Below, in pieces: positions 1 through 64,000 of a stretch of DNA of 64,000 bases. The first letter of the stretch is position 1. Each line of letters opens with the position of its first letter. The DNA lies in contig JANQIL010000027.1 of NCBI GenBank assembly GCA_028282245.1, positions 1 to 64,000 of the forward strand, written 5' to 3'. A program made the position numbers and the translations under genes. The notes below the pieces were generated by a model that ran no database searches, was not told the DNA's origin, and saw nothing but the letters and a program-made list of their open reading frames with translations. Source of the stretch: Magnetospira sp. Its GTDB lineage: Bacteria; Pseudomonadota; Alphaproteobacteria; Rhodospirillales; Magnetospiraceae.

Positions 1-14
1 CCGGATCAATAGTT

Positions 15-68
15 TAGTGGATCGACCGATCCAAAGCTTGGGTGCCAAGCGTTGGATCCGATCCACTA
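15..68. repeat. 54-bp imperfect palindrome (nested inverted repeats)
   Basis: Three nested pairs of arms are seen: 15-24 with 59-68 (10 bp, perfect), 28-34 with 52-58 (7 bp, perfect) and 36-41 with 45-50 (6 bp, perfect) around a 3-nt loop. One A/G mismatch (35/51) and a 3-nt bulge (25-27) interrupt the stem. There is no T-run on either side, so an intrinsic terminator is not clearly indicated. It may be a factor-binding site, a REP-like element or the end of a transcript from left of the window. Confidence 0.6.
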
Positions 69-107
69 GGCCGGCCAGTCGGGCGAGGGCCCGCCCGAGC
101 AGGGACG

Positions 108-134
108 GAAATCCGAATCGTTCGTTCGGATTTC
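108..134. promoter_or_regulatory. 10-bp perfect dyad upstream of the diguanylate cyclase gene
   Basis: Arms 108-117 and 125-134 are perfectly complementary with a 7-nt spacer. The dyad ends about 65 bp before the preferred start of the GGDEF gene, and the sequence after it is TATAAG rather than a T-run. An operator or a 5' leader hairpin is more plausible than a terminator. Function is inferred from position only. Confidence 0.35.
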
Positions 135-198
135 GTATAAGATCAATCGGCGATGCCGGCCGTGCCGCGTCGTGCCGTTGTCGACCGCGCGAACCGAG

Positions 199-1875
199 AT
201 GCCGAGACCACGTTTTTCCTTTCCGTTCGCCTCCGCGCATCGCGTGTCCGGTCTCCGGCGGTTGATCGACCGGCACGTGGGGCCGGCCGTGCTGCTCGAT
301 CGCGACGGCCGGATCCTCGCGGTCAATCCGCGCGGCGACCTCCTTGGCGACGCCCTGGCGGCCGGCGAACCGGCCGTGCTGACCGAATCGGTGCGGGCCG
401 CCCTCGGTGGGGCCGAGGCGTCGGGGCGGGCCGTGATCGGCCAGGGCGAGCACGCCAAGACGCTGGATTTCGAGGTATTGCCATTCGACGGCCGGGCCTT
501 CGTCCTGTTGGCCTGGGATGTCACCCTGGAACGCAACATGCGGGCCGCGCTGATCGATTCCCGGCAGCGGTTCAAGGACCTGGTGGAGGTGTCGGCGGAT
601 TTCGCCTGGGAGGTGGGGGCCGACGGTCGGTTCGTCTACGTGACTCCGCGCGGCGCCCTGGGCTATGCGGCGGCCGATCTGATCGGCCGCCGGCCGGACA
701 CCTTGATCGCGGCGCCGGTGGAGGCGGATCCGTTTCGGCCCCGCCGACGGATCGAGGAGGAGGAGATCCGGCTGCGCGCGGCGGACGGCGCGGTCGCCTG
801 CCTGCTGGTCACCGCGCTGCCGCTGACCGGCGCCGACGGGACGTGGCGCGGCGCGCGCGGGGTATGCCGCGACGTGACCGCCGACCGTGAAAAGGATGCC
901 GCCCTGGCGCGAGTCCGCCATCGCGAGCGGATTCTCGACGGGGTCGACGCGGCGATCCGCGACGAGATCGATCCGCAGGCCATGCTGAACGTGGCGGCGG
1001 CCAAGGCGATGCGGGCGCTCGACGCGCGGGGCGTGCGGATTTACCGGATCGGTGCCGGACAGAGCCTGGAGGTGGCGGCCGAGGACGGCACCGGTGCCGT
1101 GGAGCCGGCGTTCGAGGTGATCCTCGGGGGGATATCCGGCGCGCGCGGCGTGATGGAGATCTCGTCCGGCGGACTTCGCCTGCTGGCCGTCGCGGCGCCC
1201 TATCGGCAACGCCTCAACGGGGCGCTTTGCGTGTGGCGGCCGTTGACCGCCGGCGACTGGACCGACGACGAACGGTTGATCGCCGGCGACGTGGCGGGAC
1301 GCCTCGGCGTCGCCCTGGCGCAGTACGCCAATCATCAGCGAATCCTGCGCCTGTCGCGCACCGATCCCCTGACCGGACTTTTGAACCGGCGCGCCTTCTT
1401 CGAGCAGGAACTGCCGCGTCGTCTGGCCCGCAGTTGGCTGCCGCGCGGGACCGGCGCCTTGGTTCTCGTCGATCTGGATAACTTCAAGTTGGTCAATGAC
1501 GTGCACGGCCATCAGCGTGGAGATGAGGTATTGTTGCTGATGCGTGATTTGCTGGAGGCGCACAGCCGTCCGGCCGACTTGGTGGCGCGCCTGGGCGGTG
1601 ACGAGTTCGTGCTGTGGTTCGACCGCATCGCGCCCGAGGTCGTGATCGAGCGGGTCGAGGCGTTGCTGGCGGATTCAGTGGGACTGCGTGACCACTCCGG
1701 GGATGTCACGCAACCGCTGAGTCTGTCGATCGGAGTTGCGGTGTTCGATCCGGCCGACCACGAGGATCAGGACTCGCTGGTGGCTCGGGCGGACGCCGCC
1801 ATGTACGCTGTTAAGCGCCGGGGTAAGAGCGGAGTCGAGATTTCGACGCCACCCGGCACGGCGACGGACCGATGA
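199..1875 (+). CDS. PAS/GAF-sensing diguanylate cyclase (GGDEF)
   Basis: Predicted to make cyclic di-GMP from two GTP. From the N-terminus there is a PAS-like segment (about residues 15-110, with AVLLDRDGRILAVNP), a second PAS (about 120-240), a GAF-like region (about 250-380) and a C-terminal GGDEF domain opening with RTDPLTGLLNRRAF. The active-site GGDEF lies near residue 466. An RPAD tetrapeptide five residues before it matches the RxxD product-inhibition site, so feedback inhibition by c-di-GMP is expected. No EAL domain and no membrane segment are seen, so a cytosolic sensor is likely. A GTG at 172 in the same frame would add nine residues; ATG 199 is preferred because the PAS follows directly. 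It ends 10 bp before the DUF2336 gene, so the two are probably co-transcribed. Confidence 0.9.
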   Translation: MPRPRFSFPFASAHRVSGLRRLIDRHVGPAVLLDRDGRILAVNPRGDLLGDALAAGEPAVLTESVRAALGGAEASGRAVIGQGEHAKTLDFEVLPFDGRAFVLLAWDVTLERNMRAALIDSRQRFKDLVEVSADFAWEVGADGRFVYVTPRGALGYAAADLIGRRPDTLIAAPVEADPFRPRRRIEEEEIRLRAADGAVACLLVTALPLTGADGTWRGARGVCRDVTADREKDAALARVRHRERILDGVDAAIRDEIDPQAMLNVAAAKAMRALDARGVRIYRIGAGQSLEVAAEDGTGAVEPAFEVILGGISGARGVMEISSGGLRLLAVAAPYRQRLNGALCVWRPLTAGDWTDDERLIAGDVAGRLGVALAQYANHQRILRLSRTDPLTGLLNRRAFFEQELPRRLARSWLPRGTGALVLVDLDNFKLVNDVHGHQRGDEVLLLMRDLLEAHSRPADLVARLGGDEFVLWFDRIAPEVVIERVEALLADSVGLRDHSGDVTQPLSLSIGVAVFDPADHEDQDSLVARADAAMYAVKRRGKSGVEISTPPGTATDR

Positions 1876-1885
1876 GGATGCGTGA

Positions 1886-3139
1886 ATGAACCGGCTGCTC
1901 GACAGGCTGTTTGGCTCCGCGGCCGGACATCTGTCCTACGAGGAAACGCGCGAACTGGCCCGCCATGACGACCCGGCGGTGCGCCGCGCCCTGGCCGGGC
2001 GGGCCGACATCCGGCCGGAAATCCTCTATTACCTCGCGGAAGACGACAATCCGGACGTGCGCCGGCGGATCGCCGCCAACCGGGCCACGCCGCGCCAGGC
2101 GGACCATCTGCTGGCCGGGGATCGCGACGAGGCGGTGCGCGGGGACCTGGCGGCCAAGATCGCCCGCCTGGCGCCCGGCCTGAGCGCCAACGAGACCGGC
2201 CAGATCGAGCGCCTGACCTACGAAATCCTCGAAACCCTGGCCCGTGACCAGGCGGCGCGGGTGCGCCGGGTGATTGCCGAGACCCTGAAGGACGTGATCG
2301 ACGCGCCGCCCGAGGTGATCCGCCGGCTGGCCGGCGACGATCTGTTGGAGGTCTGCGGGCCGGTGTTGGAATTCTCGCCGGTTCTCACCGACGACGACCT
2401 GCTGGAGATCATCCGTCGGGCACCGACGCGCGGCGCGCTCGGCGCGATGGCCCGTCGACGCCGGGTGTCGCCCGATGTGTCCAGTGCCCTGTTCGCCACC
2501 GGCGACGTGGTTTCGGTGGCCGAACTGCTGGCCAACCCGACGGCGCAGATCCGCGAGGAAACCCTGGACGCCATCATCGAGCGGGCGCGCGACGTCGAGG
2601 CCTGGCAGGAACCGCTGGTCGAGCGACCGCAACTCTCGCCCGAGGCGGTGCGACGCCTGGCCGGCTTCGTGGCGACGCGATTTCTCGATGCCCTGGCGCG
2701 CCGCCGCGAACTGGATCCGGACACCACGGCGGCGGTGCGGGCCGAGGTGGAACGACGGCTGAACGAGGACGGCGAGGACGATCTTTGGACGCCGCCCGAC
2801 GTGATCCACTTGGAGCGGGCCGAGCGCATGCACAAATCCGGGGACCTCACCGGCGAGCAGATTGCGCGGGCGTTGACCGAGGAACGGGCGTTCGGCGAGG
2901 TGGCGCTTGCGGTGCGGGCCGGCCTGCGTCCGACGGTGGTGCGCGAAATCCTGCGAGGCGGCAATCCGAAAGCCGTGGTCGCCGTGGCCTGGAAAGCCGA
3001 TCTGGGCGGTCGGTTCGCCGAACATCTGCAGGAGACCGTGGCCGGGATGGCGCCCGAGATATGCCTGCGGGCGATCGGCGGTGGCGGTTATCCGCTGACC
3101 GAGGGCGACATGGAATGGGCGCTCGGCGGGTTCGCCTGA
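1886..3139 (+). CDS. DUF2336 domain protein (helical repeat)
   Basis: A 417-residue, all-helical, charged protein whose N-terminus (LSYEETRELARHDDPAVRRAL, then RPEILYYLAEDDNPDVRRRIAAN as a second repeat unit) shows the HEAT-like repeats of DUF2336 proteins, a family largely confined to Alphaproteobacteria and of unknown biochemical function. No signal peptide or transmembrane segment is visible. A TGAGGA ribosome-binding site supports the ATG at 1886. It follows the diguanylate cyclase by 10 bp, so a role in c-di-GMP or motility output is a reasonable guess from context but is not shown by the sequence. Confidence 0.8.
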   Translation: MNRLLDRLFGSAAGHLSYEETRELARHDDPAVRRALAGRADIRPEILYYLAEDDNPDVRRRIAANRATPRQADHLLAGDRDEAVRGDLAAKIARLAPGLSANETGQIERLTYEILETLARDQAARVRRVIAETLKDVIDAPPEVIRRLAGDDLLEVCGPVLEFSPVLTDDDLLEIIRRAPTRGALGAMARRRRVSPDVSSALFATGDVVSVAELLANPTAQIREETLDAIIERARDVEAWQEPLVERPQLSPEAVRRLAGFVATRFLDALARRRELDPDTTAAVRAEVERRLNEDGEDDLWTPPDVIHLERAERMHKSGDLTGEQIARALTEERAFGEVALAVRAGLRPTVVREILRGGNPKAVVAVAWKADLGGRFAEHLQETVAGMAPEICLRAIGGGGYPLTEGDMEWALGGFA

Positions 3140-3320
3140 GACCGACATGGCGGGTGGGGCCAGCGCCCGGCGGGGCGCGAAAATTCGAACGGTCCCGACT
3201 CGCCGGTATCGCGCCGCGCCACCGGACACTCGACATTCGGCGCCCGGGTGGTGTATCTCGTTGGCAGGGCACGGAACGCGCGGCGGTGGAATGGACGCCG
3301 CCAGCGTGGGGAGGATTGGC

Positions 3321-3617
3321 ATGAGCGAGGTGATCATCTATCGACCGGCGAAAAACGCCATGCAGTCGGGACGCGCCAACACCCGGCGCTGGGTGGTGGA
3401 GTTTCCGCCGGGAGCGCCCAGGCGGGCCGACTCCGTGATGGGCTGGATCGGCTCCGGCGACACCCGCGCCCAGGTCAGGCTGCGCTTCGACAGCAGGGAG
3501 GAGGCCATCGCCTACGCCGAGCGCAACGATCTCTCCTACCGGCTGGCCGAGCCTCATCCGCGCCGGGTGATCAAGAAGAGCTATGCGGACAGGTTCCGCT
3601 GGGACCGGGCCTCCTGA
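3321..3617 (+). CDS. NDUFS4-like accessory subunit of respiratory complex I
   Basis: A 98-residue protein matching the ETC complex I NDUFS4 family: N-terminal VIIYRPAKNAMQSG, central WVVEFPPGAPRRADSVMGW and the C-terminal pattern KSYADRFRWDR. Such subunits occur in mitochondria and in Alphaproteobacteria, where they sit on the peripheral arm of NADH:ubiquinone oxidoreductase. The ATG at 3321 is preferred over upstream in-frame starts because the conserved family start (MSEVIIYRP) begins there and GAGG lies 7-10 bp before it. It lies just before tRNA-Arg and 60 kb from the nuoM-nuoN genes at the right edge, so it is expressed apart from the main nuo operon. Confidence 0.9.
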   Translation: MSEVIIYRPAKNAMQSGRANTRRWVVEFPPGAPRRADSVMGWIGSGDTRAQVRLRFDSREEAIAYAERNDLSYRLAEPHPRRVIKKSYADRFRWDRAS

Positions 3618-3638
3618 GCATGCTCCGGCGCGCAGATT

Positions 3639-3715
3639 GGCCCCGTAGCTCAGCTGGATAGAGCAGCGGACTTCTAATCCGCAGGTCGCAGGTTCGAATC
3701 CTGCCGGGGTCGCCA
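3639..3715 (+). tRNA. tRNA-Arg (anticodon UCU)
   Basis: A 77-nt cloverleaf with CCA encoded in the DNA. The acceptor stem GGCCCCG pairs with CGGGGTC (one G-U), the D-arm holds AGCTCAGCTGGATAGAGC, the anticodon stem GCGGA/TCCGC encloses loop CTTCTAA with TCT at 3673-3675, and the T-arm carries GGTTCGAATCC. It reads AGA/AGG, rare codons in this GC-rich genome. No duplicate of its 3' end is seen downstream, so there is no sign that it hosts an integrated element here. Confidence 0.97.
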
Positions 3716-4172
3716 GACTTTCTTAAATACACCAATTGGTTGATGATCCATTCGAATCGTCGGCCCTCCGCCCGCGCGCCACACCGGGGAATACTCGCAT
3801 GCCCCATGAAAAGGACCGCGCAACAGGGGGAGTCGTTGCGCGGTCGATAGGGGTGTGTTCCAAGAGCACGAGGAGGAAACCACCGAAGTGATTTCATCCC
3901 GACACGGGAATCAGGGGAATTCGGAGGAGCAATCCCCGTGTCTGTGTCACTAAATATATAAACAGGGTCTATAGTATTGTCAATAAACAAATAGATACAT
4001 TAGATATATATAATAACCGAATCCAGTAATATTTGCTCCGAGAACTGTGTGATAACTTGTTTTCGAATGTCCGACAGGTATTATCCTTTCGTTGCACCGA
4101 TCGGCGGCATTTTCCGTGACGGTGGCGTCGTTTTCGCGATGACCGGAACGTTGTGCGCGGCGGTGGCCGCGC
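3716..4172. other. 457-bp intergenic region, AT-rich in its second half
   Basis: No convincing gene is seen between tRNA-Arg and nadK. The part from about 3940 to 4080 is strikingly AT-rich compared with the flanks. A perfect 11-bp hairpin lies at 3814-3845 (listed separately). It is probably the 3' untranslated area of nadK plus remnant DNA. Confidence 0.6.
3814..3845 (-). terminator. Perfect 11-bp hairpin, possible terminator for nadK
   Basis: Arms 3814-3824 (GACCGCGCAAC) and 3835-3845 (GTTGCGCGGTC) are perfectly complementary around a 10-nt loop. Read on the minus strand the stem is followed by CTTTTC, a short T-run, so it could end minus-strand transcripts from nadK 330 bp away. On the plus strand no T-run follows. 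It might instead be a stand-alone structured element. Confidence 0.35.
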
Positions 4173-4946
4173 TCACGGCATGAACTGTTCCTTGAGGATG
4201 CGTTCCTCGAGGCTGTGCTCCGGGTCGAACAGGATCACCGGCGGACGGCTGAGCGACTCCGCCACCTCGACCCGCACCACGTCGCGCACCTCGGTGAAGT
4301 CGGCCACCGCGCTGACCGGACGCAGATCCGGCTCGCAGACCTCGAAGGCCACCACGGCCTTGCGGGGCAGCAGGGCGCCGCGCCAGCGGCGCGGCCGGAA
4401 GGCGCTGATCGGGGTCAGGGCGAGCAATTCGGAGCCGAGCGGCAGGATCGGCCCGTAGGCCGACAGGTTGTAGGCGGTGCTGCCGGCCGGAGTGCTGACG
4501 AGGGCGCCGTCGCAGACCATTTCCTCCAGCCGGTTGATCCCGTCGACGAAAATCCGCAACTTGGCGGCCAGGCGGGTCTGGCGGAGCAGGGAGACCTCGT
4601 TGATGGCCAGCGCCTCGTGTCGCGCGCCGCCGGCGGTCTCGGCGATCATGCGCAGGGTGTGCAGATGGAACGCCTGGGCGGCGGCCAGGCGGGCCGGCAG
4701 GTCGTCGACCCGGAAGGTGTTCATCAGGAAGCCGACCGACCCCTTGTTCATGCCGTAGATGGGCGTGCCGTTGGCCATGTGGCGGTGCAATATCTTGAGC
4801 ATGAAGCCGTCGCCGCCCAGGGCGACGACCACGTCGGCCTCCGCCTCCGGCACGTGCGGGTAGCGCGTTTCCAGGGTCTGCCTGGCCTCCTGCGCCAATT
4901 CGTGCTCGGCGGCGACGATGGCGACCTTGGTGCTGGGGTGGACCAC
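4173..4946 (-). CDS. nadK: NAD kinase
   Basis: Phosphorylates NAD to NADP with ATP or polyphosphate in the cytoplasm. It carries the family signature GGDG (about residues 44-47 in [16 protein letters not shown]), the substrate-site pattern GSVGFLMN, the NE(V/I) pair in [10 protein letters not shown], and [17 protein letters not shown]. The frame is open to an ATG at 5051, but that extension is unconserved Arg-rich sequence. A GTG at 4946 with GGAG seven bases upstream gives 257 residues, the usual size in Alphaproteobacteria, and is preferred. It is divergent from mobA, with promoters for both in the short gap. Confidence 0.93.
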
Positions 4947-5080
4947 GACGGATCTCCGGGGCACGGGAGCGGACGGCCCGGCAGTATACCGCCTTCGCCG
5001 GTGTCCGCCAGTGCGCATCGTCCTGGCATGTATGGCGTTTTCGTGGAACAAGCGATCGGATGGCCAGGGAGGTGGGAATC

Positions 5081-5689
5081 ATGGCACGACCGGAGGCGGT
5101 TCTCGGCGCGGTGTTGGCCGGCGGCCGGTCGCGGCGCATGGGCGGCATCCCCAAGAGCCATTGCCGATTGGCCGGCCGACCGCTGATCGGGCATGTGATC
5201 GGGCGGCTCGGCCCGCAGGTGCGGGCGCTGCTCGTGGTGGCCAACGATCCCCTGCCGCAGGAGCTGCCGGCCACCCTGGAGGTGCGCCGGGACCGGATGG
5301 TCGGACGGCCGGGGCCGCTGGCCGGGCTGCTGACCGCGCTCGATTGGGCGGCCGAGACCCACCCGGAGATCGCCTGGCTGCTCAGCGCGCCGACCGACAC
5401 CCCGTTCCTGCCGCCCGATCTGGCGGTCCGCCTGCGGTCGGCGGTGGCGGCCGGCGCTCCGGCGGCGCTGGCCGCGTCGTTCGGCCGCGCGCATCCGGTC
5501 TGCGCCCTGTGGCCGGTTGCCCGTCGAGGCGACCTGGAGGCGTTCCTGCGCGGTGGCGGCCGGCGGATGGGCGACTGGGCGGATCGCCTGGGCGCCGTTC
5601 CGGTGACCTTCGACGGCGATCCGGACCCGCTGTTCAATATCAACGCGGCGGCCGATCTGACGCGGGCCGAGGCCCTGCTGGGCGGCTGA
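5081..5689 (+). CDS. mobA: Molybdenum cofactor guanylyltransferase-like protein
   Basis: MobA transfers GMP from GTP to molybdopterin to make the MGD form of the molybdenum cofactor. The N-terminal nucleotide-binding loop LAGGRSRRMGG, the GRPGPLAGLLTALDWA segment, the TDTPFLPPDL metal-site region and the C-terminal FNINAAADL motif all fit the family, and 202 residues is normal. The usual GG-x-DK step after the loop reads GGIPKSHC, so the Asp is replaced by Pro; activity or specificity may differ. ATG 5081 has AGGGAGGTG upstream; an earlier ATG at 5060 lacks one. No other moco gene is nearby. Confidence 0.8.
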   Translation: MARPEAVLGAVLAGGRSRRMGGIPKSHCRLAGRPLIGHVIGRLGPQVRALLVVANDPLPQELPATLEVRRDRMVGRPGPLAGLLTALDWAAETHPEIAWLLSAPTDTPFLPPDLAVRLRSAVAAGAPAALAASFGRAHPVCALWPVARRGDLEAFLRGGGRRMGDWADRLGAVPVTFDGDPDPLFNINAAADLTRAEALLGG

Positions 5690-5776
5690 CGCGCCGCCCC
5701 GTCCCGCCGCATGCGCCGAATTGACCCGCCGCCGGAACCCTGTATAACCGCACGATCGCTTTGCAACGCCCGGGGA

Positions 5777-6427
5777 ATGATGGCCCACATGGCGGTCCTG
5801 ATCGACCTCAAGATCACAGAATTGATCTGCTCGCGGCTGTGCCACGACCTCATCAGCCCGGTCAACGCCATCAAGCACGGCATCGAATTGCTGGAGGACG
5901 GCGACCTCGGCCTGCGCGACGAGGCCTTCGGGCTGGTCGGGCGGAGCGGCGACATGGTGTCCCGGCGCCTCACGTTCTATCGGCTGGCGTTCGGGTTTGC
6001 CGGCAGCGCCGAGGCCATTCACGGGCTGGCGGCGGTGCGCGACCTCGCCGAGGGCTACCTCCAGGACGGCAAGGTGCGTCTCGACTGGCCGGGCGGCGAC
6101 GGCACGGTGTCGCGTGGCGGCGCTCGGCTGCTGCTCAACATGATCCAGCTCGGCGCCGATTGCCTGCCGTCCGGCGGCACGGTGTCGTTGCAGTTCGGCG
6201 ACCTGGAGGAGGGGCTCGGAGTCGCCATCGTGGCGTTCGGGAACAAGGCGCGCCTGCGCGACGACCTGAAGCTGGCCATGAGTCCGGAGGCTACGCTCGA
6301 CGACCTCACGGCCCGCAACGTGCAGGGCTACTTCGCCCAGCGGCTGGCCGAGGACCTCGCGGTGTCGCTGGAGATATCCGATTCCGATGCCGACGAGGTG
6401 CGGCTGGCGGCGGTCCTGCCCGCCTGA
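5777..6427 (+). CDS. chpT: ChpT-like histidine phosphotransferase
   Basis: About 216 residues with the ChpT arrangement: a dimerisation helix pair carrying the phospho-accepting His (about residue 23, in SRLCHDLISPVNAIKHGIELL) followed by a degenerate HATPase-like fold without ATP-binding boxes. In Caulobacter ChpT passes phosphate from CckA to CtrA and CpdR. Two adjacent ATGs at 5777 and 5780 follow GGGGA, and a third lies at 5789; the exact start is uncertain. ctrA is 6 kb downstream and cheA directly downstream, which fits a shared phosphorelay/motility locus. Confidence 0.83.
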   Translation: MMAHMAVLIDLKITELICSRLCHDLISPVNAIKHGIELLEDGDLGLRDEAFGLVGRSGDMVSRRLTFYRLAFGFAGSAEAIHGLAAVRDLAEGYLQDGKVRLDWPGGDGTVSRGGARLLLNMIQLGADCLPSGGTVSLQFGDLEEGLGVAIVAFGNKARLRDDLKLAMSPEATLDDLTARNVQGYFAQRLAEDLAVSLEISDSDADEVRLAAVLPA

Positions 6428-6580
6428 CCGCCGGCATGATTTCGAATTGACAACGAAACACGAGACAACATTTACCCCCGCGTGGTATTGTTGACCAGCG
6501 AATGACCACCGTGCCGTGTCCCACCGGTCCGGTCGCCTACCGGCGGCGGGTTGGACCGTTCCAGATCGAGGGGAACCTTC

Positions 6581-9343
6581 ATGGACGACCTGCTCAGCGA
6601 ATTCCTGACCGAGACCGCGGAAAGCCTGGCGGTTCTCGACGTCGAACTGGTCAAGTTCGAACAGAACCCGAACGATACCGCGATCCTGGGCAACATTTTC
6701 AGACTGGTTCACACCATCAAGGGGACCTGCGGGTTCCTTGGCCTGCCGCGTCTGGAAAAAGTGGCCCATGCCGGCGAGAACGTGCTCGGCCGGTTCCGCG
6801 ACGGAAGCCTGGAGGTGACTCCCGAGGCGGTGACCCTGATCCTGCAATGCATCGACACCATTCGTGATCTGCTGGGGGCCCTCGAGGCGACCGAGCAGGA
6901 GCCGGAGGGGAATGACGCCGAGCTGATCGCCAGCCTCAACGCGATGTCGGAAGGCGGCAACGCGGCGGTGTCCGAGGCCGCGCCGCCGGCCGACGACGGG
7001 TCCGCGAGCGGAGGGCCGGTTCTGGACGACGACGGGTTCCCGGTGGCCGCCGAGCTGCTGGCCGAGGTCGAGGCGGCCGAGGCGGCCGGCGTGCGGCCGG
7101 CGACGGAAGCCGAGATCGCCGCCGCGATGGCCGAGGAATCGGCCGCCGAGGCGGCAGCGGAGTCCCTGGAGCCCCCGGAACCGAGTCCGCAGGCGGCCAA
7201 GGTGCCGGCAAAGGCCGCCGCTGCGGCGCCGGCCAAGACCGAGCCGGTGGCGGCCAAGGAATCCTCCGTCGCCTCGCAGACCATCCGCGTCAACGTGGAA
7301 CTGCTGGAAAACCTGATGACCCTGGTATCGGAACTGGTGCTCACCCGCAACCAGCTCCTACAGATGGTGAGGGGTCGCGACGATTCCGAATTCGCCGTTC
7401 CGTTGCAGCGCTTGAGCCACATCACGACCGATCTTCAGGAGGGCGTGATGAAGACCCGGATGCAGCCGATCGGCAACGCCTGGGCCAAGTTGCCGCGTAT
7501 CGTGCGCGACCTGGCGATCGAAATGAACAAGAAGATCGACCTCCAGATGCTGGGCGCGGAGACCGAACTGGACCGCCAGGTGCTGGAGCTGATCAAGGAT
7601 CCGCTGACCCACATGGTCCGCAACTCGGGTGATCACGGCCTGGAAACCACCGCCGACCGCGTGGCGGCCGGCAAGCCGGAGACCGGCACCATCACCCTGA
7701 ACGCCTTTCACGAGGGCGGCCACATCATCATCGAGATTTCCGACGACGGCAAGGGCATCAATACCGAGCGTGTCAAGCGCAAGATCATCGAGAATGGCCT
7801 GGCCACCGAGTCCGAGCTCGGCGACCTGCCGGAGCATCAGATCCACCAGTACATCTTCCGGGCCGGTTTCTCGACCGCCGAGAAGGTGACGGCGGTTTCC
7901 GGGCGCGGCGTCGGAATGGACGTGGTGCGCACCAACATCGAGAAGATCGGCGGCACCATCGAGCTCAAGTCGGCGGCCGGACGCGGTTCCACGTTCACCA
8001 TCAAGATCCCGCTGACCCTGGCCATCGTCTCGGCGCTGATCGTCGAATGCAGCCAGGAGCGGTTCGCGATCCCGCAGATCAGCGTGCTTGAACTCGTCCG
8101 CGCCTCGGCCAACTCCGAGAACGCGATCGAGGTGATCAACAACGCGCCGGTGCTCAGGCTGCGCAATCGCCTGCTGCCGCTGGTGTCGCTGCATGACCTC
8201 CTGAAACTGGGCGACAAGCGGCCGGACCTGGACGACGACGAGATGTTCATCGTGGTGACCCAGGTCGGTACCTACACCTTCGGGATCATCGTCGATCGGG
8301 TGTTCGACACCGAGGAAATCGTCGTCAAGCCGGTGGCGCCAATCCTGCGTGACATTCCGTTCTATTCCGGCAACACTATCCTCGGCGACGGCAGCGTGAT
8401 CATGATCCTTGATCCGAACGGCATTGCCGCGGCGACCGGCGAGGTGAGCATGACCGGGAGCGACAAATCCCTGGAATCCGCCGCCGTCCACGGCGCGAGT
8501 GGCGAGGAGACGACCAGCCTGCTGATTTTCCGGGCCGGTTCCGAGGAGTTGAAGGCGGTGCCGCTTGCCCTGGTGGCGCGCCTGGAGGAGATCGATCTGG
8601 GCGACGTCGAATTCTCGCACAGCCAGCCGGTGGTGCAGTATCGCGGCAAGCTGATGCCCTTGATCCCCTTCCATGTCGGTCACGTGATGGCGACCGAGGG
8701 GCGCCAGCCGATCCTGGTGTTCACCGAGCGCGAGCGCTCGATGGGCTTGGTGGTCGACGAGATCGTGGACATCGTCGAGGACGTGCTGAATCTGGAGCTG
8801 GGGGCCGAAAGCCCGGAACTGATCGGCACCGCCGTCATCAACGGCAAGTCGACCGACGTCGTGGATGCCGGTCACTTCCTGACCCAGGCCTTCGCGGACT
8901 GGTTCGGCACCTCGGAGCAGGAAGCCTTCGATTCCGGCGATCGGGTGCAGGGGCGGCGGGTGATGCTGGTCGACGACAGCCCGTTCTTCCGCAATCTCTT
9001 GACGCCGCTGCTGTCGGTCGCCGGCTACCGGGTGACCTCGGCCGAGACCGCCGAGGAGGCGCTCAAGGTCCTGCAGGACGGCGCGGTGTTCGACGCCATT
9101 ATCAGCGACATCGAAATGCCCGGCATGAACGGCTTCGAGCTCACCCGTACCCTGCGAGCGGATCCGCGCTGGGAAAACCTGCCGGTGATCGCCTTGTCGT
9201 CGCATGCCACGGACCGTGATTTCGAAATGGGCCGGGAAGTCGGGTTCACCGACTACGTGGCGAAGTTCGACCGCGACGCGCTGGTTCAGACACTCAACCA
9301 GACCTTGATGATGGTGACCGGGGAGGAACAGCGGCGCGGGTAG
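6581..9343 (+). CDS. cheA: Hybrid chemotaxis histidine kinase CheA (HPt-kinase-CheW-CheW-REC)
   Basis: A 920-residue kinase that phosphorylates CheY and CheB in response to chemoreceptors. Order: HPt domain with phospho-His near residue 44 (RLVHTIKGTCGFLG); a long Ala/Glu/Pro-rich linker (about 110-225) with no clear P2 domain; dimerisation and catalytic domains (ELVLTRNQLL, MVRNSGDHGLE, SDDGKGI, GRGVGMDVV); a first CheW-like domain (ALIVECSQERFAIPQ); a second CheW-like domain (LLIFRAGSEELKAVPLALV); and a C-terminal receiver (VMLVDDSPFF, ISDIEMPGMNG) with its phosphorylatable Asp. ATG 6581 follows GAGGGGA. It heads cheY-cheB-cheR. No separate cheW and no receptor gene are present in the window, so the built-in CheW domains and receptors elsewhere must complete the signalling unit. 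Confidence 0.95.
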   Translation: MDDLLSEFLTETAESLAVLDVELVKFEQNPNDTAILGNIFRLVHTIKGTCGFLGLPRLEKVAHAGENVLGRFRDGSLEVTPEAVTLILQCIDTIRDLLGALEATEQEPEGNDAELIASLNAMSEGGNAAVSEAAPPADDGSASGGPVLDDDGFPVAAELLAEVEAAEAAGVRPATEAEIAAAMAEESAAEAAAESLEPPEPSPQAAKVPAKAAAAAPAKTEPVAAKESSVASQTIRVNVELLENLMTLVSELVLTRNQLLQMVRGRDDSEFAVPLQRLSHITTDLQEGVMKTRMQPIGNAWAKLPRIVRDLAIEMNKKIDLQMLGAETELDRQVLELIKDPLTHMVRNSGDHGLETTADRVAAGKPETGTITLNAFHEGGHIIIEISDDGKGINTERVKRKIIENGLATESELGDLPEHQIHQYIFRAGFSTAEKVTAVSGRGVGMDVVRTNIEKIGGTIELKSAAGRGSTFTIKIPLTLAIVSALIVECSQERFAIPQISVLELVRASANSENAIEVINNAPVLRLRNRLLPLVSLHDLLKLGDKRPDLDDDEMFIVVTQVGTYTFGIIVDRVFDTEEIVVKPVAPILRDIPFYSGNTILGDGSVIMILDPNGIAAATGEVSMTGSDKSLESAAVHGASGEETTSLLIFRAGSEELKAVPLALVARLEEIDLGDVEFSHSQPVVQYRGKLMPLIPFHVGHVMATEGRQPILVFTERERSMGLVVDEIVDIVEDVLNLELGAESPELIGTAVINGKSTDVVDAGHFLTQAFADWFGTSEQEAFDSGDRVQGRRVMLVDDSPFFRNLLTPLLSVAGYRVTSAETAEEALKVLQDGAVFDAIISDIEMPGMNGFELTRTLRADPRWENLPVIALSSHATDRDFEMGREVGFTDYVAKFDRDALVQTLNQTLMMVTGEEQRRG

Positions 9344-9378
9344 TCGAACGGGGATGACAAATCAGGCAAACACGTGCA

Positions 9379-9387
9379 TATAGAATG
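9379..9387 (+). promoter_or_regulatory. Possible -10 element before cheY
   Basis: TATAGAAT lies in the 144-bp gap between cheA and cheY, a gap long enough for an internal promoter in an otherwise tightly packed cluster. No convincing -35 box was picked out. GAGGGGTG just before the cheY ATG serves as ribosome-binding site. Confidence 0.25.
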
Positions 9388-9487
9388 TTGTCTGTCGTCA
9401 CATCCAGAGGTCGTCGTGCCGTCTTGCAACGTGGCCTGCGGGTGGCGTCTGTGCCGCGCCGCAACCCGCAACGAGGGGTGAAGCAAT

Positions 9488-9853
9488 ATGAAATCGTGTT
9501 TGATCGTCGATGACTCCAAGGTCATTCGGATGGTTGCAAGCAAGATCATGAACGAGCTCGAGTTCAAGCCCATCGAGGCGGCCGACGGCCAGGAAGCCCT
9601 CGACGCGTGCCTGAAGGCGTTGCCCGACGCGGTGCTGCTGGACTGGAACATGCCGGTGATGAGCGGCATCGAGTTTTTGCGGGCATTGCGCAAGCTGCCG
9701 GGCGGAGACCAGCCGGTGGTCGTCTTCTGCACGACGGAAAACGACATCACGCATATCCAGGAGGCCATGGAGGCGGGAGCCAACGAATACATCATGAAGC
9801 CGTTCGATAGCGAAATTATTCAGGCTAAGTTTGCCCAGGTCGGTCTGCTATAA
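9488..9853 (+). CDS. cheY: CheY-type single-domain response regulator
   Basis: 121 residues, receiver domain only. It has the acidic pocket (LIVDDSK), the phosphorylation site Asp52 (LLDWNMPVMSG), Thr in CTTEND and Lys104 in IMKPFD. Phosphorylated by CheA, it binds the flagellar switch to alter rotation. It sits between cheA and cheB. No output domain is present. Confidence 0.95.
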   Translation: MKSCLIVDDSKVIRMVASKIMNELEFKPIEAADGQEALDACLKALPDAVLLDWNMPVMSGIEFLRALRKLPGGDQPVVVFCTTENDITHIQEAMEAGANEYIMKPFDSEIIQAKFAQVGLL

Positions 9854-9880
9854 ACGCATCGGGACGGATTTACATCGGGT

Positions 9881-11089
9881 TTGCATGACGTGGCGCAATT
9901 CAAGGACATCCCTTCAAACGGCGTGAATGCCGGAGACCCCACCCGGGTCATGGTCGTTGACGATTCCGCGGTGGTGCGTGGTCTCGTCTCGCGCATCCTG
10001 GAGGAAGATTCGGCGGTCCGGGTGATCGCCTCGGTCAGCAACGGGGAACAGGCGATCCGCCAGCTCGACAAGTCGGATGTCGAGGTGGTGGTCCTGGACA
10101 TTGAAATGCCCGTCATGGACGGCCTGACCGCGCTGCCCAAGCTGATCGAGCGGAACCCGGCGCTCCAGGTCATCATGGCCTCGACCCTGACCAAGCGGAA
10201 CGCGGAAATCTCCCTGCGCGCCCTGGAATCCGGCGCCGCCGATTACGTGCCGAAGCCGACCTCGGGACGGGAGATCAACGCCGACGGCGAATTCCGCCGC
10301 GAGATTCTGTCCAAGGTGAAATCCCTCGGCGAGGCCTATCGCCGCCATGCCGAAAGCCGTCGCCCGGCCAAGAAGCCGGGCGGTACCTTCGCCCGGCGAT
10401 CCGATCCCGTCGCGCGCGGCGCGACGGGCGCGACCACCGTCACCGCGCGGCGCCGCACGTCGGCCGGCCATTCGACCGAATTCACGTTGCGCGATCCGAG
10501 CCGAGAAAAGCCGGAAATCGTTGCCATCGGAAGCTCGACCGGAGGCCCGCAGGCGCTGTTCGCGGTTTTGAAGGGTCTGCGGGGCGGCCTGCGGCTGCCG
10601 GTGGTCATCACGCAGCACATGCCGGCCACCTTCACGACCATTCTGGCCGAGCATATCCAGCGAATGACCGGATGGGAGGCTTCCGAGGCGTCCGATGGCG
10701 ATCTGGTGGTTGCCGGCAAGGTGCTGTTGGCACCGGGCGGCTACCATATGCTGGTTGCAAAAAAGGGCTCGCAGAAGGTCGCTCGTATCACCCAGACCCC
10801 GCCGGAGAACTTCTGCCGGCCGGCGGTCGATCCTCTGTTTCGAAGCGTGGCCACGGTTTACGGGCCGCGCGCCTTGGCCGTTGTGCTGACCGGCATGGGT
10901 TCCGACGGCACCGAGGGCGGCAAGGCGGTGATCGACGGCGGCGGCACGGTGGTCGCGCAGGACGAGGCGACCAGCGTCGTCTGGGGCATGCCGGGCGCCG
11001 CGGCGTCCGCCGGGGTGTGCAGCGCCGTGCTGCCGGTCGGCGACCTCGCGCCGCACATCATCCGACTCGTCAACAGGGGGCCCCGATGA
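9881..11089 (+). CDS. cheB: Chemotaxis protein-glutamate methylesterase CheB
   Basis: Removes methyl groups from receptor glutamates to reset chemotaxis. An N-terminal receiver with Asp near residue 73 (VVVLDIEMPVMDG) is joined by a basic linker (about 150-205) to the methylesterase domain, which shows the catalytic Ser in GSSTGGPQA, the His in TQHMPATFT and the Asp in GMGSDGTEGG. The frame starts at a TTG (9881); a GTG at 9890 is an alternative and neither has a strong ribosome-binding site. The stop overlaps the cheR ATG (ATGA at 11086-11089), indicating translational coupling. Confidence 0.95.
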   Translation: MHDVAQFKDIPSNGVNAGDPTRVMVVDDSAVVRGLVSRILEEDSAVRVIASVSNGEQAIRQLDKSDVEVVVLDIEMPVMDGLTALPKLIERNPALQVIMASTLTKRNAEISLRALESGAADYVPKPTSGREINADGEFRREILSKVKSLGEAYRRHAESRRPAKKPGGTFARRSDPVARGATGATTVTARRRTSAGHSTEFTLRDPSREKPEIVAIGSSTGGPQALFAVLKGLRGGLRLPVVITQHMPATFTTILAEHIQRMTGWEASEASDGDLVVAGKVLLAPGGYHMLVAKKGSQKVARITQTPPENFCRPAVDPLFRSVATVYGPRALAVVLTGMGSDGTEGGKAVIDGGGTVVAQDEATSVVWGMPGAAASAGVCSAVLPVGDLAPHIIRLVNRGPR

Positions 11090-12000
11090 AGCCAGCCGAT
11101 TTCGAATTCATGGCGGCGATGCTCAAGAGCGAGTCCGGCTTGGTGATTGGCACCGACAAGATCTACCTTCTGGAAAGCCGCCTGATGCCGGTCGCCCGCA
11201 AGAAGGGCATGAAGGATCTTGAGGACCTGATCGCCAACCTCCGCAGCCGGCGCGATCCGCGCCTGCTGAAGGACGTAACCGAGGCGATGACCACCAACGA
11301 ATCGTTTTTCTTCCGCGATATCAAGCCATTCGATCTGTTCCGCGACGTTATCCTGCCGCAGATGATCGAGGCTCGGGCGGCCAAGAAATCATTGCGTATC
11401 TGGTGCGCCGCCGCGTCGAGCGGTCAGGAACCCTATTCCCTCGCCATGATCGTCAAGGAGGCCTCGGCCCGGATGGCGGGATGGAGAATCGAGATCGTCG
11501 GCACCGACATCTCGACCGAGATGCTGGAAAAGGCCAAGGCGGGCATCTATTCGCAGTTCGAGGTGCAGCGCGGCCTGCCGATCCAGATGCTGGTCAAGTA
11601 CTTCAAGAAAGACGAGGAGTCCTGGCGGATCGATCCGGCGCTGCGGGCGATGGTTCAGTTCCGGGAGTTCAACTTGTTGCGCGACCTCAAGGCGCTCGGC
11701 CAGTTCGACGTCGTGTTCTGCCGCAACGTGTTGATCTATTTCGATCAGGCGACCAAGGGCCAGGTGCTGGAGGGGATCAGCCGGCAGATGCCGTCCGACG
11801 GCGTGCTGTTCCTGGGTGGCGCCGAGACGGTGCTCGGCATCTCCGACCGCTTCAAGCCATTGCCCGGCTATCGCGGGGTCTACGGACTGAGCGACGGCCC
11901 CGGCGCGGCCCCGGCGGCAGGCGCGCCGCCTGGGCCGGCCGCCCCGACGGCGGGTACCCGGCCGTTGCCCGGAAAGCCGGCCTTCCCGACCAAGCGATGA
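11086..12000 (+). CDS. cheR: Chemotaxis protein methyltransferase CheR
   Basis: S-adenosylmethionine-dependent methyltransferase acting on receptor glutamates. The N-terminal helical domain (TNESFFFRDIKPFDLF) and the SAM-binding pattern WCAAASSGQEPYSLAM, VGTDIS and FCRNVLIYF are all visible in 304 residues. The last 35 residues are a Pro/Ala/Gly-rich tail without family similarity. Translationally coupled to cheB by a 4-bp overlap. It converges with ctrA 24 bp downstream. Confidence 0.95.
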   Translation: MKPADFEFMAAMLKSESGLVIGTDKIYLLESRLMPVARKKGMKDLEDLIANLRSRRDPRLLKDVTEAMTTNESFFFRDIKPFDLFRDVILPQMIEARAAKKSLRIWCAAASSGQEPYSLAMIVKEASARMAGWRIEIVGTDISTEMLEKAKAGIYSQFEVQRGLPIQMLVKYFKKDEESWRIDPALRAMVQFREFNLLRDLKALGQFDVVFCRNVLIYFDQATKGQVLEGISRQMPSDGVLFLGGAETVLGISDRFKPLPGYRGVYGLSDGPGAAPAAGAPPGPAAPTAGTRPLPGKPAFPTKR

Positions 12001-12024
12001 AGGTCTCCTGGCAAGATTAGGGGA

Positions 12025-12720
12025 CTATCCGTCCCGCTGGGCGGGAATCGGGTCGCGCAGCACGTAGCCGCGTCCCCAGACCGTCTCGATGTAGTTCTCG
12101 CCGCCGGTCGCGGTGGCGAGTTTCTTGCGCAGCTTGCAGACGAACACGTCGATGATCTTGAGTTCCGGCTCGTCGATTCCGCCGTACAGGTGATTGAGGA
12201 ACATTTCCTTGGTCAGCGTGGTGCCCTTGCGCAGCGACAGCAACTCAAGGATTCCATATTCCTTCCCCGTCAGGTGGAGCGGGTGGCCGTCCGCCTCGAC
12301 CGTCCGCGCCTCGATGTTGACGGCCAGCTTGCCGGTCCGGATCAGCGGCTGCGAATGCCCCTTCGAGCGGCGCACGATGGCCTGCAGGCGGGCCAGCAGC
12401 TCGGCCTTGTCGAACGGCTTGGTGAGGTAGTCGTCGGCCCCGTAGCCCAGCCCCTTGACCTTGTTGTCCAGCTCGGTGAGCCCGGACAGGATCAGCACCG
12501 GGGTATCGACCCGGGCGTGGCGCAGCCGCTGTAGGACCTCGTAGCCGTCGATGTCGGGCAGCATCAGATCGAGGATGATGATGTCGTAGTCGTAGATCTT
12601 GCCGATCTCCAGGCCATCCTCGCCCAGGTCGGTGGAATCGACCACCATTCCGGCCGAGCGGAGCATCAACTCGATGCTTTTCGCCATGTTCGGGTCGTCT
12701 TCGACGAGCAGCGCACGCAT
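12025..12720 (-). CDS. ctrA: Cell-cycle master response regulator CtrA
   Basis: 231 residues starting [20 protein letters not shown], almost invariant in alphaproteobacterial CtrA. The receiver domain has Asp51 ([20 protein letters not shown]); the C-terminal OmpR/PhoB-type winged helix recognises TTAA-N7-TTAA boxes ([37 protein letters not shown]). In Caulobacter it controls the cell cycle, while in Rhodospirillales it mainly activates motility genes. The frame is open upstream to 12780, but homology begins at the ATG at 12720. It is divergent from fliI, with a CtrA-box-like site between them that may give autoregulation. The usual C-terminal Ala-Ala proteolysis tag is not seen; the protein ends PAQRDG. 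Confidence 0.95.
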
Positions 12721-12750
12721 ACAGGTTCCCATCCAGAAATCCTCCCAATG

Positions 12751-12765
12751 GTAAACACGCGTTAG
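12751..12765. promoter_or_regulatory. CtrA-box-like site between ctrA and fliI
   Basis: GTAA-N7-TTAG on the plus strand (12751-12754, 12762-12765) has the exact 7-bp spacing of the CtrA consensus TTAA-N7-TTAA with one mismatch in each half (6 of 8). It lies 30 bp upstream of the ctrA start and 72 bp upstream of fliI, where autoregulation of ctrA or activation of fliIJ would act. Confidence 0.4.
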
Positions 12766-12836
12766 GGAGTCGTCATCCATAACTTTCCAGATGTTGTGTT
12801 TTCCTGGATGATGGAGTCCGGCTTCGGAGGCCCGAC

Positions 12837-14192
12837 ATGACGCTGCATGTGGACAGCCTGATTCGCGATATCGGCCGGCTGCCGGATGCCCAGGTCTTCG
12901 GCCGGGTTTCGGGAGTCCAGGGCATGCTCGTCGAATTGGGCGGGATGCATGGCGCGCTGTCGATCGGCGACCACTGTCGAATCGTCACCCGGCGCGGCGA
13001 CCGGGTGATCTGCGAGGTGATCGGCTTCCGGGCCGGCAAGGCGTTGCTGATGCCGTTCGGCGGCCTGAGCGGCGTATCGCTCGGATGCCGGGCCGAACTG
13101 GGAGCCAGCGAGCCGGTGATCTACCCGGACGGTGGCTGGCTCGGCCGGGTGATCGATGCGTTCGGCGAGCCGATCGACGGTGGCGGGCCGCTGCCGACCG
13201 GGCACCGCGCCTATCCGGTGCGCGGCAAGCCGCCGGCGGCCCATACCCGGGGCAGGGTCGGAACCAAGATCGACCTCGGGGTGCGCGCAATGAACACCTT
13301 TCTGACCTGCTGCCGGGGTCAGCGGATGGGGATTTTCTCGGGGTCCGGGGTCGGCAAGTCGAGCCTGCTGTCGATGATGGCCCGCCACACCGAGGCCGAT
13401 GTCAGCATCATCGGACTGGTCGGCGAGCGCGGCCGGGAGGCCCGCGAATTCATCGAGGACGATTTGGGCGAGGCGGGGCTGGGCCGTAGCGTGGTCGTTG
13501 TCGCGACCTCGGACGAACCGCCGCTGGCGCGCCGGCAGGCGGCCTACATGACGATGGCGGTGGCGGAATATTTCCGCGACGAGGGTCACGACGTGCTGTG
13601 CCTGATGGACAGCGTCACCCGCTTCGCCATGGCGCAGCGCGAGATCAGTCTGTCGGCCGGCGAGCCGCCGGCCAGCAAGGGCTATACCCCGACCGTGTTC
13701 GCCGAGCTTCCGCAACTGCTGGAACGGGCCGGGCCGGGGGCCGAGGGCCAGGGGACGATCAGCGGCCTGTTCACCGTGCTGGTCGAGGGGGACGATCACA
13801 ACGAGCCGGTGTCCGACGCGGTGCGCGGTATCCTGGACGGTCACGTGGTGCTGGATCGGACGATCGCCGAGCGCAACCGCTATCCGGCCATCAACGTGCT
13901 GCGCAGCGTGTCGCGGACCCTGCCGGCCTGCAACGAGGACTGGCAGAACGCTCTGATCGGACGTGCCCGGGCGCTGCTGTCCACCTACGAGGACATGTCC
14001 GAACTGATCCGTCTCGGCGCCTACCGGCGCGGCAGCGACGCCGCGGTGGACGAGGCGATCGCCCATTACCCGGCCCTGGAGGCCTTTCTGGCCCAACGCA
14101 AGGAGGAGGCGGTGAGTCTGGACGACGGATATCGCCAGTTGGCGGCGATCCTCGGCGACGACGATTCCGACGAAACGGGCGAGGAGTCATAA
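12837..14192 (+). CDS. fliI: Flagellum-specific ATPase FliI
   Basis: ATPase of the flagellar type III export apparatus, related to the F1 beta subunit. 451 residues with Walker A GSGVGKSS (about 169-176), [19 protein letters not shown], Walker B region [18 protein letters not shown] and [21 protein letters not shown] 12837 follows CGGAGG. It is directly followed by fliJ, the normal partner. No other flagellar genes are in the window. Confidence 0.97.
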
Positions 14193-14195
14193 CCG

Positions 14196-14630
14196 ATGGC
14201 CGGCCGCGACCTGAGCGGGCTGATCCGGCTGGTCCAGCACCGGGTCGACGAGCATCGACGGACCCTTGGCCAGAAGCTGCGGGCGCTCGACGACCTGGAG
14301 GAGCAGTCGCGGCGCCTCGAGGACCGGCTGCTCGCCGAGCAGGCCGTCGCCTCGCGGGCTCCCGAGTTCGCCATCACCTATGGCGCCTTCGCCGACGGCG
14401 TGAACCTGGCCCGCGAGCAACTGTCGCAGGCCATCGCGCGGGCCGAACTGGAGGTGCGGGTGGCCCAGGACAACCTTGGCGCGGCGTACCGGGAACTGAA
14501 GACCTACGAGGAATCCCAACGATTGCGCGACGAGCGCCGGCGGCGAGACGAGGACCGGCGCGAACAGGCGCGGCTCGACGAGGTCGGCCAGACCATCGTG
14601 CGCCGGCGCGATATCGACGGCCGGACCTGA
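14196..14630 (+). CDS. fliJ: FliJ-like flagellar export chaperone
   Basis: 144 residues, almost entirely charged coiled coil (LGQKLRALDDLEEQSRRLEDR and a C-terminal Arg/Glu-rich segment), the size and character of FliJ, the stalk protein of the export ATPase. Sequence conservation in FliJ is low; the call rests on coiled coil, length and its position 3 bp after fliI. AGGAG precedes the ATG. Confidence 0.8.
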   Translation: MAGRDLSGLIRLVQHRVDEHRRTLGQKLRALDDLEEQSRRLEDRLLAEQAVASRAPEFAITYGAFADGVNLAREQLSQAIARAELEVRVAQDNLGAAYRELKTYEESQRLRDERRRRDEDRREQARLDEVGQTIVRRRDIDGRT

Positions 14631-14722
14631 GGAGCCGCGCGATCAAGCCGTCGCATGTCCCGGTACCAGGGGCGCCGGCCCCGCAAGGGTATTCCCGGAC
14701 GGCCGCTTTCCTCGTGGCGACG

Positions 14723-14737
14723 TTAATCAAATCCTAA
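14723..14737 (+). promoter_or_regulatory. CtrA-box-like site upstream of ftsB
   Basis: TTAA-N7-CTAA (14723-14726 and 14734-14737) matches the CtrA consensus in 7 of 8 positions with exact spacing. It lies 83 bp before the ftsB-like start, in the 189-bp gap after fliJ. Direct CtrA control of a division gene is an inference. Confidence 0.45.
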
Positions 14738-14819
14738 CGAAGGCCGATTCACACTGAGGACGAATCGGTCGGTGTTCGCGGCGGCGGGCCGGTGTTTCCA
14801 GGAAAGGCGGTGCGGGATC

Positions 14820-15158
14820 ATGGCGGTCGGGGCGGACGTTCGGTGGGCGCTGAAACGGATTGCCGGACCGGTGCTGGGGGCCTGTCTGGTCGGCTATTTC
14901 GCCTATCACGCGGTGCATGGCGAACGCGGCGTGCACGCCTGGATCACGCTTCGGAAGGACTTGGAGGCGACCCGCGCGATGGCCGAGGCGGTGGCCGAGG
15001 AGCGCCGCCGGTGGGAGCACAGGGTTCGGCTTCTGCGCCCGGACAGCCTCGACCCCGACCTGCTCGACGAGCGGGTCCGCGTGATGCTGAACTACGCCGA
15101 CCCGGGCGATATCGTGATCCCGCGTCCGAAATCCTCCGATGACGCGGTCGTTCGGTAA
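14820..15158 (+). CDS. ftsB: FtsB/DivIC-like septum formation initiator
   Basis: 112 residues: a short basic N-terminus, one membrane segment (about 17-30, GPVLGACLVGYFAYHAV), then a heptad-patterned coiled coil (TLRKDLEATRAMAEAVAEER) and a C-terminal LDERVRVMLNYADPGDIVI block typical of FtsB/DivIC. With FtsL and FtsQ it links early and late divisome proteins. The position immediately upstream of pdhA is conserved in Alphaproteobacteria. AGGAAAGG precedes the ATG at 14820. Confidence 0.88.
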   Translation: MAVGADVRWALKRIAGPVLGACLVGYFAYHAVHGERGVHAWITLRKDLEATRAMAEAVAEERRRWEHRVRLLRPDSLDPDLLDERVRVMLNYADPGDIVIPRPKSSDDAVVR

Positions 15159-15240
15159 GCGGCTTCCCGGAGCATGCCCGAAGTTCTCGGCGTCGAGGCC
15201 GCTCCCGCGTGTCGCAGGAGGGGCGGGTGAATCGATGCGT

Positions 15241-15400
15241 TAACCGAAAGTGTGCATCGCAGCAAATTAACCGAATCACGGTAAATGCATAAAAACATTA
15301 ATATTTGCAATATTTTATATATCGAAGTTTTTCTTGCCAAGGGGCCGCGTCGTCCCTACCTTCCGCTCAAAACAAGATCCCCAATGGAAGGAAGCGAGGC
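15241..15400 (+). promoter_or_regulatory. AT-rich promoter region of the pdh operon
   Basis: A sharply AT-rich block (about 15262-15325) sits in the 242-bp gap before pdhA. It contains a perfect dyad, AATATT-TGC-AATATT (15300-15314), next to TTTATATA, a plausible operator/-10 area. AAGGAAGCGAGG just before ATG 15401 is the ribosome-binding site. The regulator is unknown. Confidence 0.45.
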
Positions 15401-16420
15401 ATGGCGACGAGTCCCGGCGCGACCCGGCGCGGCCGCCGCAAGGCGGGCGAACCGACGGCGACCCCCGAGCAACTGATTCGATACTACGAGGACATGCTGC
15501 TTATCCGGCGGTTCGAGGAGAAGGCCGGCCAGCTTTACGGCATGGGGCTGATCGGCGGCTTCTGCCATCTCTACATCGGCCAGGAGGCGGTGGTGGTCGG
15601 CGCCACGGCGGCGGCCGAGCCCCAGGACACGGTGGTCACCAGCTACCGCGACCACGGCCAGATGCTGGCCTGCGGCATGGACCCGAGGGGCGTGATGGCC
15701 GAGTTGACCGGGCGGCGCGGCGGCTATTCCAAGGGCAAGGGCGGCTCCATGCACATGTTCTCGCGCGAGGCGGGATTCTTCGGCGGGCACGGCATCGTCG
15801 GCGCCCAGGTGCCGATCGGCAGCGGACTGGCCTTCGCGCATCGGTACAAGGGCGACGGCGGCGTCACCTTCACCTACTTCGGCGACGGCGCGGCCAATCA
15901 GGGCCAGGTCTACGAGAGCTTCAACATGGCGGCGCTCTGGAAACTGCCGGTGATCTTCATCATCGAGAACAACAAGTACGGCATGGGCACCTCGGTCGAG
16001 CGCGCCTCGGCGACCACGGAGCTCTGCCGGCGTGGCGACGCCTACGGCATTCCCGGCGAACAGGTCAACGGAATGAACGTTCTCGAGGTGCGCGATGCCG
16101 CCGTCCACGCGGCCGAGCAGTGCCGGTCCGGCAAGGGGCCGTTCATCCTGGAAATGAAAACCTACCGCTATCGTGGTCATTCGATGTCCGATCCCGCCAA
16201 GTACCGGACCAAGGAGGAGGTTTCCAAGATCCGCGCCGAGAGCGATCCCATCGATCTGGTGCGAGGCATGATCCTGGACGGCGGGCACCTGGACGACGCC
16301 GCCATCAAGGATATCGACAAGCGGGTCAAGGGCGTGGTCACCGAGGCGGCGTCGTTCGCCCAGGACAGCCCGGAGCCGGACCCGTCCGAACTCTATACCG
16401 ACGTTCTCGTGGAGGCCTGA
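15401..16420 (+). CDS. pdhA: Pyruvate dehydrogenase E1 component, alpha subunit
   Basis: Thiamine-diphosphate-dependent decarboxylase subunit of the PDH complex. 339 residues with the ThDP motif GDG (161-163) ... NN (190-191), the E1-alpha signature GGKGGSMHMFSRE (as KGKGGSMHMF) and the loop YRYRGHSMSDPAKYR. An upstream open extension to 15305 crosses the AT-rich promoter and is rejected; ATG 15401 has a good ribosome-binding site. First gene of the pdhA-pdhB-pdhC-lpdA operon. Confidence 0.97.
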   Translation: MATSPGATRRGRRKAGEPTATPEQLIRYYEDMLLIRRFEEKAGQLYGMGLIGGFCHLYIGQEAVVVGATAAAEPQDTVVTSYRDHGQMLACGMDPRGVMAELTGRRGGYSKGKGGSMHMFSREAGFFGGHGIVGAQVPIGSGLAFAHRYKGDGGVTFTYFGDGAANQGQVYESFNMAALWKLPVIFIIENNKYGMGTSVERASATTELCRRGDAYGIPGEQVNGMNVLEVRDAAVHAAEQCRSGKGPFILEMKTYRYRGHSMSDPAKYRTKEEVSKIRAESDPIDLVRGMILDGGHLDDAAIKDIDKRVKGVVTEAASFAQDSPEPDPSELYTDVLVEA

Positions 16421-16423
16421 GCG

Positions 16424-17779
16424 ATGCCGATCGAAGTCCTCATGCCGGCCCTGTCGCCGACCATGACCGAGGGCAGGCTCATTCGCTGGTTCAAGGCCGA
16501 GGGCGACGCCATCGAGTCCGGCACGCCGCTGGCCGAGATCGAGACCGACAAGGCGACCATGGAAGTGGAGGCGGTCGACGACGGGGTTCTCGGCAGAATC
16601 CTTGTCGCCGCCGGCACCGAGCACGTGGCCGTCAACGCGCCGATCGCCCTGATCCTGGAAGACGGCGAGGGTGCATCGGCCCTGGATGGCCGGCCCGGCG
16701 CGCCGGACCCGAAGCCGGACGCGCCGCGTCCGTCCGCCGTGTCGAGTCCGGCGGCGCCCGTGGCCGCTCCCTCGGCCGACGAGCCAGACATGGGCGAGAC
16801 CCGCCGGATAACGGTGCGCGAGGCGTTGCGCGACGCCATGGCCGAGGAGATGCGGCGCGATGGCGACGTGTTTCTGATGGGCGAGGAGGTGGCCCAGTAC
16901 CAGGGGGCCTACAAGGTCTCGCAGGGCCTGCTTGATGAGTTCGGCGACAGGCGGGTGATCGACACCCCGATCACCGAGCACGGGTTCGCCGGGCTCGGAG
17001 TCGGCGCGGCGTTCGGCGGCCTGAGGCCCGTCGTCGAGTTCATGACGTTCAACTTCGCCATGCAGGCGATGGATCAGATCATCAATTCGGCCGCCAAGAC
17101 CTTGTACATGTCGGGGGGCCAGATGGGCTGCCCGATCGTGTTCCGCGGCCCCAACGGCGCCGCCGCCCGAGTCGCCGCTCAGCATTCCCAGTGCTACGCG
17201 TCCTGGTACGCCCACGTGCCGGGACTGAAGGTGGTGTCTCCGTGGTCGGGGAGCGACGCCAAGGGCCTGATGAAGGCGGCGATCCGCGATCCCAATCCGG
17301 TCCTGGTGCTGGAAAACGAGCTGATGTACGGGCAGGGCTTCGACGTTCCGGTGTCCGAGGACTACGTGATCCCCATCGGACTCGCCAAGGTCGAGCGGGC
17401 TGGATCGGATGTAACCCTCACCGCCTTCTCGCGGATGGTGAACGTGGCTTTGGAAGCGGCTGAAAAACTGGCCGAGCAGGGGATTTCGGCCGAGGTCGTC
17501 AACCTCCGCTCGATCCGGCCGCTGGATACCGCGACCCTCGTCGCGTCGGTTCGGAGGACCAACCGGCTGGTCAGCGTGGAGGAGGGCTGGCCGTTCGCCG
17601 GCATCGGCTCCGAACTGGCCGCCCTGATGATGGAGCATGCCTTCGACTGGCTGGACGCGCCGGTGACCCGGGTCTGTGCCGAGGACGTGCCGCTGCCCTA
17701 CGCCGCCAACCTGGAGGCCCTGGCACTGCCCACCGCCGACCGGGTGGTCGAGGCGGCGCGGGCCGTCTGCTACCGCTAG
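16424..17779 (+). CDS. pdhB: Pyruvate dehydrogenase E1 beta subunit with N-terminal lipoyl domain
   Basis: 451 residues. Residues 1-78 form a biotinyl-lipoyl domain with the lipoylated Lys43 ([13 protein letters not shown]); an Ala/Pro-rich hinge (about 85-122) leads to the transketolase-like E1-beta part ([48 protein letters not shown]). The extra lipoyl domain on E1-beta is a known alphaproteobacterial feature. GGAGG precedes the ATG, 3 bp after pdhA. LipA, encoded at 27.3 kb, would make its lipoyl group. Confidence 0.97.
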
Positions 17780-17791
17780 GGAGGCGCCGCC

Positions 17792-19105
17792 ATGCCGATC
17801 CAAATCCTGATGCCCGCCCTGTCGCCGACCATGACCGAGGGCAAGCTCGCCGACTGGAAGAAACGGGAGGGCGATCCGGTGGCGGCGGGCGACGTGCTGT
17901 GCGAGATCGAGACCGACAAGGCGACCATGGAGGTCGAGGCGGTGGACGAGGGCGTCCTTGGCCGCATCGTGGTGCCGGGCGGCACCGACAACGTGGCGGT
18001 GAATTCGGTTATCGCGCTGCTGCTGGAAGAGGGCGAGGATGCCGGTGCCCTCGAGAACCTCGATGTCCCGGCCTTGGTCAAGGCCGCCCCGGTTTCGGTG
18101 GGCGAATCGGCGTTGCCGACTCCGGTGAACGGACAGATCACCGACTCGGTGACCCGGGCCGCGCCGACCGGCGCCCAGGGAGAGCGCGTGTTCGCAAGCC
18201 CGCTGGCGCGGCGCATGGCCAGCCAGAACGGCCTCGACCTGAGCCGGATCGATGGTTCCGGTCCGCGCGGGCGGGTCGTCAGGCGGGATGTCGAGAAGGC
18301 CCTTGCCGAGGGCACCGGGCGCGCTACGGCGCCGGCCGAAACCTCCGCCGCCGCCTCGTCGGCGCCGGCCCCGGCCGCCAAGGCGCCCACCGCCGCCGAC
18401 CCGGTGTTCGCCCTGATGCCCGAGTTCGAGGCGCTGCCCAACACCAACATGCGCAAGACCATCGCCACGCGGCTTACCGAATCGGCGCGCGACGTGCCGC
18501 ATTTCAATGTGTCTGTCGACGTGGACCTGGACGCGCTGCTGGCCTTGCGCACCCAACTCAACGACCGGGAGGGCGCCGACTATAAGCTTTCGGTCAACGA
18601 TTTCATCGTCAAGGCCACCGCGCTGACCCTTGTCAAGGTACCGGAGGCCAACGTGGCCTACACGGACGACGCCATCCTGCGCTTCAAGCGGGTCGACATC
18701 TCGGTGGCGGTGGCCGTGAAGGGCGGCCTGATCACGCCGATCCTCAAGGACGCGGCATCCAAGGGCTTGGCCACCCTATCGGCCGAGACGCGCGCCCTGG
18801 CCGAGAAGGCCCGGGCCGGCAAGCTGCAACCCGAGGAGTATCAGGGCGGCACCTTCACCATTTCCAACATGGGCATGTTCGGGGTCAGGTCGTTCAACTC
18901 CATCCTCAATCCGCCGCAGGGCGGCATCCTGTCGGTGGGCGCCGGGGAGCGGCGCCCGGTGGTCAAGGCCGGGGCGCTCGGCATCGCCACCGTGATGACC
19001 CTTACCCTGGCGGTGGACCATCGCTGCATCGACGGCGCCACGGCGGCCCGCTTCGTGCAGGATCTCAAACGGCTGATCGAGGACCCGATTGGCCTGATGT
19101 TGTAG
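17792..19105 (+). CDS. pdhC: Dihydrolipoamide acetyltransferase (PDH E2)
   Basis: Core of the PDH complex, moving the acetyl group from lipoate to CoA. 437 residues: lipoyl domain (1-78, Lys43), hinge, peripheral subunit-binding domain (about 133-172, ASPLARRMASQNGLDLSRI), Ala/Pro hinge, and catalytic domain ending with His410 and Asp414 in DHRCIDGA. The first 50 residues nearly duplicate those of PdhB, so the two genes share a near-identical 5' segment. AGGGAGG precedes the ATG. Confidence 0.97.
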   Translation: MPIQILMPALSPTMTEGKLADWKKREGDPVAAGDVLCEIETDKATMEVEAVDEGVLGRIVVPGGTDNVAVNSVIALLLEEGEDAGALENLDVPALVKAAPVSVGESALPTPVNGQITDSVTRAAPTGAQGERVFASPLARRMASQNGLDLSRIDGSGPRGRVVRRDVEKALAEGTGRATAPAETSAAASSAPAPAAKAPTAADPVFALMPEFEALPNTNMRKTIATRLTESARDVPHFNVSVDVDLDALLALRTQLNDREGADYKLSVNDFIVKATALTLVKVPEANVAYTDDAILRFKRVDISVAVAVKGGLITPILKDAASKGLATLSAETRALAEKARAGKLQPEEYQGGTFTISNMGMFGVRSFNSILNPPQGGILSVGAGERRPVVKAGALGIATVMTLTLAVDHRCIDGATAARFVQDLKRLIEDPIGLML

Positions 19106-19114
19106 GAGCGAACC

Positions 19115-20506
19115 ATGGGCGGCACCAAGTTCGACCTCATCGTCATCGGCGGCGGGCCGGGCGGCTACGTGGCCGCCATCCGCGCCGCGCAACTGGGCAT
19201 GCGGGTCGGCCTCGTGGAACGCGAGCACCTGGGCGGCATCTGCCTCAACTGGGGCTGCATTCCTACCAAGGCCCTCCTGCGCTCCGCCGAGGTCTACGAC
19301 CACATGAAGCACGCGGCAGATTTCGGGTTGATCGCCAGGGACTTCGGGTTCGATCTTCCGAAAGTGGTCGAGCGCTCGCGCAAGGTGGCGGCGCAGCTTT
19401 CCGGTGGCGTGAAACACCTCCTGAAAAAGAACAAGGTGGCGGTGTTCGACGGTCATGGCGCCTTGGACGGCAAGGGGGGGGTGGCGGTCGCCGGCGGCCC
19501 GACGCTCACCGCGCCGCATGTCGTCATCGCCACCGGGGCGCGGGCCCGCCACCTGCCGGGCCTGGAGCCGGACGGACGGTTCGTCTGGAGCTATCGCGAG
19601 GCGCTGGTGCCGGACATCCATCCGAAACGCCTGCTGGTCATCGGCTCGGGCGCCATCGGCATCGAGTTCGCCAGCTTCTTCAACTCCCTGGGTTCCGAGG
19701 TGACGGTGGCCGAGGTGCTGCCGCGCGTTCTGCCGTTCGAGGACGAGGAAATCTCCGCCCTGGCCCACAAGGCGTTCGAGAAAAAGGGCATGACCATCCG
19801 CGTGGGGACCAGGGTCGCCGAACTGAGGAAAGGGGCCGACGAGGTGGTGGCGGTCCTGGACGCGGGCGGCGAGACCTCCGAGATCATCGTCGACCGGGTG
19901 ATCGCGGCGGTTGGCGTGGTGCCCAACGTCGAGGACATCGGGCTGGAGGCGGCCGGCGTGACGCTCACCGACCGGGGCTTCATCCGGGTGGACGGCTGGT
20001 TGCGCGCGAGCACCGAGGGCATTTACGCCATCGGCGACGTGGTCGGGCCGCCCTGCCTGGCCCACAAGGCGTCCCACGAGGGGGTGATCTGCGTCGAAAG
20101 GATCGCCGGGGCTTCGGATGTCCATCCGCTGGACGCCGACCGTATCCCGGCCTGCACCTACTGCCGGCCGCAGGTGGCGAGCGTCGGCCTCTCGGAGGCG
20201 CGGGCCAGGGAACGCGGCCGCGCGGTCCGGGTTGGCCGTTTCCCGTTCCTGGGCAACGGCAAGGCGATCGCCCTGGGCGAGCCGGAGGGGATGGTCAAGA
20301 CGGTGTTCGACGCCGACACCGGCGAACTGCTGGGCGCGCACATGATCGGTGCCGAGGTGACCGAACTGATCCAGGGCTACGGCATCGCCAAGTCCCTGGA
20401 GACCACCGAGGCCGAATTGATGCACACGGTGTTCCCGCATCCCACCCTGTCGGAAATGATGCACGAGAGCGTGCTCGACGCTCACGGGCGGGCGATTCAT
20501 TTTTGA
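19115..20506 (+). CDS. lpdA: Dihydrolipoamide dehydrogenase (PDH E3)
   Basis: Reoxidises dihydrolipoamide with FAD and NAD. 463 residues with FAD motif GGGPGGYVAAIRAAQLG, the redox disulfide Cys43/Cys48 (GGICLNWGCIPTK), an NAD-binding GSGAIGIEFASFF and the C-terminal catalytic His442/Glu447 (HPTLSEMMHE). TAGGAG precedes the ATG. Its last 16 codons lie in a 52-bp sequence repeated perfectly 1.4 kb downstream, so the present 3' end appears to have been restored by an inserted element that copies it. Confidence 0.97.
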   Translation: MGGTKFDLIVIGGGPGGYVAAIRAAQLGMRVGLVEREHLGGICLNWGCIPTKALLRSAEVYDHMKHAADFGLIARDFGFDLPKVVERSRKVAAQLSGGVKHLLKKNKVAVFDGHGALDGKGGVAVAGGPTLTAPHVVIATGARARHLPGLEPDGRFVWSYREALVPDIHPKRLLVIGSGAIGIEFASFFNSLGSEVTVAEVLPRVLPFEDEEISALAHKAFEKKGMTIRVGTRVAELRKGADEVVAVLDAGGETSEIIVDRVIAAVGVVPNVEDIGLEAAGVTLTDRGFIRVDGWLRASTEGIYAIGDVVGPPCLAHKASHEGVICVERIAGASDVHPLDADRIPACTYCRPQVASVGLSEARARERGRAVRVGRFPFLGNGKAIALGEPEGMVKTVFDADTGELLGAHMIGAEVTELIQGYGIAKSLETTEAELMHTVFPHPTLSEMMHESVLDAHGRAIHF

Positions 20507-20509
20507 TCG
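20458..20509 (+). repeat. 52-bp direct repeat, copy 1 (3' end of lpdA)
   Basis: A perfect 52-bp match to 21886-21937, starting GATGCACGAGAGCG and ending TTTTTGATCG. It covers the last 16 codons and stop of lpdA plus three bases. Outside the 52 bp the flanks diverge at once on both sides. Gene-end duplication of this sort is what site-specific integration at a 3' end leaves behind. Confidence 0.95.
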
Positions 20510-20525
20510 AAAAACGCGCAAAGTG

Positions 20526-20948
20526 ATGACGCCGGTTGAGTGGAGCGAAATTGTCCGCAACTACGGCATCTTAGTCGGAGGGTTTGCTGGCTTGGCGATC
20601 GCATTTTGGCGTGGCCGCTCGTTAGCCCTGCAAGCGCGGGCGGCAACGGAGCAGGCTGAATGGGACCGCAGGGATCTGTTAACGGAAACCTTTAACCGCG
20701 CGATTTCTCAGCTTTCCGATGAAAAACTCGAAATTCGGTTAGGAGCAATCTACACACTTCGGGAAATTTGCCTGAACCCTCGACATCAGGATTTGGCGAA
20801 CCCAATCGTGCAGACTTTGACTGCATTCATTCGAGAAAAGACTTCTGATCGGACCGAGGATCGGGTTACCATGGACGTTCAAGTAATTATCGCGCTTCTG
20901 ACCGAATATACTGCCCGATACGCTGTGGAGAATTCTGGCAATGAGTAA
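20526..20948 (+). CDS. Membrane-anchored helical protein, partner of the pentapeptide-repeat protein
   Basis: About 140 residues. One N-terminal membrane segment (about 12-27, YGILVGGFAGLAIAFW) is followed by a charged helix (ALQARAATEQAEWDRRD) and a helical region (RLGAIYTLREICLNP, then PIVQTLTAFIRE). This layout is familiar from the N-terminal part of larger membrane pentapeptide-repeat proteins, which carry a similar RLGaIYaLeRIa...VmevLtaFIRe stretch before their repeats. Here it is a separate gene that overlaps the next by 8 bp (ATGAGTAA). A GTG at 20523 could replace ATG 20526. The ribosome-binding site is poor. Function unknown. Confidence 0.72.
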   Translation: MTPVEWSEIVRNYGILVGGFAGLAIAFWRGRSLALQARAATEQAEWDRRDLLTETFNRAISQLSDEKLEIRLGAIYTLREICLNPRHQDLANPIVQTLTAFIREKTSDRTEDRVTMDVQVIIALLTEYTARYAVENSGNE

Positions 20949-21846
20949 GGCCATTAATCTTACTGGCGCGCGCCTTCCGCGAACCGATTGGCATGGGGCG
21001 GTGTTGAACGGCGCCAAGTTCGCTGGCGCAATTATGAACAACGCTGATCTACGCGGCGCTTCGATGGGTAAGGCGAACTTCAATGACGCAGTTTTGAATA
21101 ATGTGAATCTGTCTCGGGTCATGGCCGAATACGCCGATTTTTCGAACGCCATCTTGGACGGTGCGAATCTTCGCGATGGCTGCTTCAACGGTGCTTCCTT
21201 TAAAAATGCGATCATGAATAGCGCGGATTTTCGTGGAGCAGAGTTGGATTATGCGGACTTTGAACGCGCCATTCTAAACAACGCCAATGTCGAAGGCGTA
21301 GACTTAAGCCGTGCGCGCAATCTCTCGGCGGCGGCAAAGGATTCTCTTCGGTTTGACGATTCAACCGTTTTTCCAGCCGGTTTTGACCTCCATACGTATG
21401 ATATCTCCACGACGACGCACTACGAGAACACCCCCCGGGCCCCGGGCTCGATTTCCATAGGCGGAAGTATTTCCGGATCGGCTGTGGTCGTCGGTAGCCG
21501 AAACACCGTCACCATGACGATCACCAGGACAACCCTGCCCCCGGCGGAGGGCGTGAATATCCGGGCCGAACTGGACGGCCTGCGCGCGGCCCTGGCCGAG
21601 CTTCGGGGCGGCGAGGCCGGCAAGCGCGACCGGGCGATGCAGGACGCCCTGGACGAGGCGCAAAAACCGGCGCCCGACAAGGCGGAGGTGTTGGACTCGG
21701 TCCAGCGGGCCTTGAAGTACGTGGACATGGCGGCTCAGGGGGCGGAGAAGATCGACAAGCTTCAACAGTGGATCAAACCGCTGGCCGCCTGGATCGGCGC
21801 CAACGCGGAGCCGCTGTTGCGCATGGTCGGCTTGTCGGCGTTTTGA
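20941..21846 (+). CDS. Pentapeptide-repeat protein with glycine-rich and helical C-terminus
   Basis: 301 residues. Residues 1-125 are A(D/N)LxxA-type pentapeptide repeats (GAKFAGAIMNNADLRGASMG, NAILDGANLRDGCFNGASF), which form a right-handed quadrilateral beta helix. About 155-185 is a beta-rich Gly/Ser segment, SISIGGSISGSAVVVGSRNT, of a kind found near sensor or adaptor regions of bacterial conflict proteins. The remainder (about 195-301) is Ala/Glu/Lys-rich helix. No enzymatic motif is visible. The start overlaps the upstream membrane gene in the +1 frame, suggesting translational coupling or a frameshift-fused product. The 5' half is lower in GC than the 3' half, so the gene itself looks chimeric. 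Confidence 0.8.
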   Translation: MSKAINLTGARLPRTDWHGAVLNGAKFAGAIMNNADLRGASMGKANFNDAVLNNVNLSRVMAEYADFSNAILDGANLRDGCFNGASFKNAIMNSADFRGAELDYADFERAILNNANVEGVDLSRARNLSAAAKDSLRFDDSTVFPAGFDLHTYDISTTTHYENTPRAPGSISIGGSISGSAVVVGSRNTVTMTITRTTLPPAEGVNIRAELDGLRAALAELRGGEAGKRDRAMQDALDEAQKPAPDKAEVLDSVQRALKYVDMAAQGAEKIDKLQQWIKPLAAWIGANAEPLLRMVGLSAF

Positions 21847-21885
21847 GCCGACATTTTCCTTTCAAGTGCGCACGACATTTCCACA

Positions 21886-21937
21886 GATGCACGAGAGCGT
21901 GCTCGACGCTCACGGGCGGGCGATTCATTTTTGATCG
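21886..21937 (+). repeat. 52-bp direct repeat, copy 2 (displaced lpdA tail)
   Basis: Identical to 20458-20509. It begins 40 bp after the pentapeptide gene and contains 16 lpdA C-terminal codons and the stop with no gene body in front. It is therefore a non-functional relic that marks the right edge of the cassette. Confidence 0.95.
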
Positions 21938-22010
21938 CCGGCGCGGCCACGAATGCCGAACATGAAAGACGAATCCCCGCCGACCGTCCGGCCGGCGGGG
22001 GACGTGGCGC

Positions 22011-24002
22011 TTATGCGGTGCCGGTTGTGCGGGCGGGCAGGGGGCGCTTGCCGTCTTCAAGGACTCCTGGCCGGGACGGAGCGAGGGTCTGGATCGGCAT
22101 GTGGGTCGGGGTTTCCGGCGGGGTTCGGGGCAATTCGTCGATGGCCGAGACGGCCAGGGCCTCGCGGCAGCGGCGGCCGATGGCGCCGGTCCGAAGCCGG
22201 GTGACCGGCGGCGGCGCGGTTTCCTCCGGGATCCGGAAGACGCCCAACCCGCGCAGGCGGCGTCCCAGCGCCGGGCTGCTGGAATAGATGGTCAGCGGAA
22301 TCGAGATCGTCAGGCCGACGATCACCGGCAGCATCCACCAGAAGAAGGCGGGCACGTAGATCAGGGTCAGGGCGGCCCAGGCGATCCCGATCAGGGTCGG
22401 CGGTAGCAGTGGCATCGCCACGTCACGCAGCCGCAGGCGGCCGTCCTCGCGGTCCTGGGGCAGCCATCCGACGCTGCGCCCGGCCAGGATGGTGACCACG
22501 AAGACGGCGTGGAGGTACATCAGCAGCGGCGCCACCAGAATGGCGAACAGGGTTTCCGACAGGGCGCTGACGATCAGGCGCCGCGTGCCCCCGAACCGTT
22601 GCCGGCTCCGAGGATCGGACAGCAGAAGCGCGGTTCCGAGCAGCTTGGGCAGGAACAGCATCGCCGCGGTGAAGGCCATCAGGCCGATGATGGAGTCCTC
22701 GCGCACCACGTGCCAGTTCGGGAACAACTGATGGCCGTTACCGAAGAAATCATGCGGCACCACGGATTTCCAGATCGCCTCTCCGGTGCTCAAGGCGAGC
22801 AGGGCGAGCCACAGAAGGGACGAGATATAGGCCAGGGCGCCGAGCAGGAATTGAAACCGGCTCAGGGGATGCAGGCGGCTGGCGGCGAGCAGCTTCAGAT
22901 GCTGCATGTTGCCCTGCGCCCAGCGCCGGTCCCGCTTGGCGAAATCCATCAGGTTGGTCGGGATTTCCTCGTAGCTGCCTTCCAGTTCCGGCAGGATGAA
23001 GACCCGCCAGCCATGCCGCCGCAAGAGCGACGATTCCACGAAGTCGTGGCTGAGAATCTCGCCGCCGAGCGGAGGCCGCCCCGGCAGTTCGGGCAGGCCA
23101 CAGCTTTTCGTGAACGCCGCGACGCGAAGGATGGCGTTGTGGCCCCAATACTGGGACTCGCCCATCTGCCAGAAGCTCAGACCGTTGGCCAGCATCGGCC
23201 CGTAGGCCCGCATCGCGAACTGGGCGAAACGGGCGAACGGGGTCTGCCGACGGACCAGCAGCGGGACCGTCTGGATGATGCCGGCCGAAGGTGTCGCCTG
23301 CATGGTCGCGACCAGCTTCAGAATGGCCTCGCCGGTCATCAGGCTGTCGGCGTCCAGCACGATCATGAAGTCGTATCGCCGGCCCCAGCGGCGGCAGAAA
23401 TCCGCGATATTGCCGGCCTTGCGTCCCGTGTTCTCGGCGCGCCGTCGATAAAACAGGCGGTCTCTGGCCTTGAGATCGCGGCGCAGCGCGGCAATCCCGG
23501 CTTCCTCCATCGCGGCGATCCCGGAGTCGGTGCTGTCGCTCAGTACGAAGAAATCGAAGTGGTCGAGACATCCGGTCTTCGCCAAGGACCGGTACATGCT
23601 GTCCAGGCGCGCCAGCACGGCCGCCGTGTCCTCGTTGTAGACCGGCATCAGGATCGCGGTGCGGCCGCGAATCTCGCCGGCCCGCGTGGGGGTGATTTCG
23701 GCCCGTCGCCGGAGTTGGATCGGGTCAAGGCGGGCGGCGCGCAGAAGACCGCCGGCGATGGCGGTCCAGAACGAGATGGAGATCCAGCCGAAGGTGGCCG
23801 CGAACAGCACCAGGACCGCGCTCTCGATCGGGGCCATGCCGTTGGCGGCGAGGATGTCGAACATCATCCGCGTGCCGAGCCCGGTCGTCAGGAGGACCAA
23901 TCCAAAAAAGCCGATCCGTCGGACGAGCGCCAGCGGCGGCCGGGCGCCGAGGCGGGTGTCGGCCGGTCGGCGTCGGCGGAGCGTTTGGCTAATCGAGATC
24001 AT
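22011..24002 (-). CDS. opgH: Glucans biosynthesis glucosyltransferase H
   Basis: Inner-membrane GT2 glycosyltransferase that builds the beta-1,2-linked backbone of osmoregulated periplasmic glucans from UDP-glucose. 663 residues: two N-terminal membrane segments (about 28-90), a cytoplasmic GT2 domain (TAILMPVYNED, VLDADSLMTGEA, ILSHDFVESSLLRRHGW, RRWAQGNMQHLK) and several C-terminal membrane helices, as in E. coli OpgH. The tail from about 600 is Pro-rich and not conserved. Its start lies inside the last codons of opgG (14-bp overlap), so the two are coupled. Confidence 0.95.
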   Translation of the reverse strand: MISISQTLRRRRPADTRLGARPPLALVRRIGFFGLVLLTTGLGTRMMFDILAANGMAPIESAVLVLFAATFGWISISFWTAIAGGLLRAARLDPIQLRRRAEITPTRAGEIRGRTAILMPVYNEDTAAVLARLDSMYRSLAKTGCLDHFDFFVLSDSTDSGIAAMEEAGIAALRRDLKARDRLFYRRRAENTGRKAGNIADFCRRWGRRYDFMIVLDADSLMTGEAILKLVATMQATPSAGIIQTVPLLVRRQTPFARFAQFAMRAYGPMLANGLSFWQMGESQYWGHNAILRVAAFTKSCGLPELPGRPPLGGEILSHDFVESSLLRRHGWRVFILPELEGSYEEIPTNLMDFAKRDRRWAQGNMQHLKLLAASRLHPLSRFQFLLGALAYISSLLWLALLALSTGEAIWKSVVPHDFFGNGHQLFPNWHVVREDSIIGLMAFTAAMLFLPKLLGTALLLSDPRSRQRFGGTRRLIVSALSETLFAILVAPLLMYLHAVFVVTILAGRSVGWLPQDREDGRLRLRDVAMPLLPPTLIGIAWAALTLIYVPAFFWWMLPVIVGLTISIPLTIYSSSPALGRRLRGLGVFRIPEETAPPPVTRLRTGAIGRRCREALAVSAIDELPRTPPETPTHMPIQTLAPSRPGVLEDGKRPLPARTTGTA

Positions 24003-25584
24003 GGGACGACCATATGTAGTTCCAGGTTTCGGTCAGTCCGCGTCCCCGAAGGGACAGGGACAGGCGCATGTCGGCGGGCTCGCGGCCTTCGGGGGCGAGG
24101 CGGAAGGCGACCCGCCAATGACCGGTGGTCGGGACCTTCGACACCACCACGTCGAAGATTTCACCGCTGGTGGTGGTCAGGTCGGCGGTGACCGGCTGCG
24201 TCGGATGCAGGGCCGCCAACGCGTCGCCGGCGAACTCGACGACGATGCGGCGCTGGGTATCGGGGCGTCCGGATGCGGTGCCGGGCAGGAAGGTCGACCC
24301 GGTCCGGGTCCGGCTCACCCGGCCGAGACCGTCCGGGATCGGCCAGTCGCGCACCGCGTGCAGGGTATAGGAAAGCGCCAGTTGGTCGCCGGCGCGCGGG
24401 GCCCGGGCCGGCACCCAGAAGGCGACGATGTTGTCGTTGATCTCGCTCGCGGTTGGGATTTCGATCAACTGGATGTTGCCGTCGCCCCAATGGCCGCCCG
24501 TGGGCTCGACCCATAGGCCGGGACGCTTCTGGTAATTGGCGTCCATGTCGAGATAGTGCTCGAAATCGCGGTCGCGCTGCATCAGCCCGAAGCCGACGGG
24601 ATCATCGGCCGTAAAGGCCGAGATGCGGAGTTGGCGTGGGTTGGCGAGCGGCCGCCAGATCCATCCGCCGTCGCGTGCCTGGATCAATAGGCCGTCGGAA
24701 TCATGGATTTCATGGCGAAAGTCGTCGAACCGCTTCGGATCGTTCTCACCGCTCAGGTACATGCTGGTCAGCGGCGCGATTCCCAGCCTGTCCACGTCGT
24801 CGCGGAAGAAGAGGCGCGCCTTGACCCGCACGCGGGTATCGCGCCCCGGTTCGATGTCGAACCGATAGGCGCCGGCGAGGGAGGGACCGTCCAGGTAGGC
24901 ATACAGGGTGAACGTGGTCGCGTCCGGCGCCGGTTTGACCAGCCAGAACTCTCGGAAGCTCGGGAACTCCTCGCCGGACGGCAGACCGGTGTTCACGGCG
25001 ATTCCGCGCGCCGAGATGCCGTAGGCCTGATCGCGGCCCAGCAGGCGGAAGTAGGAGGCCCCAAGGAACACCGTGACCTCGTCCTTGTAGTCGGGGCGAT
25101 GCAGTGGGTAGTGGACGCGGAATCCGGCGAACCCGAGCCCCTCGGCGCGCGGCGCCGGGTCCAGATTCAGTCCCTCGTGGGTGAAGAGGCCGGGATCGAA
25201 GGTCACTTTGCGTGGCCCGTTTTCGTCCACCGCGTGAATGGCCACCGGCTCGCCGTACAGGAATCCCGGGTGCAGGAACTCGACGGCGAACAGCCCGCTG
25301 TCTTGCCACAGGGCGAGATCCTTGCGGAAACGGATCGACCGGTATTGGTCGTAGGTCAGATCGGATAGGGCCGCGGGCAGGCTGGTTTCGGGCGGCAGAT
25401 AGGGAGTCGCGGCCGCCCGCGCCGCCTGATCAACCACCTTTTGAAACAGGGGATCGGGTGTTTCGGCCTGGGCCCGGGAAATCACGAGGAGAACCGCCAA
25501 GCCGAAACAGGCCAGCCATTTCGGAACGCCCCTTGAACCTGCGGCGGCGCGGGTGAACCGCATTGGTCTGGTCTCTACATGCAT
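23989..25584 (-). CDS. opgG: Periplasmic glucan biosynthesis protein G
   Basis: Periplasmic partner of OpgH in glucan synthesis or branching. A signal peptide (KWLACFGLAVLLVISRAQA, cleavage before ETPDP) precedes the beta-sandwich family body with LTYDQYRSIRFRKDLALW, FPSFREFWLVKP, SMYLSGEND, RDFEHYLDMDANYQKRPG and WGDGNIQLIEIP. The frame can start at 25602, 25584 or 25563; the last leaves a compact signal peptide, the middle one is listed. Family members of this kind are named OpgG or OpgD; the operon with opgH favours OpgG. Confidence 0.92.
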   Translation of the reverse strand: MHVETRPMRFTRAAAGSRGVPKWLACFGLAVLLVISRAQAETPDPLFQKVVDQAARAAATPYLPPETSLPAALSDLTYDQYRSIRFRKDLALWQDSGLFAVEFLHPGFLYGEPVAIHAVDENGPRKVTFDPGLFTHEGLNLDPAPRAEGLGFAGFRVHYPLHRPDYKDEVTVFLGASYFRLLGRDQAYGISARGIAVNTGLPSGEEFPSFREFWLVKPAPDATTFTLYAYLDGPSLAGAYRFDIEPGRDTRVRVKARLFFRDDVDRLGIAPLTSMYLSGENDPKRFDDFRHEIHDSDGLLIQARDGGWIWRPLANPRQLRISAFTADDPVGFGLMQRDRDFEHYLDMDANYQKRPGLWVEPTGGHWGDGNIQLIEIPTASEINDNIVAFWVPARAPRAGDQLALSYTLHAVRDWPIPDGLGRVSRTRTGSTFLPGTASGRPDTQRRIVVEFAGDALAALHPTQPVTADLTTTSGEIFDVVVSKVPTTGHWRVAFRLAPEGREPADMRLSLSLRGRGLTETWNYIWSSHDLD

Positions 25585-25602
25585 CCGGGCGTCTCCGAAC
25601 AA

Positions 25603-26034
25603 AATGGCGGGATTGGGAACATGAACCTGTCACTTTCGGAAAACCCCTTGGCGGCCAGCCGGTTGCCAGCAGATCCCGAATGTTCATGGGCAATGTGGCA
25701 GAAACGATCCGGAATTGTGGCGGAATCAAAGTCAAATCGTGGCAAAACGGGAAAGCTCTTCCAGTTGTTCGAATTCGAAGTTTAGAATGGCGAGGTGTCC
25801 GCTCCAGGGGTGCCGGCCGTTCCGGTGTCGGCGGCGCGGTCGAAAAACGGATGCTTGAAAATCAAATGCACGTCGTGTCACGCAAAAATCACTGTTCGCC
25901 GTTCCATTGCGAAGCGATGTAAGCCATTCTGCTGGCGTCCCGACGCTTCGGGACCGTTTGGCGGCGCAACGCTTTATCGCGCGGAATATAACAATCGTTT
26001 TGTGTGATGCGCCAGATTTTATTAGGTGGTTGAG
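25603..26034. other. 432-bp intergenic region between opgG and arsM
   Basis: Divergent promoter region for opgGH (minus) and arsM (plus). No gene is convincing in it, and no arsR-like repressor is encoded. The last 60 bp before arsM are AT-rich (AATATAACAATCG, then TTTTATTAGGTGG), the likely arsM promoter and ribosome-binding site. Confidence 0.5.
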
Positions 26035-26862
26035 ATGCCAAGTGACCGCGACAAGATGCACGACACCGTCCGTGCCGCTTATGCCGCCGTGGCGACCGAG
26101 GACTCCGGCGGCTGTTGCGGTCCGCAGGCGCGGGAGGCCTCCGGCTGCTGCGCGACACCGATTCACGCCGAGGATTTCTCGGCCCGTTTCGGCTATTCGA
26201 GGGCCGAGATGGATTTGGTGCCGGAGGGCGCCAACCTGGGACTCGGCTGCGGCAATCCGCAGGCCATCGCCAACATGAAGCCGGGCGAGGTGGTGGTCGA
26301 CCTGGGCTCCGGGGCCGGCTTCGACGTGTTCCTCGCGGCCCGCCAGGTCGGGGACGGCGGGCGGGTGATCGGAATCGACATGACCCACGAAATGCTGGCC
26401 AAGGCCCGCGAGAACGCGCGCAAGGGCGGATACGCGAACGTCGAGTTCCGATTGGGCGAGATCGAGTACTTGCCGGTTCCGGACAACACCGCCGACGCGG
26501 TCATTTCCAACTGCGTGATCAACCTGTCGCCCGACAAGGCACAGGTGTTCCGCGAGGCGTTCCGGGTGCTGAAGCCGGGCGGCCGGGTGGCGGTATCCGA
26601 CGTGGTGCGGACCGCCGAAATGCCGCCGGACCTGATGGACGATGACCAGCTCCTGTGCGGCTGCGTCACCGGGGCGACGCCGCTGGACGACCTGAACGCG
26701 TACCTGGCCGACGCCGGATTCGCCGATATCCGGATCGACCTCAAGGAAGACAGCCGCGACGTGATCAAGGATTGGGCACCCGGCAAGGGAATCGAGAATT
26801 ATGTGGTCTCGGCGGACATCGAGGCGGTCAAGCCGGGCGGATGTTGCGGCGGGCGCTGCTGA
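26035..26862 (+). CDS. arsM: Arsenite S-adenosylmethionine methyltransferase
   Basis: Methylates trivalent arsenic stepwise to volatile or less toxic organoarsenicals. 275 residues with Rossmann motif VVDLGSGAGFDVF, GIDMTHEML, and conserved cysteines: paired Cys near the N-terminus (SGGCCGPQ, ASGCCATP), Cys in ISNCVINLSPDK and LLCGCVTGAT, and a C-terminal GGCCGGRC. Those in NCVINLS and CGCVTGA correspond to arsenic-binding positions of the family. AGGTGG precedes ATG 26035. It is alone, without arsR, arsC or an efflux gene. Confidence 0.93.
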   Translation: MPSDRDKMHDTVRAAYAAVATEDSGGCCGPQAREASGCCATPIHAEDFSARFGYSRAEMDLVPEGANLGLGCGNPQAIANMKPGEVVVDLGSGAGFDVFLAARQVGDGGRVIGIDMTHEMLAKARENARKGGYANVEFRLGEIEYLPVPDNTADAVISNCVINLSPDKAQVFREAFRVLKPGGRVAVSDVVRTAEMPPDLMDDDQLLCGCVTGATPLDDLNAYLADAGFADIRIDLKEDSRDVIKDWAPGKGIENYVVSADIEAVKPGGCCGGRC

Positions 26863-26863
26863 G

Positions 26864-27310
26864 GTGACCGATGTCCGCGCCCTGGAGACGGCCGACGAGG
26901 CGGATTGGCGGCGGCTGTGGGCCGCCTACTGCGCGTTCTACCGGACCGACCTGCCGGACTCGGTGATCGCCGCCACCTGGACCCGCCTGCACGATCCGGC
27001 GGTGCCCCTGTTCGGCCATGTGGCGGTGCGCGACGGAAACGTCGTTGGCCTCGCGCACGTGCTGATCCACCCCAATACCTGGTCGACGGCCGACGACGCC
27101 TATCTGGAGGACCTTTACGTGGACGAGCCTGCCCGCGGCGCCGGGGTCGGCCGGGCGATCATCGAGCATCTGATCGGCCTTGGTCGGGCCGCCGGCTGGC
27201 GTCGCCTCACCTGGCACACCCAGACCGGCAACCGCGCCGCGCGAGCCTTCTACGAGGCGTTCTGTCCGGCCAACGGCTGGGTGCGCTACGTGGTCGAGCC
27301 GGGAGCCTGA
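26864..27310 (+). CDS. GNAT-family N-acetyltransferase
   Basis: 148 residues with the GNAT acetyl-CoA site (LEDLYVDEPARGAGVGRAII) and the C-terminal HTQTGNRAARAFYEAF helix. Substrate not predictable. The GTG at 26864 is one base after the arsM stop, so co-transcription is likely; a 21-codon upstream extension inside arsM is unconserved. Confidence 0.85.
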   Translation: MTDVRALETADEADWRRLWAAYCAFYRTDLPDSVIAATWTRLHDPAVPLFGHVAVRDGNVVGLAHVLIHPNTWSTADDAYLEDLYVDEPARGAGVGRAIIEHLIGLGRAAGWRRLTWHTQTGNRAARAFYEAFCPANGWVRYVVEPGA

Positions 27311-27313
27311 GCG

Positions 27314-28279
27314 GTGGACGACGAAGCGCGGACGCCCCATATCGACACCATGACCGAGTCCCGTTCCCGGAGGCATCCGGAAAAGACCCATCGCCCGGAC
27401 AACTCGATCCAGCGCAAGCCGGCCTGGATTCGCGTCAAGGCGCCGACCTCGAAGGGCTACGCCGAGACCCGCGACCGGCTGCGCGCCAGGAACCTGCACA
27501 CGGTCTGCGAGGAGGCGGCCTGCCCGAACATCGGGGAATGCTGGGCGCGTGGCCATGCGACGGTGATGATCCTGGGCGATATCTGCACCCGGGGCTGCGC
27601 GTTCTGCAACGTCGCGACCGGGCGGCCCGGGCCGGTCGACCCGCTGGAACCCGAAAACGTGGCGCTTACGGCCGCCGAATCCGCCCTGTCGCACATGGTC
27701 ATCACCTCGGTCGACCGCGACGATCTGGCGGACGGCGGCGCCGCGCAGTTCGCCGCGTGCATCCGGGCGGTGCGGACGGCGTCCCCGTCCACCACCATCG
27801 AGGTGCTGACCCCGGATTTCCGTGACAAGCCGGGCGCCCTGGATACCGTCGTCGCGGCGGGGCCGGACGTGTTCAACCATAACCTTGAATGCGTGCCGCG
27901 CCTGTATCCGTCGATCCGCCCCGGTGCCCGGTACTATCATTCGCTGCGCCTCCTCGACCAAGCCAAGGCCCTTGACGGCGACCTGTTCACCAAGTCGGGG
28001 ATCATGGTCGGGCTGGGCGAGACGCGTTCGGAGGTGCTTCAGGTGATGGACGACATGCGCTCGGCCGGGGTCGATTTCCTGACCGTCGGGCAGTACCTGC
28101 AACCCACGCCGAAGCATGCGCCGGTGGACCGGTTCGTCCCCCCCCGGGAATTCGACGACTATGCAAGCACCGCCCGATCGAAGGGGTTCCGGATGGTCGC
28201 GTCATCGCCGCTCACCCGGTCGTCGCACCACGCCGACCGGGATTTCGCGGCCCTGCGCGCCGCCGGGGCCTCAACATGA
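27314..28279 (+). CDS. lipA: Lipoyl synthase
   Basis: Radical-SAM enzyme inserting two sulfurs into octanoyl-protein to make lipoate, the cofactor of PdhB and PdhC encoded upstream. 321 residues from a GTG start: auxiliary cluster Cys65/70/76 ([12 protein letters not shown]), radical-SAM CxxxCxxC at 91/95/98 (CTRGCAFC), then [13 protein letters not shown] and [13 protein letters not shown]. An ATG at 27350 is an alternative start. In many Alphaproteobacteria lipA lies right after lpdA; here 6.8 kb intervene. Confidence 0.96.
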
Positions 28280-28292
28280 TTTACGGCAGACC

Positions 28293-29486
28293 CTAACGGC
28301 CGTCGTTGGCCGGCTCGCCGAACACCCGGGCCAGGGACTGCCTCGACAGGATACCCGACAGCCCGCCGTCGCGGCCGACCACCGGAACCGGGTAGGGGGA
28401 TTCCAGGGTGACCGGCAGGGCCACCTCCAGGACCGTGCCGGCGGCCACCGAGGGCACCGTCTGGGTCACCTCGCGCAGGGTCCGGCCGCCGTCGGGCCGG
28501 TTGCGGCGGGCCGCCTCCAGGGCGTCGCGGGTCACCAGGCCCCGATAGCGGCCATCCTCGACCACGTAGGCGAAGGCCTCGCGGCTGCCGCGCATCTGGG
28601 TCAGCGCCTCGTCGATGCTGTGGCTGGTGATCCGGCATTCGGGCGGCTTCATCACCACGTCCACGGTCAGCACCCGGGCCCGGTTGACGTCGCGCACGAA
28701 CGCCTCCACGTAGGCGTCGGCGGGATGCAGCAGGATCTCCGCCGGGGTGCCGACCTGCGACAGCACGCCGTCCTTGAGGATGGCGATCCGGTCGCCCAGC
28801 CGCAGTGCCTCGTCCAGGTCGTGGGTGATGAACATGATGGTCTTGCGCAGCCGCGCCTGTAGGGCGATGAGCTGATCCTGCATGCCGCTGCGGATCAGCG
28901 GATCGAGGGCGCTGAACGCCTCGTCCATGAGCAGGATCTCGGGATCGGTGCACAGGGCGCGGGCCAGTCCGACCCGCTGCTGCATGCCGCCCGAGAGTTG
29001 CGCCGGATACTTGTCCCCGTAACCGTCGAGGCCGACCACGTGCAGCCATTCGGCCGCCCGGTCATGGCGCTTGGCGCGCGCCACGCCCTGGATTTGCAGG
29101 CCGAGCGCCACGTTGTCCAGCACCGTGCGGTGGGGCAGGAGTCCGAACCGTTGGAACACCATGCCCATCTTGCGGCGCCGGAAGCGCTCCAGGTCGCGCG
29201 GCGGCAGCGCCAGGACGTCGGCCCCGTCCACCCTGATCGCGCCGTCGGTGGGGTCGATCAGCCGGTTGACGTGGCGGATCAGGGTCGACTTGCCGGACCC
29301 GGACAGGCCCATCACCACGAAGGTCTCGCCCTGCGCCACGTCGAGGCTGATGTCCGACAGGCCCACCGTATGGCCGGTCTCGGCCAGCAGCCGGTCCTTG
29401 TCGGCGCCGTCGCGCAGGCGCGCCAGGGCGTCCTCGGGGCGCGGTCCGAAGATCTTGGTCACGCCCCGGATCTCGATCAGCGCCAT
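28293..29486 (-). CDS. Glycine betaine/choline-type ABC transporter ATPase
   Basis: 397-residue ProV/ChoV-like ATPase. Walker A GLSGSGKST, the Q-loop in MVFQRFGLLPHR, signature LSGGMQQRVGLARAL, Walker B LLMDEAFSALD and switch THDLDEAL are intact. The C-terminal third (from about 275) is a pair of CBS domains, which in this family sense ionic strength. GAGGCGAGGCGG precedes the ATG at 29486. Third gene of the binding protein-permease-ATPase operon. Confidence 0.93.
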   Translation of the reverse strand: MALIEIRGVTKIFGPRPEDALARLRDGADKDRLLAETGHTVGLSDISLDVAQGETFVVMGLSGSGKSTLIRHVNRLIDPTDGAIRVDGADVLALPPRDLERFRRRKMGMVFQRFGLLPHRTVLDNVALGLQIQGVARAKRHDRAAEWLHVVGLDGYGDKYPAQLSGGMQQRVGLARALCTDPEILLMDEAFSALDPLIRSGMQDQLIALQARLRKTIMFITHDLDEALRLGDRIAILKDGVLSQVGTPAEILLHPADAYVEAFVRDVNRARVLTVDVVMKPPECRITSHSIDEALTQMRGSREAFAYVVEDGRYRGLVTRDALEAARRNRPDGGRTLREVTQTVPSVAAGTVLEVALPVTLESPYPVPVVGRDGGLSGILSRQSLARVFGEPANDGR

Positions 29487-29496
29487 CCGCCTCGCC

Positions 29497-30351
29497 TCAC
29501 GTGTATTCGCGGTATTTCTGCATCCTGCGGCCAAGGGCTTGCGAGATGCGGTCGAACAGGATCGCCAGAATGACGATCACGAGGCCCCCCAGCAGCCCCT
29601 GGCCGCTGTCGTTGCGTTGCAGGCCGAGCAACACCGTCTCGCCGACCCCGCGCGCCCCGATCATCGAGGCCACGACGACCATGGCCAGCGCCATCATGGT
29701 GGTCTGGTTGATGCCCTGCATGATGTTGGGCAGGGCAAGCGGAATCTGGACCGTGCGCAGGAGTTGCCAGCGGGTCGCTCCGAACGCCCGTGCGGCCTCC
29801 AGCACCTCGCGGTCGACCAGTCGGATGCCCAGTTCGGTGAGCCGGATCAGCGGCGGCGCGGCATAGATCACGGTGGCCAGGATGGCCGGCACCTTGCCGA
29901 GTCCGAACAGCATCGCGGCGGGGATCAGGTAGACGAAGCTGGGAATCGTCTGCATCAGGTCGAGCAGCGGGTTGAGCAGGGCGCGGAAGCGGTCGCTGCG
30001 CGACGCGACGACGCCCAGCGGGATGCCGATCAGGATCGACAGGCCGACCGCGATCAGCAGGATGGCGATCGTCTGCATGGCCTGGGTCCACAGCCCGAGG
30101 CAGCCGATCATCCAGGCCGCGAAGGTCATTCCGATGCCCAGCCGCCAACTCCGCCCGGCCAGCCAGGCGATGGCGAAAACGCCGATCAGCACGGCCCATG
30201 GCGGCGCGTCGCGCAGAAAGCGCTCCAGGCCGACCAGAACCACCAGCAGGGCGTCGTTGACCGCCTCGAACAGGTCGCCGTGCGTGACCACCAGCCAGTC
30301 GATGAAGGCGTTGGTGCCGTCGCGGATCGGCTTGCCCAGGTCGAGGAACAT
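29497..30351 (-). CDS. Glycine betaine/choline-type ABC transporter permease
   Basis: 284-residue ProW-like permease with about six membrane helices and the EAA loop (LEAARAFGATRWQLLRTVQIP). The IPSFVYLIPAAMLFGLG and TTMMALAMVVVASMIGARG stretches are typical. The frame is open far upstream but that part is antiparallel noise over the binding-protein gene; MFLDLGKPI at 30351, 8 bp after the upstream stop, is the natural start. Confidence 0.93.
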   Translation of the reverse strand: MFLDLGKPIRDGTNAFIDWLVVTHGDLFEAVNDALLVVLVGLERFLRDAPPWAVLIGVFAIAWLAGRSWRLGIGMTFAAWMIGCLGLWTQAMQTIAILLIAVGLSILIGIPLGVVASRSDRFRALLNPLLDLMQTIPSFVYLIPAAMLFGLGKVPAILATVIYAAPPLIRLTELGIRLVDREVLEAARAFGATRWQLLRTVQIPLALPNIMQGINQTTMMALAMVVVASMIGARGVGETVLLGLQRNDSGQGLLGGLVIVILAILFDRISQALGRRMQKYREYT

Positions 30352-30359
30352 CGACTCGG

Positions 30360-31385
30360 CTAGTCGAGCGACGCCCGGACGCGGTCGGCGACGTCGCTCG
30401 GAACCCAGGCGGTCCAGACATCCTCGCGGTCGCGCAGGAAGTGGCGCGCCGCGTCCTCCGCCGTGGCGTCGTGATCCCGCATGTGGGCCAGGGCCTGGCT
30501 GACCATCTTGCTGTCGGTCTCGTAGGCGCTCAGGAATCCGGCCAGGACCGGCGCCTGGCGGGCGAACTCCGCGTTGGCGGCGATGATCACCTCGGCCAGC
30601 GGGCTCGCGCAGGCCCGTTGGGGATTTTCCTCGGCCTTGAGGGCGGCCCAGATTTCGGGGTCGTGAGCCGGTTCCTCCAGCGCCACCACGTCCAGCTTGC
30701 CGAGAACCCAGGTCGGTCCCCAGTAATAGAACACGATCGGCTTCTTGCGCTTGTAATGGCCCTCGATGGCCGCCGACAGGGCGATTCCGGTGCCGGGGCG
30801 GAAGTTTGTGAAGTCGTCCAGAAGGCCGTAGGCGGCGAGTTTCTTGCTGTTCAGAACCTCGCAGTTCCAGCCCGGCGGGCAACTGTAGAAGCGCCCCTTG
30901 CCTGGCTCCTCCGGGTCCTCGAACAGGTTCTTGTGGCGCGCCAGATCGGCCACCGACTTGAGGTCCGGCGCCGGGGCGTCGGGGCCCTCGACGACGTAGC
31001 GCGGCACCCACCAGGCCTCCACGGCGTCCGGGAAGTTGGTCCCCAGGCTCACCACGTCGCCGCGCGCCAGGGCGTCGTGCCAGACCTGCGGCGCGTTGTT
31101 GATCCAGATCTCCATGTCGACGTCGATATCGCCCTTGGCCATCCCGTTGATGCCCGGGATCACCGTGGTCGGGATGGCGTCGGTGGCGCAGCCGTAGCCG
31201 GCCTCGATGATGGCGCGGGCGAGGGCGTTATGGAACGCGGCGCTGTCGTAATCGAGGCCGGCGAACACCACCGGCCGGTCGAGTTCGCAGCGCGGCGCCT
31301 CGGCCCGCGCGCCGGACCACGCGGCGGTCAGCGCCAGGGTGCAGCAGGCGGCAAGGGCGCCTCGGGCGAGGAGAGCATATGTCAT
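30360..31385 (-). CDS. Glycine betaine/choline-type substrate-binding protein
   Basis: 341 residues. A signal peptide (LAACCTLALTAAWSGARA) leads to an OpuAC/ProX-type domain (VFAGLDYDSAAFHNALARAI, DVDMEIWINNAPQVW, FYYWGPTWVLGKLD). A cysteine pair in SCPPGWNCEV and conserved Trp residues suggest a cation-pi box for a quaternary amine. The exact ligand (glycine betaine, choline, proline betaine) cannot be told from sequence. Confidence 0.9.
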   Translation of the reverse strand: MTYALLARGALAACCTLALTAAWSGARAEAPRCELDRPVVFAGLDYDSAAFHNALARAIIEAGYGCATDAIPTTVIPGINGMAKGDIDVDMEIWINNAPQVWHDALARGDVVSLGTNFPDAVEAWWVPRYVVEGPDAPAPDLKSVADLARHKNLFEDPEEPGKGRFYSCPPGWNCEVLNSKKLAAYGLLDDFTNFRPGTGIALSAAIEGHYKRKKPIVFYYWGPTWVLGKLDVVALEEPAHDPEIWAALKAEENPQRACASPLAEVIIAANAEFARQAPVLAGFLSAYETDSKMVSQALAHMRDHDATAEDAARHFLRDREDVWTAWVPSDVADRVRASLD

Positions 31386-31545
31386 CGTGGAGAGTCCGTC
31401 CGTGTGGTTCGGGGTCGTGGGATCGCGCCTTCACGGCGTCATGTGGGCCGGATGAATGGGTGCGGGCGTTCCGTCACGGGCATGCGGCCGACGGTCCGGC
31501 CAGCTTGCCATGATTCCATGGGCAGGGAAAGCGGCGCGACCGGGA

Positions 31546-32019
31546 TCATCCCCAGAACCGCCCGGAGGCGCCGACCGCCACGGTCAGCAGGCCGAGGACC
31601 AGATTGATCAGCACCAGCCGCCGGATGCTGGCCTGGTGACCGGCCGCGGCGGCCCAGTCCCCGGCCGCCATGGCGCGACGGAAGGCGGCATGGGGCAGGA
31701 ACCAGATGGCCGCGAAGATGGCCATCATCAGCAGTCCGGTCGCGGTCATCAGGTGAACCGACGGCCCGGATTGCGCGAACCCGCCATGGCCGGCGAACAG
31801 CAGGCCGAAGCCGCTTGCCGGCAGGGTCACGACCGCGACCCAGACCCAGACGAAGAAGCGCCGCAGGACCCGCCCCCAGACGCGCAAGCGTTCCGGCCCG
31901 TCCAGATCGAGCAGGGCCGGGCGCAGGACCATGTGGGCGAAAAACATGCCGCCGACCCAGACCGCCGCGCCCAGGGCATGCAGGCCGACAAGCAGCGCGA
32001 GGAGCGGATCACCCGACAT
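31546..32019 (-). CDS. CopD-like small integral membrane protein
   Basis: 157 residues, four predicted membrane helices. The first (LALLVGLHALGAAVWVGGMFF) has the His and Trp-Val-Gly-Gly pattern of CopD-family or related membrane proteins, some of which handle copper or heme. Only this core similarity supports the call. It is 160 bp from the transporter and oriented the same way. Confidence 0.6.
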   Translation of the reverse strand: MSGDPLLALLVGLHALGAAVWVGGMFFAHMVLRPALLDLDGPERLRVWGRVLRRFFVWVWVAVVTLPASGFGLLFAGHGGFAQSGPSVHLMTATGLLMMAIFAAIWFLPHAAFRRAMAAGDWAAAAGHQASIRRLVLINLVLGLLTVAVGASGRFWG

Positions 32020-32058
32020 CGGGGTGACGGGTCCGCGCGTCGATCCGTTCCGGAGGCA

Positions 32059-32709
32059 TCATGCGGCCGCGGCTCCGATGTTCAGGCGCTTGGCGATGTC
32101 GTTGGTCAGGGCGCGGATCTCGGCCGCCGCGCTTCGGTTGCCGCCGGTCTCGGCGACCCCGAGGCCGTCCAGCAGGGTGGCCGCGAAGGCGGTCCGGTTG
32201 CCGATCTGCGTGGCGGCGACGGCGATTCCCTGGTCGGCCAACATGCCGCGCACCTGCGTGGTCAGCTTCGAGCGGGGCGGCACCCGGTTGAGCAGCACCA
32301 GGACCGGCCGCGCCTCGCCGCGCGCCAGATCCAGGGTCGGGCGGGTCGCCCACAGGTCCATCGGGCTCGGCTGGATCGGCACCAGCACCAGATCGGCGGC
32401 GCGGATCGCCGCCCGGGCATCGGTCTCGGCATGCGGTGGGCTGTCGATCAGGATCAGGTCGAAGTCCGGCTTGATTCGCGCCAGCTCGTTGCCGAGTCGC
32501 CATCCCGATACCTCGGCGAGGTGAACGCGGCTGTCCGGCCGGGTCGCGCGCCGGCGCGCGACCCAGGCGGCGAGGCTGGCCTGAGGGTCGATGTCGATCA
32601 GCGCCACGCGGCGCCCCTGACGCTCCAGGGCGACGGCCAGTTGCGCGACCAGGGTGGTCTTTCCCGCGCCTCCCTTCTGCTGGGCCACGGTCAGGATATG
32701 TGCGCTCAT
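32059..32709 (-). CDS. Orphan ParA/MinD-family ATPase
   Basis: 216 residues with the deviant Walker A KGGAGKTT (about 12-19), the switch I-like IDIDPQASLAAW and the Walker B LILIDSPPH. No ParB, parS-like repeats or cargo gene lies beside it, so it is not the chromosomal parA. Such orphans can position chemoreceptor arrays, flagella or other protein complexes. Confidence 0.85.
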   Translation of the reverse strand: MSAHILTVAQQKGGAGKTTLVAQLAVALERQGRRVALIDIDPQASLAAWVARRRATRPDSRVHLAEVSGWRLGNELARIKPDFDLILIDSPPHAETDARAAIRAADLVLVPIQPSPMDLWATRPTLDLARGEARPVLVLLNRVPPRSKLTTQVRGMLADQGIAVAATQIGNRTAFAATLLDGLGVAETGGNRSAAAEIRALTNDIAKRLNIGAAAA

Positions 32710-32789
32710 GGTGCGGCGGTCCCCCGTCGATGCCCGAACCCTTGGGCCAGGATACGCGGTGCGCGTTCAAAAAATAGTAACCGAATCGA

Positions 32790-33917
32790 TCATCTCCGGT
32801 CCAGGGATTCCCCCGCCGCCCTCACGGCCGGACCCCAGGTGCCCGGCGATTCCTGACGAAACAGGCGCAGGGTCGGATACCAGGGCGGGCATTCGTCGCC
32901 GACGCCCCACCGCCAGTCCGAATGGGCCGCCAAGAGCAGGCATCCCGGCCGTCCGAGGGCGCCGGCCAGATGCGGAACCGCCGTGTCGACTCCGATCACC
33001 GCGTCCAGGCGTTCGAGGGCGGCTGCGGTCTCCGCGAAGTCGGTCAGCAGCGGCGCCAGATTTTCGAGGCCGTCCGGGCAGGGGGCGCCCACCTGCAGGC
33101 CGACCCAGTCGATGTCGTCGCGGGTCAGCAGCGGGCGCAGGTCGTCGAACGCCATCGAGCGGGCATGATCGTTGGAATGCGCCGGATTGCCGCGCCACGC
33201 CAGGCCGACGCGCCGCCGTTTCCGATCCGGCAGGCGGTCTCGCCAGCGCGCCCGGGTCTCCTCGGGCGGCGAGAGATAAGGGCCCGCCATTGCCACGTCG
33301 CCGGGGCCGATGCCGAGGCGGCCGGGCAGACTCATCAGCGGACACCAGGCGGCGGCCGGGGGCGGGGCCTCGGCGAACGATGCAACGGCGTCCACCCCTG
33401 GCGCCGAGACGAGGAGTCGGGCCAGGGAGTCCGGGCAGGCCAGCACGATCCGCCCGACCCGCCGGCGGGCGCGGGCCGCGAACCGCGCGAACAGGATGGT
33501 ATCCCCGGCCCCCTGTTCGGTGAGCAGCAGCAGGGTGCCGCGCCTGAGCGGCGCGCCGTCCCAGAGCGGCGTCATGGGCGGCGGCTTCACGGCCGCGTAG
33601 TCGGCGGTGCGCAGCCGGTGTCCGAACAGCGGCCAGCCGGCTGCCCAGTCACCGAGTCGCAGGCGGGCGATTCCCAGCGACTTGAGGATTTCCGGATTGT
33701 CCGGGGCCAGCTTGGCGGCGCGTTCGAACGCGGCCGTCGACTCCGCGAAGCGGCCGAGGGCCTGCAACACCACCGCGAGGTTGTGGTGCACGGCGGCGTC
33801 CTCCGGGCGCAGCACGGCGGCCCGCTTGCAAAGGGGCAGGGCGGCGGCATGGTCCCGGCGCCGGACCAGGTCGCCGGCCCGGTTGACCAGGGTCACGAAG
33901 TCGTCGGTCTCGGACAT
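32790..33917 (-). CDS. TPR protein with glycosyltransferase-9-like C-terminus
   Basis: 375 residues. About 1-110 are TPR units (AVHHNLAVVLQALGRFAESTAAFERAAKLAP). The rest resembles the TPR-linked ADP-heptose glycosyltransferase-like proteins (LLLLTEQGAGDTILFARF, VGLAWRGNPAHSNDHARSM, AVIGVDTAVPHLAGALG). Acceptor unknown, and no lipopolysaccharide genes flank it. Confidence 0.75.
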   Translation of the reverse strand: MSETDDFVTLVNRAGDLVRRRDHAAALPLCKRAAVLRPEDAAVHHNLAVVLQALGRFAESTAAFERAAKLAPDNPEILKSLGIARLRLGDWAAGWPLFGHRLRTADYAAVKPPPMTPLWDGAPLRRGTLLLLTEQGAGDTILFARFAARARRRVGRIVLACPDSLARLLVSAPGVDAVASFAEAPPPAAAWCPLMSLPGRLGIGPGDVAMAGPYLSPPEETRARWRDRLPDRKRRRVGLAWRGNPAHSNDHARSMAFDDLRPLLTRDDIDWVGLQVGAPCPDGLENLAPLLTDFAETAAALERLDAVIGVDTAVPHLAGALGRPGCLLLAAHSDWRWGVGDECPPWYPTLRLFRQESPGTWGPAVRAAGESLDRR

Positions 33918-33974
33918 CGGGCGAGGATGACCGGATTCGGGCGCCCGGTCATGCGCTTCCGCGTCGCCCCCTGT

Positions 33975-33988
33975 TATTACGCATAATA
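33975..33988. promoter_or_regulatory. Operator-like palindrome TATTA-CGCA-TAATA
   Basis: Perfect 5-bp arms around 4 bp, immediately before a GTG that opens a short antitoxin-like frame. AT-rich palindromes overlapping the promoter are typical of type II toxin-antitoxin autoregulation. Seen as a sequence; function inferred from context. Confidence 0.4.
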
Positions 33989-34207
33989 GTGCTTCGGGCG
34001 TCCGAGGACGACAGCCTCTGTGTGATCGAGACGCCCAACGGTATCGAACCGACCTCCTATGGTCCCGAATTCACCGAGCAAATGGACGCGGCGCGCAAGA
34101 TCATGAAAAAGCGCCGCGCCGCGCCGCGGGAACTGGCCAGGTGGCCGGCTGGCGCAGGGTCGGATACCTGCGACGAGCCGGCTGCTTTGAGGCGAAAAAA
34201 CCTCTAA
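33989..34207 (+). pseudogene. Short antitoxin-like open frame, probably a remnant
   Basis: 72 codons from GTG 33989. The middle, FTEQMDAARKIMKKRRAAPREL, resembles the C-terminal toxin-binding helix (A-IM-R-LRELA) of small antitoxins. The end beyond residue 53 looks like random run-on, and the stop overlaps the tail of the opposite-strand gene. An operator-like palindrome abuts the start. Together with the Doc fragment 1.1 kb away, this may be what is left of a toxin-antitoxin pair. The identification is weak. Confidence 0.35.
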
Positions 34208-35115
34208 TTTTCTAAGAAGGTATTGATCCTCTCAAATTTGGCGATGAATTCTGGCGATCGCATTGCGCCGTTGAACGTCAAACTCGATTCAAAGTAACAA
34301 TCCGGGCCTTCTGGTGTGGGGATCAGCCTTGCATCGAAAACGACCGAATCACCCTCTTTCAGCATGGCAAGCTTCGAAAACAGCGGCGATCCGGGATCAA
34401 TCATGGTTCCATGGACGATGTCCGAAAGTGCATTATTCCATGTCTTGAACCAGATGCGGTCACCAACTTCAATGGTGACAACCCCTAGACCATCGCCATT
34501 TGTTGTCAGTTCGGTGAGTATTCCGCTCCAACGTCTTATCCGTCCATTGGCAACGACCGCACAAACATCATTAAGCCGTTTGCGGCGAATGCCGCCCTTC
34601 GCAAGGTCGTTTGCGGCTTTTCTCATGGCATCGCGAGCCTTCTCTATCGCTGCCACAAACCCCAGTTGCTGATCAGGCTGTCTGAAAAAATCTGATTTTG
34701 CACGTTCTATTGCCGCTCGTTCCCGCTCTCTTGCCGCTCGTTCCCGCTCGGCTTCAGCGATTCTGCGCTTTTTTTCGGCAATGCGCTGTTTTTCTTCGCT
34801 CTCACGCTGGGCCGTAAGTTCGGCCCATTGGGTCGGGTCTGAGGTATTCTCCTTCTTTGCATCGCGGTAATCTTGAGCGGATGCAAGCTCCAGGCGCGAC
34901 ATCTCTGTTTCGTTTTCGTAACTGCCCAAGACGCCCAAACCGACAATACAGGCTACGAACACAACGATAGAGATGAAGAACCTCTTGCGGAAGATAGGCT
35001 TTTGCTCGGCCTTTCCGATGATCCACCGAATCAGATACCAAATGATCGCTATGAGCGCTACAAGCGCGACGAGAGTCGCGACAACAATCATGACTTCCAA
35101 TATTTCCTCCCCCAA
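34204..35115 (-). CDS. Two-helix membrane protein with coiled coil and unknown C-terminal domain
   Basis: 303 residues, not recognised as a named family. Two membrane helices (about 8-30, MIVVATLVALVALIAIIWYL; about 46-65, FFISIVVFVACIVGLGVL) are followed by a highly charged coiled coil (about 85-145) containing a 21-bp tandem duplication, exactly one heptad (ERERAAR/ERERAAI). The C-terminal domain (about 175-303) is beta-rich (RRWSGILTELTTNGDGLGVV, GDRIWFKTWNN, MLKEGDSVVFDARLIP), suggestive of an OB-like barrel. GC content is clearly below the genome norm, so it was probably acquired. It sits between two toxin-antitoxin remnants. Confidence 0.7.
   Translation of the reverse strand: MGEEILEVMIVVATLVALVALIAIIWYLIRWIIGKAEQKPIFRKRFFISIVVFVACIVGLGVLGSYENETEMSRLELASAQDYRDAKKENTSDPTQWAELTAQRESEEKQRIAEKKRRIAEAERERAARERERAAIERAKSDFFRQPDQQLGFVAAIEKARDAMRKAANDLAKGGIRRKRLNDVCAVVANGRIRRWSGILTELTTNGDGLGVVTIEVGDRIWFKTWNNALSDIVHGTMIDPGSPLFSKLAMLKEGDSVVFDARLIPTPEGPDCYFESSLTFNGAMRSPEFIAKFERINTFLEN
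34710..34751 (-). repeat. 21-bp tandem duplication inside the coiled-coil gene
   Basis: Two adjacent copies of TTGCCGCTCGTTCCCGCTC with 21-bp period. The period equals seven codons, so one heptad of coiled coil was duplicated without breaking frame. Confidence 0.8.
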
Positions 35116-35168
35116 TCTTTACGGCGCAATGTTAAGGTGATGGCAGGCGTGTTTCAACGGCCTTGTTC

Positions 35169-35279
35169 CTACATCAGCCGCCATTCGATCAGGAAGCCCT
35201 TGAAGGGCAGGCCGTGGGTTTTCTGGAACCAGGACGGCATGGCGTCGGAGCTTTCGCCGGTGGATCTCCGGGCCGCCAT
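35169..35279 (-). pseudogene. Possible 3' remnant of an unidentified minus-strand gene
   Basis: A 36-codon minus-strand frame ends in PSWFQKTHGLPFKGFLIEW, a well-ordered aromatic stretch that looks like a real protein C-terminus rather than chance, followed by a TAG stop. It directly abuts the Doc fragment and no gene body precedes it. The parent gene is not recognised. Confidence 0.3.
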
Positions 35280-35469
35280 TTCTTCCTCGACGGCGGCAAG
35301 CGTACCTCGGTTCGTGGTGATGGAACTGTTCCTGGCCCTCAACGGGTATGATCCGGCGGCCGACGACGCCGACTGTGTGCTAACGGCGATGGCGCTGTCA
35401 GATGTATTCCTTACAGAACAGGCCTTGTTCGTGTGGTTGATGGAAAATATTTTGAAAAATAAGTACTAG
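35271..35469 (+). pseudogene. Decayed Doc (Fic-family) toxin, 3' half with a frameshift
   Basis: The Fic/Doc active-site motif HPFxDGNKR survives as HFFLDGGKRTS (35277-35309). One extra G at 35310 moves the continuation into the +1 frame, where FVVMELFLALNGYDP and a Doc-like C-terminus (LTAMALSDVFLTEQALFVWLMENI) follow to a stop at 35469. In intact Doc the FVVMELF helix follows KRTS directly, so the extra base is the lesion. The N-terminal half is absent, and Pro and Asn of the motif are changed. Non-functional. Confidence 0.65.
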
Positions 35470-35633
35470 AAAATTTTTTGGATCCGAGGCTTTAGGAATT
35501 ATTTTTATCTGGTTCGATTGCCATGAATGTTCTTTATTAAAGCATGAATTCTTATAAATGGAGTAGTTTTTATTTTCATGAAAATCGATGTGACAAATAA
35601 TCCACACCCCCTTGACGGTTATTCCCGCCGGGC
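35470..35633. other. AT-rich intergenic stretch before the serC leader
   Basis: About 160 bp with long A/T runs (TTTTTATTTTCATGAAAAT), much lower in GC than the flanks. It separates the decayed toxin from the serC leader and probably contains the serC promoter. No gene is seen. Confidence 0.5.
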
Positions 35634-35706
35634 GTAGAACGCGGGCGGGCCGCGCCCTCCCAACGGGGCGAGACCCTTTCGTTCTATCGGAAGGGAGACA
35701 TATCCG
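35634..35706 (+). ncRNA. Structured 5' leader of serC (candidate serC-type RNA motif)
   Basis: An outer stem GTAGAACG (35634-35641) pairs with CGTTCTAT (35680-35687, one G-U). Inside it CGCCC (35653-35657) pairs with GGGCG (35666-35670), and an alternative pairing of the same CGCCC with the preceding GGGCG is possible, so two states can be drawn. The ribosome-binding site AGGGAG lies just after the outer stem. A conserved serC leader RNA is known from Alphaproteobacteria; whether this is a member was not tested. Confidence 0.5.
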
Positions 35707-36873
35707 ATGACCACCGACGCCAAGCCGGGCGCCCGCCCGGCCAATCCCAATTTCTCGTCCGGTCCCTGCGCCAAGCGTCCCGGTTGGACGCTGGAGGCCC
35801 TGTCGGGCGCCCTGACCGGCCGCTCGCACCGCGCCAAGCCGGCCAAGCAGCGGATCAAGGAAGTGATCGACCGCTCCAAGGCGCTGCTGAACCTGCCCGA
35901 CGACTATCTGCTCGGCATCGTGCCCGCCTCCGACACCGGGGCGGTGGAAATGGCCCTGTGGTCGCTGCTCGGGGCGCGCGGCGTCGACGTGCTGGTTTGG
36001 GAGAGCTTCGGCGCCGGCTGGGCGACCGACGTCCAGAAACAGCTCAAGCTCGACGATGTGCGGGTGATGAAGGCCGAGTACGGCGACCTGCCCGATCTGT
36101 CGGCGGTGGAGTTCGACCGCGACGTGGTGTTCGCCTGGAACGGCACCACCTCCGGGGTCAAGGTGCCGGACGGCGACTGGATTCCGGCCGACCGCCAGGG
36201 CCTCACCATCTGCGACGCCACCTCGGCCGCCTTCGCCATGCCGCTGCCCTGGGACAAGCTGGACGTGGTCACCTACTCCTGGCAGAAGGTGCTGGGCGGC
36301 GAGGCGCAACACGGTATCCTGGTCCTGTCGCCGCGCGCCGTCGAGCGCCTGGAGACCTTCGATCCGGGGCGGCCGCTGCCGAAAATCTTCCGCCTCACCA
36401 AGGGCGGCAAGCTGATCGCCGACATCTTCGAGGGGGCGACCATCAACACCGTCTCCATGCTGGCCATCGAGGACGCCCTGGACGGCCTCAGGTGGGCGGC
36501 CGGGATCGGCGGCCTGGACGCCATGATCGCCCGTTCGGAGGCCAATCTCGCGGCCATCGAGGGGTTCGTGAACGAGTCTCCGAACTTCGGCTTCCTGGCC
36601 GCCGATCCGGCGACCCGGTCGAGCACCTCGGTCTGCCTGACCGTCACCGCGCCCTGGTTCCTGGCCCTTGACGCGACGAACCGGGGCAAGGCCGCCAAGG
36701 CGTTGGTCGCCTTGCTGGACTCCGAGGACGTGGCGCGCGACATCGGGGCCTACCGGGACGCTCCGGCCGGCCTGCGCATCTGGGCCGGCGGCACCGTCGA
36801 GACGGCCGACCTGGAGGCGCTGTTGCCGTGGCTGGAATGGGGTCTCGCCGAGGTCGCCAAGAGCCATTCCTGA
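35707..36873 (+). CDS. serC: Phosphoserine aminotransferase
   Basis: PLP enzyme converting 3-phosphohydroxypyruvate and glutamate to phosphoserine in serine biosynthesis. 388 residues, the alphaproteobacterial type: [14 protein letters not shown] at the N-terminus, [19 protein letters not shown] and Schiff-base Lys194 in [10 protein letters not shown]. First gene of serC-serA, with a structured leader. Confidence 0.96.
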
Positions 36874-37020
36874 AACCCGATCCCGCCTCGCCCTTCAAGG
36901 CCCGGTTCCGTTGCTTTGCTCGGGGCGGGCATTCCGGGGCGGGGTGGATACCATCACCCTCATTCCGGGGCGCGCGCGACGCGAGCCTCGGAGGATGAGC
37001 GACAGGGGAGTTTAAAGACC

Positions 37021-38589
37021 ATGCCGAAGGTCCTGATTTCGGACAAGATGAGCCCGCTGGCCCAGAAGATTTTCGAAACCCGCGGCATCGAGGTGGACTA
37101 CAAGCCGGGCATGAGCACGGACGACCTGAAGGCCTGCATCGGCGCCTACGACGGCCTGGCGATCCGCTCGGCGACCAAGGCGACGGCCGACGTCATCGCG
37201 GCGGCGGACAACCTGAAGGTCGTCGGGCGGGCCGGCATCGGGGTCGATAACGTGGACATTCCGGCCGCCACCGCCAACGGCGTGGTGGTCATGAATGCCC
37301 CGTTCGGCAACTCGATCACCACCGCCGAGCACGCCATCGCCATGATGCTGTCGCTGGCCCGCATGATCCCGCAGGCCAACGCGTCGAGCCACGCCGGCAA
37401 ATGGGAGAAGTCCAAGTTCATGGGCGTCGAGCTGATGGGCAAGACGCTGGGGCTCGTCGGGGCCGGCAACATCGGCGGCATCGTCGCCGACCGGGCGCTC
37501 GGGCTGCGCATGAAGGTGGTGGCCTACGATCCGTTCCTGTCGCAGGAGCGGGCCGGGGAACTGGGGGTCGAGAAGGTCGAATTGGACGACCTCTGGGCGC
37601 GCGCCGACGTCATCACCTTCCACACCCCGTTGACCGACCAGACCCGCAACATGGTCAACGCCGGCACCATCGCGAAGATGAAAACCGGGGTGCGGATCGT
37701 CAACTGCGCGCGCGGCGGCATCATCGTCGAACCGGACCTCAAGGCGGCCCTCGACGCCGGCAAGGTGGCCGGCGCGGCGCTCGACGTGTTCGCCCAGGAG
37801 CCGGCCAAGGAGAACATTCTGTTCGGCGACGAACGGGTGATCTGCACGCCGCACCTGGGCGCCTCGACCACCGAGGCGCAGGAGAAGGTGGCCCTTCAGA
37901 TCGCCGAGCAGATGTCCGACTACCTGCTCACCGGCGCGGTGGTCAACGCGCTCAACATGCCGTCGGTCTCGGCCGAGGACGCGCCGAAGCTCAAGCCCTA
38001 CATGACGCTGGCGGATCAATTGGGATCGTTCGCCGGGCAGATCACCACCTCCGGTCTCAAGGGGGTGACCATCGAGTTCGAGGGCGCCGCCTGCGACCTC
38101 AACACCAAGCCGATCACGGCGGTCATCCTGCGCGGCCTGCTGGGGCCGCTGATGGACACCGTGAACATGGTCAACGCGCCGGTGGTCGCCAAGGAACGCG
38201 ATATCTCGGTGACCGAGGTCAAGCATGACAGGTCCTGCGAGTATCACACCATGATCCGTCTGACGGTGACCACGGAGCAGCGCAGCCGCACGGTGTCCGG
38301 AACCCTGTTCGCCGGCCATCCGCGAATCATCGAGATGGAGGGCATCGCGGTCGACGCCGAGGTGAGCCCCAACATGCTCTACATCCACAATCAGGACGAG
38401 CCGGGCTTCATCGGCGGTCTTGGCACCCTGCTGGGCAACGAGGGGGTCAACATCGCCACCTTCCACCTGGGCCGCCATAAGGAAGGCGCGGTGGCGCTGG
38501 TCTCGGTCGATCAGTCGGTGGACGACGGGCTGGTCGAGAAGGTGCGCGCCCTGCCGCAGGTCACCCGGGCCCAGGCACTCAGATTCTGA
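37021..38589 (+). CDS. serA: D-3-phosphoglycerate dehydrogenase
   Basis: Commits 3-phosphoglycerate to serine. 522 residues, the long form: NAD motif VGAGNIGG (146-153), catalytic Arg231 (NCARGG), Glu260 and His278 (PHLGAST), an intervening domain (about 320-445) and a C-terminal ACT domain (about 450-522, IHNQDEPGFIGGLGTLLG) for serine feedback. ATG 37021 matches the conserved start MPKVLISDKMSPLA; the upstream open extension does not. It lies 147 bp after serC. Confidence 0.96.
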   Translation: MPKVLISDKMSPLAQKIFETRGIEVDYKPGMSTDDLKACIGAYDGLAIRSATKATADVIAAADNLKVVGRAGIGVDNVDIPAATANGVVVMNAPFGNSITTAEHAIAMMLSLARMIPQANASSHAGKWEKSKFMGVELMGKTLGLVGAGNIGGIVADRALGLRMKVVAYDPFLSQERAGELGVEKVELDDLWARADVITFHTPLTDQTRNMVNAGTIAKMKTGVRIVNCARGGIIVEPDLKAALDAGKVAGAALDVFAQEPAKENILFGDERVICTPHLGASTTEAQEKVALQIAEQMSDYLLTGAVVNALNMPSVSAEDAPKLKPYMTLADQLGSFAGQITTSGLKGVTIEFEGAACDLNTKPITAVILRGLLGPLMDTVNMVNAPVVAKERDISVTEVKHDRSCEYHTMIRLTVTTEQRSRTVSGTLFAGHPRIIEMEGIAVDAEVSPNMLYIHNQDEPGFIGGLGTLLGNEGVNIATFHLGRHKEGAVALVSVDQSVDDGLVEKVRALPQVTRAQALRF

Positions 38590-38601
38590 TCGGACGTCGA
38601 A

Positions 38602-38632
38602 CGTTGGGCGGTTCCTCGTGGACCGCCCAACG
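38602..38632. terminator. Bidirectional hairpin between serA and the GH57 gene
   Basis: Perfect 11-bp stem, CGTTGGGCGGT (38602-38612) with ACCGCCCAACG (38622-38632), 9-nt loop, in the 73-bp gap between converging genes. There is no T-run, so termination efficiency is uncertain. Confidence 0.5.
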
Positions 38633-38662
38633 GGACGAACGCCGCGCCCGCTTTCTCGCCGC

Positions 38663-40774
38663 CTATGCCGCGAACACCCGCTCCAGGGCGCCGCGCGAGA
38701 CGTTCCCCGCGTTGTCCTCGGCCTCCACGTAGTACCGCAGGTCGCCGGCCCCCTCGGGCAGCGAGGCTGTGAAGTAGCCGGCGCTGATCGCCGCCCCGAC
38801 CTGTGACGGGTAGGCGCCGTGGTCGGTCATGTCCAGGGACGTCTCGCCGGACGCTCCGCGCAGCACCAGCGTGACCCGCTTGAGACCCGAGACGTCATGG
38901 ACGAAGGTATGCACCGTGCCTTGGCGCGGCGCGTCCAGCAGGCAACCCTGGCCCCAGCGCTTGCCACCCGGGTTCTCGGGCGTCACCCAGGGCGGGAAGA
39001 TGGTCGGCCCGGTGCGGTCGCGACGGCCGGCGACCAGGGAGTCCAGCGGGCCTTTCAGGATCCGGTGGCCCAGGTTGGCGGCGTTGGTCACCTGGCGATC
39101 CCAGATGTCCTGGCCCGTCCAGTACCAATAGCAGCTCGTCTCGGCCGTTAGCATCAGGCGGCTCGCGAGGTCCAGCCCCGGCGTATCGGACGCGGCGTCC
39201 TCCAGGCTGTGGACCATGTTCTGAAACGCGGTCAGAACGGCCCACGAATTGAGGTCCGGCGAGTAGGGCTCGTTGTAGCGGCTGAACCACTTCATGAACT
39301 GCGGATCGCCGTTGTCGGCGCCGGCCCAGGACCCGGGCTCGATGTGCACCGCCGTTTTCGGGTCGGGCGGAAACCGATCCAGGTAGTCGCCGATGGCGGT
39401 CAACTCGAATCGTGGGTCCTCGTTGAGCCACTGAACCAGTTGCTCGGTATTGTGGTGGTAGTAGCTGTCGGCGCCGCCGCCGTGGTTGTCGCCGTCCGAA
39501 TGCAGCAGGAAGAACGGCGGGTGCCTGGGATCGTGACGGCCGCTGGAGATCAGGCTGTCGTAAACTTGGCCCAGCACGTCCGGATACTGGAGCGCCCCGA
39601 AGCCGCCGCGCGCGTCCTCGTTGCCGATGTAGCGCTCGGCCGGCACCCCGACGGTGCGGTATTCGAGTCCGTCCGCGTCCTCGTAGCGAATGAACTCGGG
39701 CCTCAGAAGCGACGGCGAAATCCTCGAACCGGCCCAAACGTTCTGCAATTGCAGCCAGTCATCGACCGGGGGATTGACCTGATCGGCCGGATTGGGCGGC
39801 AGCATGCCCTCCTGGATGCCGCCGTAGGGATAGCCCTCGCAGGCCCGGAAGCGGTGGATGGAATCATAGATCACCGATTCGATCCCGGCCTCCAGCAAGG
39901 CCGGAATCATGCGCACGTGAAAGGCTGTTTCCGGCGGAAAGAGGTGGTTCGTCGCGGCGACTCCGAACGCCTCCCGGATGATCCGGCGGTGCCAGTCGAT
40001 CTGTTTCACGATGTCGCGGTGCGGTATCAGCGGCATCAGCGGATGGAAGAACCCGAACGCCGAAAACGCCATCCGGGGATGGCCCTTGGCCGTCGCTTCG
40101 CCGGCCATCCCGCGCAACGCCTCTGCCCAGTCTCCGAATCGTCCGCCGCACAGGCCCTCGCGCGCGCATCGGTCGAGTTGCTCGATCAGGCTGCCCGACC
40201 AGCTCGTGGAGAGACCGCCGTGCGGCAGACCGCCGTCGCGGTAGCGGGCCACGGCGGCCGGCACGAAATCGGTGTAGTTGCCGCCCCGCGAGCCGAAGAT
40301 CTGGTCTTTCTCGCCATCCCAGTCTCCGGTATCGACGGTGTTGTAGTAGGGTTGGTGCATGTGCTTGTGGATGCCGAAGTAAAGCTTCATCGCCACGTCG
40401 CCGGCCTGGATTCGCGGTCTTGGGCGCACCGCCGCGTGGATCGTCAGGTCGCGGAACTCCTTGATCCAGTCGCCGCCGCCGGCGCTGTCGATGTCGGGGG
40501 TGACGCAGCCCTCCACCTGCACCCGCACGTGGCCGGGCGGCAGCAGGCCGGCCGGCACCGTCGCCACGTAGGAGACGCCGCCGCCGTCGCGCGAGCCGAC
40601 GATGGCATCGCCCTTGAGCAGGCGGGCGCCACCCTGGGCATGCAGGATCACCTGCGGAAACGGGATCGTCTCGTCGGTCGCGAAGCGGATTTCGAACGCC
40701 GGATTGGATCCGGCGAGGTCGCAGGTTATCGAGTCTGGAAGATCGATGCGAAGGAACTTCGTGAACGCGGTCAT
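38663..40774 (-). CDS. Glycoside hydrolase family 57-like protein
   Basis: 703 residues. After an N-terminal beta domain (about 1-125) comes a GH57-type barrel beginning YFGIHKHMHQPYYNTVD (the H-x-HQP signature) with NHLFPPETAFHVRMIPALLE carrying the likely nucleophile Glu and HSDGDNHGGGADSYYHHNTE. The C-terminus (about 600-703) is a beta-sandwich ending DLRYYVEAEDNAGNVSRG. The family includes amylases, branching enzymes and uncharacterised proteins; activity is unknown. No signal peptide. ATG 40774 is taken because upstream sequence is unconserved. Confidence 0.8.
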   Translation of the reverse strand: MTAFTKFLRIDLPDSITCDLAGSNPAFEIRFATDETIPFPQVILHAQGGARLLKGDAIVGSRDGGGVSYVATVPAGLLPPGHVRVQVEGCVTPDIDSAGGGDWIKEFRDLTIHAAVRPRPRIQAGDVAMKLYFGIHKHMHQPYYNTVDTGDWDGEKDQIFGSRGGNYTDFVPAAVARYRDGGLPHGGLSTSWSGSLIEQLDRCAREGLCGGRFGDWAEALRGMAGEATAKGHPRMAFSAFGFFHPLMPLIPHRDIVKQIDWHRRIIREAFGVAATNHLFPPETAFHVRMIPALLEAGIESVIYDSIHRFRACEGYPYGGIQEGMLPPNPADQVNPPVDDWLQLQNVWAGSRISPSLLRPEFIRYEDADGLEYRTVGVPAERYIGNEDARGGFGALQYPDVLGQVYDSLISSGRHDPRHPPFFLLHSDGDNHGGGADSYYHHNTEQLVQWLNEDPRFELTAIGDYLDRFPPDPKTAVHIEPGSWAGADNGDPQFMKWFSRYNEPYSPDLNSWAVLTAFQNMVHSLEDAASDTPGLDLASRLMLTAETSCYWYWTGQDIWDRQVTNAANLGHRILKGPLDSLVAGRRDRTGPTIFPPWVTPENPGGKRWGQGCLLDAPRQGTVHTFVHDVSGLKRVTLVLRGASGETSLDMTDHGAYPSQVGAAISAGYFTASLPEGAGDLRYYVEAEDNAGNVSRGALERVFAA

Positions 40775-40926
40775 GGCGCGGCCTTCCGTGGCGGTCGGGG
40801 ATGGCGGACGGACCCGCATGATGCGGATTTCCGACCCCGCTGTACAGACGGTCCGACGCCCCCTGGCCAAACAATCGACCCCATGCCAACCTGGGCCGGT
40901 TGGCGGCAGCGGCAAGGGAGCGATAC

Positions 40927-41538
40927 ATGGCGCGGGTTTATTCCATCGACGGGGTCGTCCCGGTCATCCATCCGAGCGCCTTCGTGCACCCTGACGCGGT
41001 GCTGGTCGGCGACGCCGTGGTCGGTCCCGGGTGCTACGTCGGTCCGGGCGCGTCGATGCGCGGCGATCTCGGGCGGGTCGAACTGGGCGCGGGGGCGAAT
41101 TTGCAGGACAATTGCCTGATGCACTGCTTTCCCCGGGCCGCCTGCACGGTCGGCGAGGACGGCCACATCGGCCACGGCACGGTGCTGCACGGGGCCCGGA
41201 TCGGGGCGCGGGTGCTGATCGGCATGAACAGCGTGGTGATGGACGACGCCGTGGTGGGCGAGGCGGCCATCGTCGCCGCGATGTCCTTCGTCGCGGCCGG
41301 CGCGGCGATCCCGCCGCGCAGCTTGTGGGCGGGCATTCCGGCCCGTCATCGGCGCGATCTGTCCGACGACGAGATCGCCTGGAAGGCGCGCGGCACGGCG
41401 GAATACCAGGATATCGTCCGGCGCAGCCTGGCCACCCTGCGTCCGGCGGAACCGCTTGCCGAGCTTGAGGCGGACCGTCCCGTTCTGCCGGTCGAGGCGC
41501 ACCACCCGCTGCATCGGATGAAGGCGGGCACGCGATGA
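40927..41538 (+). CDS. PaaY-like hexapeptide-repeat protein
   Basis: 203 residues, left-handed beta-helix trimer family. The conserved opening (YSIDGVVPVIHPSAFVHPDA), PGCYVGPGASMRGDLGRV and the metal-binding His in DNCLMHCFP and GHIGHGTVLHGA match PaaY, a thioesterase-like protein of phenylacetate catabolism, and gamma carbonic anhydrases. The stop overlaps the acyl-CoA dehydrogenase start by 4 bp (ATGA), so a CoA-ester role fits. No paa genes are in the window. Confidence 0.85.
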   Translation: MARVYSIDGVVPVIHPSAFVHPDAVLVGDAVVGPGCYVGPGASMRGDLGRVELGAGANLQDNCLMHCFPRAACTVGEDGHIGHGTVLHGARIGARVLIGMNSVVMDDAVVGEAAIVAAMSFVAAGAAIPPRSLWAGIPARHRRDLSDDEIAWKARGTAEYQDIVRRSLATLRPAEPLAELEADRPVLPVEAHHPLHRMKAGTR

Positions 41539-43289
41539 GCTTCGAAAGGCCCGACGTGGGCGACCTGATGTTCGCGCTCGACGACCTGTGCGGGATCGGC
41601 GACCTGACCGGCTTGCCCGGGTTCGAGGACATGTCCATGGATCTGGTCGGCGCCATCGTCGAGGCGGCGGCGAGGATCGCCGAGGAAGTCCTGGCGCCGC
41701 TCAATTCGGTTGGCGATCTTCAGGGCGCGCGCCTGATCGACGGCCGGGTGGTCACCCCGGACGGCTGGAAGGCGGCCTACGACATCGTGGTCGACGGCGG
41801 CTGGATCGGGCTGCCGTTCGATCCCGCGCACGGTGGGGCCGGGCTGCCCTGGCTGCTCAACACGGCGGTCCAGGAGATGATGCAGGGCGCCAACATGGCG
41901 TTCGCCGTGTGCTCGACCCTGACCCAGGGGGCCGTCGAGGCGATCGCCGCCCATGGGTCCGAGGACCAGAAGGCGCGTTACTTGCCGCCGCTGATCACCG
42001 GCCGCTGGGCCGGCACCATGAACCTGACCGAGGCCCAGGCCGGCTCCGACCTTGGGGCGGTGCGCACCCGGGCGGTGCCGGACGGCGAACGGTACCGTTT
42101 GTTCGGACAGAAGATTTTCATCACCTACGGGGACCACGACCTGACCGAGAACATCCTCCATCTGGTTCTGGCCCGGACCCCGGACGCGCCGCCCGGAGTC
42201 AAGGGCATTTCCCTGTTCCTGGTCCCGAAAATCCGCCTCGACGCACCGGGAGTGCCGAACGACCTGCGTTGCCTCTCGTTGGAGCGCAAGCTGGGCATTC
42301 ACGGCAGCCCGACCGCCGTGATGTCGTTCGGGGAGGCCGACGGCGCGGTTGGGGAGCGCCTAGGCGAGGAAAATCGGGGCCTGGAATACATGTTCATGAT
42401 GATGAATCGATCGCGCCTTGCGGTCGGCCTGCAAGGACTGGCCGTGGCCGACCGGGCGCGCCGGCGGGCTCGCGCCTTCGCCCGCGAGCGGGTGCAGGGA
42501 CGGGCGCCCGGACATGCCGCGCCGGGACCCATCCTGCGCCACCCGGACGTGCGCCGGATGCTGATGGACCTCACGGCGCGGACCCAGGCCATGCGCGCCC
42601 TGGCCTACCGGGCGGCGCGCGCCATCGATCTGGCGGCCCGGCATCCCGACCCGGCGACCCGGGCCGACGCTCGGGCGCGGCTGGATGTCCTGACGCCGAT
42701 CGTCAAGGGCTGGGCGACCGAGGGCGGGGTCGATCTTGCCTCCCTGGCGTTGCAGGTCCACGGCGGCAGCGGGTACATTGAGGAGACGGGGGCGGCGCGG
42801 GATCTGCGCGACGTGCGGATCACGCCGATCTACGAGGGGACCACCGGCATTCAGGCCAACGATCTGGTGGGCCGCAAGCTGCGGCGCGACGGCGGCGCGG
42901 TGGTGCGCCGGATGCTGGACGAGACGCGCGCGGGCCAAGCGCGCCTGGAGGCGCGGCCGGAGCCGGAATTCGCGGCCATTGCCGGACGCCTCGACGACGC
43001 CCTTGCGGCGGCCGAACGGGTGACCGACTGGCTGCTTTCGGAAGCCGGCGCCGATCCACGGCGCGGCGGCGCGGCGTCGGTGGCTTATCTGCATCTCGTG
43101 GCCCTGCTGCTCGGCGGGGCCGAGTTGGCGGAGAGCGCGCGAATCGCCATCGGTCGAGACGGCGCCGCGCGGCGCCTGCGCATCGCGGCGTTCTTCGCGG
43201 CCCGCCACCTGCCGATGGCGGAGGCCCTGGCCACGGCCGCGATCGACGGCGCCTCGGTCGTCGTCGCCTGCGACGACGGGGATTTCTGA
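41535..43289 (+). CDS. Acyl-CoA dehydrogenase, large (about 580-residue) type
   Basis: FAD enzyme oxidising an acyl-CoA at the alpha-beta bond. 584 residues with GLPFDPAHGGAGLPW, TMNLTEAQAGSDLGAVRT, GQKIFITYGDHDL, RSRLAVGLQG, LQVHGGSGYIEETGAARDLRD and the catalytic Glu near 434 in ITPIYEGTTGIQA. The size and the C-terminal extra domain are those of the DmdC/FadE-like group that includes 3-methylmercaptopropionyl-CoA dehydrogenase; the substrate cannot be fixed. Translationally coupled to the PaaY-like gene. Confidence 0.92.
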   Translation: MSFERPDVGDLMFALDDLCGIGDLTGLPGFEDMSMDLVGAIVEAAARIAEEVLAPLNSVGDLQGARLIDGRVVTPDGWKAAYDIVVDGGWIGLPFDPAHGGAGLPWLLNTAVQEMMQGANMAFAVCSTLTQGAVEAIAAHGSEDQKARYLPPLITGRWAGTMNLTEAQAGSDLGAVRTRAVPDGERYRLFGQKIFITYGDHDLTENILHLVLARTPDAPPGVKGISLFLVPKIRLDAPGVPNDLRCLSLERKLGIHGSPTAVMSFGEADGAVGERLGEENRGLEYMFMMMNRSRLAVGLQGLAVADRARRRARAFARERVQGRAPGHAAPGPILRHPDVRRMLMDLTARTQAMRALAYRAARAIDLAARHPDPATRADARARLDVLTPIVKGWATEGGVDLASLALQVHGGSGYIEETGAARDLRDVRITPIYEGTTGIQANDLVGRKLRRDGGAVVRRMLDETRAGQARLEARPEPEFAAIAGRLDDALAAAERVTDWLLSEAGADPRRGGAASVAYLHLVALLLGGAELAESARIAIGRDGAARRLRIAAFFAARHLPMAEALATAAIDGASVVVACDDGDF

Positions 43290-43333
43290 GCCGATCCCCG
43301 ATCGTGGGTTTGACGCCGCCGGTCCGGCGGGGG

Positions 43334-45379
43334 ATGATGAGATGCCCCATTCCGCGCGCCCTTCGACTCATGGACAACCGAGAAGACTTCATCATCTGGC
43401 AGCGCAGCACGCTGGACTCCGTGGTTGGCAGCGAAACCCGCCGCGCGGCGCTGGTTCGCCTCGCCGCGACGATCGAGGAGCGGATGGGAGATTGCAGTTG
43501 CATCTTCTTCACGCCGGAGGATGGCCTGATCGTCGCCGAAGAGAGACATGGCCCGACGATCGGCGATTTCGACTTCTGCCTCCGCGCGGCCCTCGACGGC
43601 GAAACCGCGATCCGCGAGAAACCGGATCTGTCCGAGGGCCTTCGGCGGTTGGGCATGGCGTCCTGCTGGGCCGTTCCGGTGGTTGACGATGACGGCCGGA
43701 CCCTGGGAGCGGTGATCCGTTGCGACCCGAACGCCGGGCCGCCCACCGCCGATGATCTGGCGCAATCCAGGTTGTTCGCCGACCTCGCCTTGGTGGTCAT
43801 CGAGCTTTGGCCGACCGCCGCCAAGCTGAGGATGGGCGGGGACCGCCTGCGATCGCTGTCCGAGCACGTCCCCGGGATGGTCTACGAGGTGCGCATGGCG
43901 CCGGAGGGCGCTCTGAAATTCGATTACGTGAGCAACGGGATACGGGATCTGTTCGGAGTCGACCCCGAGGTCGCGCTACGCGATATTCGAAGTATTCTCG
44001 ACCTGACCCATCCCGACGACGATGCGCGCGTGATGGCGGATGTCGAGCGCTCGCGCGCCACCCTGCAACCTTGGCGATGCACGTTTCGGATCGTGGTCCA
44101 GGGCGTCGTGAAGTGGATTCGCGGGCATTCGGTACCGCGCCGCGAGCCCGACGGCTCGGTCCTGTGGTCTGGGGTCATCGTCGACATTTCGCTGGAAAAG
44201 GCGGTGGAACAGGCGATCGCCCGCGACAAGGAGACCGCCGAGGCGGCGACCCGCGCCAAGACCGATTTCCTGGCCGCCGCGAGCCACGATCTGCGTCAGC
44301 CGCTGCAAGCCCTGCGCCTGATGACCGCCGCCTTGCCGTTGTATCTGGAAGGGCTGGACGGCGACAACCGGACCAAGGCGACGCGCATTCTCGACAACAT
44401 GGAGCGCTCGCTCGATTCGTTGGCCGGGTTGCTGAACTCGGTGCTCGACCTGTCGAAGCTGGACGCCGGGGCGATGCGACCGGAACTCGGCGCGGTTGCG
44501 GCGCGCGATGTGCTGTCGCGGTCCTGCGCCGATGTGCAGGCGGTCGCGGACGCGAAGGATCTGGCCCTGATCGAGGACGACACATCGGTCTACCTGCACA
44601 GCGATCCGGTGCTGCTCAAGCGCATGGTCGACAATCTATTGTCCAACGCCGTTCGCTATACCTCCGAGGGCCGGGTGCTGGTCGGATGCCGGCGGCGCGG
44701 ACCCCTTGCGGCGATCGAGGTCTGGGACAGCGGTCCGGGCATTCCGTCGCGGCAACTCGATTATGTGTTCAAGGAGTTCGCCCAACTGGGGACCGGCGAC
44801 GCGAGGGGTGATCGCGGCCTCGGGTTGGGACTCTCCATCGTGCGCGCGATTGGCCGTCTCCTGGGTCACCGGGTGGAGGTCGAATCGTGGGTTGGAAAGG
44901 GGTCCGTGTTCCGGATCCTGGTGCCGGTCGCGGCGATGCCGGCCGCCGTCGCCGTGTCCGAGACCCCGAAGCCGGCGCCGCCGCGCAACGCCGCGTCGCG
45001 GGCCATTCTGGTGGTGGAGGACGACGCGGCGGCGCGCGAGGCCCTCGGTCTGTATCTGGAGTCGCAGGGCTTCCGGGTGCTGACCGCGGAGTCGCCGGAG
45101 ATGGCCCTGCGCCGCTGCCGGGAGGACGGCTTCGCGCCCGACGTGGTGGTCACCGATTACCGGTTCGAGGGCTTGTCCGATACCGGATTGGACCTGATCA
45201 AGGCGCTGGAGGAGGTTTCTGGCCATGTGGTGCCGGGTGTCGTGGTCACCGGCGACACGTCGCGATACCGGTTGCGTGAATTCCGTGACAGGTCCGTGCG
45301 CCACCTGCACAAGCCCGCCGACTCGGAACACCTCCTGGCGGTCGTGCTCTCGCTCCTGGAGGAGGCGTCCGGCGGCTGA
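43334..45379 (+). CDS. PAS hybrid histidine kinase with C-terminal receiver
   Basis: About 680 residues, no membrane segment, so a cytoplasmic sensor. Order: GAF-like region (about 20-160), PAS/PAC (about 170-290), HisKA with phospho-His in FLAAASHDLRQPLQALR, HATPase (NLLSNAVRYTSEGRV, DSGPGIP, RGLGLGLSIV) and receiver (ILVVEDDAAAREALG, VVTDYRFEG). The HDLRQPLQAL box marks a well-known kinase subgroup. In-frame starts at GTG 43304, ATG 43334/43337 and ATG 43370 compete; GGCGGGGG before 43334 is the best ribosome-binding site. No cognate regulator follows, so the output partner lies elsewhere. Confidence 0.88.
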   Translation: MMRCPIPRALRLMDNREDFIIWQRSTLDSVVGSETRRAALVRLAATIEERMGDCSCIFFTPEDGLIVAEERHGPTIGDFDFCLRAALDGETAIREKPDLSEGLRRLGMASCWAVPVVDDDGRTLGAVIRCDPNAGPPTADDLAQSRLFADLALVVIELWPTAAKLRMGGDRLRSLSEHVPGMVYEVRMAPEGALKFDYVSNGIRDLFGVDPEVALRDIRSILDLTHPDDDARVMADVERSRATLQPWRCTFRIVVQGVVKWIRGHSVPRREPDGSVLWSGVIVDISLEKAVEQAIARDKETAEAATRAKTDFLAAASHDLRQPLQALRLMTAALPLYLEGLDGDNRTKATRILDNMERSLDSLAGLLNSVLDLSKLDAGAMRPELGAVAARDVLSRSCADVQAVADAKDLALIEDDTSVYLHSDPVLLKRMVDNLLSNAVRYTSEGRVLVGCRRRGPLAAIEVWDSGPGIPSRQLDYVFKEFAQLGTGDARGDRGLGLGLSIVRAIGRLLGHRVEVESWVGKGSVFRILVPVAAMPAAVAVSETPKPAPPRNAASRAILVVEDDAAAREALGLYLESQGFRVLTAESPEMALRRCREDGFAPDVVVTDYRFEGLSDTGLDLIKALEEVSGHVVPGVVVTGDTSRYRLREFRDRSVRHLHKPADSEHLLAVVLSLLEEASGG

Positions 45380-45392
45380 TCGGGCGAACGGC

Positions 45393-45426
45393 AAAAAAAG
45401 GGCCCGGCCGATTGTCTGGCCGGGCC
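45393..45426 (-). terminator. Intrinsic terminator of the type I secretion operon
   Basis: On the minus strand a perfect 9-bp GC stem, GGCCCGGCC (45418-45426) with GGCCGGGCC (45401-45409), 8-nt loop, is followed by C and seven T (plus-strand A-run 45393-45399). It lies 80 bp after the HlyD gene stop and 14 bp after the converging kinase gene. Confidence 0.88.
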
Positions 45427-45506
45427 GAAGGACCCCCACATCGTGAGAATCCATCCCTCAGGAGCGAAAGGTTTTTTGAATAATCAGACCTGAATTCCGG
45501 AGCGGT

Positions 45507-46913
45507 TCAGAATTCCCTGCCGGCTCGATGCAGGCTGCGAACCAGCGGCTCGACCAGATAGTCCAGCACGGTGCGTTCGGCGGCGACCAGGAAGACCTCC
45601 GCCTGCATGCCGGGACTCAGCCGCAGGCGACCCAACGAGTCCGCATCGGGAGCGACCCGGCCGATGAAGTAGGCGCGGCCGTTCGCCGGGTCGCTGACCC
45701 GGTCGGCCGAAACCGAGACCAGGGTGCCGTCCAGCGGCGGGGTGGTGCGGGAACTGAACGCGGTCAGGCGGACCTGGGCCGGCATGCCTTCGTGGACGAT
45801 GTCGATGTCGCGCGGATCGATCCGCAGGTCGACCACCAGGGTATCGGTGTCCGGAACCAGATCGAGCAGCGGCTCCCCCGGCCTCACCACGCCGCCCGGC
45901 GTGTGAATGCGCAGGTCGACCACCCGGCCGGCGGTCGGCGCCCGCACCTCGGTGCGCGTCAGGACATCCCGCGCGGCGGCGATCTGTTCGTCCAGCTCGG
46001 CCAGTCTCTCCTGGACCTTGCTCATGTTGTCCGCCACCTGGTTGCGCTGAAGGTCGCGCGGCTGCGCGAGTTGGGCGCGGATTTCCGCCATCGCGTCGCG
46101 GTCGCGCGCGATCCGCGCCGCGTATTCTCCGGCGCTGCCCTTGGTTTCGGCGACGGCGCGCCGCAGTTCCAGCAGCTTGGTTTTTGCCACCAGGCCCTTC
46201 TTGCCCAGAGGTTCCAGAACCTGTTGCTCCTCGCGCAGCAGGGACAGCCGTTCGCGCTGCGCGGCCAATTGCGCCTCGTGGCCCCGGATTTCCTGGCGCA
46301 GCTTGGCCATCCGCTCGCGGAGGATCGTTTCCTGACCGCTCACACGGTCGCGGCGGCTGTGCAGCAGGTCGACCTGGGAAACCAATAGGTCGGCCACGTC
46401 GGATTCCGCGGCCCGGTCGAGAAGTTCGTCGGGAAACACGATCTCGCCGCCGCCGTCGCGTTCGGCGCGCAGGCGCGCCTGCTCCGCCAGGGCCGCCAGG
46501 CGACGCTTGTCGAGGAGTCTGAGGGCCGCTCGCGGCTGCGTGTCGTCGAGACTGACCAGCACCTCGCCGGCCGCCACGCGATCGCCCTCGCCGACGTGGA
46601 CGTGCTTGACGATTCCGCCCTCCAGATGGGCCACTGTCTTGCGGTTGCTTTCCACCCCGACCACGCCCTGGGCGATGGCCGCCGCGTCGAGCCGGGTGAC
46701 CGCCGACCACAACAGGAAGCCGCCGACGAAGCCGCCAACGACCATCCAGCCGGTGATACGCCAGCCGCGCAGGGAGGCGTCCAGCGCGCCGCCATCGCCG
46801 CCGGCCGGCGCGGCCGCCGCCGGTTGCCCGCCAGGCCGGCGGCGCAGGGCCTGCCGCAGCCGGCTGCCCAGTTGGGCCAAGCGATCGGCCATGGGTTTCG
46901 GATCGAATGTCAT
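45507..46913 (-). CDS. Type I secretion membrane fusion protein (HlyD family)
   Basis: 468 residues: cytoplasmic N-terminus, one membrane segment (about 52-70, ITGWMVVGGFVGGFLLWSAV), lipoyl-like beta domain split by a long periplasmic alpha hairpin (about 140-320), and the C-terminal beta domain (VRAPTAGRVVDLRIHTPGGVV, SPGMQAEVFL). It bridges the inner-membrane ABC exporter to an outer-membrane TolC-type channel, which is not in this window. GGGAGG precedes the ATG; it starts one base after the ABC gene stop. Confidence 0.93.
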   Translation of the reverse strand: MTFDPKPMADRLAQLGSRLRQALRRRPGGQPAAAAPAGGDGGALDASLRGWRITGWMVVGGFVGGFLLWSAVTRLDAAAIAQGVVGVESNRKTVAHLEGGIVKHVHVGEGDRVAAGEVLVSLDDTQPRAALRLLDKRRLAALAEQARLRAERDGGGEIVFPDELLDRAAESDVADLLVSQVDLLHSRRDRVSGQETILRERMAKLRQEIRGHEAQLAAQRERLSLLREEQQVLEPLGKKGLVAKTKLLELRRAVAETKGSAGEYAARIARDRDAMAEIRAQLAQPRDLQRNQVADNMSKVQERLAELDEQIAAARDVLTRTEVRAPTAGRVVDLRIHTPGGVVRPGEPLLDLVPDTDTLVVDLRIDPRDIDIVHEGMPAQVRLTAFSSRTTPPLDGTLVSVSADRVSDPANGRAYFIGRVAPDADSLGRLRLSPGMQAEVFLVAAERTVLDYLVEPLVRSLHRAGREF

Positions 46914-46914
46914 G

Positions 46915-48615
46915 TCACTGTCCTCCCGCCGCCACCTGGGCGCCGTTTTGGGTCATCAGCCTCAGGTCGGGCCGGTCGCGCCGCTCGGTGAGTCGCGCGG
47001 TGCCATCGCGCAATGTCAGGATGCGATCGCAACGGGCCAGCAGGCTCGGCCGGTGGGCGATCACGATGACCACCGCGCGCCGCGCCCTGAGCAGGGTGAG
47101 GGCGCGGATCAGGGCGTCGACGCCGTCGCCGTCCATGGTGCTGTAGGGTTCGTCAAGGACCACGAGTTGCGGGTCGCCGAACAGTGCCCGGGCCAGCAGG
47201 ATGCCTTGGCGGAGGCCGGCCGCCAGCGGCGCCGCGCCGCTCTCGACGAGGGTATCGTAGCCCTCGGGCAGGGCCAGGATGCGCCCGTGGACACCGGCCG
47301 CCTCGGCCGCCGCGATCACCGCTTCCGGCGTCGCGCCTGTGAACCGCGCGATGTTGTCGCGCAGGCTGCCCGGATACAGTTCGCCCTGTTGCGGCATGTA
47401 TCCGAGGTGTTGGCGGTCGGCGGCGGTGGACCACGTCCTCATGTCGGCGCCATCGAGGCGCGCGCTGCCCTGGTGTGGCGAGTCGAGACCGAGCATGATC
47501 CGCCCCAGCGCCGTCTTGCCGCTGCCGCTGGGGCCGGTGAGTCCGAGCACCTGGCCCGGCCGCACGCTCAGGGTGATGCCGGCGAATATCGGCGCGTCGG
47601 CGCCGGCCGGAAAGCAGGCGACGCGGTTGAGACGCAGGTCGCCGGTCGGTGCCGGCAATTGCATCCGGTTGCCGGTGTCCCGCGCGTCGATGGCGACGTC
47701 CCGCAGCCTCTTGTAGGCCTCGACCGCCGCCGCCACCTGCCGCCAAAGGCCGATCGCCTGCTCGACCGGGGCCAGGGCGCGGGCGAGAATGATTGACGCC
47801 GCGATCATGGCGCCGGGCGTCAGGGCGCCACCGATGACCAGCCAGGCGGCGAGTCCGAGCATGCCGACCTGTAGCGACAGGCGCACGAAACGGCTGGCCG
47901 CCATCACCGTGCCGGCGCGGTCGGCGGCTTCCGCCTGACCGGACAGCGCCGCTCCATTGGCCGTTGCCCAGCGGTCGGCGAGACCGATCGCGAGGCCGGG
48001 CACCGATCCGGACTCGGCGCTCCGGTTGAGGGCCGCCGCCAGATCGCGACTGCGCAATCCATCGCCCCGCGCGGCGTCCAGGGCTCTTCCCGATAGCCGC
48101 GCGTTCAACCAGGCGAGACCGAACAGGGCCAGGGCGCCGAGCAGGGCGACGCCGCCGAGCGCCGGATGCAACAAGGCGATCAGGCCGACGAACAACGGCA
48201 CCCACGGAGCATCCAGCAGGGCGGTCATCGCCGGACCCGACAGAAATCCGCGCAGCACCTCCAGGTCGCGCAGCCGCGCCGGATCGCGACGGGACGCCGA
48301 CGGGTTGGCCAGGGCGCGCGCCAGCGGCCCCGCGAGACGGGCGTCGAGCAGGCGGCCCAGGCGCACCAGGAGTCTGGACCGGACCAGGTCGAGCGCGGCG
48401 AGGACCAGGAAAGCGACGATCGCGCCGATGGTCAGGACAATCAGGGTGTCGCCGCTGCGGCTGGTCAGCACGCGGTCGAACACCTGGATCATGTAGACCG
48501 GCACCACAAGCGCCAGAAAATTGATCACGAAGCTGAACCCGGCCACGTGGGCAAGGGTTCGGCGGCCGTCGCGCAGGGTTTGGTGGAACGGTATCGGGGG
48601 GGCGTCGGGGATCAT
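46915..48615 (-). CDS. Type I secretion ABC exporter (PrtD-like)
   Basis: 566 residues: six-helix membrane domain (about 1-310) then ATPase. Walker A GPSGSGKTALG and Walker B LVVLDEPYSTMD with the H-loop IAHRPSLL are intact. The ABC signature, normally LSGGQ, reads PLAAGLRQGILLARAL, losing the LSGG sequence, which is unusual. No N-terminal C39 peptidase domain, as expected for an RTX-type exporter. Middle gene of RTX-ABC-HlyD. Confidence 0.92.
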   Translation of the reverse strand: MIPDAPPIPFHQTLRDGRRTLAHVAGFSFVINFLALVVPVYMIQVFDRVLTSRSGDTLIVLTIGAIVAFLVLAALDLVRSRLLVRLGRLLDARLAGPLARALANPSASRRDPARLRDLEVLRGFLSGPAMTALLDAPWVPLFVGLIALLHPALGGVALLGALALFGLAWLNARLSGRALDAARGDGLRSRDLAAALNRSAESGSVPGLAIGLADRWATANGAALSGQAEAADRAGTVMAASRFVRLSLQVGMLGLAAWLVIGGALTPGAMIAASIILARALAPVEQAIGLWRQVAAAVEAYKRLRDVAIDARDTGNRMQLPAPTGDLRLNRVACFPAGADAPIFAGITLSVRPGQVLGLTGPSGSGKTALGRIMLGLDSPHQGSARLDGADMRTWSTAADRQHLGYMPQQGELYPGSLRDNIARFTGATPEAVIAAAEAAGVHGRILALPEGYDTLVESGAAPLAAGLRQGILLARALFGDPQLVVLDEPYSTMDGDGVDALIRALTLLRARRAVVIVIAHRPSLLARCDRILTLRDGTARLTERRDRPDLRLMTQNGAQVAAGGQ

Positions 48616-48638
48616 GGAGTCATCTCCGGATGCGCGGA

Positions 48639-50486
48639 TCAGAAGCTGAAGTCGGCCGCGCCCAGGTCGTCGGTCGCGACTCCGGTGAACGTCACGCGGT
48701 CGCCGCCCCCGAGATCAAGGACGGCGTTGCCATTGGGATCGTCGCCAATGGTCAGATCGGCGAAGCCACTGTATCCATGGTCGGACAGGTCGATCCGGTC
48801 GGCATAGGCGGCGCCGGCCGAGAGAGCCGTGAAATCGGTCACCGTGTCGGCCCCGGTGCCGCGCCGGAACAGGAACACGTCGTTTCCGTTGTTGCCGGTG
48901 AGGGTGTCGTCGCCATCGCCGCCGTCCAGGGTGTCGTCGCCCACGCCGCCGATCAGTCGGTCGACGCCGGCCTCGCCGAACAGGGTGTCGTCGCCGAATC
49001 CGCCATCCAACCGGTCGTCGCCGTCGCCGCCCGACAGCACGTCATCGCCGAATCCGCCGTCCAGGCTGTCGTCGTCGGCCCCGCCCGACAGATTGTCGTC
49101 GCCGAATTCGCCGAACAGGCTGTCCCGGCCGTCGCCGCCGATCAGGGTGTCGTCGTCCCAGCCTCCGTACAGGCGATCGTCGCCGGCCCCGCCGTCGAGC
49201 ACGTCGGCGCGGTCGTAGACGCTGAGGTCCGTGCCGCCGCCATACATCAGGTCGTCACCGTCGCCACCGGTAAGGTGGTCGGCGCCGTCGAGCCCGCTCA
49301 GGGTGTCGTTGCCGGCGCCGCCGTCCAGGGTGTCGGACCCGGCGGTGCCTTCGAGGATGAGATCCTGGGTGCCGGCGATGAACTGATCGAAGGTCAGCGG
49401 GCTGGACGCGTCGGCGCTGGTCGCATACAGGTTGCCGTCCACTTCCAACCGCTCGATGGCGTGCCCGGCATAGAAATCGCTCAGCCGCAGGCTGCCGCCG
49501 TCGGCGAAGTCGAACAGCAGGTCGTCGCCGTCGCGCACCACCGATTGCACCTCGGTCGACGGGTCGAAGCCGTCGAACCGCAGGGTATCGGTGCCGCCCG
49601 AATCGAGAATCAGGTCGGTATCGCCAAGGGCATCGGGACCGATCACGTAGATGTCGTCATCGTCGCCGCCCTCCAGGCGATCGTCTCCGGCGCCGCCGGT
49701 CAGCACGTCGTCGCCGTTGCCACCCATCAAGAGGTCGTTCCCGGCGCCGCCGATCAGCACGTCCTCGTCGTGGCCGCCGATCAGCACGTCGTCGCCGTCG
49801 CCGCCGTCGAGGTGATCCTCGCCCCAGCTTCCGTTCAAGCTGTCGTTGCCACCCAGGCCGTTCAGGGTGTCGTCGCCGAAACTGCCGTCCAGGCTGTCGT
49901 CGCCGCCGGCACCGCTCAGGCTGTCGTCGCCGAACGTGCCGACGAGGGTGACCGGGGCGTCCGCGCCGCCGCCGCCACCCGGATCGGGGTTCGGATCGGC
50001 TGGATCGGCCGGGTCGCCGGACCCCTCGGAGTCGGCCGGCTGCCGCGCGGAGGGCAGCGGTTCCGGGTGTCGCTCTGCGGCTCGGGTCGCCGCGCCGACG
50101 TCGCGTCCCCCGGCGTCGTGGGCGGTCTCGAACATCAGCGGCATCAGATGACCGACGCCGAGGTCGGTCCAGCTCGGTCCCTCGATCCCGCCATCCGGCC
50201 CGTAGCCTTCGGAGAGTCCCCCCAGCAGCGGGCGACGGGAGTCGTAGTCGGACAGTTCGTCGGAAATCCGTTGGAGAATGTCTTCCAGCCGGCCGGTGTC
50301 GAGGTCGCCCGGGTCGCCGGGAATCCCCTCGACCGGCGTTGCCGGATCGGCCGGCGAAACGGTGTCGGTGGCCGCATCGTCGGGCGTCGCCTCGGAATCG
50401 CTCGGCTCGTCCTCGGTCGTCGTCTTGGGCTGAAGGGCGGAGAGCGGATCGACATCGGGCGGAAGGATCGGCGGCACGGTGTTCAT
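48639..50486 (-). CDS. RTX calcium-binding protein, type I secretion substrate
   Basis: 615 residues, very acidic. About 1-185 are low-complexity Asp/Pro/Thr-rich sequence without a recognised domain. Two blocks of GGxGxDxLx nonapeptides follow (about 186-290 and 385-545), the calcium-binding beta roll of RTX proteins, separated by a beta-rich segment (about 290-380, DTLRFDGFDPSTEVQSVV). The C-terminus ending GAADFSF is the uncleaved type I secretion signal type. No enzyme motif is seen and no HlyC-like acyltransferase is present, so a toxin role is not indicated; a surface or adhesive role is possible. Confidence 0.9.
   Translation of the reverse strand: MNTVPPILPPDVDPLSALQPKTTTEDEPSDSEATPDDAATDTVSPADPATPVEGIPGDPGDLDTGRLEDILQRISDELSDYDSRRPLLGGLSEGYGPDGGIEGPSWTDLGVGHLMPLMFETAHDAGGRDVGAATRAAERHPEPLPSARQPADSEGSGDPADPADPNPDPGGGGGADAPVTLVGTFGDDSLSGAGGDDSLDGSFGDDTLNGLGGNDSLNGSWGEDHLDGGDGDDVLIGGHDEDVLIGGAGNDLLMGGNGDDVLTGGAGDDRLEGGDDDDIYVIGPDALGDTDLILDSGGTDTLRFDGFDPSTEVQSVVRDGDDLLFDFADGGSLRLSDFYAGHAIERLEVDGNLYATSADASSPLTFDQFIAGTQDLILEGTAGSDTLDGGAGNDTLSGLDGADHLTGGDGDDLMYGGGTDLSVYDRADVLDGGAGDDRLYGGWDDDTLIGGDGRDSLFGEFGDDNLSGGADDDSLDGGFGDDVLSGGDGDDRLDGGFGDDTLFGEAGVDRLIGGVGDDTLDGGDGDDTLTGNNGNDVFLFRRGTGADTVTDFTALSAGAAYADRIDLSDHGYSGFADLTIGDDPNGNAVLDLGGGDRVTFTGVATDDLGAADFSF
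48870..49930 (-). repeat. RTX nonapeptide-coding repeat region
   Basis: Degenerate 27-bp units coding GGDGDDxLx-type nonapeptides occur in two blocks, about 48870-49345 and 49640-49930. They are coding repeats rather than a CRISPR: spacing is fixed at 9 codons, units vary and the reading frame is continuous. Confidence 0.85.
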
Positions 50487-50687
50487 GGCTTGTCTCCGAC
50501 AGTATTCCGACGATTTAATTTAGCTCGCTCGATATGCGGACCCTAACATTCATGCGTCTGACACTAAAAATAATAATATTTATTCCAATTTCGAGAGCAT
50601 TTTATATTTTTGATTTTGTCGATAATTTAAATAAAATGTCGTTTAAATTTTGTGGGACCGGACGGGTTTTCCGTGTAAGAGGATGCC
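50487..50687. promoter_or_regulatory. AT-rich divergent promoter region, RTX operon and rnd
   Basis: 201 bp, strongly AT-rich (AAAAATAATAATATTTATTCC), between oppositely oriented genes. It should hold the promoters of both. No clear operator was identified. Confidence 0.5.
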
Positions 50688-51851
50688 ATGTCCGTGATCG
50701 ATGACACCGAATCCCTGGCCGAGTTCTGTCGGCGGCTGGCCCGGGCGCCCTACGTCGCCGTCGATACCGAGTTCATGCGGGAGAAGACCTACTGGCCAAG
50801 GTTGTGCCTGGTGCAACTGGCCGGTCCGGAAGAGGCCCGCGCGGTCGATCCGCTGGCCGAGGGACTTGATCTCGGTCCGCTTCATGCCCTGATGGACGAT
50901 CCGTCCGTGGTCAAGGTGTTCCACGCGGCGCGCCAGGACCTGGAGATTTTCGTTCACCAGACCGGGCGGGTGCCGGCGCCGATATTCGATACCCAGGTCG
51001 CGGCGATGGTCTGCGGATTCGGCGACGCGGTCTCCTACGAGAACCTGGCCGCCAAGCTGGCCAAGGCGCGGGTCGACAAGTCCTCGCGCTTCACCGACTG
51101 GTCGAAGCGGCCGCTGACCGACCGCCAGGTCTCCTATGCCCTGGCCGACGTCACCCACCTGCGGGTGATCTACGAAAAGCTCAACCGGCGGCTCGACGAA
51201 ACCGGCCGCGCCCACTGGCTGACCGAGGAAACGGACATCCTGTCCGACCCGGCGACCTATCTGCCCGATCCGCGCCAGATGTACCGGAGGATCAAGGGCC
51301 GCGGCGGCAAGCCGCGGATGCTCGCGGTGCTGCGCGAGCTTGCGGCATGGCGCGAGGAGGCGGCGCAACACCGCGATATTCCGCGCAACCGGATGCTGCG
51401 CGACGAGGCGCTTCTGGAAATCGCCCACCATCTTCCGGACACCGCCGAGGATCTGGCGCGGGTGCGCGGCATGGGGCGCGGCATGGCCGAGGGTGGGCAG
51501 GGACGGGCAATCCTGGAGGCGGTGGCGCGCGGCCTTGCGCTGCCGGAGTCCGAACTGCCCGAGGCCCCACCGCGCGACACCCTGCCGAAAAACGCCGGAC
51601 CGATCGGCGAGCTTCTGAAGGTGCTGCTGAAGCTGCGCTGCCAGGAGCATGACGTGGCGCAGAAGCTGTTGGCGTCCAGCGACGACCTGGAGCAGATCGC
51701 GGCGTTCGGCGAGGCGGCGGCGGTCAAGACCCTGAACGGCTGGCGCCGCGAGGTATTCGGGGCCGACGCCCTGCGGTTGCGGGATGGCGATCTGGCGCTG
51801 GCGGTGCGCGACGGCAAGGCGAAAGTGGTGGCGGTCGAGGAGCCGGGCTAA
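50688..51851 (+). CDS. rnd: Ribonuclease D
   Basis: 3'-5' exoribonuclease for tRNA and other stable RNA ends. 387 residues: DEDD exonuclease (Asp26 and Glu28 in VAVDTEFMREKTYWP, FHAARQDLEIF, YALADVTHLR) and an HRDC domain (about 210-290, AAQHRDIPRNRMLRDEALLEIA). Its stop overlaps the converging ppx stop by 3 bp. Confidence 0.95.
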   Translation: MSVIDDTESLAEFCRRLARAPYVAVDTEFMREKTYWPRLCLVQLAGPEEARAVDPLAEGLDLGPLHALMDDPSVVKVFHAARQDLEIFVHQTGRVPAPIFDTQVAAMVCGFGDAVSYENLAAKLAKARVDKSSRFTDWSKRPLTDRQVSYALADVTHLRVIYEKLNRRLDETGRAHWLTEETDILSDPATYLPDPRQMYRRIKGRGGKPRMLAVLRELAAWREEAAQHRDIPRNRMLRDEALLEIAHHLPDTAEDLARVRGMGRGMAEGGQGRAILEAVARGLALPESELPEAPPRDTLPKNAGPIGELLKVLLKLRCQEHDVAQKLLASSDDLEQIAAFGEAAAVKTLNGWRREVFGADALRLRDGDLALAVRDGKAKVVAVEEPG

Positions 51852-53335
51852 CCACCACCCGACATCCAGCCGCGCACCTTCATGGCCTTGGCCAGGGATT
51901 GCAGGCGCTGGTTGACCGCCTCGCTGGCGAACACGCTGTCGTCCTCGGGAACCCGCAGGATCAGGGTGGTGCCGGTGAATTCCAGGGTCACCCGGGTCAG
52001 CAGGCCCGGCACGCCCCCGCTCAGGGTCGCGCCCAGGCGCAACGCGAGTCCGACCTGGCGGGCATGCCGCGCTTCCTCGTCGGTGACCAGACTCATCACC
52101 CGGGCCGCGGCGGGCAGGTTGGTGGCGCCGTTGTAGCGCTGATGGAGGATCAGTGCCAGGCGTGCCCGGTCGGCGTGGGTCAGCCCGGCCACCGACAGCT
52201 TGAGAACCCTGTGGAACGCCTGTTCGGCCCGGTAGTCGGGGTGTTCGCGCCAGGCGACGTCGCACAGGTGACAGGCGGCGACCCGCAGGCGCTGCTCCTC
52301 GAACGATTCGTCGGCGAACAGCGGTGCCGTGAAGGCGATCAGGTCGCGGCCGTCGCCCTGGTAGCGGGCATCCCGCTGGGCGACCGCCACGCAGGTTCGG
52401 ATCAAGGGATCCATTTTGCGAATATCGTTTGGCAATGCCTTGAAATAAAATCCCTCCCGCATGCCATGGGCGGAGAAGGTCACCTGCGCCGGACGCGCCC
52501 GCTTGACGATTCGCCGCAGCAACTGGGCGGCCAGCGGCAGGGAGGCCCGGCGGCGCGTCGAGATCGTCGGAAAGGCGTCCAGATCCTGCGGGCCCATCCT
52601 CGCCACTTCCTTGGCGAGGTCGAGCACGGCGTCCAGCGGCAGGGTGTAATTGTCGACGATGTGTAGGGGATAGTCTGTGATCAGAATCAGTACCCTAGCC
52701 AGCGCGCGCCAGGATCCGCCGACCGGGAAGAAGGTCCGATCGGCGGCCTCCTCCAGCCACGGCAGGCCGTCGAGGTGCGAATCGATGATCCCCTTGGCCG
52801 CCTGCACGTCGCCGCCGCAGGCCTCGGACAGGTAGATGATGCCCAGCGGCAGGGTGCTGTAGTCGCCGTAGTCGCCGTCCTTCAGGGCCACCAGATCGAG
52901 GCTGCCGCCTCCCAGGTCGCCCATCAGGCCGGTCGCCCTGGGCCAGTCGGAAATCACGCCCATGGCCGCCAATTGGGCCTCGTCCCGGCCGCCGAGCACG
53001 GTGACCGGAAGCCCGAAGCGGCGTTCGATCTCGGCCACGAAATCGGGACCGTCGGTGGCGTCGCGCACCGCCGCAGTGGCGAGCAGATCGATCCGCTCGA
53101 CTCCCATGGCCCGGGTCAACAGGGTGAACCGTTTAAGGGTGTTGAAGGTCATCTCGACCGCTTCCCGGTTCAGGTGGCCGGTCGTCCGCAGGCCTCGGCC
53201 GAGACCGCACAGGGCGCGCTCGTTGAAGATCTGGATCGGCGTCCGGGTCTGGCCATGGAACACCACCAAGCGAACCGAGTTGGAGCCGATGTCGACAACC
53301 GCGCTACGGCCCTGCGGCAAATCGCCGTCGGTCAC
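51848..53335 (-). CDS. ppx: Exopolyphosphatase (Ppx/GppA)
   Basis: Hydrolyses polyphosphate or pppGpp. 495 residues from a GTG: ASKHA-fold opening AVVDIGSNSVRLVVF, second phosphate loop LMGDLGGGSLDLV, then a C-terminal HD-like helical domain (about 330-495). It follows ppk by 4 bp, so synthesis and breakdown of polyphosphate are coupled. Confidence 0.94.
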   Translation of the reverse strand: MTDGDLPQGRSAVVDIGSNSVRLVVFHGQTRTPIQIFNERALCGLGRGLRTTGHLNREAVEMTFNTLKRFTLLTRAMGVERIDLLATAAVRDATDGPDFVAEIERRFGLPVTVLGGRDEAQLAAMGVISDWPRATGLMGDLGGGSLDLVALKDGDYGDYSTLPLGIIYLSEACGGDVQAAKGIIDSHLDGLPWLEEAADRTFFPVGGSWRALARVLILITDYPLHIVDNYTLPLDAVLDLAKEVARMGPQDLDAFPTISTRRRASLPLAAQLLRRIVKRARPAQVTFSAHGMREGFYFKALPNDIRKMDPLIRTCVAVAQRDARYQGDGRDLIAFTAPLFADESFEEQRLRVAACHLCDVAWREHPDYRAEQAFHRVLKLSVAGLTHADRARLALILHQRYNGATNLPAAARVMSLVTDEEARHARQVGLALRLGATLSGGVPGLLTRVTLEFTGTTLILRVPEDDSVFASEAVNQRLQSLAKAMKVRGWMSGGG

Positions 53336-53339
53336 CCTC

Positions 53340-55487
53340 CTAGTCCTTCAGGTCCAGGGTCAGCTTGGGAATGCGCGCCAGATCCTTCTTCATCAGACGG
53401 CCACGCCCCGACAGGCTGGGATTGGTCATGAAGTAGGTATGGCAGTTGAATCCCTCGTCGTCGTCCGGAACCAGGCGGGTGTAGCTGCCGTCCGCCGACA
53501 GCACCCAGCTTTGCAGGTTATCCTTGAAGGTGGCGATCATGATCTGGTCGAGCACCTGCTCGTGCACGGTGGGGTTCTCGATCGGCACCAGGGTCTCGAC
53601 CCGCCGGTTGAGGTTGCGGCCCATCCAGTCGGCGGACGAGATGAACAGCTTGGCCTGGCGCGATGGCAGCTTCTCGCCGTTGCCGAAGGCGATGATGCGG
53701 GAATGCTCCAGGAACCGGCCGACGATGCTCTTGACCCGGATGTTGTCCGACATCCCCGGCACCCCGGGGCGCAGGCAGCAGATGCCGCGGATCACCAGGT
53801 CGATCAGCACGCCCGCCTCGGATGCTTCGTAGAGCTTCTTGATGATCCGCCGGTCGACCAGCGAATTCATCTTGGCCCAGATCATGGCCGGCTTGCCGTC
53901 CCGGGCGAACGCGATCTCGCGGTCGATGTGCTCGACCAGGACCTCGCGCAGGTTCACCGGGGCGTAGGACAGCTTCCCCATTTCGGAGGGAGTCGCGTAG
54001 CCGGTCATGAAGTTGAAGATGCGCGCCGCGTCCTGGCACAGCAATGGATCGCAGGTGAAGAACGACAGGTCGGTATAGATCTTGGCGGTGATCGGATGGT
54101 AGTTGCCGGTTCCGTAATGGACGTAGGAGCGCAGGCCGCCGGCCTCTCGGCGCACCACGAGGTTGACCTTGGCGTGGGTCTTCTTGTCCATGAAGCCGTA
54201 GACAACCTGGCAGCCGGCCCGCTCCAGGTCGCGGGCCCAGCGGATGTTGGCCTCCTCGTCGAACCGCGCCTTCAACTCGACCATCGCGGTCACCCACTTG
54301 CCGGCCTCGGCGGCCTCGATCAGGGCGGCGACGACCGGCGAGTTGTTGCTGGTCCGATAGAGGGTCTGCTTGATTGCCACGACATCCGGGTCGCGCGCCG
54401 CCTGACGCACGAACTGCACCACCACGTCGAAGCTCTCGTAGGGGTGATGGACGATCATGTCCTTCTTGCGGATCGCCGCGAAGACATCGCCGCCCATCTC
54501 GCGGACCCGTTCCGGGAAACGCGCCGCGTAGGGCTTGAACTGGAGGTCCGGGCGATCGTCGACGATCAGCGTCTTGATATCGACCAGACCCAGAAGCCCG
54601 TCCAGGAGGAACACTTCCTTGTCCTCCGAGCCCAGTTCTCGAACGACCAGATCGGCCAGATCGTTCGGCATGCCGGCCTTCATCGAAAGCCGGATCACGG
54701 ACCCCCGCCGCCGCCTCTTGAGGGCCGATTCGAACGTTCGGACCAGATCCTCGGCCTCCTCGTCGATCTCCATCTCGCTGTCGCGAATGATCCGGAAGGT
54801 GCCGCCCTTGAGTTCGGTGAAGCCGGGGAACAGGCTGTCCATGAACAGCCCGATAACGTCCTCGATGGCGATGAACCGGATGTCCTCCTTGTCGGGCAGG
54901 CGAATGAAGCGGTCGACCAGGTGCGGCACCGGGATCAGGACCCGCATGGTCTCCTCGCCGCCACGGCGTTGCAGGAGCTTGACCAGCGAGAACCCGAGGT
55001 TGGGAATGAACGGGAACGGATGCGCCGGATCGATGGCCAGCGGCGTCAGGACCGGGAAAATGTGGGTCATGAAGTGGCCGTCCAGCCAGACCCGGTCCTC
55101 GTTGCAGAGGTCGCCGGGCCCCATCACGCGGATTCCGGCGCCGGCCAGTTCCGCCTTCAATTGCAGCCAGCAGGCCTGTTGGTCGGTTTGCAGGCGCACG
55201 GCCACCTCGTGGATGGCGTCGAGCTGTTCGGTCGGGGTCAGGCCGTCGTCGGACAGCGCCTTGACTCCGGCGTGCAGCTGGCCGCGCAGGCCGGCCACGC
55301 GGACCATGTAGAACTCGTCCAGGTTCGACGCCGAGATGGACAGGAAGCGCACCCGTTCGAGCAGCGGATGGCGTGTGTTGTGGGCTTCCTCCATCACCCG
55401 AGCGTTGAAGGCCAGCCAGGAGACCTCCCGGTTGATGAGCCGGCCGGGCGACTCCTGTCTGGATTTGGTTGCGGCCTGCTCGTCCAT
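53340..55487 (-). CDS. ppk: Polyphosphate kinase 1
   Basis: Polymerises ATP gamma-phosphate to polyphosphate. 715 residues with N domain ([14 protein letters not shown]), head domain, and the two PLD-like catalytic domains: the autophosphorylated His in [11 protein letters not shown] (about 455-463), [11 protein letters not shown] before it, and a second conserved His region near [16 protein letters not shown]. First gene of ppk-ppx. Divergent from sixA. Confidence 0.96.
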
Positions 55488-55600
55488 CTCGGAGGTCCTC
55501 GCGGGTTATGAGATTTTTGGCGGGAAAGGATGGCGTTCCGACCCCGCCAGACGTTACCATAGCGAGTCGGCATGGCGTTACCAACACTCACGTTTCTGTC

Positions 55601-56119
55601 ATGAAAACCCTCTACCTGCTTCGTCACGGCAAGTCGGCGTGGAACAAGCCGGACCTGCCGGACTTCGATCGGCCGTTGGCTCCGCGCGGTCGCCGCGCCG
55701 CGCGCGCGATGGGCGACCACATGGCGCGCGAGGGCCTGCGCCCCGACCTGATCCTGTGTTCCGCCGCCCGGCGGGCCCGCGAGACCATGGAGCATGTCCA
55801 GGACGCATGGTCGTTCGAGGTTCCGGTGTTGCTGGAGCGCGAGATCTATGACGACGACGCGGCCGGCCTGGAGGGCCGCCTGGGGCGCGTCGATCCGAAC
55901 CTGGGCTCGGTGCTGATGATCGGCCATAATCCGACCTTGCAGGATCTCACCCTGCGCCTGGCCGGGGTCGGGCCGGCGGAGGCGCTGACCGGGGTCCGCA
56001 GGAAGTTTCCCACCGCCGCCCTGGCGGTGTTGACTTTCGAGGTGCCGGGAGCGGCCTGGACCGGCGTCCGGACCGGCGTTGGCACCCTGAGTCGCTTCGT
56101 GCGGCCGCGCGATCTGTGA
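55601..56119 (+). CDS. sixA: SixA-type phosphohistidine phosphatase
   Basis: 172 residues, histidine phosphatase superfamily: RHGKS with His9 (MKTLYLLRHGKSAWN), PRGRRAARAMGDH, SSAARRARET as CSAARRARETMEH and GHNPTLQDL. SixA in E. coli dephosphorylates the HPt of ArcB and the nitrogen PTS. ATG 55601 follows the ppk divergent promoter region; an upstream extension is unconserved. Possible targets here include ChpT- or HPt-type proteins, but this is a guess. Confidence 0.9.
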   Translation: MKTLYLLRHGKSAWNKPDLPDFDRPLAPRGRRAARAMGDHMAREGLRPDLILCSAARRARETMEHVQDAWSFEVPVLLEREIYDDDAAGLEGRLGRVDPNLGSVLMIGHNPTLQDLTLRLAGVGPAEALTGVRRKFPTAALAVLTFEVPGAAWTGVRTGVGTLSRFVRPRDL

Positions 56120-56305
56120 TGGGACGCGGCAGCCATCCGCCACCGATCCCGAGAGGTCGCGCCATGCCGTCGCGCGCGACCGCGCCTTGCGACTTGACGA
56201 GGAAATCGAGCTTGTTTGGCGCGCCTGGGCCGCGTCCGGGAAAACGGTTTCGCGCCGGCTCGGCTGTGGCATAATCCGGCCTCCCCGAAAGACGCAGGAG
56301 GTTCG

Positions 56306-57814
56306 ATGCCCTACGAGAGCTTGCGCGATTTCATGGCGCTCCTGGAGCGGCGAGGCCTTCTGCGCCGGGTCGCGGCGCCGGTGTCCCCGGTTCTGGAAAT
56401 GACCGAGATCCAGACCCGCCTGCTGGCCGAGCGGGGACCGGCGGTGTTGTTCGAAAATCCGGTGCGCGAGGATGGCACGCCCCATGGAATGCCGGTGCTG
56501 GTCAATCTGTTCGGCACCGTGGAGCGGGTTGCCCTGGGCATGGACCGCGACATTGCGCGGCTGCGCGAAGTGGGCGAGACCCTGGCCTTTCTGCGCCAGC
56601 CGGAGCCGCCGGGCGGCCTCAGGGAGGCGATGGGCATGCTGCCGATGGTCCGGCAGGTGCTGTCGATGAAGCCCAGATCCACCGCCCAGGCGCCGTGCCA
56701 GGAGGTGGTGCTCGACGGCGACCGGGTGGACCTGACCGCGTTGCCGATCCAGACCTGCTGGCCCGGCGAGCCGGCGCCGCTCATCACCTGGCCGCTGGTG
56801 GTCACCCACGGGCCGGGCAGGGGGCGCACCGATGATTTCAACCTCGGCATCTACCGCATGCAGGTGCTGGGGAAAAACCGCTGCGTCATGCGCTGGCTGA
56901 AGCATCGCGGCGGGGCGCAGCACTTCGCGCGCTGGGTCGCGGCGGGCAAGGGCAAGTTCCCGGCGGCGGCGGTGATCGGGGCCGATCCGGGAACCATCCT
57001 GGCCGCCGTCACGCCGGTTCCGGACACCCTGTCCGAGTATCAGTTCGCCGGTCTTCTGCGCGGCACCAAGGTGGCGCTCGCCGACTGCAAGACGCTGCCG
57101 CTGAAGGTGCCGGCGACGGCCGAGATCGTGCTCGAAGGGCACGTGCTGCCGGACGAGGAGGCCGACGAGGGACCCTATGGGGATCACACCGGCTACTACA
57201 ACGCGGTCGAGCGGTTTCCGGTGTTCGAGGTCGACGCCATCACCATGCGCCGCAAGCCGATCTATCTGTCGACCTTCACCGGGCGTCCGCCCGACGAGCC
57301 GAGCGTGCTGGGCGAGGCCCTGAACGAGGTGTTCATTCCGCTGCTCCAACAGCAGTTTCCAGAGGTGGTGGACTTCTGGCTGCCGCCCGAGGGCTGCTCC
57401 TATCGAATCGCCGTCATCTCCATGAAGAAGGCCTATCCGGGCCACGCCAAGCGGGTGATGATGGGGGCGTGGTCGTACCTGCGCCAGTTCATGTACACCA
57501 AGTGGCTGATCGTGGTCGACGACGACATCGACGCCCGCGACTGGAAGGACGTGATGTGGGCGGTCTCCACCCGCATGGATCCGGTGCGCGACATCACGAC
57601 CATCGAGAACACGCCGATCGACTACCTGGATTTCGCGTCGCCGGAGCCCAGCCTGGGCGGCAAGCTGGGGTTCGACGCCACCAATAAATGGCCGCCGGAG
57701 ACCAAGCGCGACTGGGGCACCAAGATCCGGATGTCGGACGAGGTGATCCGCAGGGTCGATGCCCTGTGGCCGGACCTGGGCCTGCCGGGGAGCGGCCGGG
57801 CGATCTGGCGGTAG
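56306..57814 (+). CDS. ubiD: UbiD-family 4-hydroxy-3-polyprenylbenzoate decarboxylase
   Basis: Prenylated-FMN-dependent decarboxylase of ubiquinone synthesis. 502 residues with [49 protein letters not shown] and a metal/cofactor Glu in [15 protein letters not shown] perfect AGGAGG sits 5 bases before ATG 56306. ubiX is not in the window. Confidence 0.94.
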
Positions 57815-57897
57815 GCGTCCCGGATAGGCATTTCTTTCTGTGCGCCACCGGCACCGTTATACTTTGCGCCCTTGTGGTAACCGACCCGAGTCTCCCA

Positions 57898-58605
57898 ATG
57901 CAAATCGACCCCGCGAAACCCCACCCGACACGGAGCGGCGAAACTTGGCCGTGGCGACGCTGGCACGACGGTTCCGCCGTGACGCTCTTGCTCAGCATGA
58001 CGGCCATCGGGCGGCCGGAGCGGCTCGCCGACCTCGACGTGCCGTGGTGGACCTTTCCGGCGATTCGCGAGATCGACCGGTTTCTGCGGACCCGCAACGG
58101 CGGCGCCGTGGCGTTCGAGTACGGGTCGGGGGCGAGCACGGCGTGGCTGGCGCGGCGTTGCGCCCGCGTGTGGTCGGCCGAGCACGATTCGCGCTATCTG
58201 GAGATCACGCGCCGCCTGCTCAACGGCGATCCGCGGGCCGATCTGCTCCATGCGCCGCCGCGCCGCCTGGCCGAGGGCGAAACCGCGTGGGCCGGATCGC
58301 GAACCGGCCGTTACAGGGGGTGGGACTTCGCCGACTACGTGGCCGCCATTCGCCGGCCCGGGACCACCTTCGATCTCATCGTGATCGACGGCCGGGCCCG
58401 CGTCGCCTGCCTGCGGGAGGCCCTGAACTGGGTTCGCGACGACGGGCTGATCGTCCTCGACAACAGTAACCGCGACGAATACGCCGCCGCCCTCGCGGAA
58501 TTGCTCGTGCCACCGCTTCGCCTGCGCGGCCTCGCGCCGTGTCTGCCCTACGGCAGCGAGACGGCGATCATTCGGCCGTGCCGCGACCGCGCCGAGGCAG
58601 GATAG
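57898..58605 (+). CDS. Class I SAM-dependent methyltransferase-like protein
   Basis: 235 residues. A Rossmann-type start AVAFEYGSGASTAWLARRC, an acidic residue in WSAEHDSRYLE and FDLIVIDGRARVACLREAL with VRDDGLIVLDNSNR fit a small-molecule or sugar methyltransferase. Substrate unknown. ATG 57898 chosen because the upstream open frame crosses ubiD. Confidence 0.75.
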   Translation: MQIDPAKPHPTRSGETWPWRRWHDGSAVTLLLSMTAIGRPERLADLDVPWWTFPAIREIDRFLRTRNGGAVAFEYGSGASTAWLARRCARVWSAEHDSRYLEITRRLLNGDPRADLLHAPPRRLAEGETAWAGSRTGRYRGWDFADYVAAIRRPGTTFDLIVIDGRARVACLREALNWVRDDGLIVLDNSNRDEYAAALAELLVPPLRLRGLAPCLPYGSETAIIRPCRDRAEAG

Positions 58606-58649
58606 CCGGCCTCGCGCGCGATCCCATGGATATGACGGAGTTTATCCAA

Positions 58650-58677
58650 GCGGATGGATCGCCGGCGGCCCATCCGC
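58650..58677 (-). terminator. Hairpin downstream of mce
   Basis: Perfect 8-bp stem GCGGATGG (58650-58657) with CCATCCGC (58670-58677), 12-nt loop, 12 bp beyond the mce stop and in the converging gap with the methyltransferase-like gene. No T-run. Confidence 0.35.
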
Positions 58678-58689
58678 CCGGAAAGCGCG

Positions 58690-59094
58690 TTACGCCTGCT
58701 CCAACTCGACCAGGGTACCCACGAAGTCCTTCGGGTGCAGGAACAGCACCGGATTGCCGTGCGCGCCGATCTTCGGGTCGCCGTTGCCGAGCACGCGCAT
58801 GCCCTCGGATTTCAGCTTGTCGCGCGCCGCCAGGATGTCCTTGACCTCGTAGCACACGTGGTGAATGCCGCCGCCGGCATTGTTTTCGAGGAATTTGGCG
58901 ATCGGCGATTTGTCGCCCAACGGATGCAGCAGTTCGACCTTGGTGTTCGGAAGGTTCACGAACACCACGGTCACCCCGTGCTCCGGCACGTCGTGCGGCT
59001 CCGAAACCTCGGCGCCGAGAGCGTTCTTGTAGGTTGCCGTGGCCGCTTCCAGGTCGGGTACCGCGATGGCCACGTGATTAAGACGTCCAATCAT
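58690..59094 (-). CDS. mce: Methylmalonyl-CoA epimerase
   Basis: 134-residue VOC-fold enzyme interconverting (R)- and (S)-methylmalonyl-CoA in propionate metabolism. Metal-site His in GRLNHVAIAVPD and IHHVCYEV, with Glu in KVELLHPLG and near the C-terminus (GTLVELEQ). GGGAG precedes ATG 59094. Its place after rnj is conserved in Alphaproteobacteria. Confidence 0.93.
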   Translation of the reverse strand: MIGRLNHVAIAVPDLEAATATYKNALGAEVSEPHDVPEHGVTVVFVNLPNTKVELLHPLGDKSPIAKFLENNAGGGIHHVCYEVKDILAARDKLKSEGMRVLGNGDPKIGAHGNPVLFLHPKDFVGTLVELEQA

Positions 59095-59182
59095 GTTGAA
59101 TCTCCCAGCTTGACGGTTTGGCCTCATGTTATCATTGGGGCACACTTAACGCATATCAAGGCGGCCTGTCGATGTGGAATCG

Positions 59183-60826
59183 CTACAGCCGCACCAGATG
59201 CACGCTGGTGGTTGGTTTTTTGCCGATCGCCTCGCGAAACACACGGCGTACCGCGATTCGCACCGCTTCCGAGATTTCCTCGTCGTCGCGCGCGTGGGGG
59301 TTGACGGCGCCGGCGGCGGCGTCCGCCGCTTCGTCGAGCAGGTCGTCCTCGTCCTCCTCGATCAGGCCCTGCACGCTGACTTGCGGGGTCGTCGCCAGCT
59401 TGCCCCGGCCGTCGAGGACCAGGGTCACGTGGGCGGTGCCGTTGAACACCGCCTTGCCGCGCCCCTTGAGCACCGCGCCGTCGAACGGCACCGCGCGGAT
59501 GCCGTCCAGGCCCCAGCGGCCGACCGGCACCTCGTCGACGATTTCCGGCCCGTCGGGGGCGAGGCGCACCATGCTGCCGTTCTCGGCCACCCGGGCCCGT
59601 GGGATTCCGCATTGGAGGGCGAACCGCACCTGTTCGCGCAGGTGCACCGATTCACCGTGCATGGGCATCAGGATCCGTGGCCGCAGAAGGTCGTACATGC
59701 GTTTCAATTCGCCCTTCGCCGGATGGCCGGACACATGCACGTGGGCGTCGCGCCAGGTGAGAACCTCGATCTTGCGCCGCACCAGGGCGTTCTGGATCCG
59801 CTGCACCGACAACTCGTTGCCCGGGATGATTCGGGCCGAGAAGATGACTCGGGCGCCCGCCTTGAAGGCAATGTCGCGGTGTCCGTCGAAGGCGATCCGG
59901 GCCAGGGCGCCGCGCGGCTCGCCCTGACATCCGGTGCAGATGTAGAGCAGCTTGTCGTCGGGCAGGTAGCCGGCCTCCTTTTCCGGCACGAAGCCGGGAA
60001 GGTCGTCGAACAGGCCGTGGGCCCGGGCCAGCCCGTTCATCCGGTGCAGCGAGCGGCCGACCAGGCAGACGTCGCGACCGTTGGCCATGGCCGCCCGCAC
60101 GATGGTTTTCAGACGCCCCACGTTGGTGGCGAAGCAGGTGACCGCGACCTGACCCGGCGCCTCGCCGATCAGCCGGGTCAGGTCCGGCAGCAGATCGGAT
60201 TCGGACTCGCCGTCGCCGTCGGTCAGCACGTTGGTGGAATCGCAGACCAGGGCGGTGATTCCGGCGTCGCCGAGCGCCTTCAGGGCGGCCTCGTCGGTCG
60301 CCTCGCCGATCACCGGCGCGGGGTCGAGCTTGAAGTCGCCGCTGTGCGCGATGTGCCCGTGCGGGGTCTCCAGGAGCAGCAGGTTGGGTTCCGGAATCGA
60401 ATGGGTCACGGTGACGTAACGCGCCTTGAACGGTCCCACCTGGAACGATCCCGACAGCGGGATCTCGTGCAGCGGCACTTGGTTTTCCAGGCGCGCCTCG
60501 GTCAGCTTGCCGCGCAGCATGGCGGCGGTGAACGGGGTCGCGTAGACCGGGCAGCGCAGGCGTCGCCACAGGTGGTGAACGGCGCCCAGGTGATCCTCGT
60601 GGGCGTGGGTGAGGATGATCCCGGCCAGCCGGTGGCGGCGCTCCTCGATCCAGCCGATTTCCGGCAGGATCACGTCGACGCCGGGCACCGAGCCGTCGCT
60701 GAAGGTGATTCCGCAGTCGACCATGACCCAGTCCGGGTCGTCCTCCGGTCCCAGGCCGTAGAGGTAGACGTTCATGCCGATTTCGCCGGCTCCGCCGAGC
60801 GGCAGCCAGTAGACACCCTCGCTCAC
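59183..60826 (-). CDS. rnj: Ribonuclease J
   Basis: Metallo-beta-lactamase/beta-CASP RNase with 5' exo- and endonuclease activity. 547 residues: [12 protein letters not shown], metal motif HAHEDH (His74, His76, Asp78, His79), GDFKLDP, beta-CASP block, then [18 protein letters not shown]. The GTG start at 60826 overlaps the coaX stop by 4 bp (GTGA). The long open frame further upstream is antisense noise. Confidence 0.95.
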
Positions 60827-61623
60827 GCCCGGTCTCCCCGATTTTCGTCTTTTCCTTGGTTGCGAAGGTACAGCAGCCGCAGGCCGCGCATGGTGAGGTC
60901 CGAATCGGCGGCATCGATGCAATCGGTGGTGTCGGCGAACAACGGCGCCAGGCCACCGGTGGCGATCACCCGCATCGGCGTTCCGAACTCGTCGCGGATG
61001 CGTCGGACCATGCCCTCGATCATGCTCACGTAGCCCCAGAAGATACCCGATTTCATGGCTTCCACGGTGCCCTTGGCGATCACGTCGCGGGGCCGCCCGA
61101 TGGCGACGCGCGGTAATTGCGCGGCCGCCATGTGCAAGGCCTCCAGCGACAGGTTGATGCCGGGCGCGATTGCCCCGCCCACGTAGTTGCCATCGCCGTC
61201 GACCACGTCGAAGGTCGTGGCGGTGCCGAAATCGATCACGATCTGGGCGCCCCGGTGCGCCGCGAAGGCAGCCACGGCGTTGATCAGCCTGTCGGCGCCC
61301 ACTTCTTCCGGACGGTCCATGCGGATCTCCAGCCCGAGATCCACCTCCGGCGTGCCGACCACCATCGGCGTGCAGCCGAAGTACTTGCGGCACAGGGTGC
61401 GCAGATTGAACAGGTTGGCCGGCACCACGGTCCCGATGATGGCGGCCTTGATGTCGCGCGGGTGCAGCCCGTTGAGCGTCATCAATTGGGCCAGCCAAAC
61501 CCCGTATTCGTCGGCCGTGCGTCCGCTGTCGGTGGCGCAGCGCCACTCGCCGCGCGGGGTTCCGGCGGCGTCGAAGATCGCGAAGACCGTGTTGGTGTTG
61601 CCGGAGTCGATGGCGAGCAGCAT
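60823..61623 (-). CDS. coaX: Type III pantothenate kinase
   Basis: First step of CoA synthesis. 266 residues, ASKHA fold: [55 protein letters not shown] and GATE-like [11 protein letters not shown] 61623 matches the conserved start. Coupled to rnj by a 4-bp overlap. Confidence 0.95.
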
Positions 61624-61636
61624 GGATGGATCCCGG

Positions 61637-62359
61637 TCAGCCGAAGAACAGGTCGCCAACGGAGATGTGGCGTGGTTCGCCCCCGCTGTCCAGCACCAGG
61701 GCGCCGGTCTCGTCGAGCGCCGCGAAACGGCCGCGCAGGGTGTCGTGGGGCAGCCGCACGGTGACCGGATCGCCGATTCCGTGGGCGCGTCCGATCCAGG
61801 CGGCGCGCAGCGGCGCGAAACCCTTGTCCGTCCAGACGCCGATCCAGGTGGCCAGCCGGTCGGCGTAGGCGTCGAGCAGGTCCTCCACGGCGCGCGCGCG
61901 CAGTCCCTCGGCGTTCAGGGAGGTGGCCGGAAACTCGGTGCTTTCGGGGGCGTGGGCCAGGTTGACGCCGATTCCGGCGATCAGCCAATCGATTCGGCCG
62001 TCGCGCGGCGTCGCGCTCTCCATCAGCATCCCGGCCACCTTGCGGCCATTGACCAGAAGATCGTTCGGCCACTTGCAGCGAGCCTCGGGGCCGATCGCCT
62101 CGGCCATCGCCAGGCTGACCGCGAATCCCAGTTGGCCCGCCCGGTCGAGCGGGCAGTCGGGGCGCAGGATGGCCGAGCAATGGAGGTTTCCGGAGTCCGA
62201 AACCCAGGCCCGTCCGCGCCGACCACGTCCCGCGGTCTGCCGGCGCGCCGTGACCAGGGTCAGATGCGGCGCCCCGGCCTCGGCTCGCCGCCGGGCCTCG
62301 TCATTGGTGCTGTCGACCACGTCCAGGCGGACGAAGGCGGGGTGGGCGGAGGGTGTCAT
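61637..62359 (-). CDS. birA: Biotin--[acetyl-CoA-carboxylase] ligase
   Basis: Attaches biotin to carrier proteins. 240 residues, catalytic and C-terminal domains only: [14 protein letters not shown], biotin loop [11 protein letters not shown] and [18 protein letters not shown]. The N-terminal helix-turn-helix of the E. coli protein is absent, so no repressor function. It overlaps the nuoN stop by 4 bp. Confidence 0.95.
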
Positions 62360-63834
62360 CCGCCGCCGAACAGGGCGGCGGTGGCGGCCTCGGCACCGGA
62401 CAGGACGGGCGCCGGATAGAGGAAGAAGAACATCACGACGACCCCGGTCACCGCCATGACCGCGGTCATCTCGGGGCCGATCGGACGGTCGAACGAATCC
62501 AGCGCCTCGTCGAAGTACATCACCTTGACGATCCGCAGGTAATAGAAGGCGCCGACCACGCTGGCCAGGACGCCGATCACGGCAAGTATGATCAGTCCCG
62601 CCTCGATCGCCGCCATGAACACGTAGAGCTTGCCGAAGAATCCGGCGAGCGGCGGAATGCCGGCCAGCGAGAACATGAACACGGCGAGCGCCAGGGCCAT
62701 CGCCGGCTGTCGCTTGCCGAGTCCGGCCAGATCGTCAATCGATTCAACCATCCGCTCGTTGCGGCGCATGCACAGGATGGCGGCGAAGGTGCCGACGTTC
62801 ATGAACAGGTAGATGGCGACGTAGATCAACACCCCGCGCACCCCCTGCTCGGTGCCCGCCGCGAGGCCGACCAGGGCGTAGCCCATGTGGCCGATGGAGC
62901 TGTAGGCCATCAGACGCTTGATGTTGGTCTGACCGATCGCCGCGAAGGCGCCCAGCACCATGGACGCGCCGGCGACGAACACCACCAACTGCTGCCACTG
63001 GCTCACCAGATCCCCGAACGGACCGACCATGACCCGGAGGATCAGGCCGATGGCGGCGATCTTCGGAGCCACCGCGAAGAACGCGGTGACCGGGGTCGGG
63101 GCGCCCTCGTAGACGTCCGGGGTCCACATGTGGAACGGCACCGCCGACACCTTGAAGGCGAGGCCCGCGAACATGAACACGAGGCCGACGATCAGGCCGC
63201 TCGACACCTCCAGGCTGCCGTCGACCGTGAGGTGCGCGGCCAGCACGTCGAAGTTGGTGGTGCCGGTGAACCCGTAGACCAGCGACATGCCATAGAGCAG
63301 CAGGCCCGAGGCCAGGGCGCCGAGCACGAAGTATTTCAGGCCGGCCTCGGTGGAGCGCAGGTTGTCGCGGTTGATGGCGGCCAGCACGTAAAGCGACAGG
63401 CTCTGCAACTCCAGGCCCATGTAGAGACTCATCAGGTCGTTGGCCGACACCATCATCATCATGCCGAGGGTGGCGAACAGGACCAGGACCGGGAATTCGA
63501 ACCGGTTGTTGTTGTGCAGCGTCAGATAGCTTCGCGACACCAGAATGGCGGTTCCCGAGGCGACCAGGATCAGCACCTTGAGAAACACCGCGAAGACGTC
63601 GGCCGTGAACAGGCCGTTCATGGTGACTTCCGGCCCGCGTCCGTAGCTGGCGGTCAGCAGCAGGGTGAGGGCGCAGGTCGCCATCGCGAGTTGGGCGATC
63701 AGGCCGCCGGTGCGCGGCCGCTCGGCGACGCTGTCCTTCTGGAACACCCCGAGCATGAGCAGGGCCAGCGCCGACAGGGCCAGGAATATCTCGGGAATCA
63801 CCGTGACGATATTGAACGCGGTTTCTTCTTGCAT
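62356..63834 (-). CDS. nuoN: NADH-quinone oxidoreductase subunit N
   Basis: Membrane-arm, antiporter-like proton-pumping subunit of complex I. 492 residues with about 14 membrane helices, conserved Glu in [16 protein letters not shown] and Lys in [20 protein letters not shown], and [26 protein letters not shown] 63834 ([10 protein letters not shown]) is chosen over an unconserved 44-codon extension. Confidence 0.97.
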
Positions 63835-63848
63835 GGCGTGCGGCCTCC

Positions 63849-64000
63849 CTAGCGCGTGGCCATCATGGCCGGCGACGCGGCCTGGGCCGCCTGAACCTGT
63901 TCGACCAGTTGTGCGACCGAGGCATGCATGGGCTCCAGGAAGCTGGACGGATAGATTCCCATCCACAGCACCAGCAGGATCAACGGGGCGAACACCGCCA
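63849..64000 (-). CDS. nuoM: NADH-quinone oxidoreductase subunit M, C-terminal end (partial)
   Basis: Runs off the right edge. The last 49 residues ([20 protein letters not shown], then [15 protein letters not shown]) are the conserved end of NuoM. It ends 14 bp before nuoN, the standard nuo operon order. Confidence 0.93.

Follow-up and report, generated by a model that had tools for sequence, protein, structure and literature searches.

Downstream of the lpd gene of a Magnetospira sp. lie two overlapping genes, A and B, that encode a membrane-anchored protein and a pentapeptide-repeat protein. The locus raises the question of whether these really are two genes and, if so, what such a pair does next to genes for PDH and lipoate metabolism. 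The window, that is the whole stretch of DNA that was analyzed, comprises 64,000 nucleotides of contig JANQIL010000027.1, and the genome that it comes from is referred to as G000. The genes that matter here are the following.

19115 to 20506, plus strand: lpd, dihydrolipoamide dehydrogenase (PDH E3)
20526 to 20948, plus strand: gene A, a membrane-anchored protein with a predicted armadillo/HEAT-like helical part (alternative start GTG at 20523)
20941 to 20948, plus strand: A/B overlap ATGAGTAA, 8 bp, of the termination–reinitiation type
20941 to 21846, plus strand: gene B, a pentapeptide-repeat protein with an added C-terminal module
22011 to 25602, minus strand: two genes of glucan biosynthesis (mdoH/mdoG type by eye), between B and an arsM-like gene
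27314 to 28279, plus strand: lipA, lipoyl synthase

The two ORFs with their 8-bp overlap, B being in the +1 frame relative to A, were confirmed in the ORF list. The list starts A at the GTG (20523–20948), but the ATG at 20526 was favored by aligned orthologues. Standalone A genes were searched for in 317 genomes of the order and in a class-wide sample of 385, and eight were found beyond those of G000 and of G001, an independent genome of the same genus. The ten pair genomes (G000, G001, G543, G489, G466, G274, G070, G285, G087, and G140) belong to eight families. A preliminary description of the locus had considered that the second ORF might be an assembly frameshift error. The split is not an error, because G001 also has separate A and B ORFs (17-bp overlap; A 81% identical), and the eight further genomes have it too; frameshift or assembly error as the source of the split was thus refuted by the orthologues. 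A programmed frameshift fusion of A and B, also raised at that stage, is unlikely because the A/B spacing varies from genome to genome. One-piece membrane pentapeptide genes do exist, one of them in the window's genome, but that A and B are such a gene broken by a frameshift or assembly error has next to no probability, given that ten genomes retain the split, that the overlaps vary among them, and that the split forms make up one clade under purifying selection.

Two features of protein A were used to place it among known proteins.

20553 to 20609, plus strand: predicted membrane helix of A (VRNYGILVGGFAGLAIAFW), called from sequence, within modeled helix 4–63; the hydrophobic block is conserved in the alignment
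20667 to 20834, plus strand: conserved block of A (TETFNRAISQLSDEKLEIRLGAIYTLREIC..TLTAFIRE), with invariant alignment columns, common to one-piece proteins (hmmsearch)

The single predicted membrane helix agrees with the preliminary description of the first product as membrane anchored. A single-sequence model of A (mean pLDDT 73) consisted of a helix spanning residues 4–63, including the membrane segment, followed by helical hairpins. A fold search with this model returned nothing significant (weak armadillo-type matches, best E 0.32), and A had no family match above the family cut-off. Purifying selection on A was apparent from dN/dS values of 0.24 against G001 and 0.14 for G543 against G489. 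The proposed resemblance of A to the N-terminal part of one-piece membrane pentapeptide proteins was supported by homology and profile searches. These proteins are laid out as an N-terminal membrane helix, an ERF..AIEQL..(V/I)RLGGIYTLERIA block and pentapeptides, so that their N-terminal half matches A and their repeat half matches B. The pair differs in consisting of two overlapping genes of single origin that always lie between lpd and lipA, whereas the one-piece genes sit elsewhere in the genome. The one-piece homologue in the window's genome is nearly host-like in composition (GC3 0.82). A second, unrelated way of splitting a one-piece-type gene was seen in G040 (L026:1024-2262), where a same-frame stop, with a GTG directly after it, interrupts the membrane pentapeptide gene.

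Protein B was divided into four parts.

20950 to 21315, plus strand: pentapeptide repeats (Pfam Pentapeptide PF00805, E 2.9e-32)
21316 to 21390, plus strand: C-cap (NLSAAAKDSLRFDDSTVFPAGFDL), where the orthologues end (alignment)
21448 to 21525, plus strand: Gly-rich beta motif SISIGGSISGSAVVVGSRNTVTMTIT, amyloid-signaling-like (motif profile E 9.6e-9; alignments)
21526 to 21843, plus strand: helical module, homologous to proteins encoded before NACHT/STAND genes

The order of repeats, Gly-rich segment and helical tail given in the preliminary description was confirmed, the repeats being followed by GGSISGSAVVVGSRNT and then by the helical C-terminus. In the alignment, the B orthologues of the order stop near residue 150, at a D-T-T-LP cap. 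A predicted structure of B from a two-row alignment was unusable (pLDDT 38), and no enzyme motif was found in the A/B pair. Assignment of B to the quinolone-resistance (Qnr) or MfpA type was rejected, as the similarity is generic to pentapeptide proteins. Qnr, MfpA and HetL share with B the pentapeptide beta-helix fold class, but B scores far below the curated family cut-offs, and those families have no membrane partner or tail of the A/B kind. B evolves faster than A: within the genus, identity falls from about 92% in the 5' part of A to about 52–68% through B, and B is far more diverged than either A or lpd. In the B proteins of G285, G087 and G140, the pentapeptide cap is followed by short extensions whose sequence is not that of the tail, so the C-terminus of B is a site of repeated additions.

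The preliminary description had held that the pair has no metabolic partner. This was wrong, because all ten split pairs lie in the slot between lpd and lipA. In 10/10 cases the standalone A gene has lpd upstream, the pentapeptide gene B after it and lipA beyond. Neither lpd nor lipA was found within a flank of about 1.5 kb at any of 43 other A-domain loci, which mostly encode one-piece proteins. Outside the genus, lpd at the pair loci is 65–70% identical (tblastn), and the genes are closely packed in all eight genomes, with lpd–A gaps of 3–17 bp, and with lipA directly 3' of B, either through a 4-bp ATGA-type overlap (five genomes) or after gaps of 0, 4 and 19 bp. Such tight spacing suggests translational coupling from lpd through lipA. 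In the window, A is likewise standalone, falls in the split clade and directly follows lpd, with B directly after it, but lipA, which is displaced in this genus, lies about 5.5 kb from B, and B is extended by the tail and does not abut it. Inserted genes thus break the link to lipA in this genus, yet A is retained. Between positions 22011 and 26862, the two mdoH/mdoG-type genes and an arsM-like gene separate B from an acetyltransferase gene and lipA; at the 3' side of the pair in G001, the arsM-like gene is present and the mdo genes are absent.

Few sets of core genes have been studied as well as the PDH and lipoate operon. Among the listed hits of a literature search, none mentioned a pentapeptide protein in it. 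The pair is tightly packed inside this core operon in at least eight families, and its position makes a role in PDH function directly and cheaply testable.

The origin and distribution of the pair were then compared with those of lpd. In a tree of the A domain, the ten split A proteins fell into one group (98/93) together with one long-branch one-piece row, and a single clade of split A proteins was not rejected (AU p 0.278). The pair is rare (5/317 genomes of the order) and scattered on the lpd tree, where seven changes are needed; the lpd genes of G489, which carries the pair, and of G058, which does not, are sisters. In pair-less relatives, lpd and lipA stay close, with about 128 bp between them in G058. 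The G+C content of the pair was below that of lpd in 10/10 genomes, and at synonymous sites the pair can be far more diverged than lpd. Because it is patchy and low in G+C, under purifying selection and confined to a fixed slot, the pair looks like an accessory module of the core operon. The pair may reasonably, though this is unproved, have been gained by recombination through the conserved genes on either side.

A further feature of the window, a perfect direct repeat, bears on how the pair may have arrived there.

20458 to 20509, plus strand: first copy of the 52-bp direct repeat, made up of the lpd 3' end and the bases that follow the stop codon
21886 to 21937, plus strand: second copy of the 52-bp direct repeat, which duplicates the lpd end and is non-coding

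If one repeat unit were lost, lpd would be exactly restored. On this basis A, B and the tail could make up a mobile cassette of 1,428 bp that inserted at the lpd 3' end and has the repeats as its attachment sites, and the foreign composition of A and B fits such an origin. This reading was nonetheless considered improbable. No recombinase or integrase is encoded in the 1.4-kb unit, the pair of G001 sits at the same place with no repeat seen after B, none of the other lpd loci examined has the lpd-end repeat 3' of lpd, and no empty site was seen in this species. The tail, which lies inside the unit, has a host-like GC3 of 0.85, against 0.55–0.57 for A and B. A scar left by recombination of a pair-bearing with a pair-less allele accounts for the repeat equally well and is as likely as an attachment site. 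Of the mobile-looking cassette in the preliminary description, therefore, the foreign composition and patchy occurrence stood, and the integrase and the repeat in the sister genome were lacking.

The tail was found in the window's B and in none of the other nine orthologous pairs. At its boundary, G+C rises from about 50% to 68% and GC3 from 0.57 to 0.85, so the fusion joins two kinds of DNA. An independently started tail protein was rejected, as B residues 121–181 hold no in-frame ATG, GTG or TTG, and a phage origin was rejected in that no match was found in phages or viral contigs; Pfam, NCBIfam and PHROGs gave nothing significant. The tail could be aligned over its full length with five relatives, most of them adjoining STAND genes, and it keeps the conserved residues of the family. 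Relatives include a standalone protein in G026, proteins adjoining a STAND-TPR protein in G486 and a STAND-like protein in G509, and one in G622 whose gene overlaps a STAND-like gene; two more distant ones are adaptors preceding NACHT genes in Acaryochloris and Nostoc. In a CHAT and nSTAND1 operon on a Tolypothrix plasmid (NZ_CP063794), the C-terminal module of the CHAT protein shares about 38% identity with the tail across 101 residues; there the module is fused to a CHAT protease-type domain, in the window to pentapeptide repeats. The earlier view of the tail as conflict-protein-like held up, its relatives being encoded immediately ahead of NACHT/STAND genes or forming the C-terminal end of a CHAT protein. 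In G001 (L060:1998-2090), the in-frame sequence after B, MSGVLLKLGNRGVENGSISKIRDGSIERRH, is similar to the beginning of the tail motif and could be what is left of a lost tail, but this candidate (GSISKIRDGSI) is too short to tell gain in the window's genome from loss in G001.

The tail thus leads to a small adaptor family that has no Pfam model, is encoded just before NACHT/STAND genes and has an N-terminal motif in common with their products. For six adaptor/NLR neighbors, the motif occurs in both proteins (p at most 0.0015 against 2000 shuffles), with the receptor copies at the N-termini. Two motif classes, ITGDxN and RHIM-like VQIGG, were matched between partners (30/720 permutations as good); within the ITGD class, cognate pairs were not preferred (7/24). 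Bacterial amyloid-signaling motifs of such layout have been described (PMC7889193), and families are still being added to the class (PMC12261475). As in the BASS systems with NLR/STAND receptors (PMC7889193, PMC12261475), a short Gly-rich hydrophobic motif is common to adjacent gene products and lies at the NACHT/STAND N-terminus, and CHAT partners occur. BASS-BELL has its motif at the C-terminus, whereas the tail relatives have it before the helical domain, and the adaptor family is a candidate new amyloid-signaling family of that arrangement. Small adaptor genes directly before NACHT/STAND genes were seen at L077:6035-9770, L078:1764-6416, L079:6110-8097, L092:4959-7491 and L093:4911-7617; these adaptors lack a Pfam model and share a Gly-rich motif of the ITGDxN or VQIGG class with their neighbors.

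The window's B differs from a BASS/NLR signalosome in having no visible receptor partner. The immune link of the tail looks orphaned, because no second copy of the motif was found in the 93%-complete assembly at E up to 10. By eye, the best nSTAND1 match in this genome was an ExeA-like ATPase, and its one CHAT protein was without the tail motif. The preliminary description had also proposed A and B as a small defense module. This was not indicated: PADLOC matched none of A, B and the tail, a second motif copy was not found, and the other nine orthologous pairs are tail-less.

As to what the pair does, the favored reading, held tentatively and at rather less than an even chance, is a membrane-tethered A–B scaffold that serves the E3/lipoylation machinery. 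A would cross the inner membrane once and present an armadillo/HEAT-like helical block, and B would be a pentapeptide beta-helix rod anchored at the membrane by A; the two would be halves of one scaffold. Together they form an accessory gene pair of single origin in some Alphaproteobacteria. It is gene order alone that suggests that A may bind B and that the complex may hold or regulate E3, lipoylated E2 or LipA at the membrane. In the window's genome, foreign genes part B from lipA, and B is fused to the Gly-rich beta motif and helical domain. Against a PDH role stand the absence of the pair from most relatives, its lower G+C, its high synonymous divergence and, in this genus, the retention of A despite the broken link to lipA, and the pair may merely borrow the expression of the operon. 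Somewhat unlikely, but not strongly separated from the scaffold, is therefore an accessory stress, defense or selfish module that merely uses the lpd/lipA slot, is passed on through homologous recombination between the conserved genes on either side and profits from the expression of the operon, with A as the anchor, B as a variable recognition rod and the immune-type tail as a further elaboration. Patchy presence, single origin, the G+C deficit in all ten genomes, the divergence of B within the genus and the homology of the tail to modules beside NACHT/STAND and CHAT genes all fit such a module; the missing PADLOC match, the lack of relatives in viral contigs, the restriction of the tail to one genome and a tight lpd/lipA spacing, as expected of a functional operon member, do not.

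Two readings give the tail a role in immunity. The motif shared by adaptors and receptors, with its matched classes, and the precedent of described bacterial motifs of this layout (PMC7889193) would allow B to be a working signaling partner of an NLR-like immune receptor, the beta motif templating with its counterpart in a STAND protein and recruiting the membrane pair, for example for cell death. That is doubtful, at a low probability, in view of the absent second motif copy, the ExeA-like identity of the best nSTAND1 match, the nine tail-less pairs and the lack of cognate preference within the ITGD class. Less probable still is that the pair acts as an immune guard by sensing the PDH/lipoylation machinery at the membrane. 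If true, the amyloid-like tail would pass on a disturbance of the core complex to a STAND receptor that has been lost from, or is missing in, the window's assembly.

Some further STAND-type and related proteins were noted during these searches. The window's genome encodes a large CHAT-STAND protein elsewhere (L086/L088, G000:C73; frame of 1081 amino acids). G285, which has the pair between lpd and lipA, also encodes a membrane-anchored NB-ARC-like STAND protein (L090:1312-2367, L122) whose N-terminus carries the tail motif, possibly by chance and possibly as a separated partner. At L091 (G304:C136:3316-3609), the helical part of the tail matches the C-terminus of a protein whose gene immediately precedes one that, by eye, encodes a MoxR-like ATPase, which suggests that the helical module is used in MoxR-type conflict systems too.
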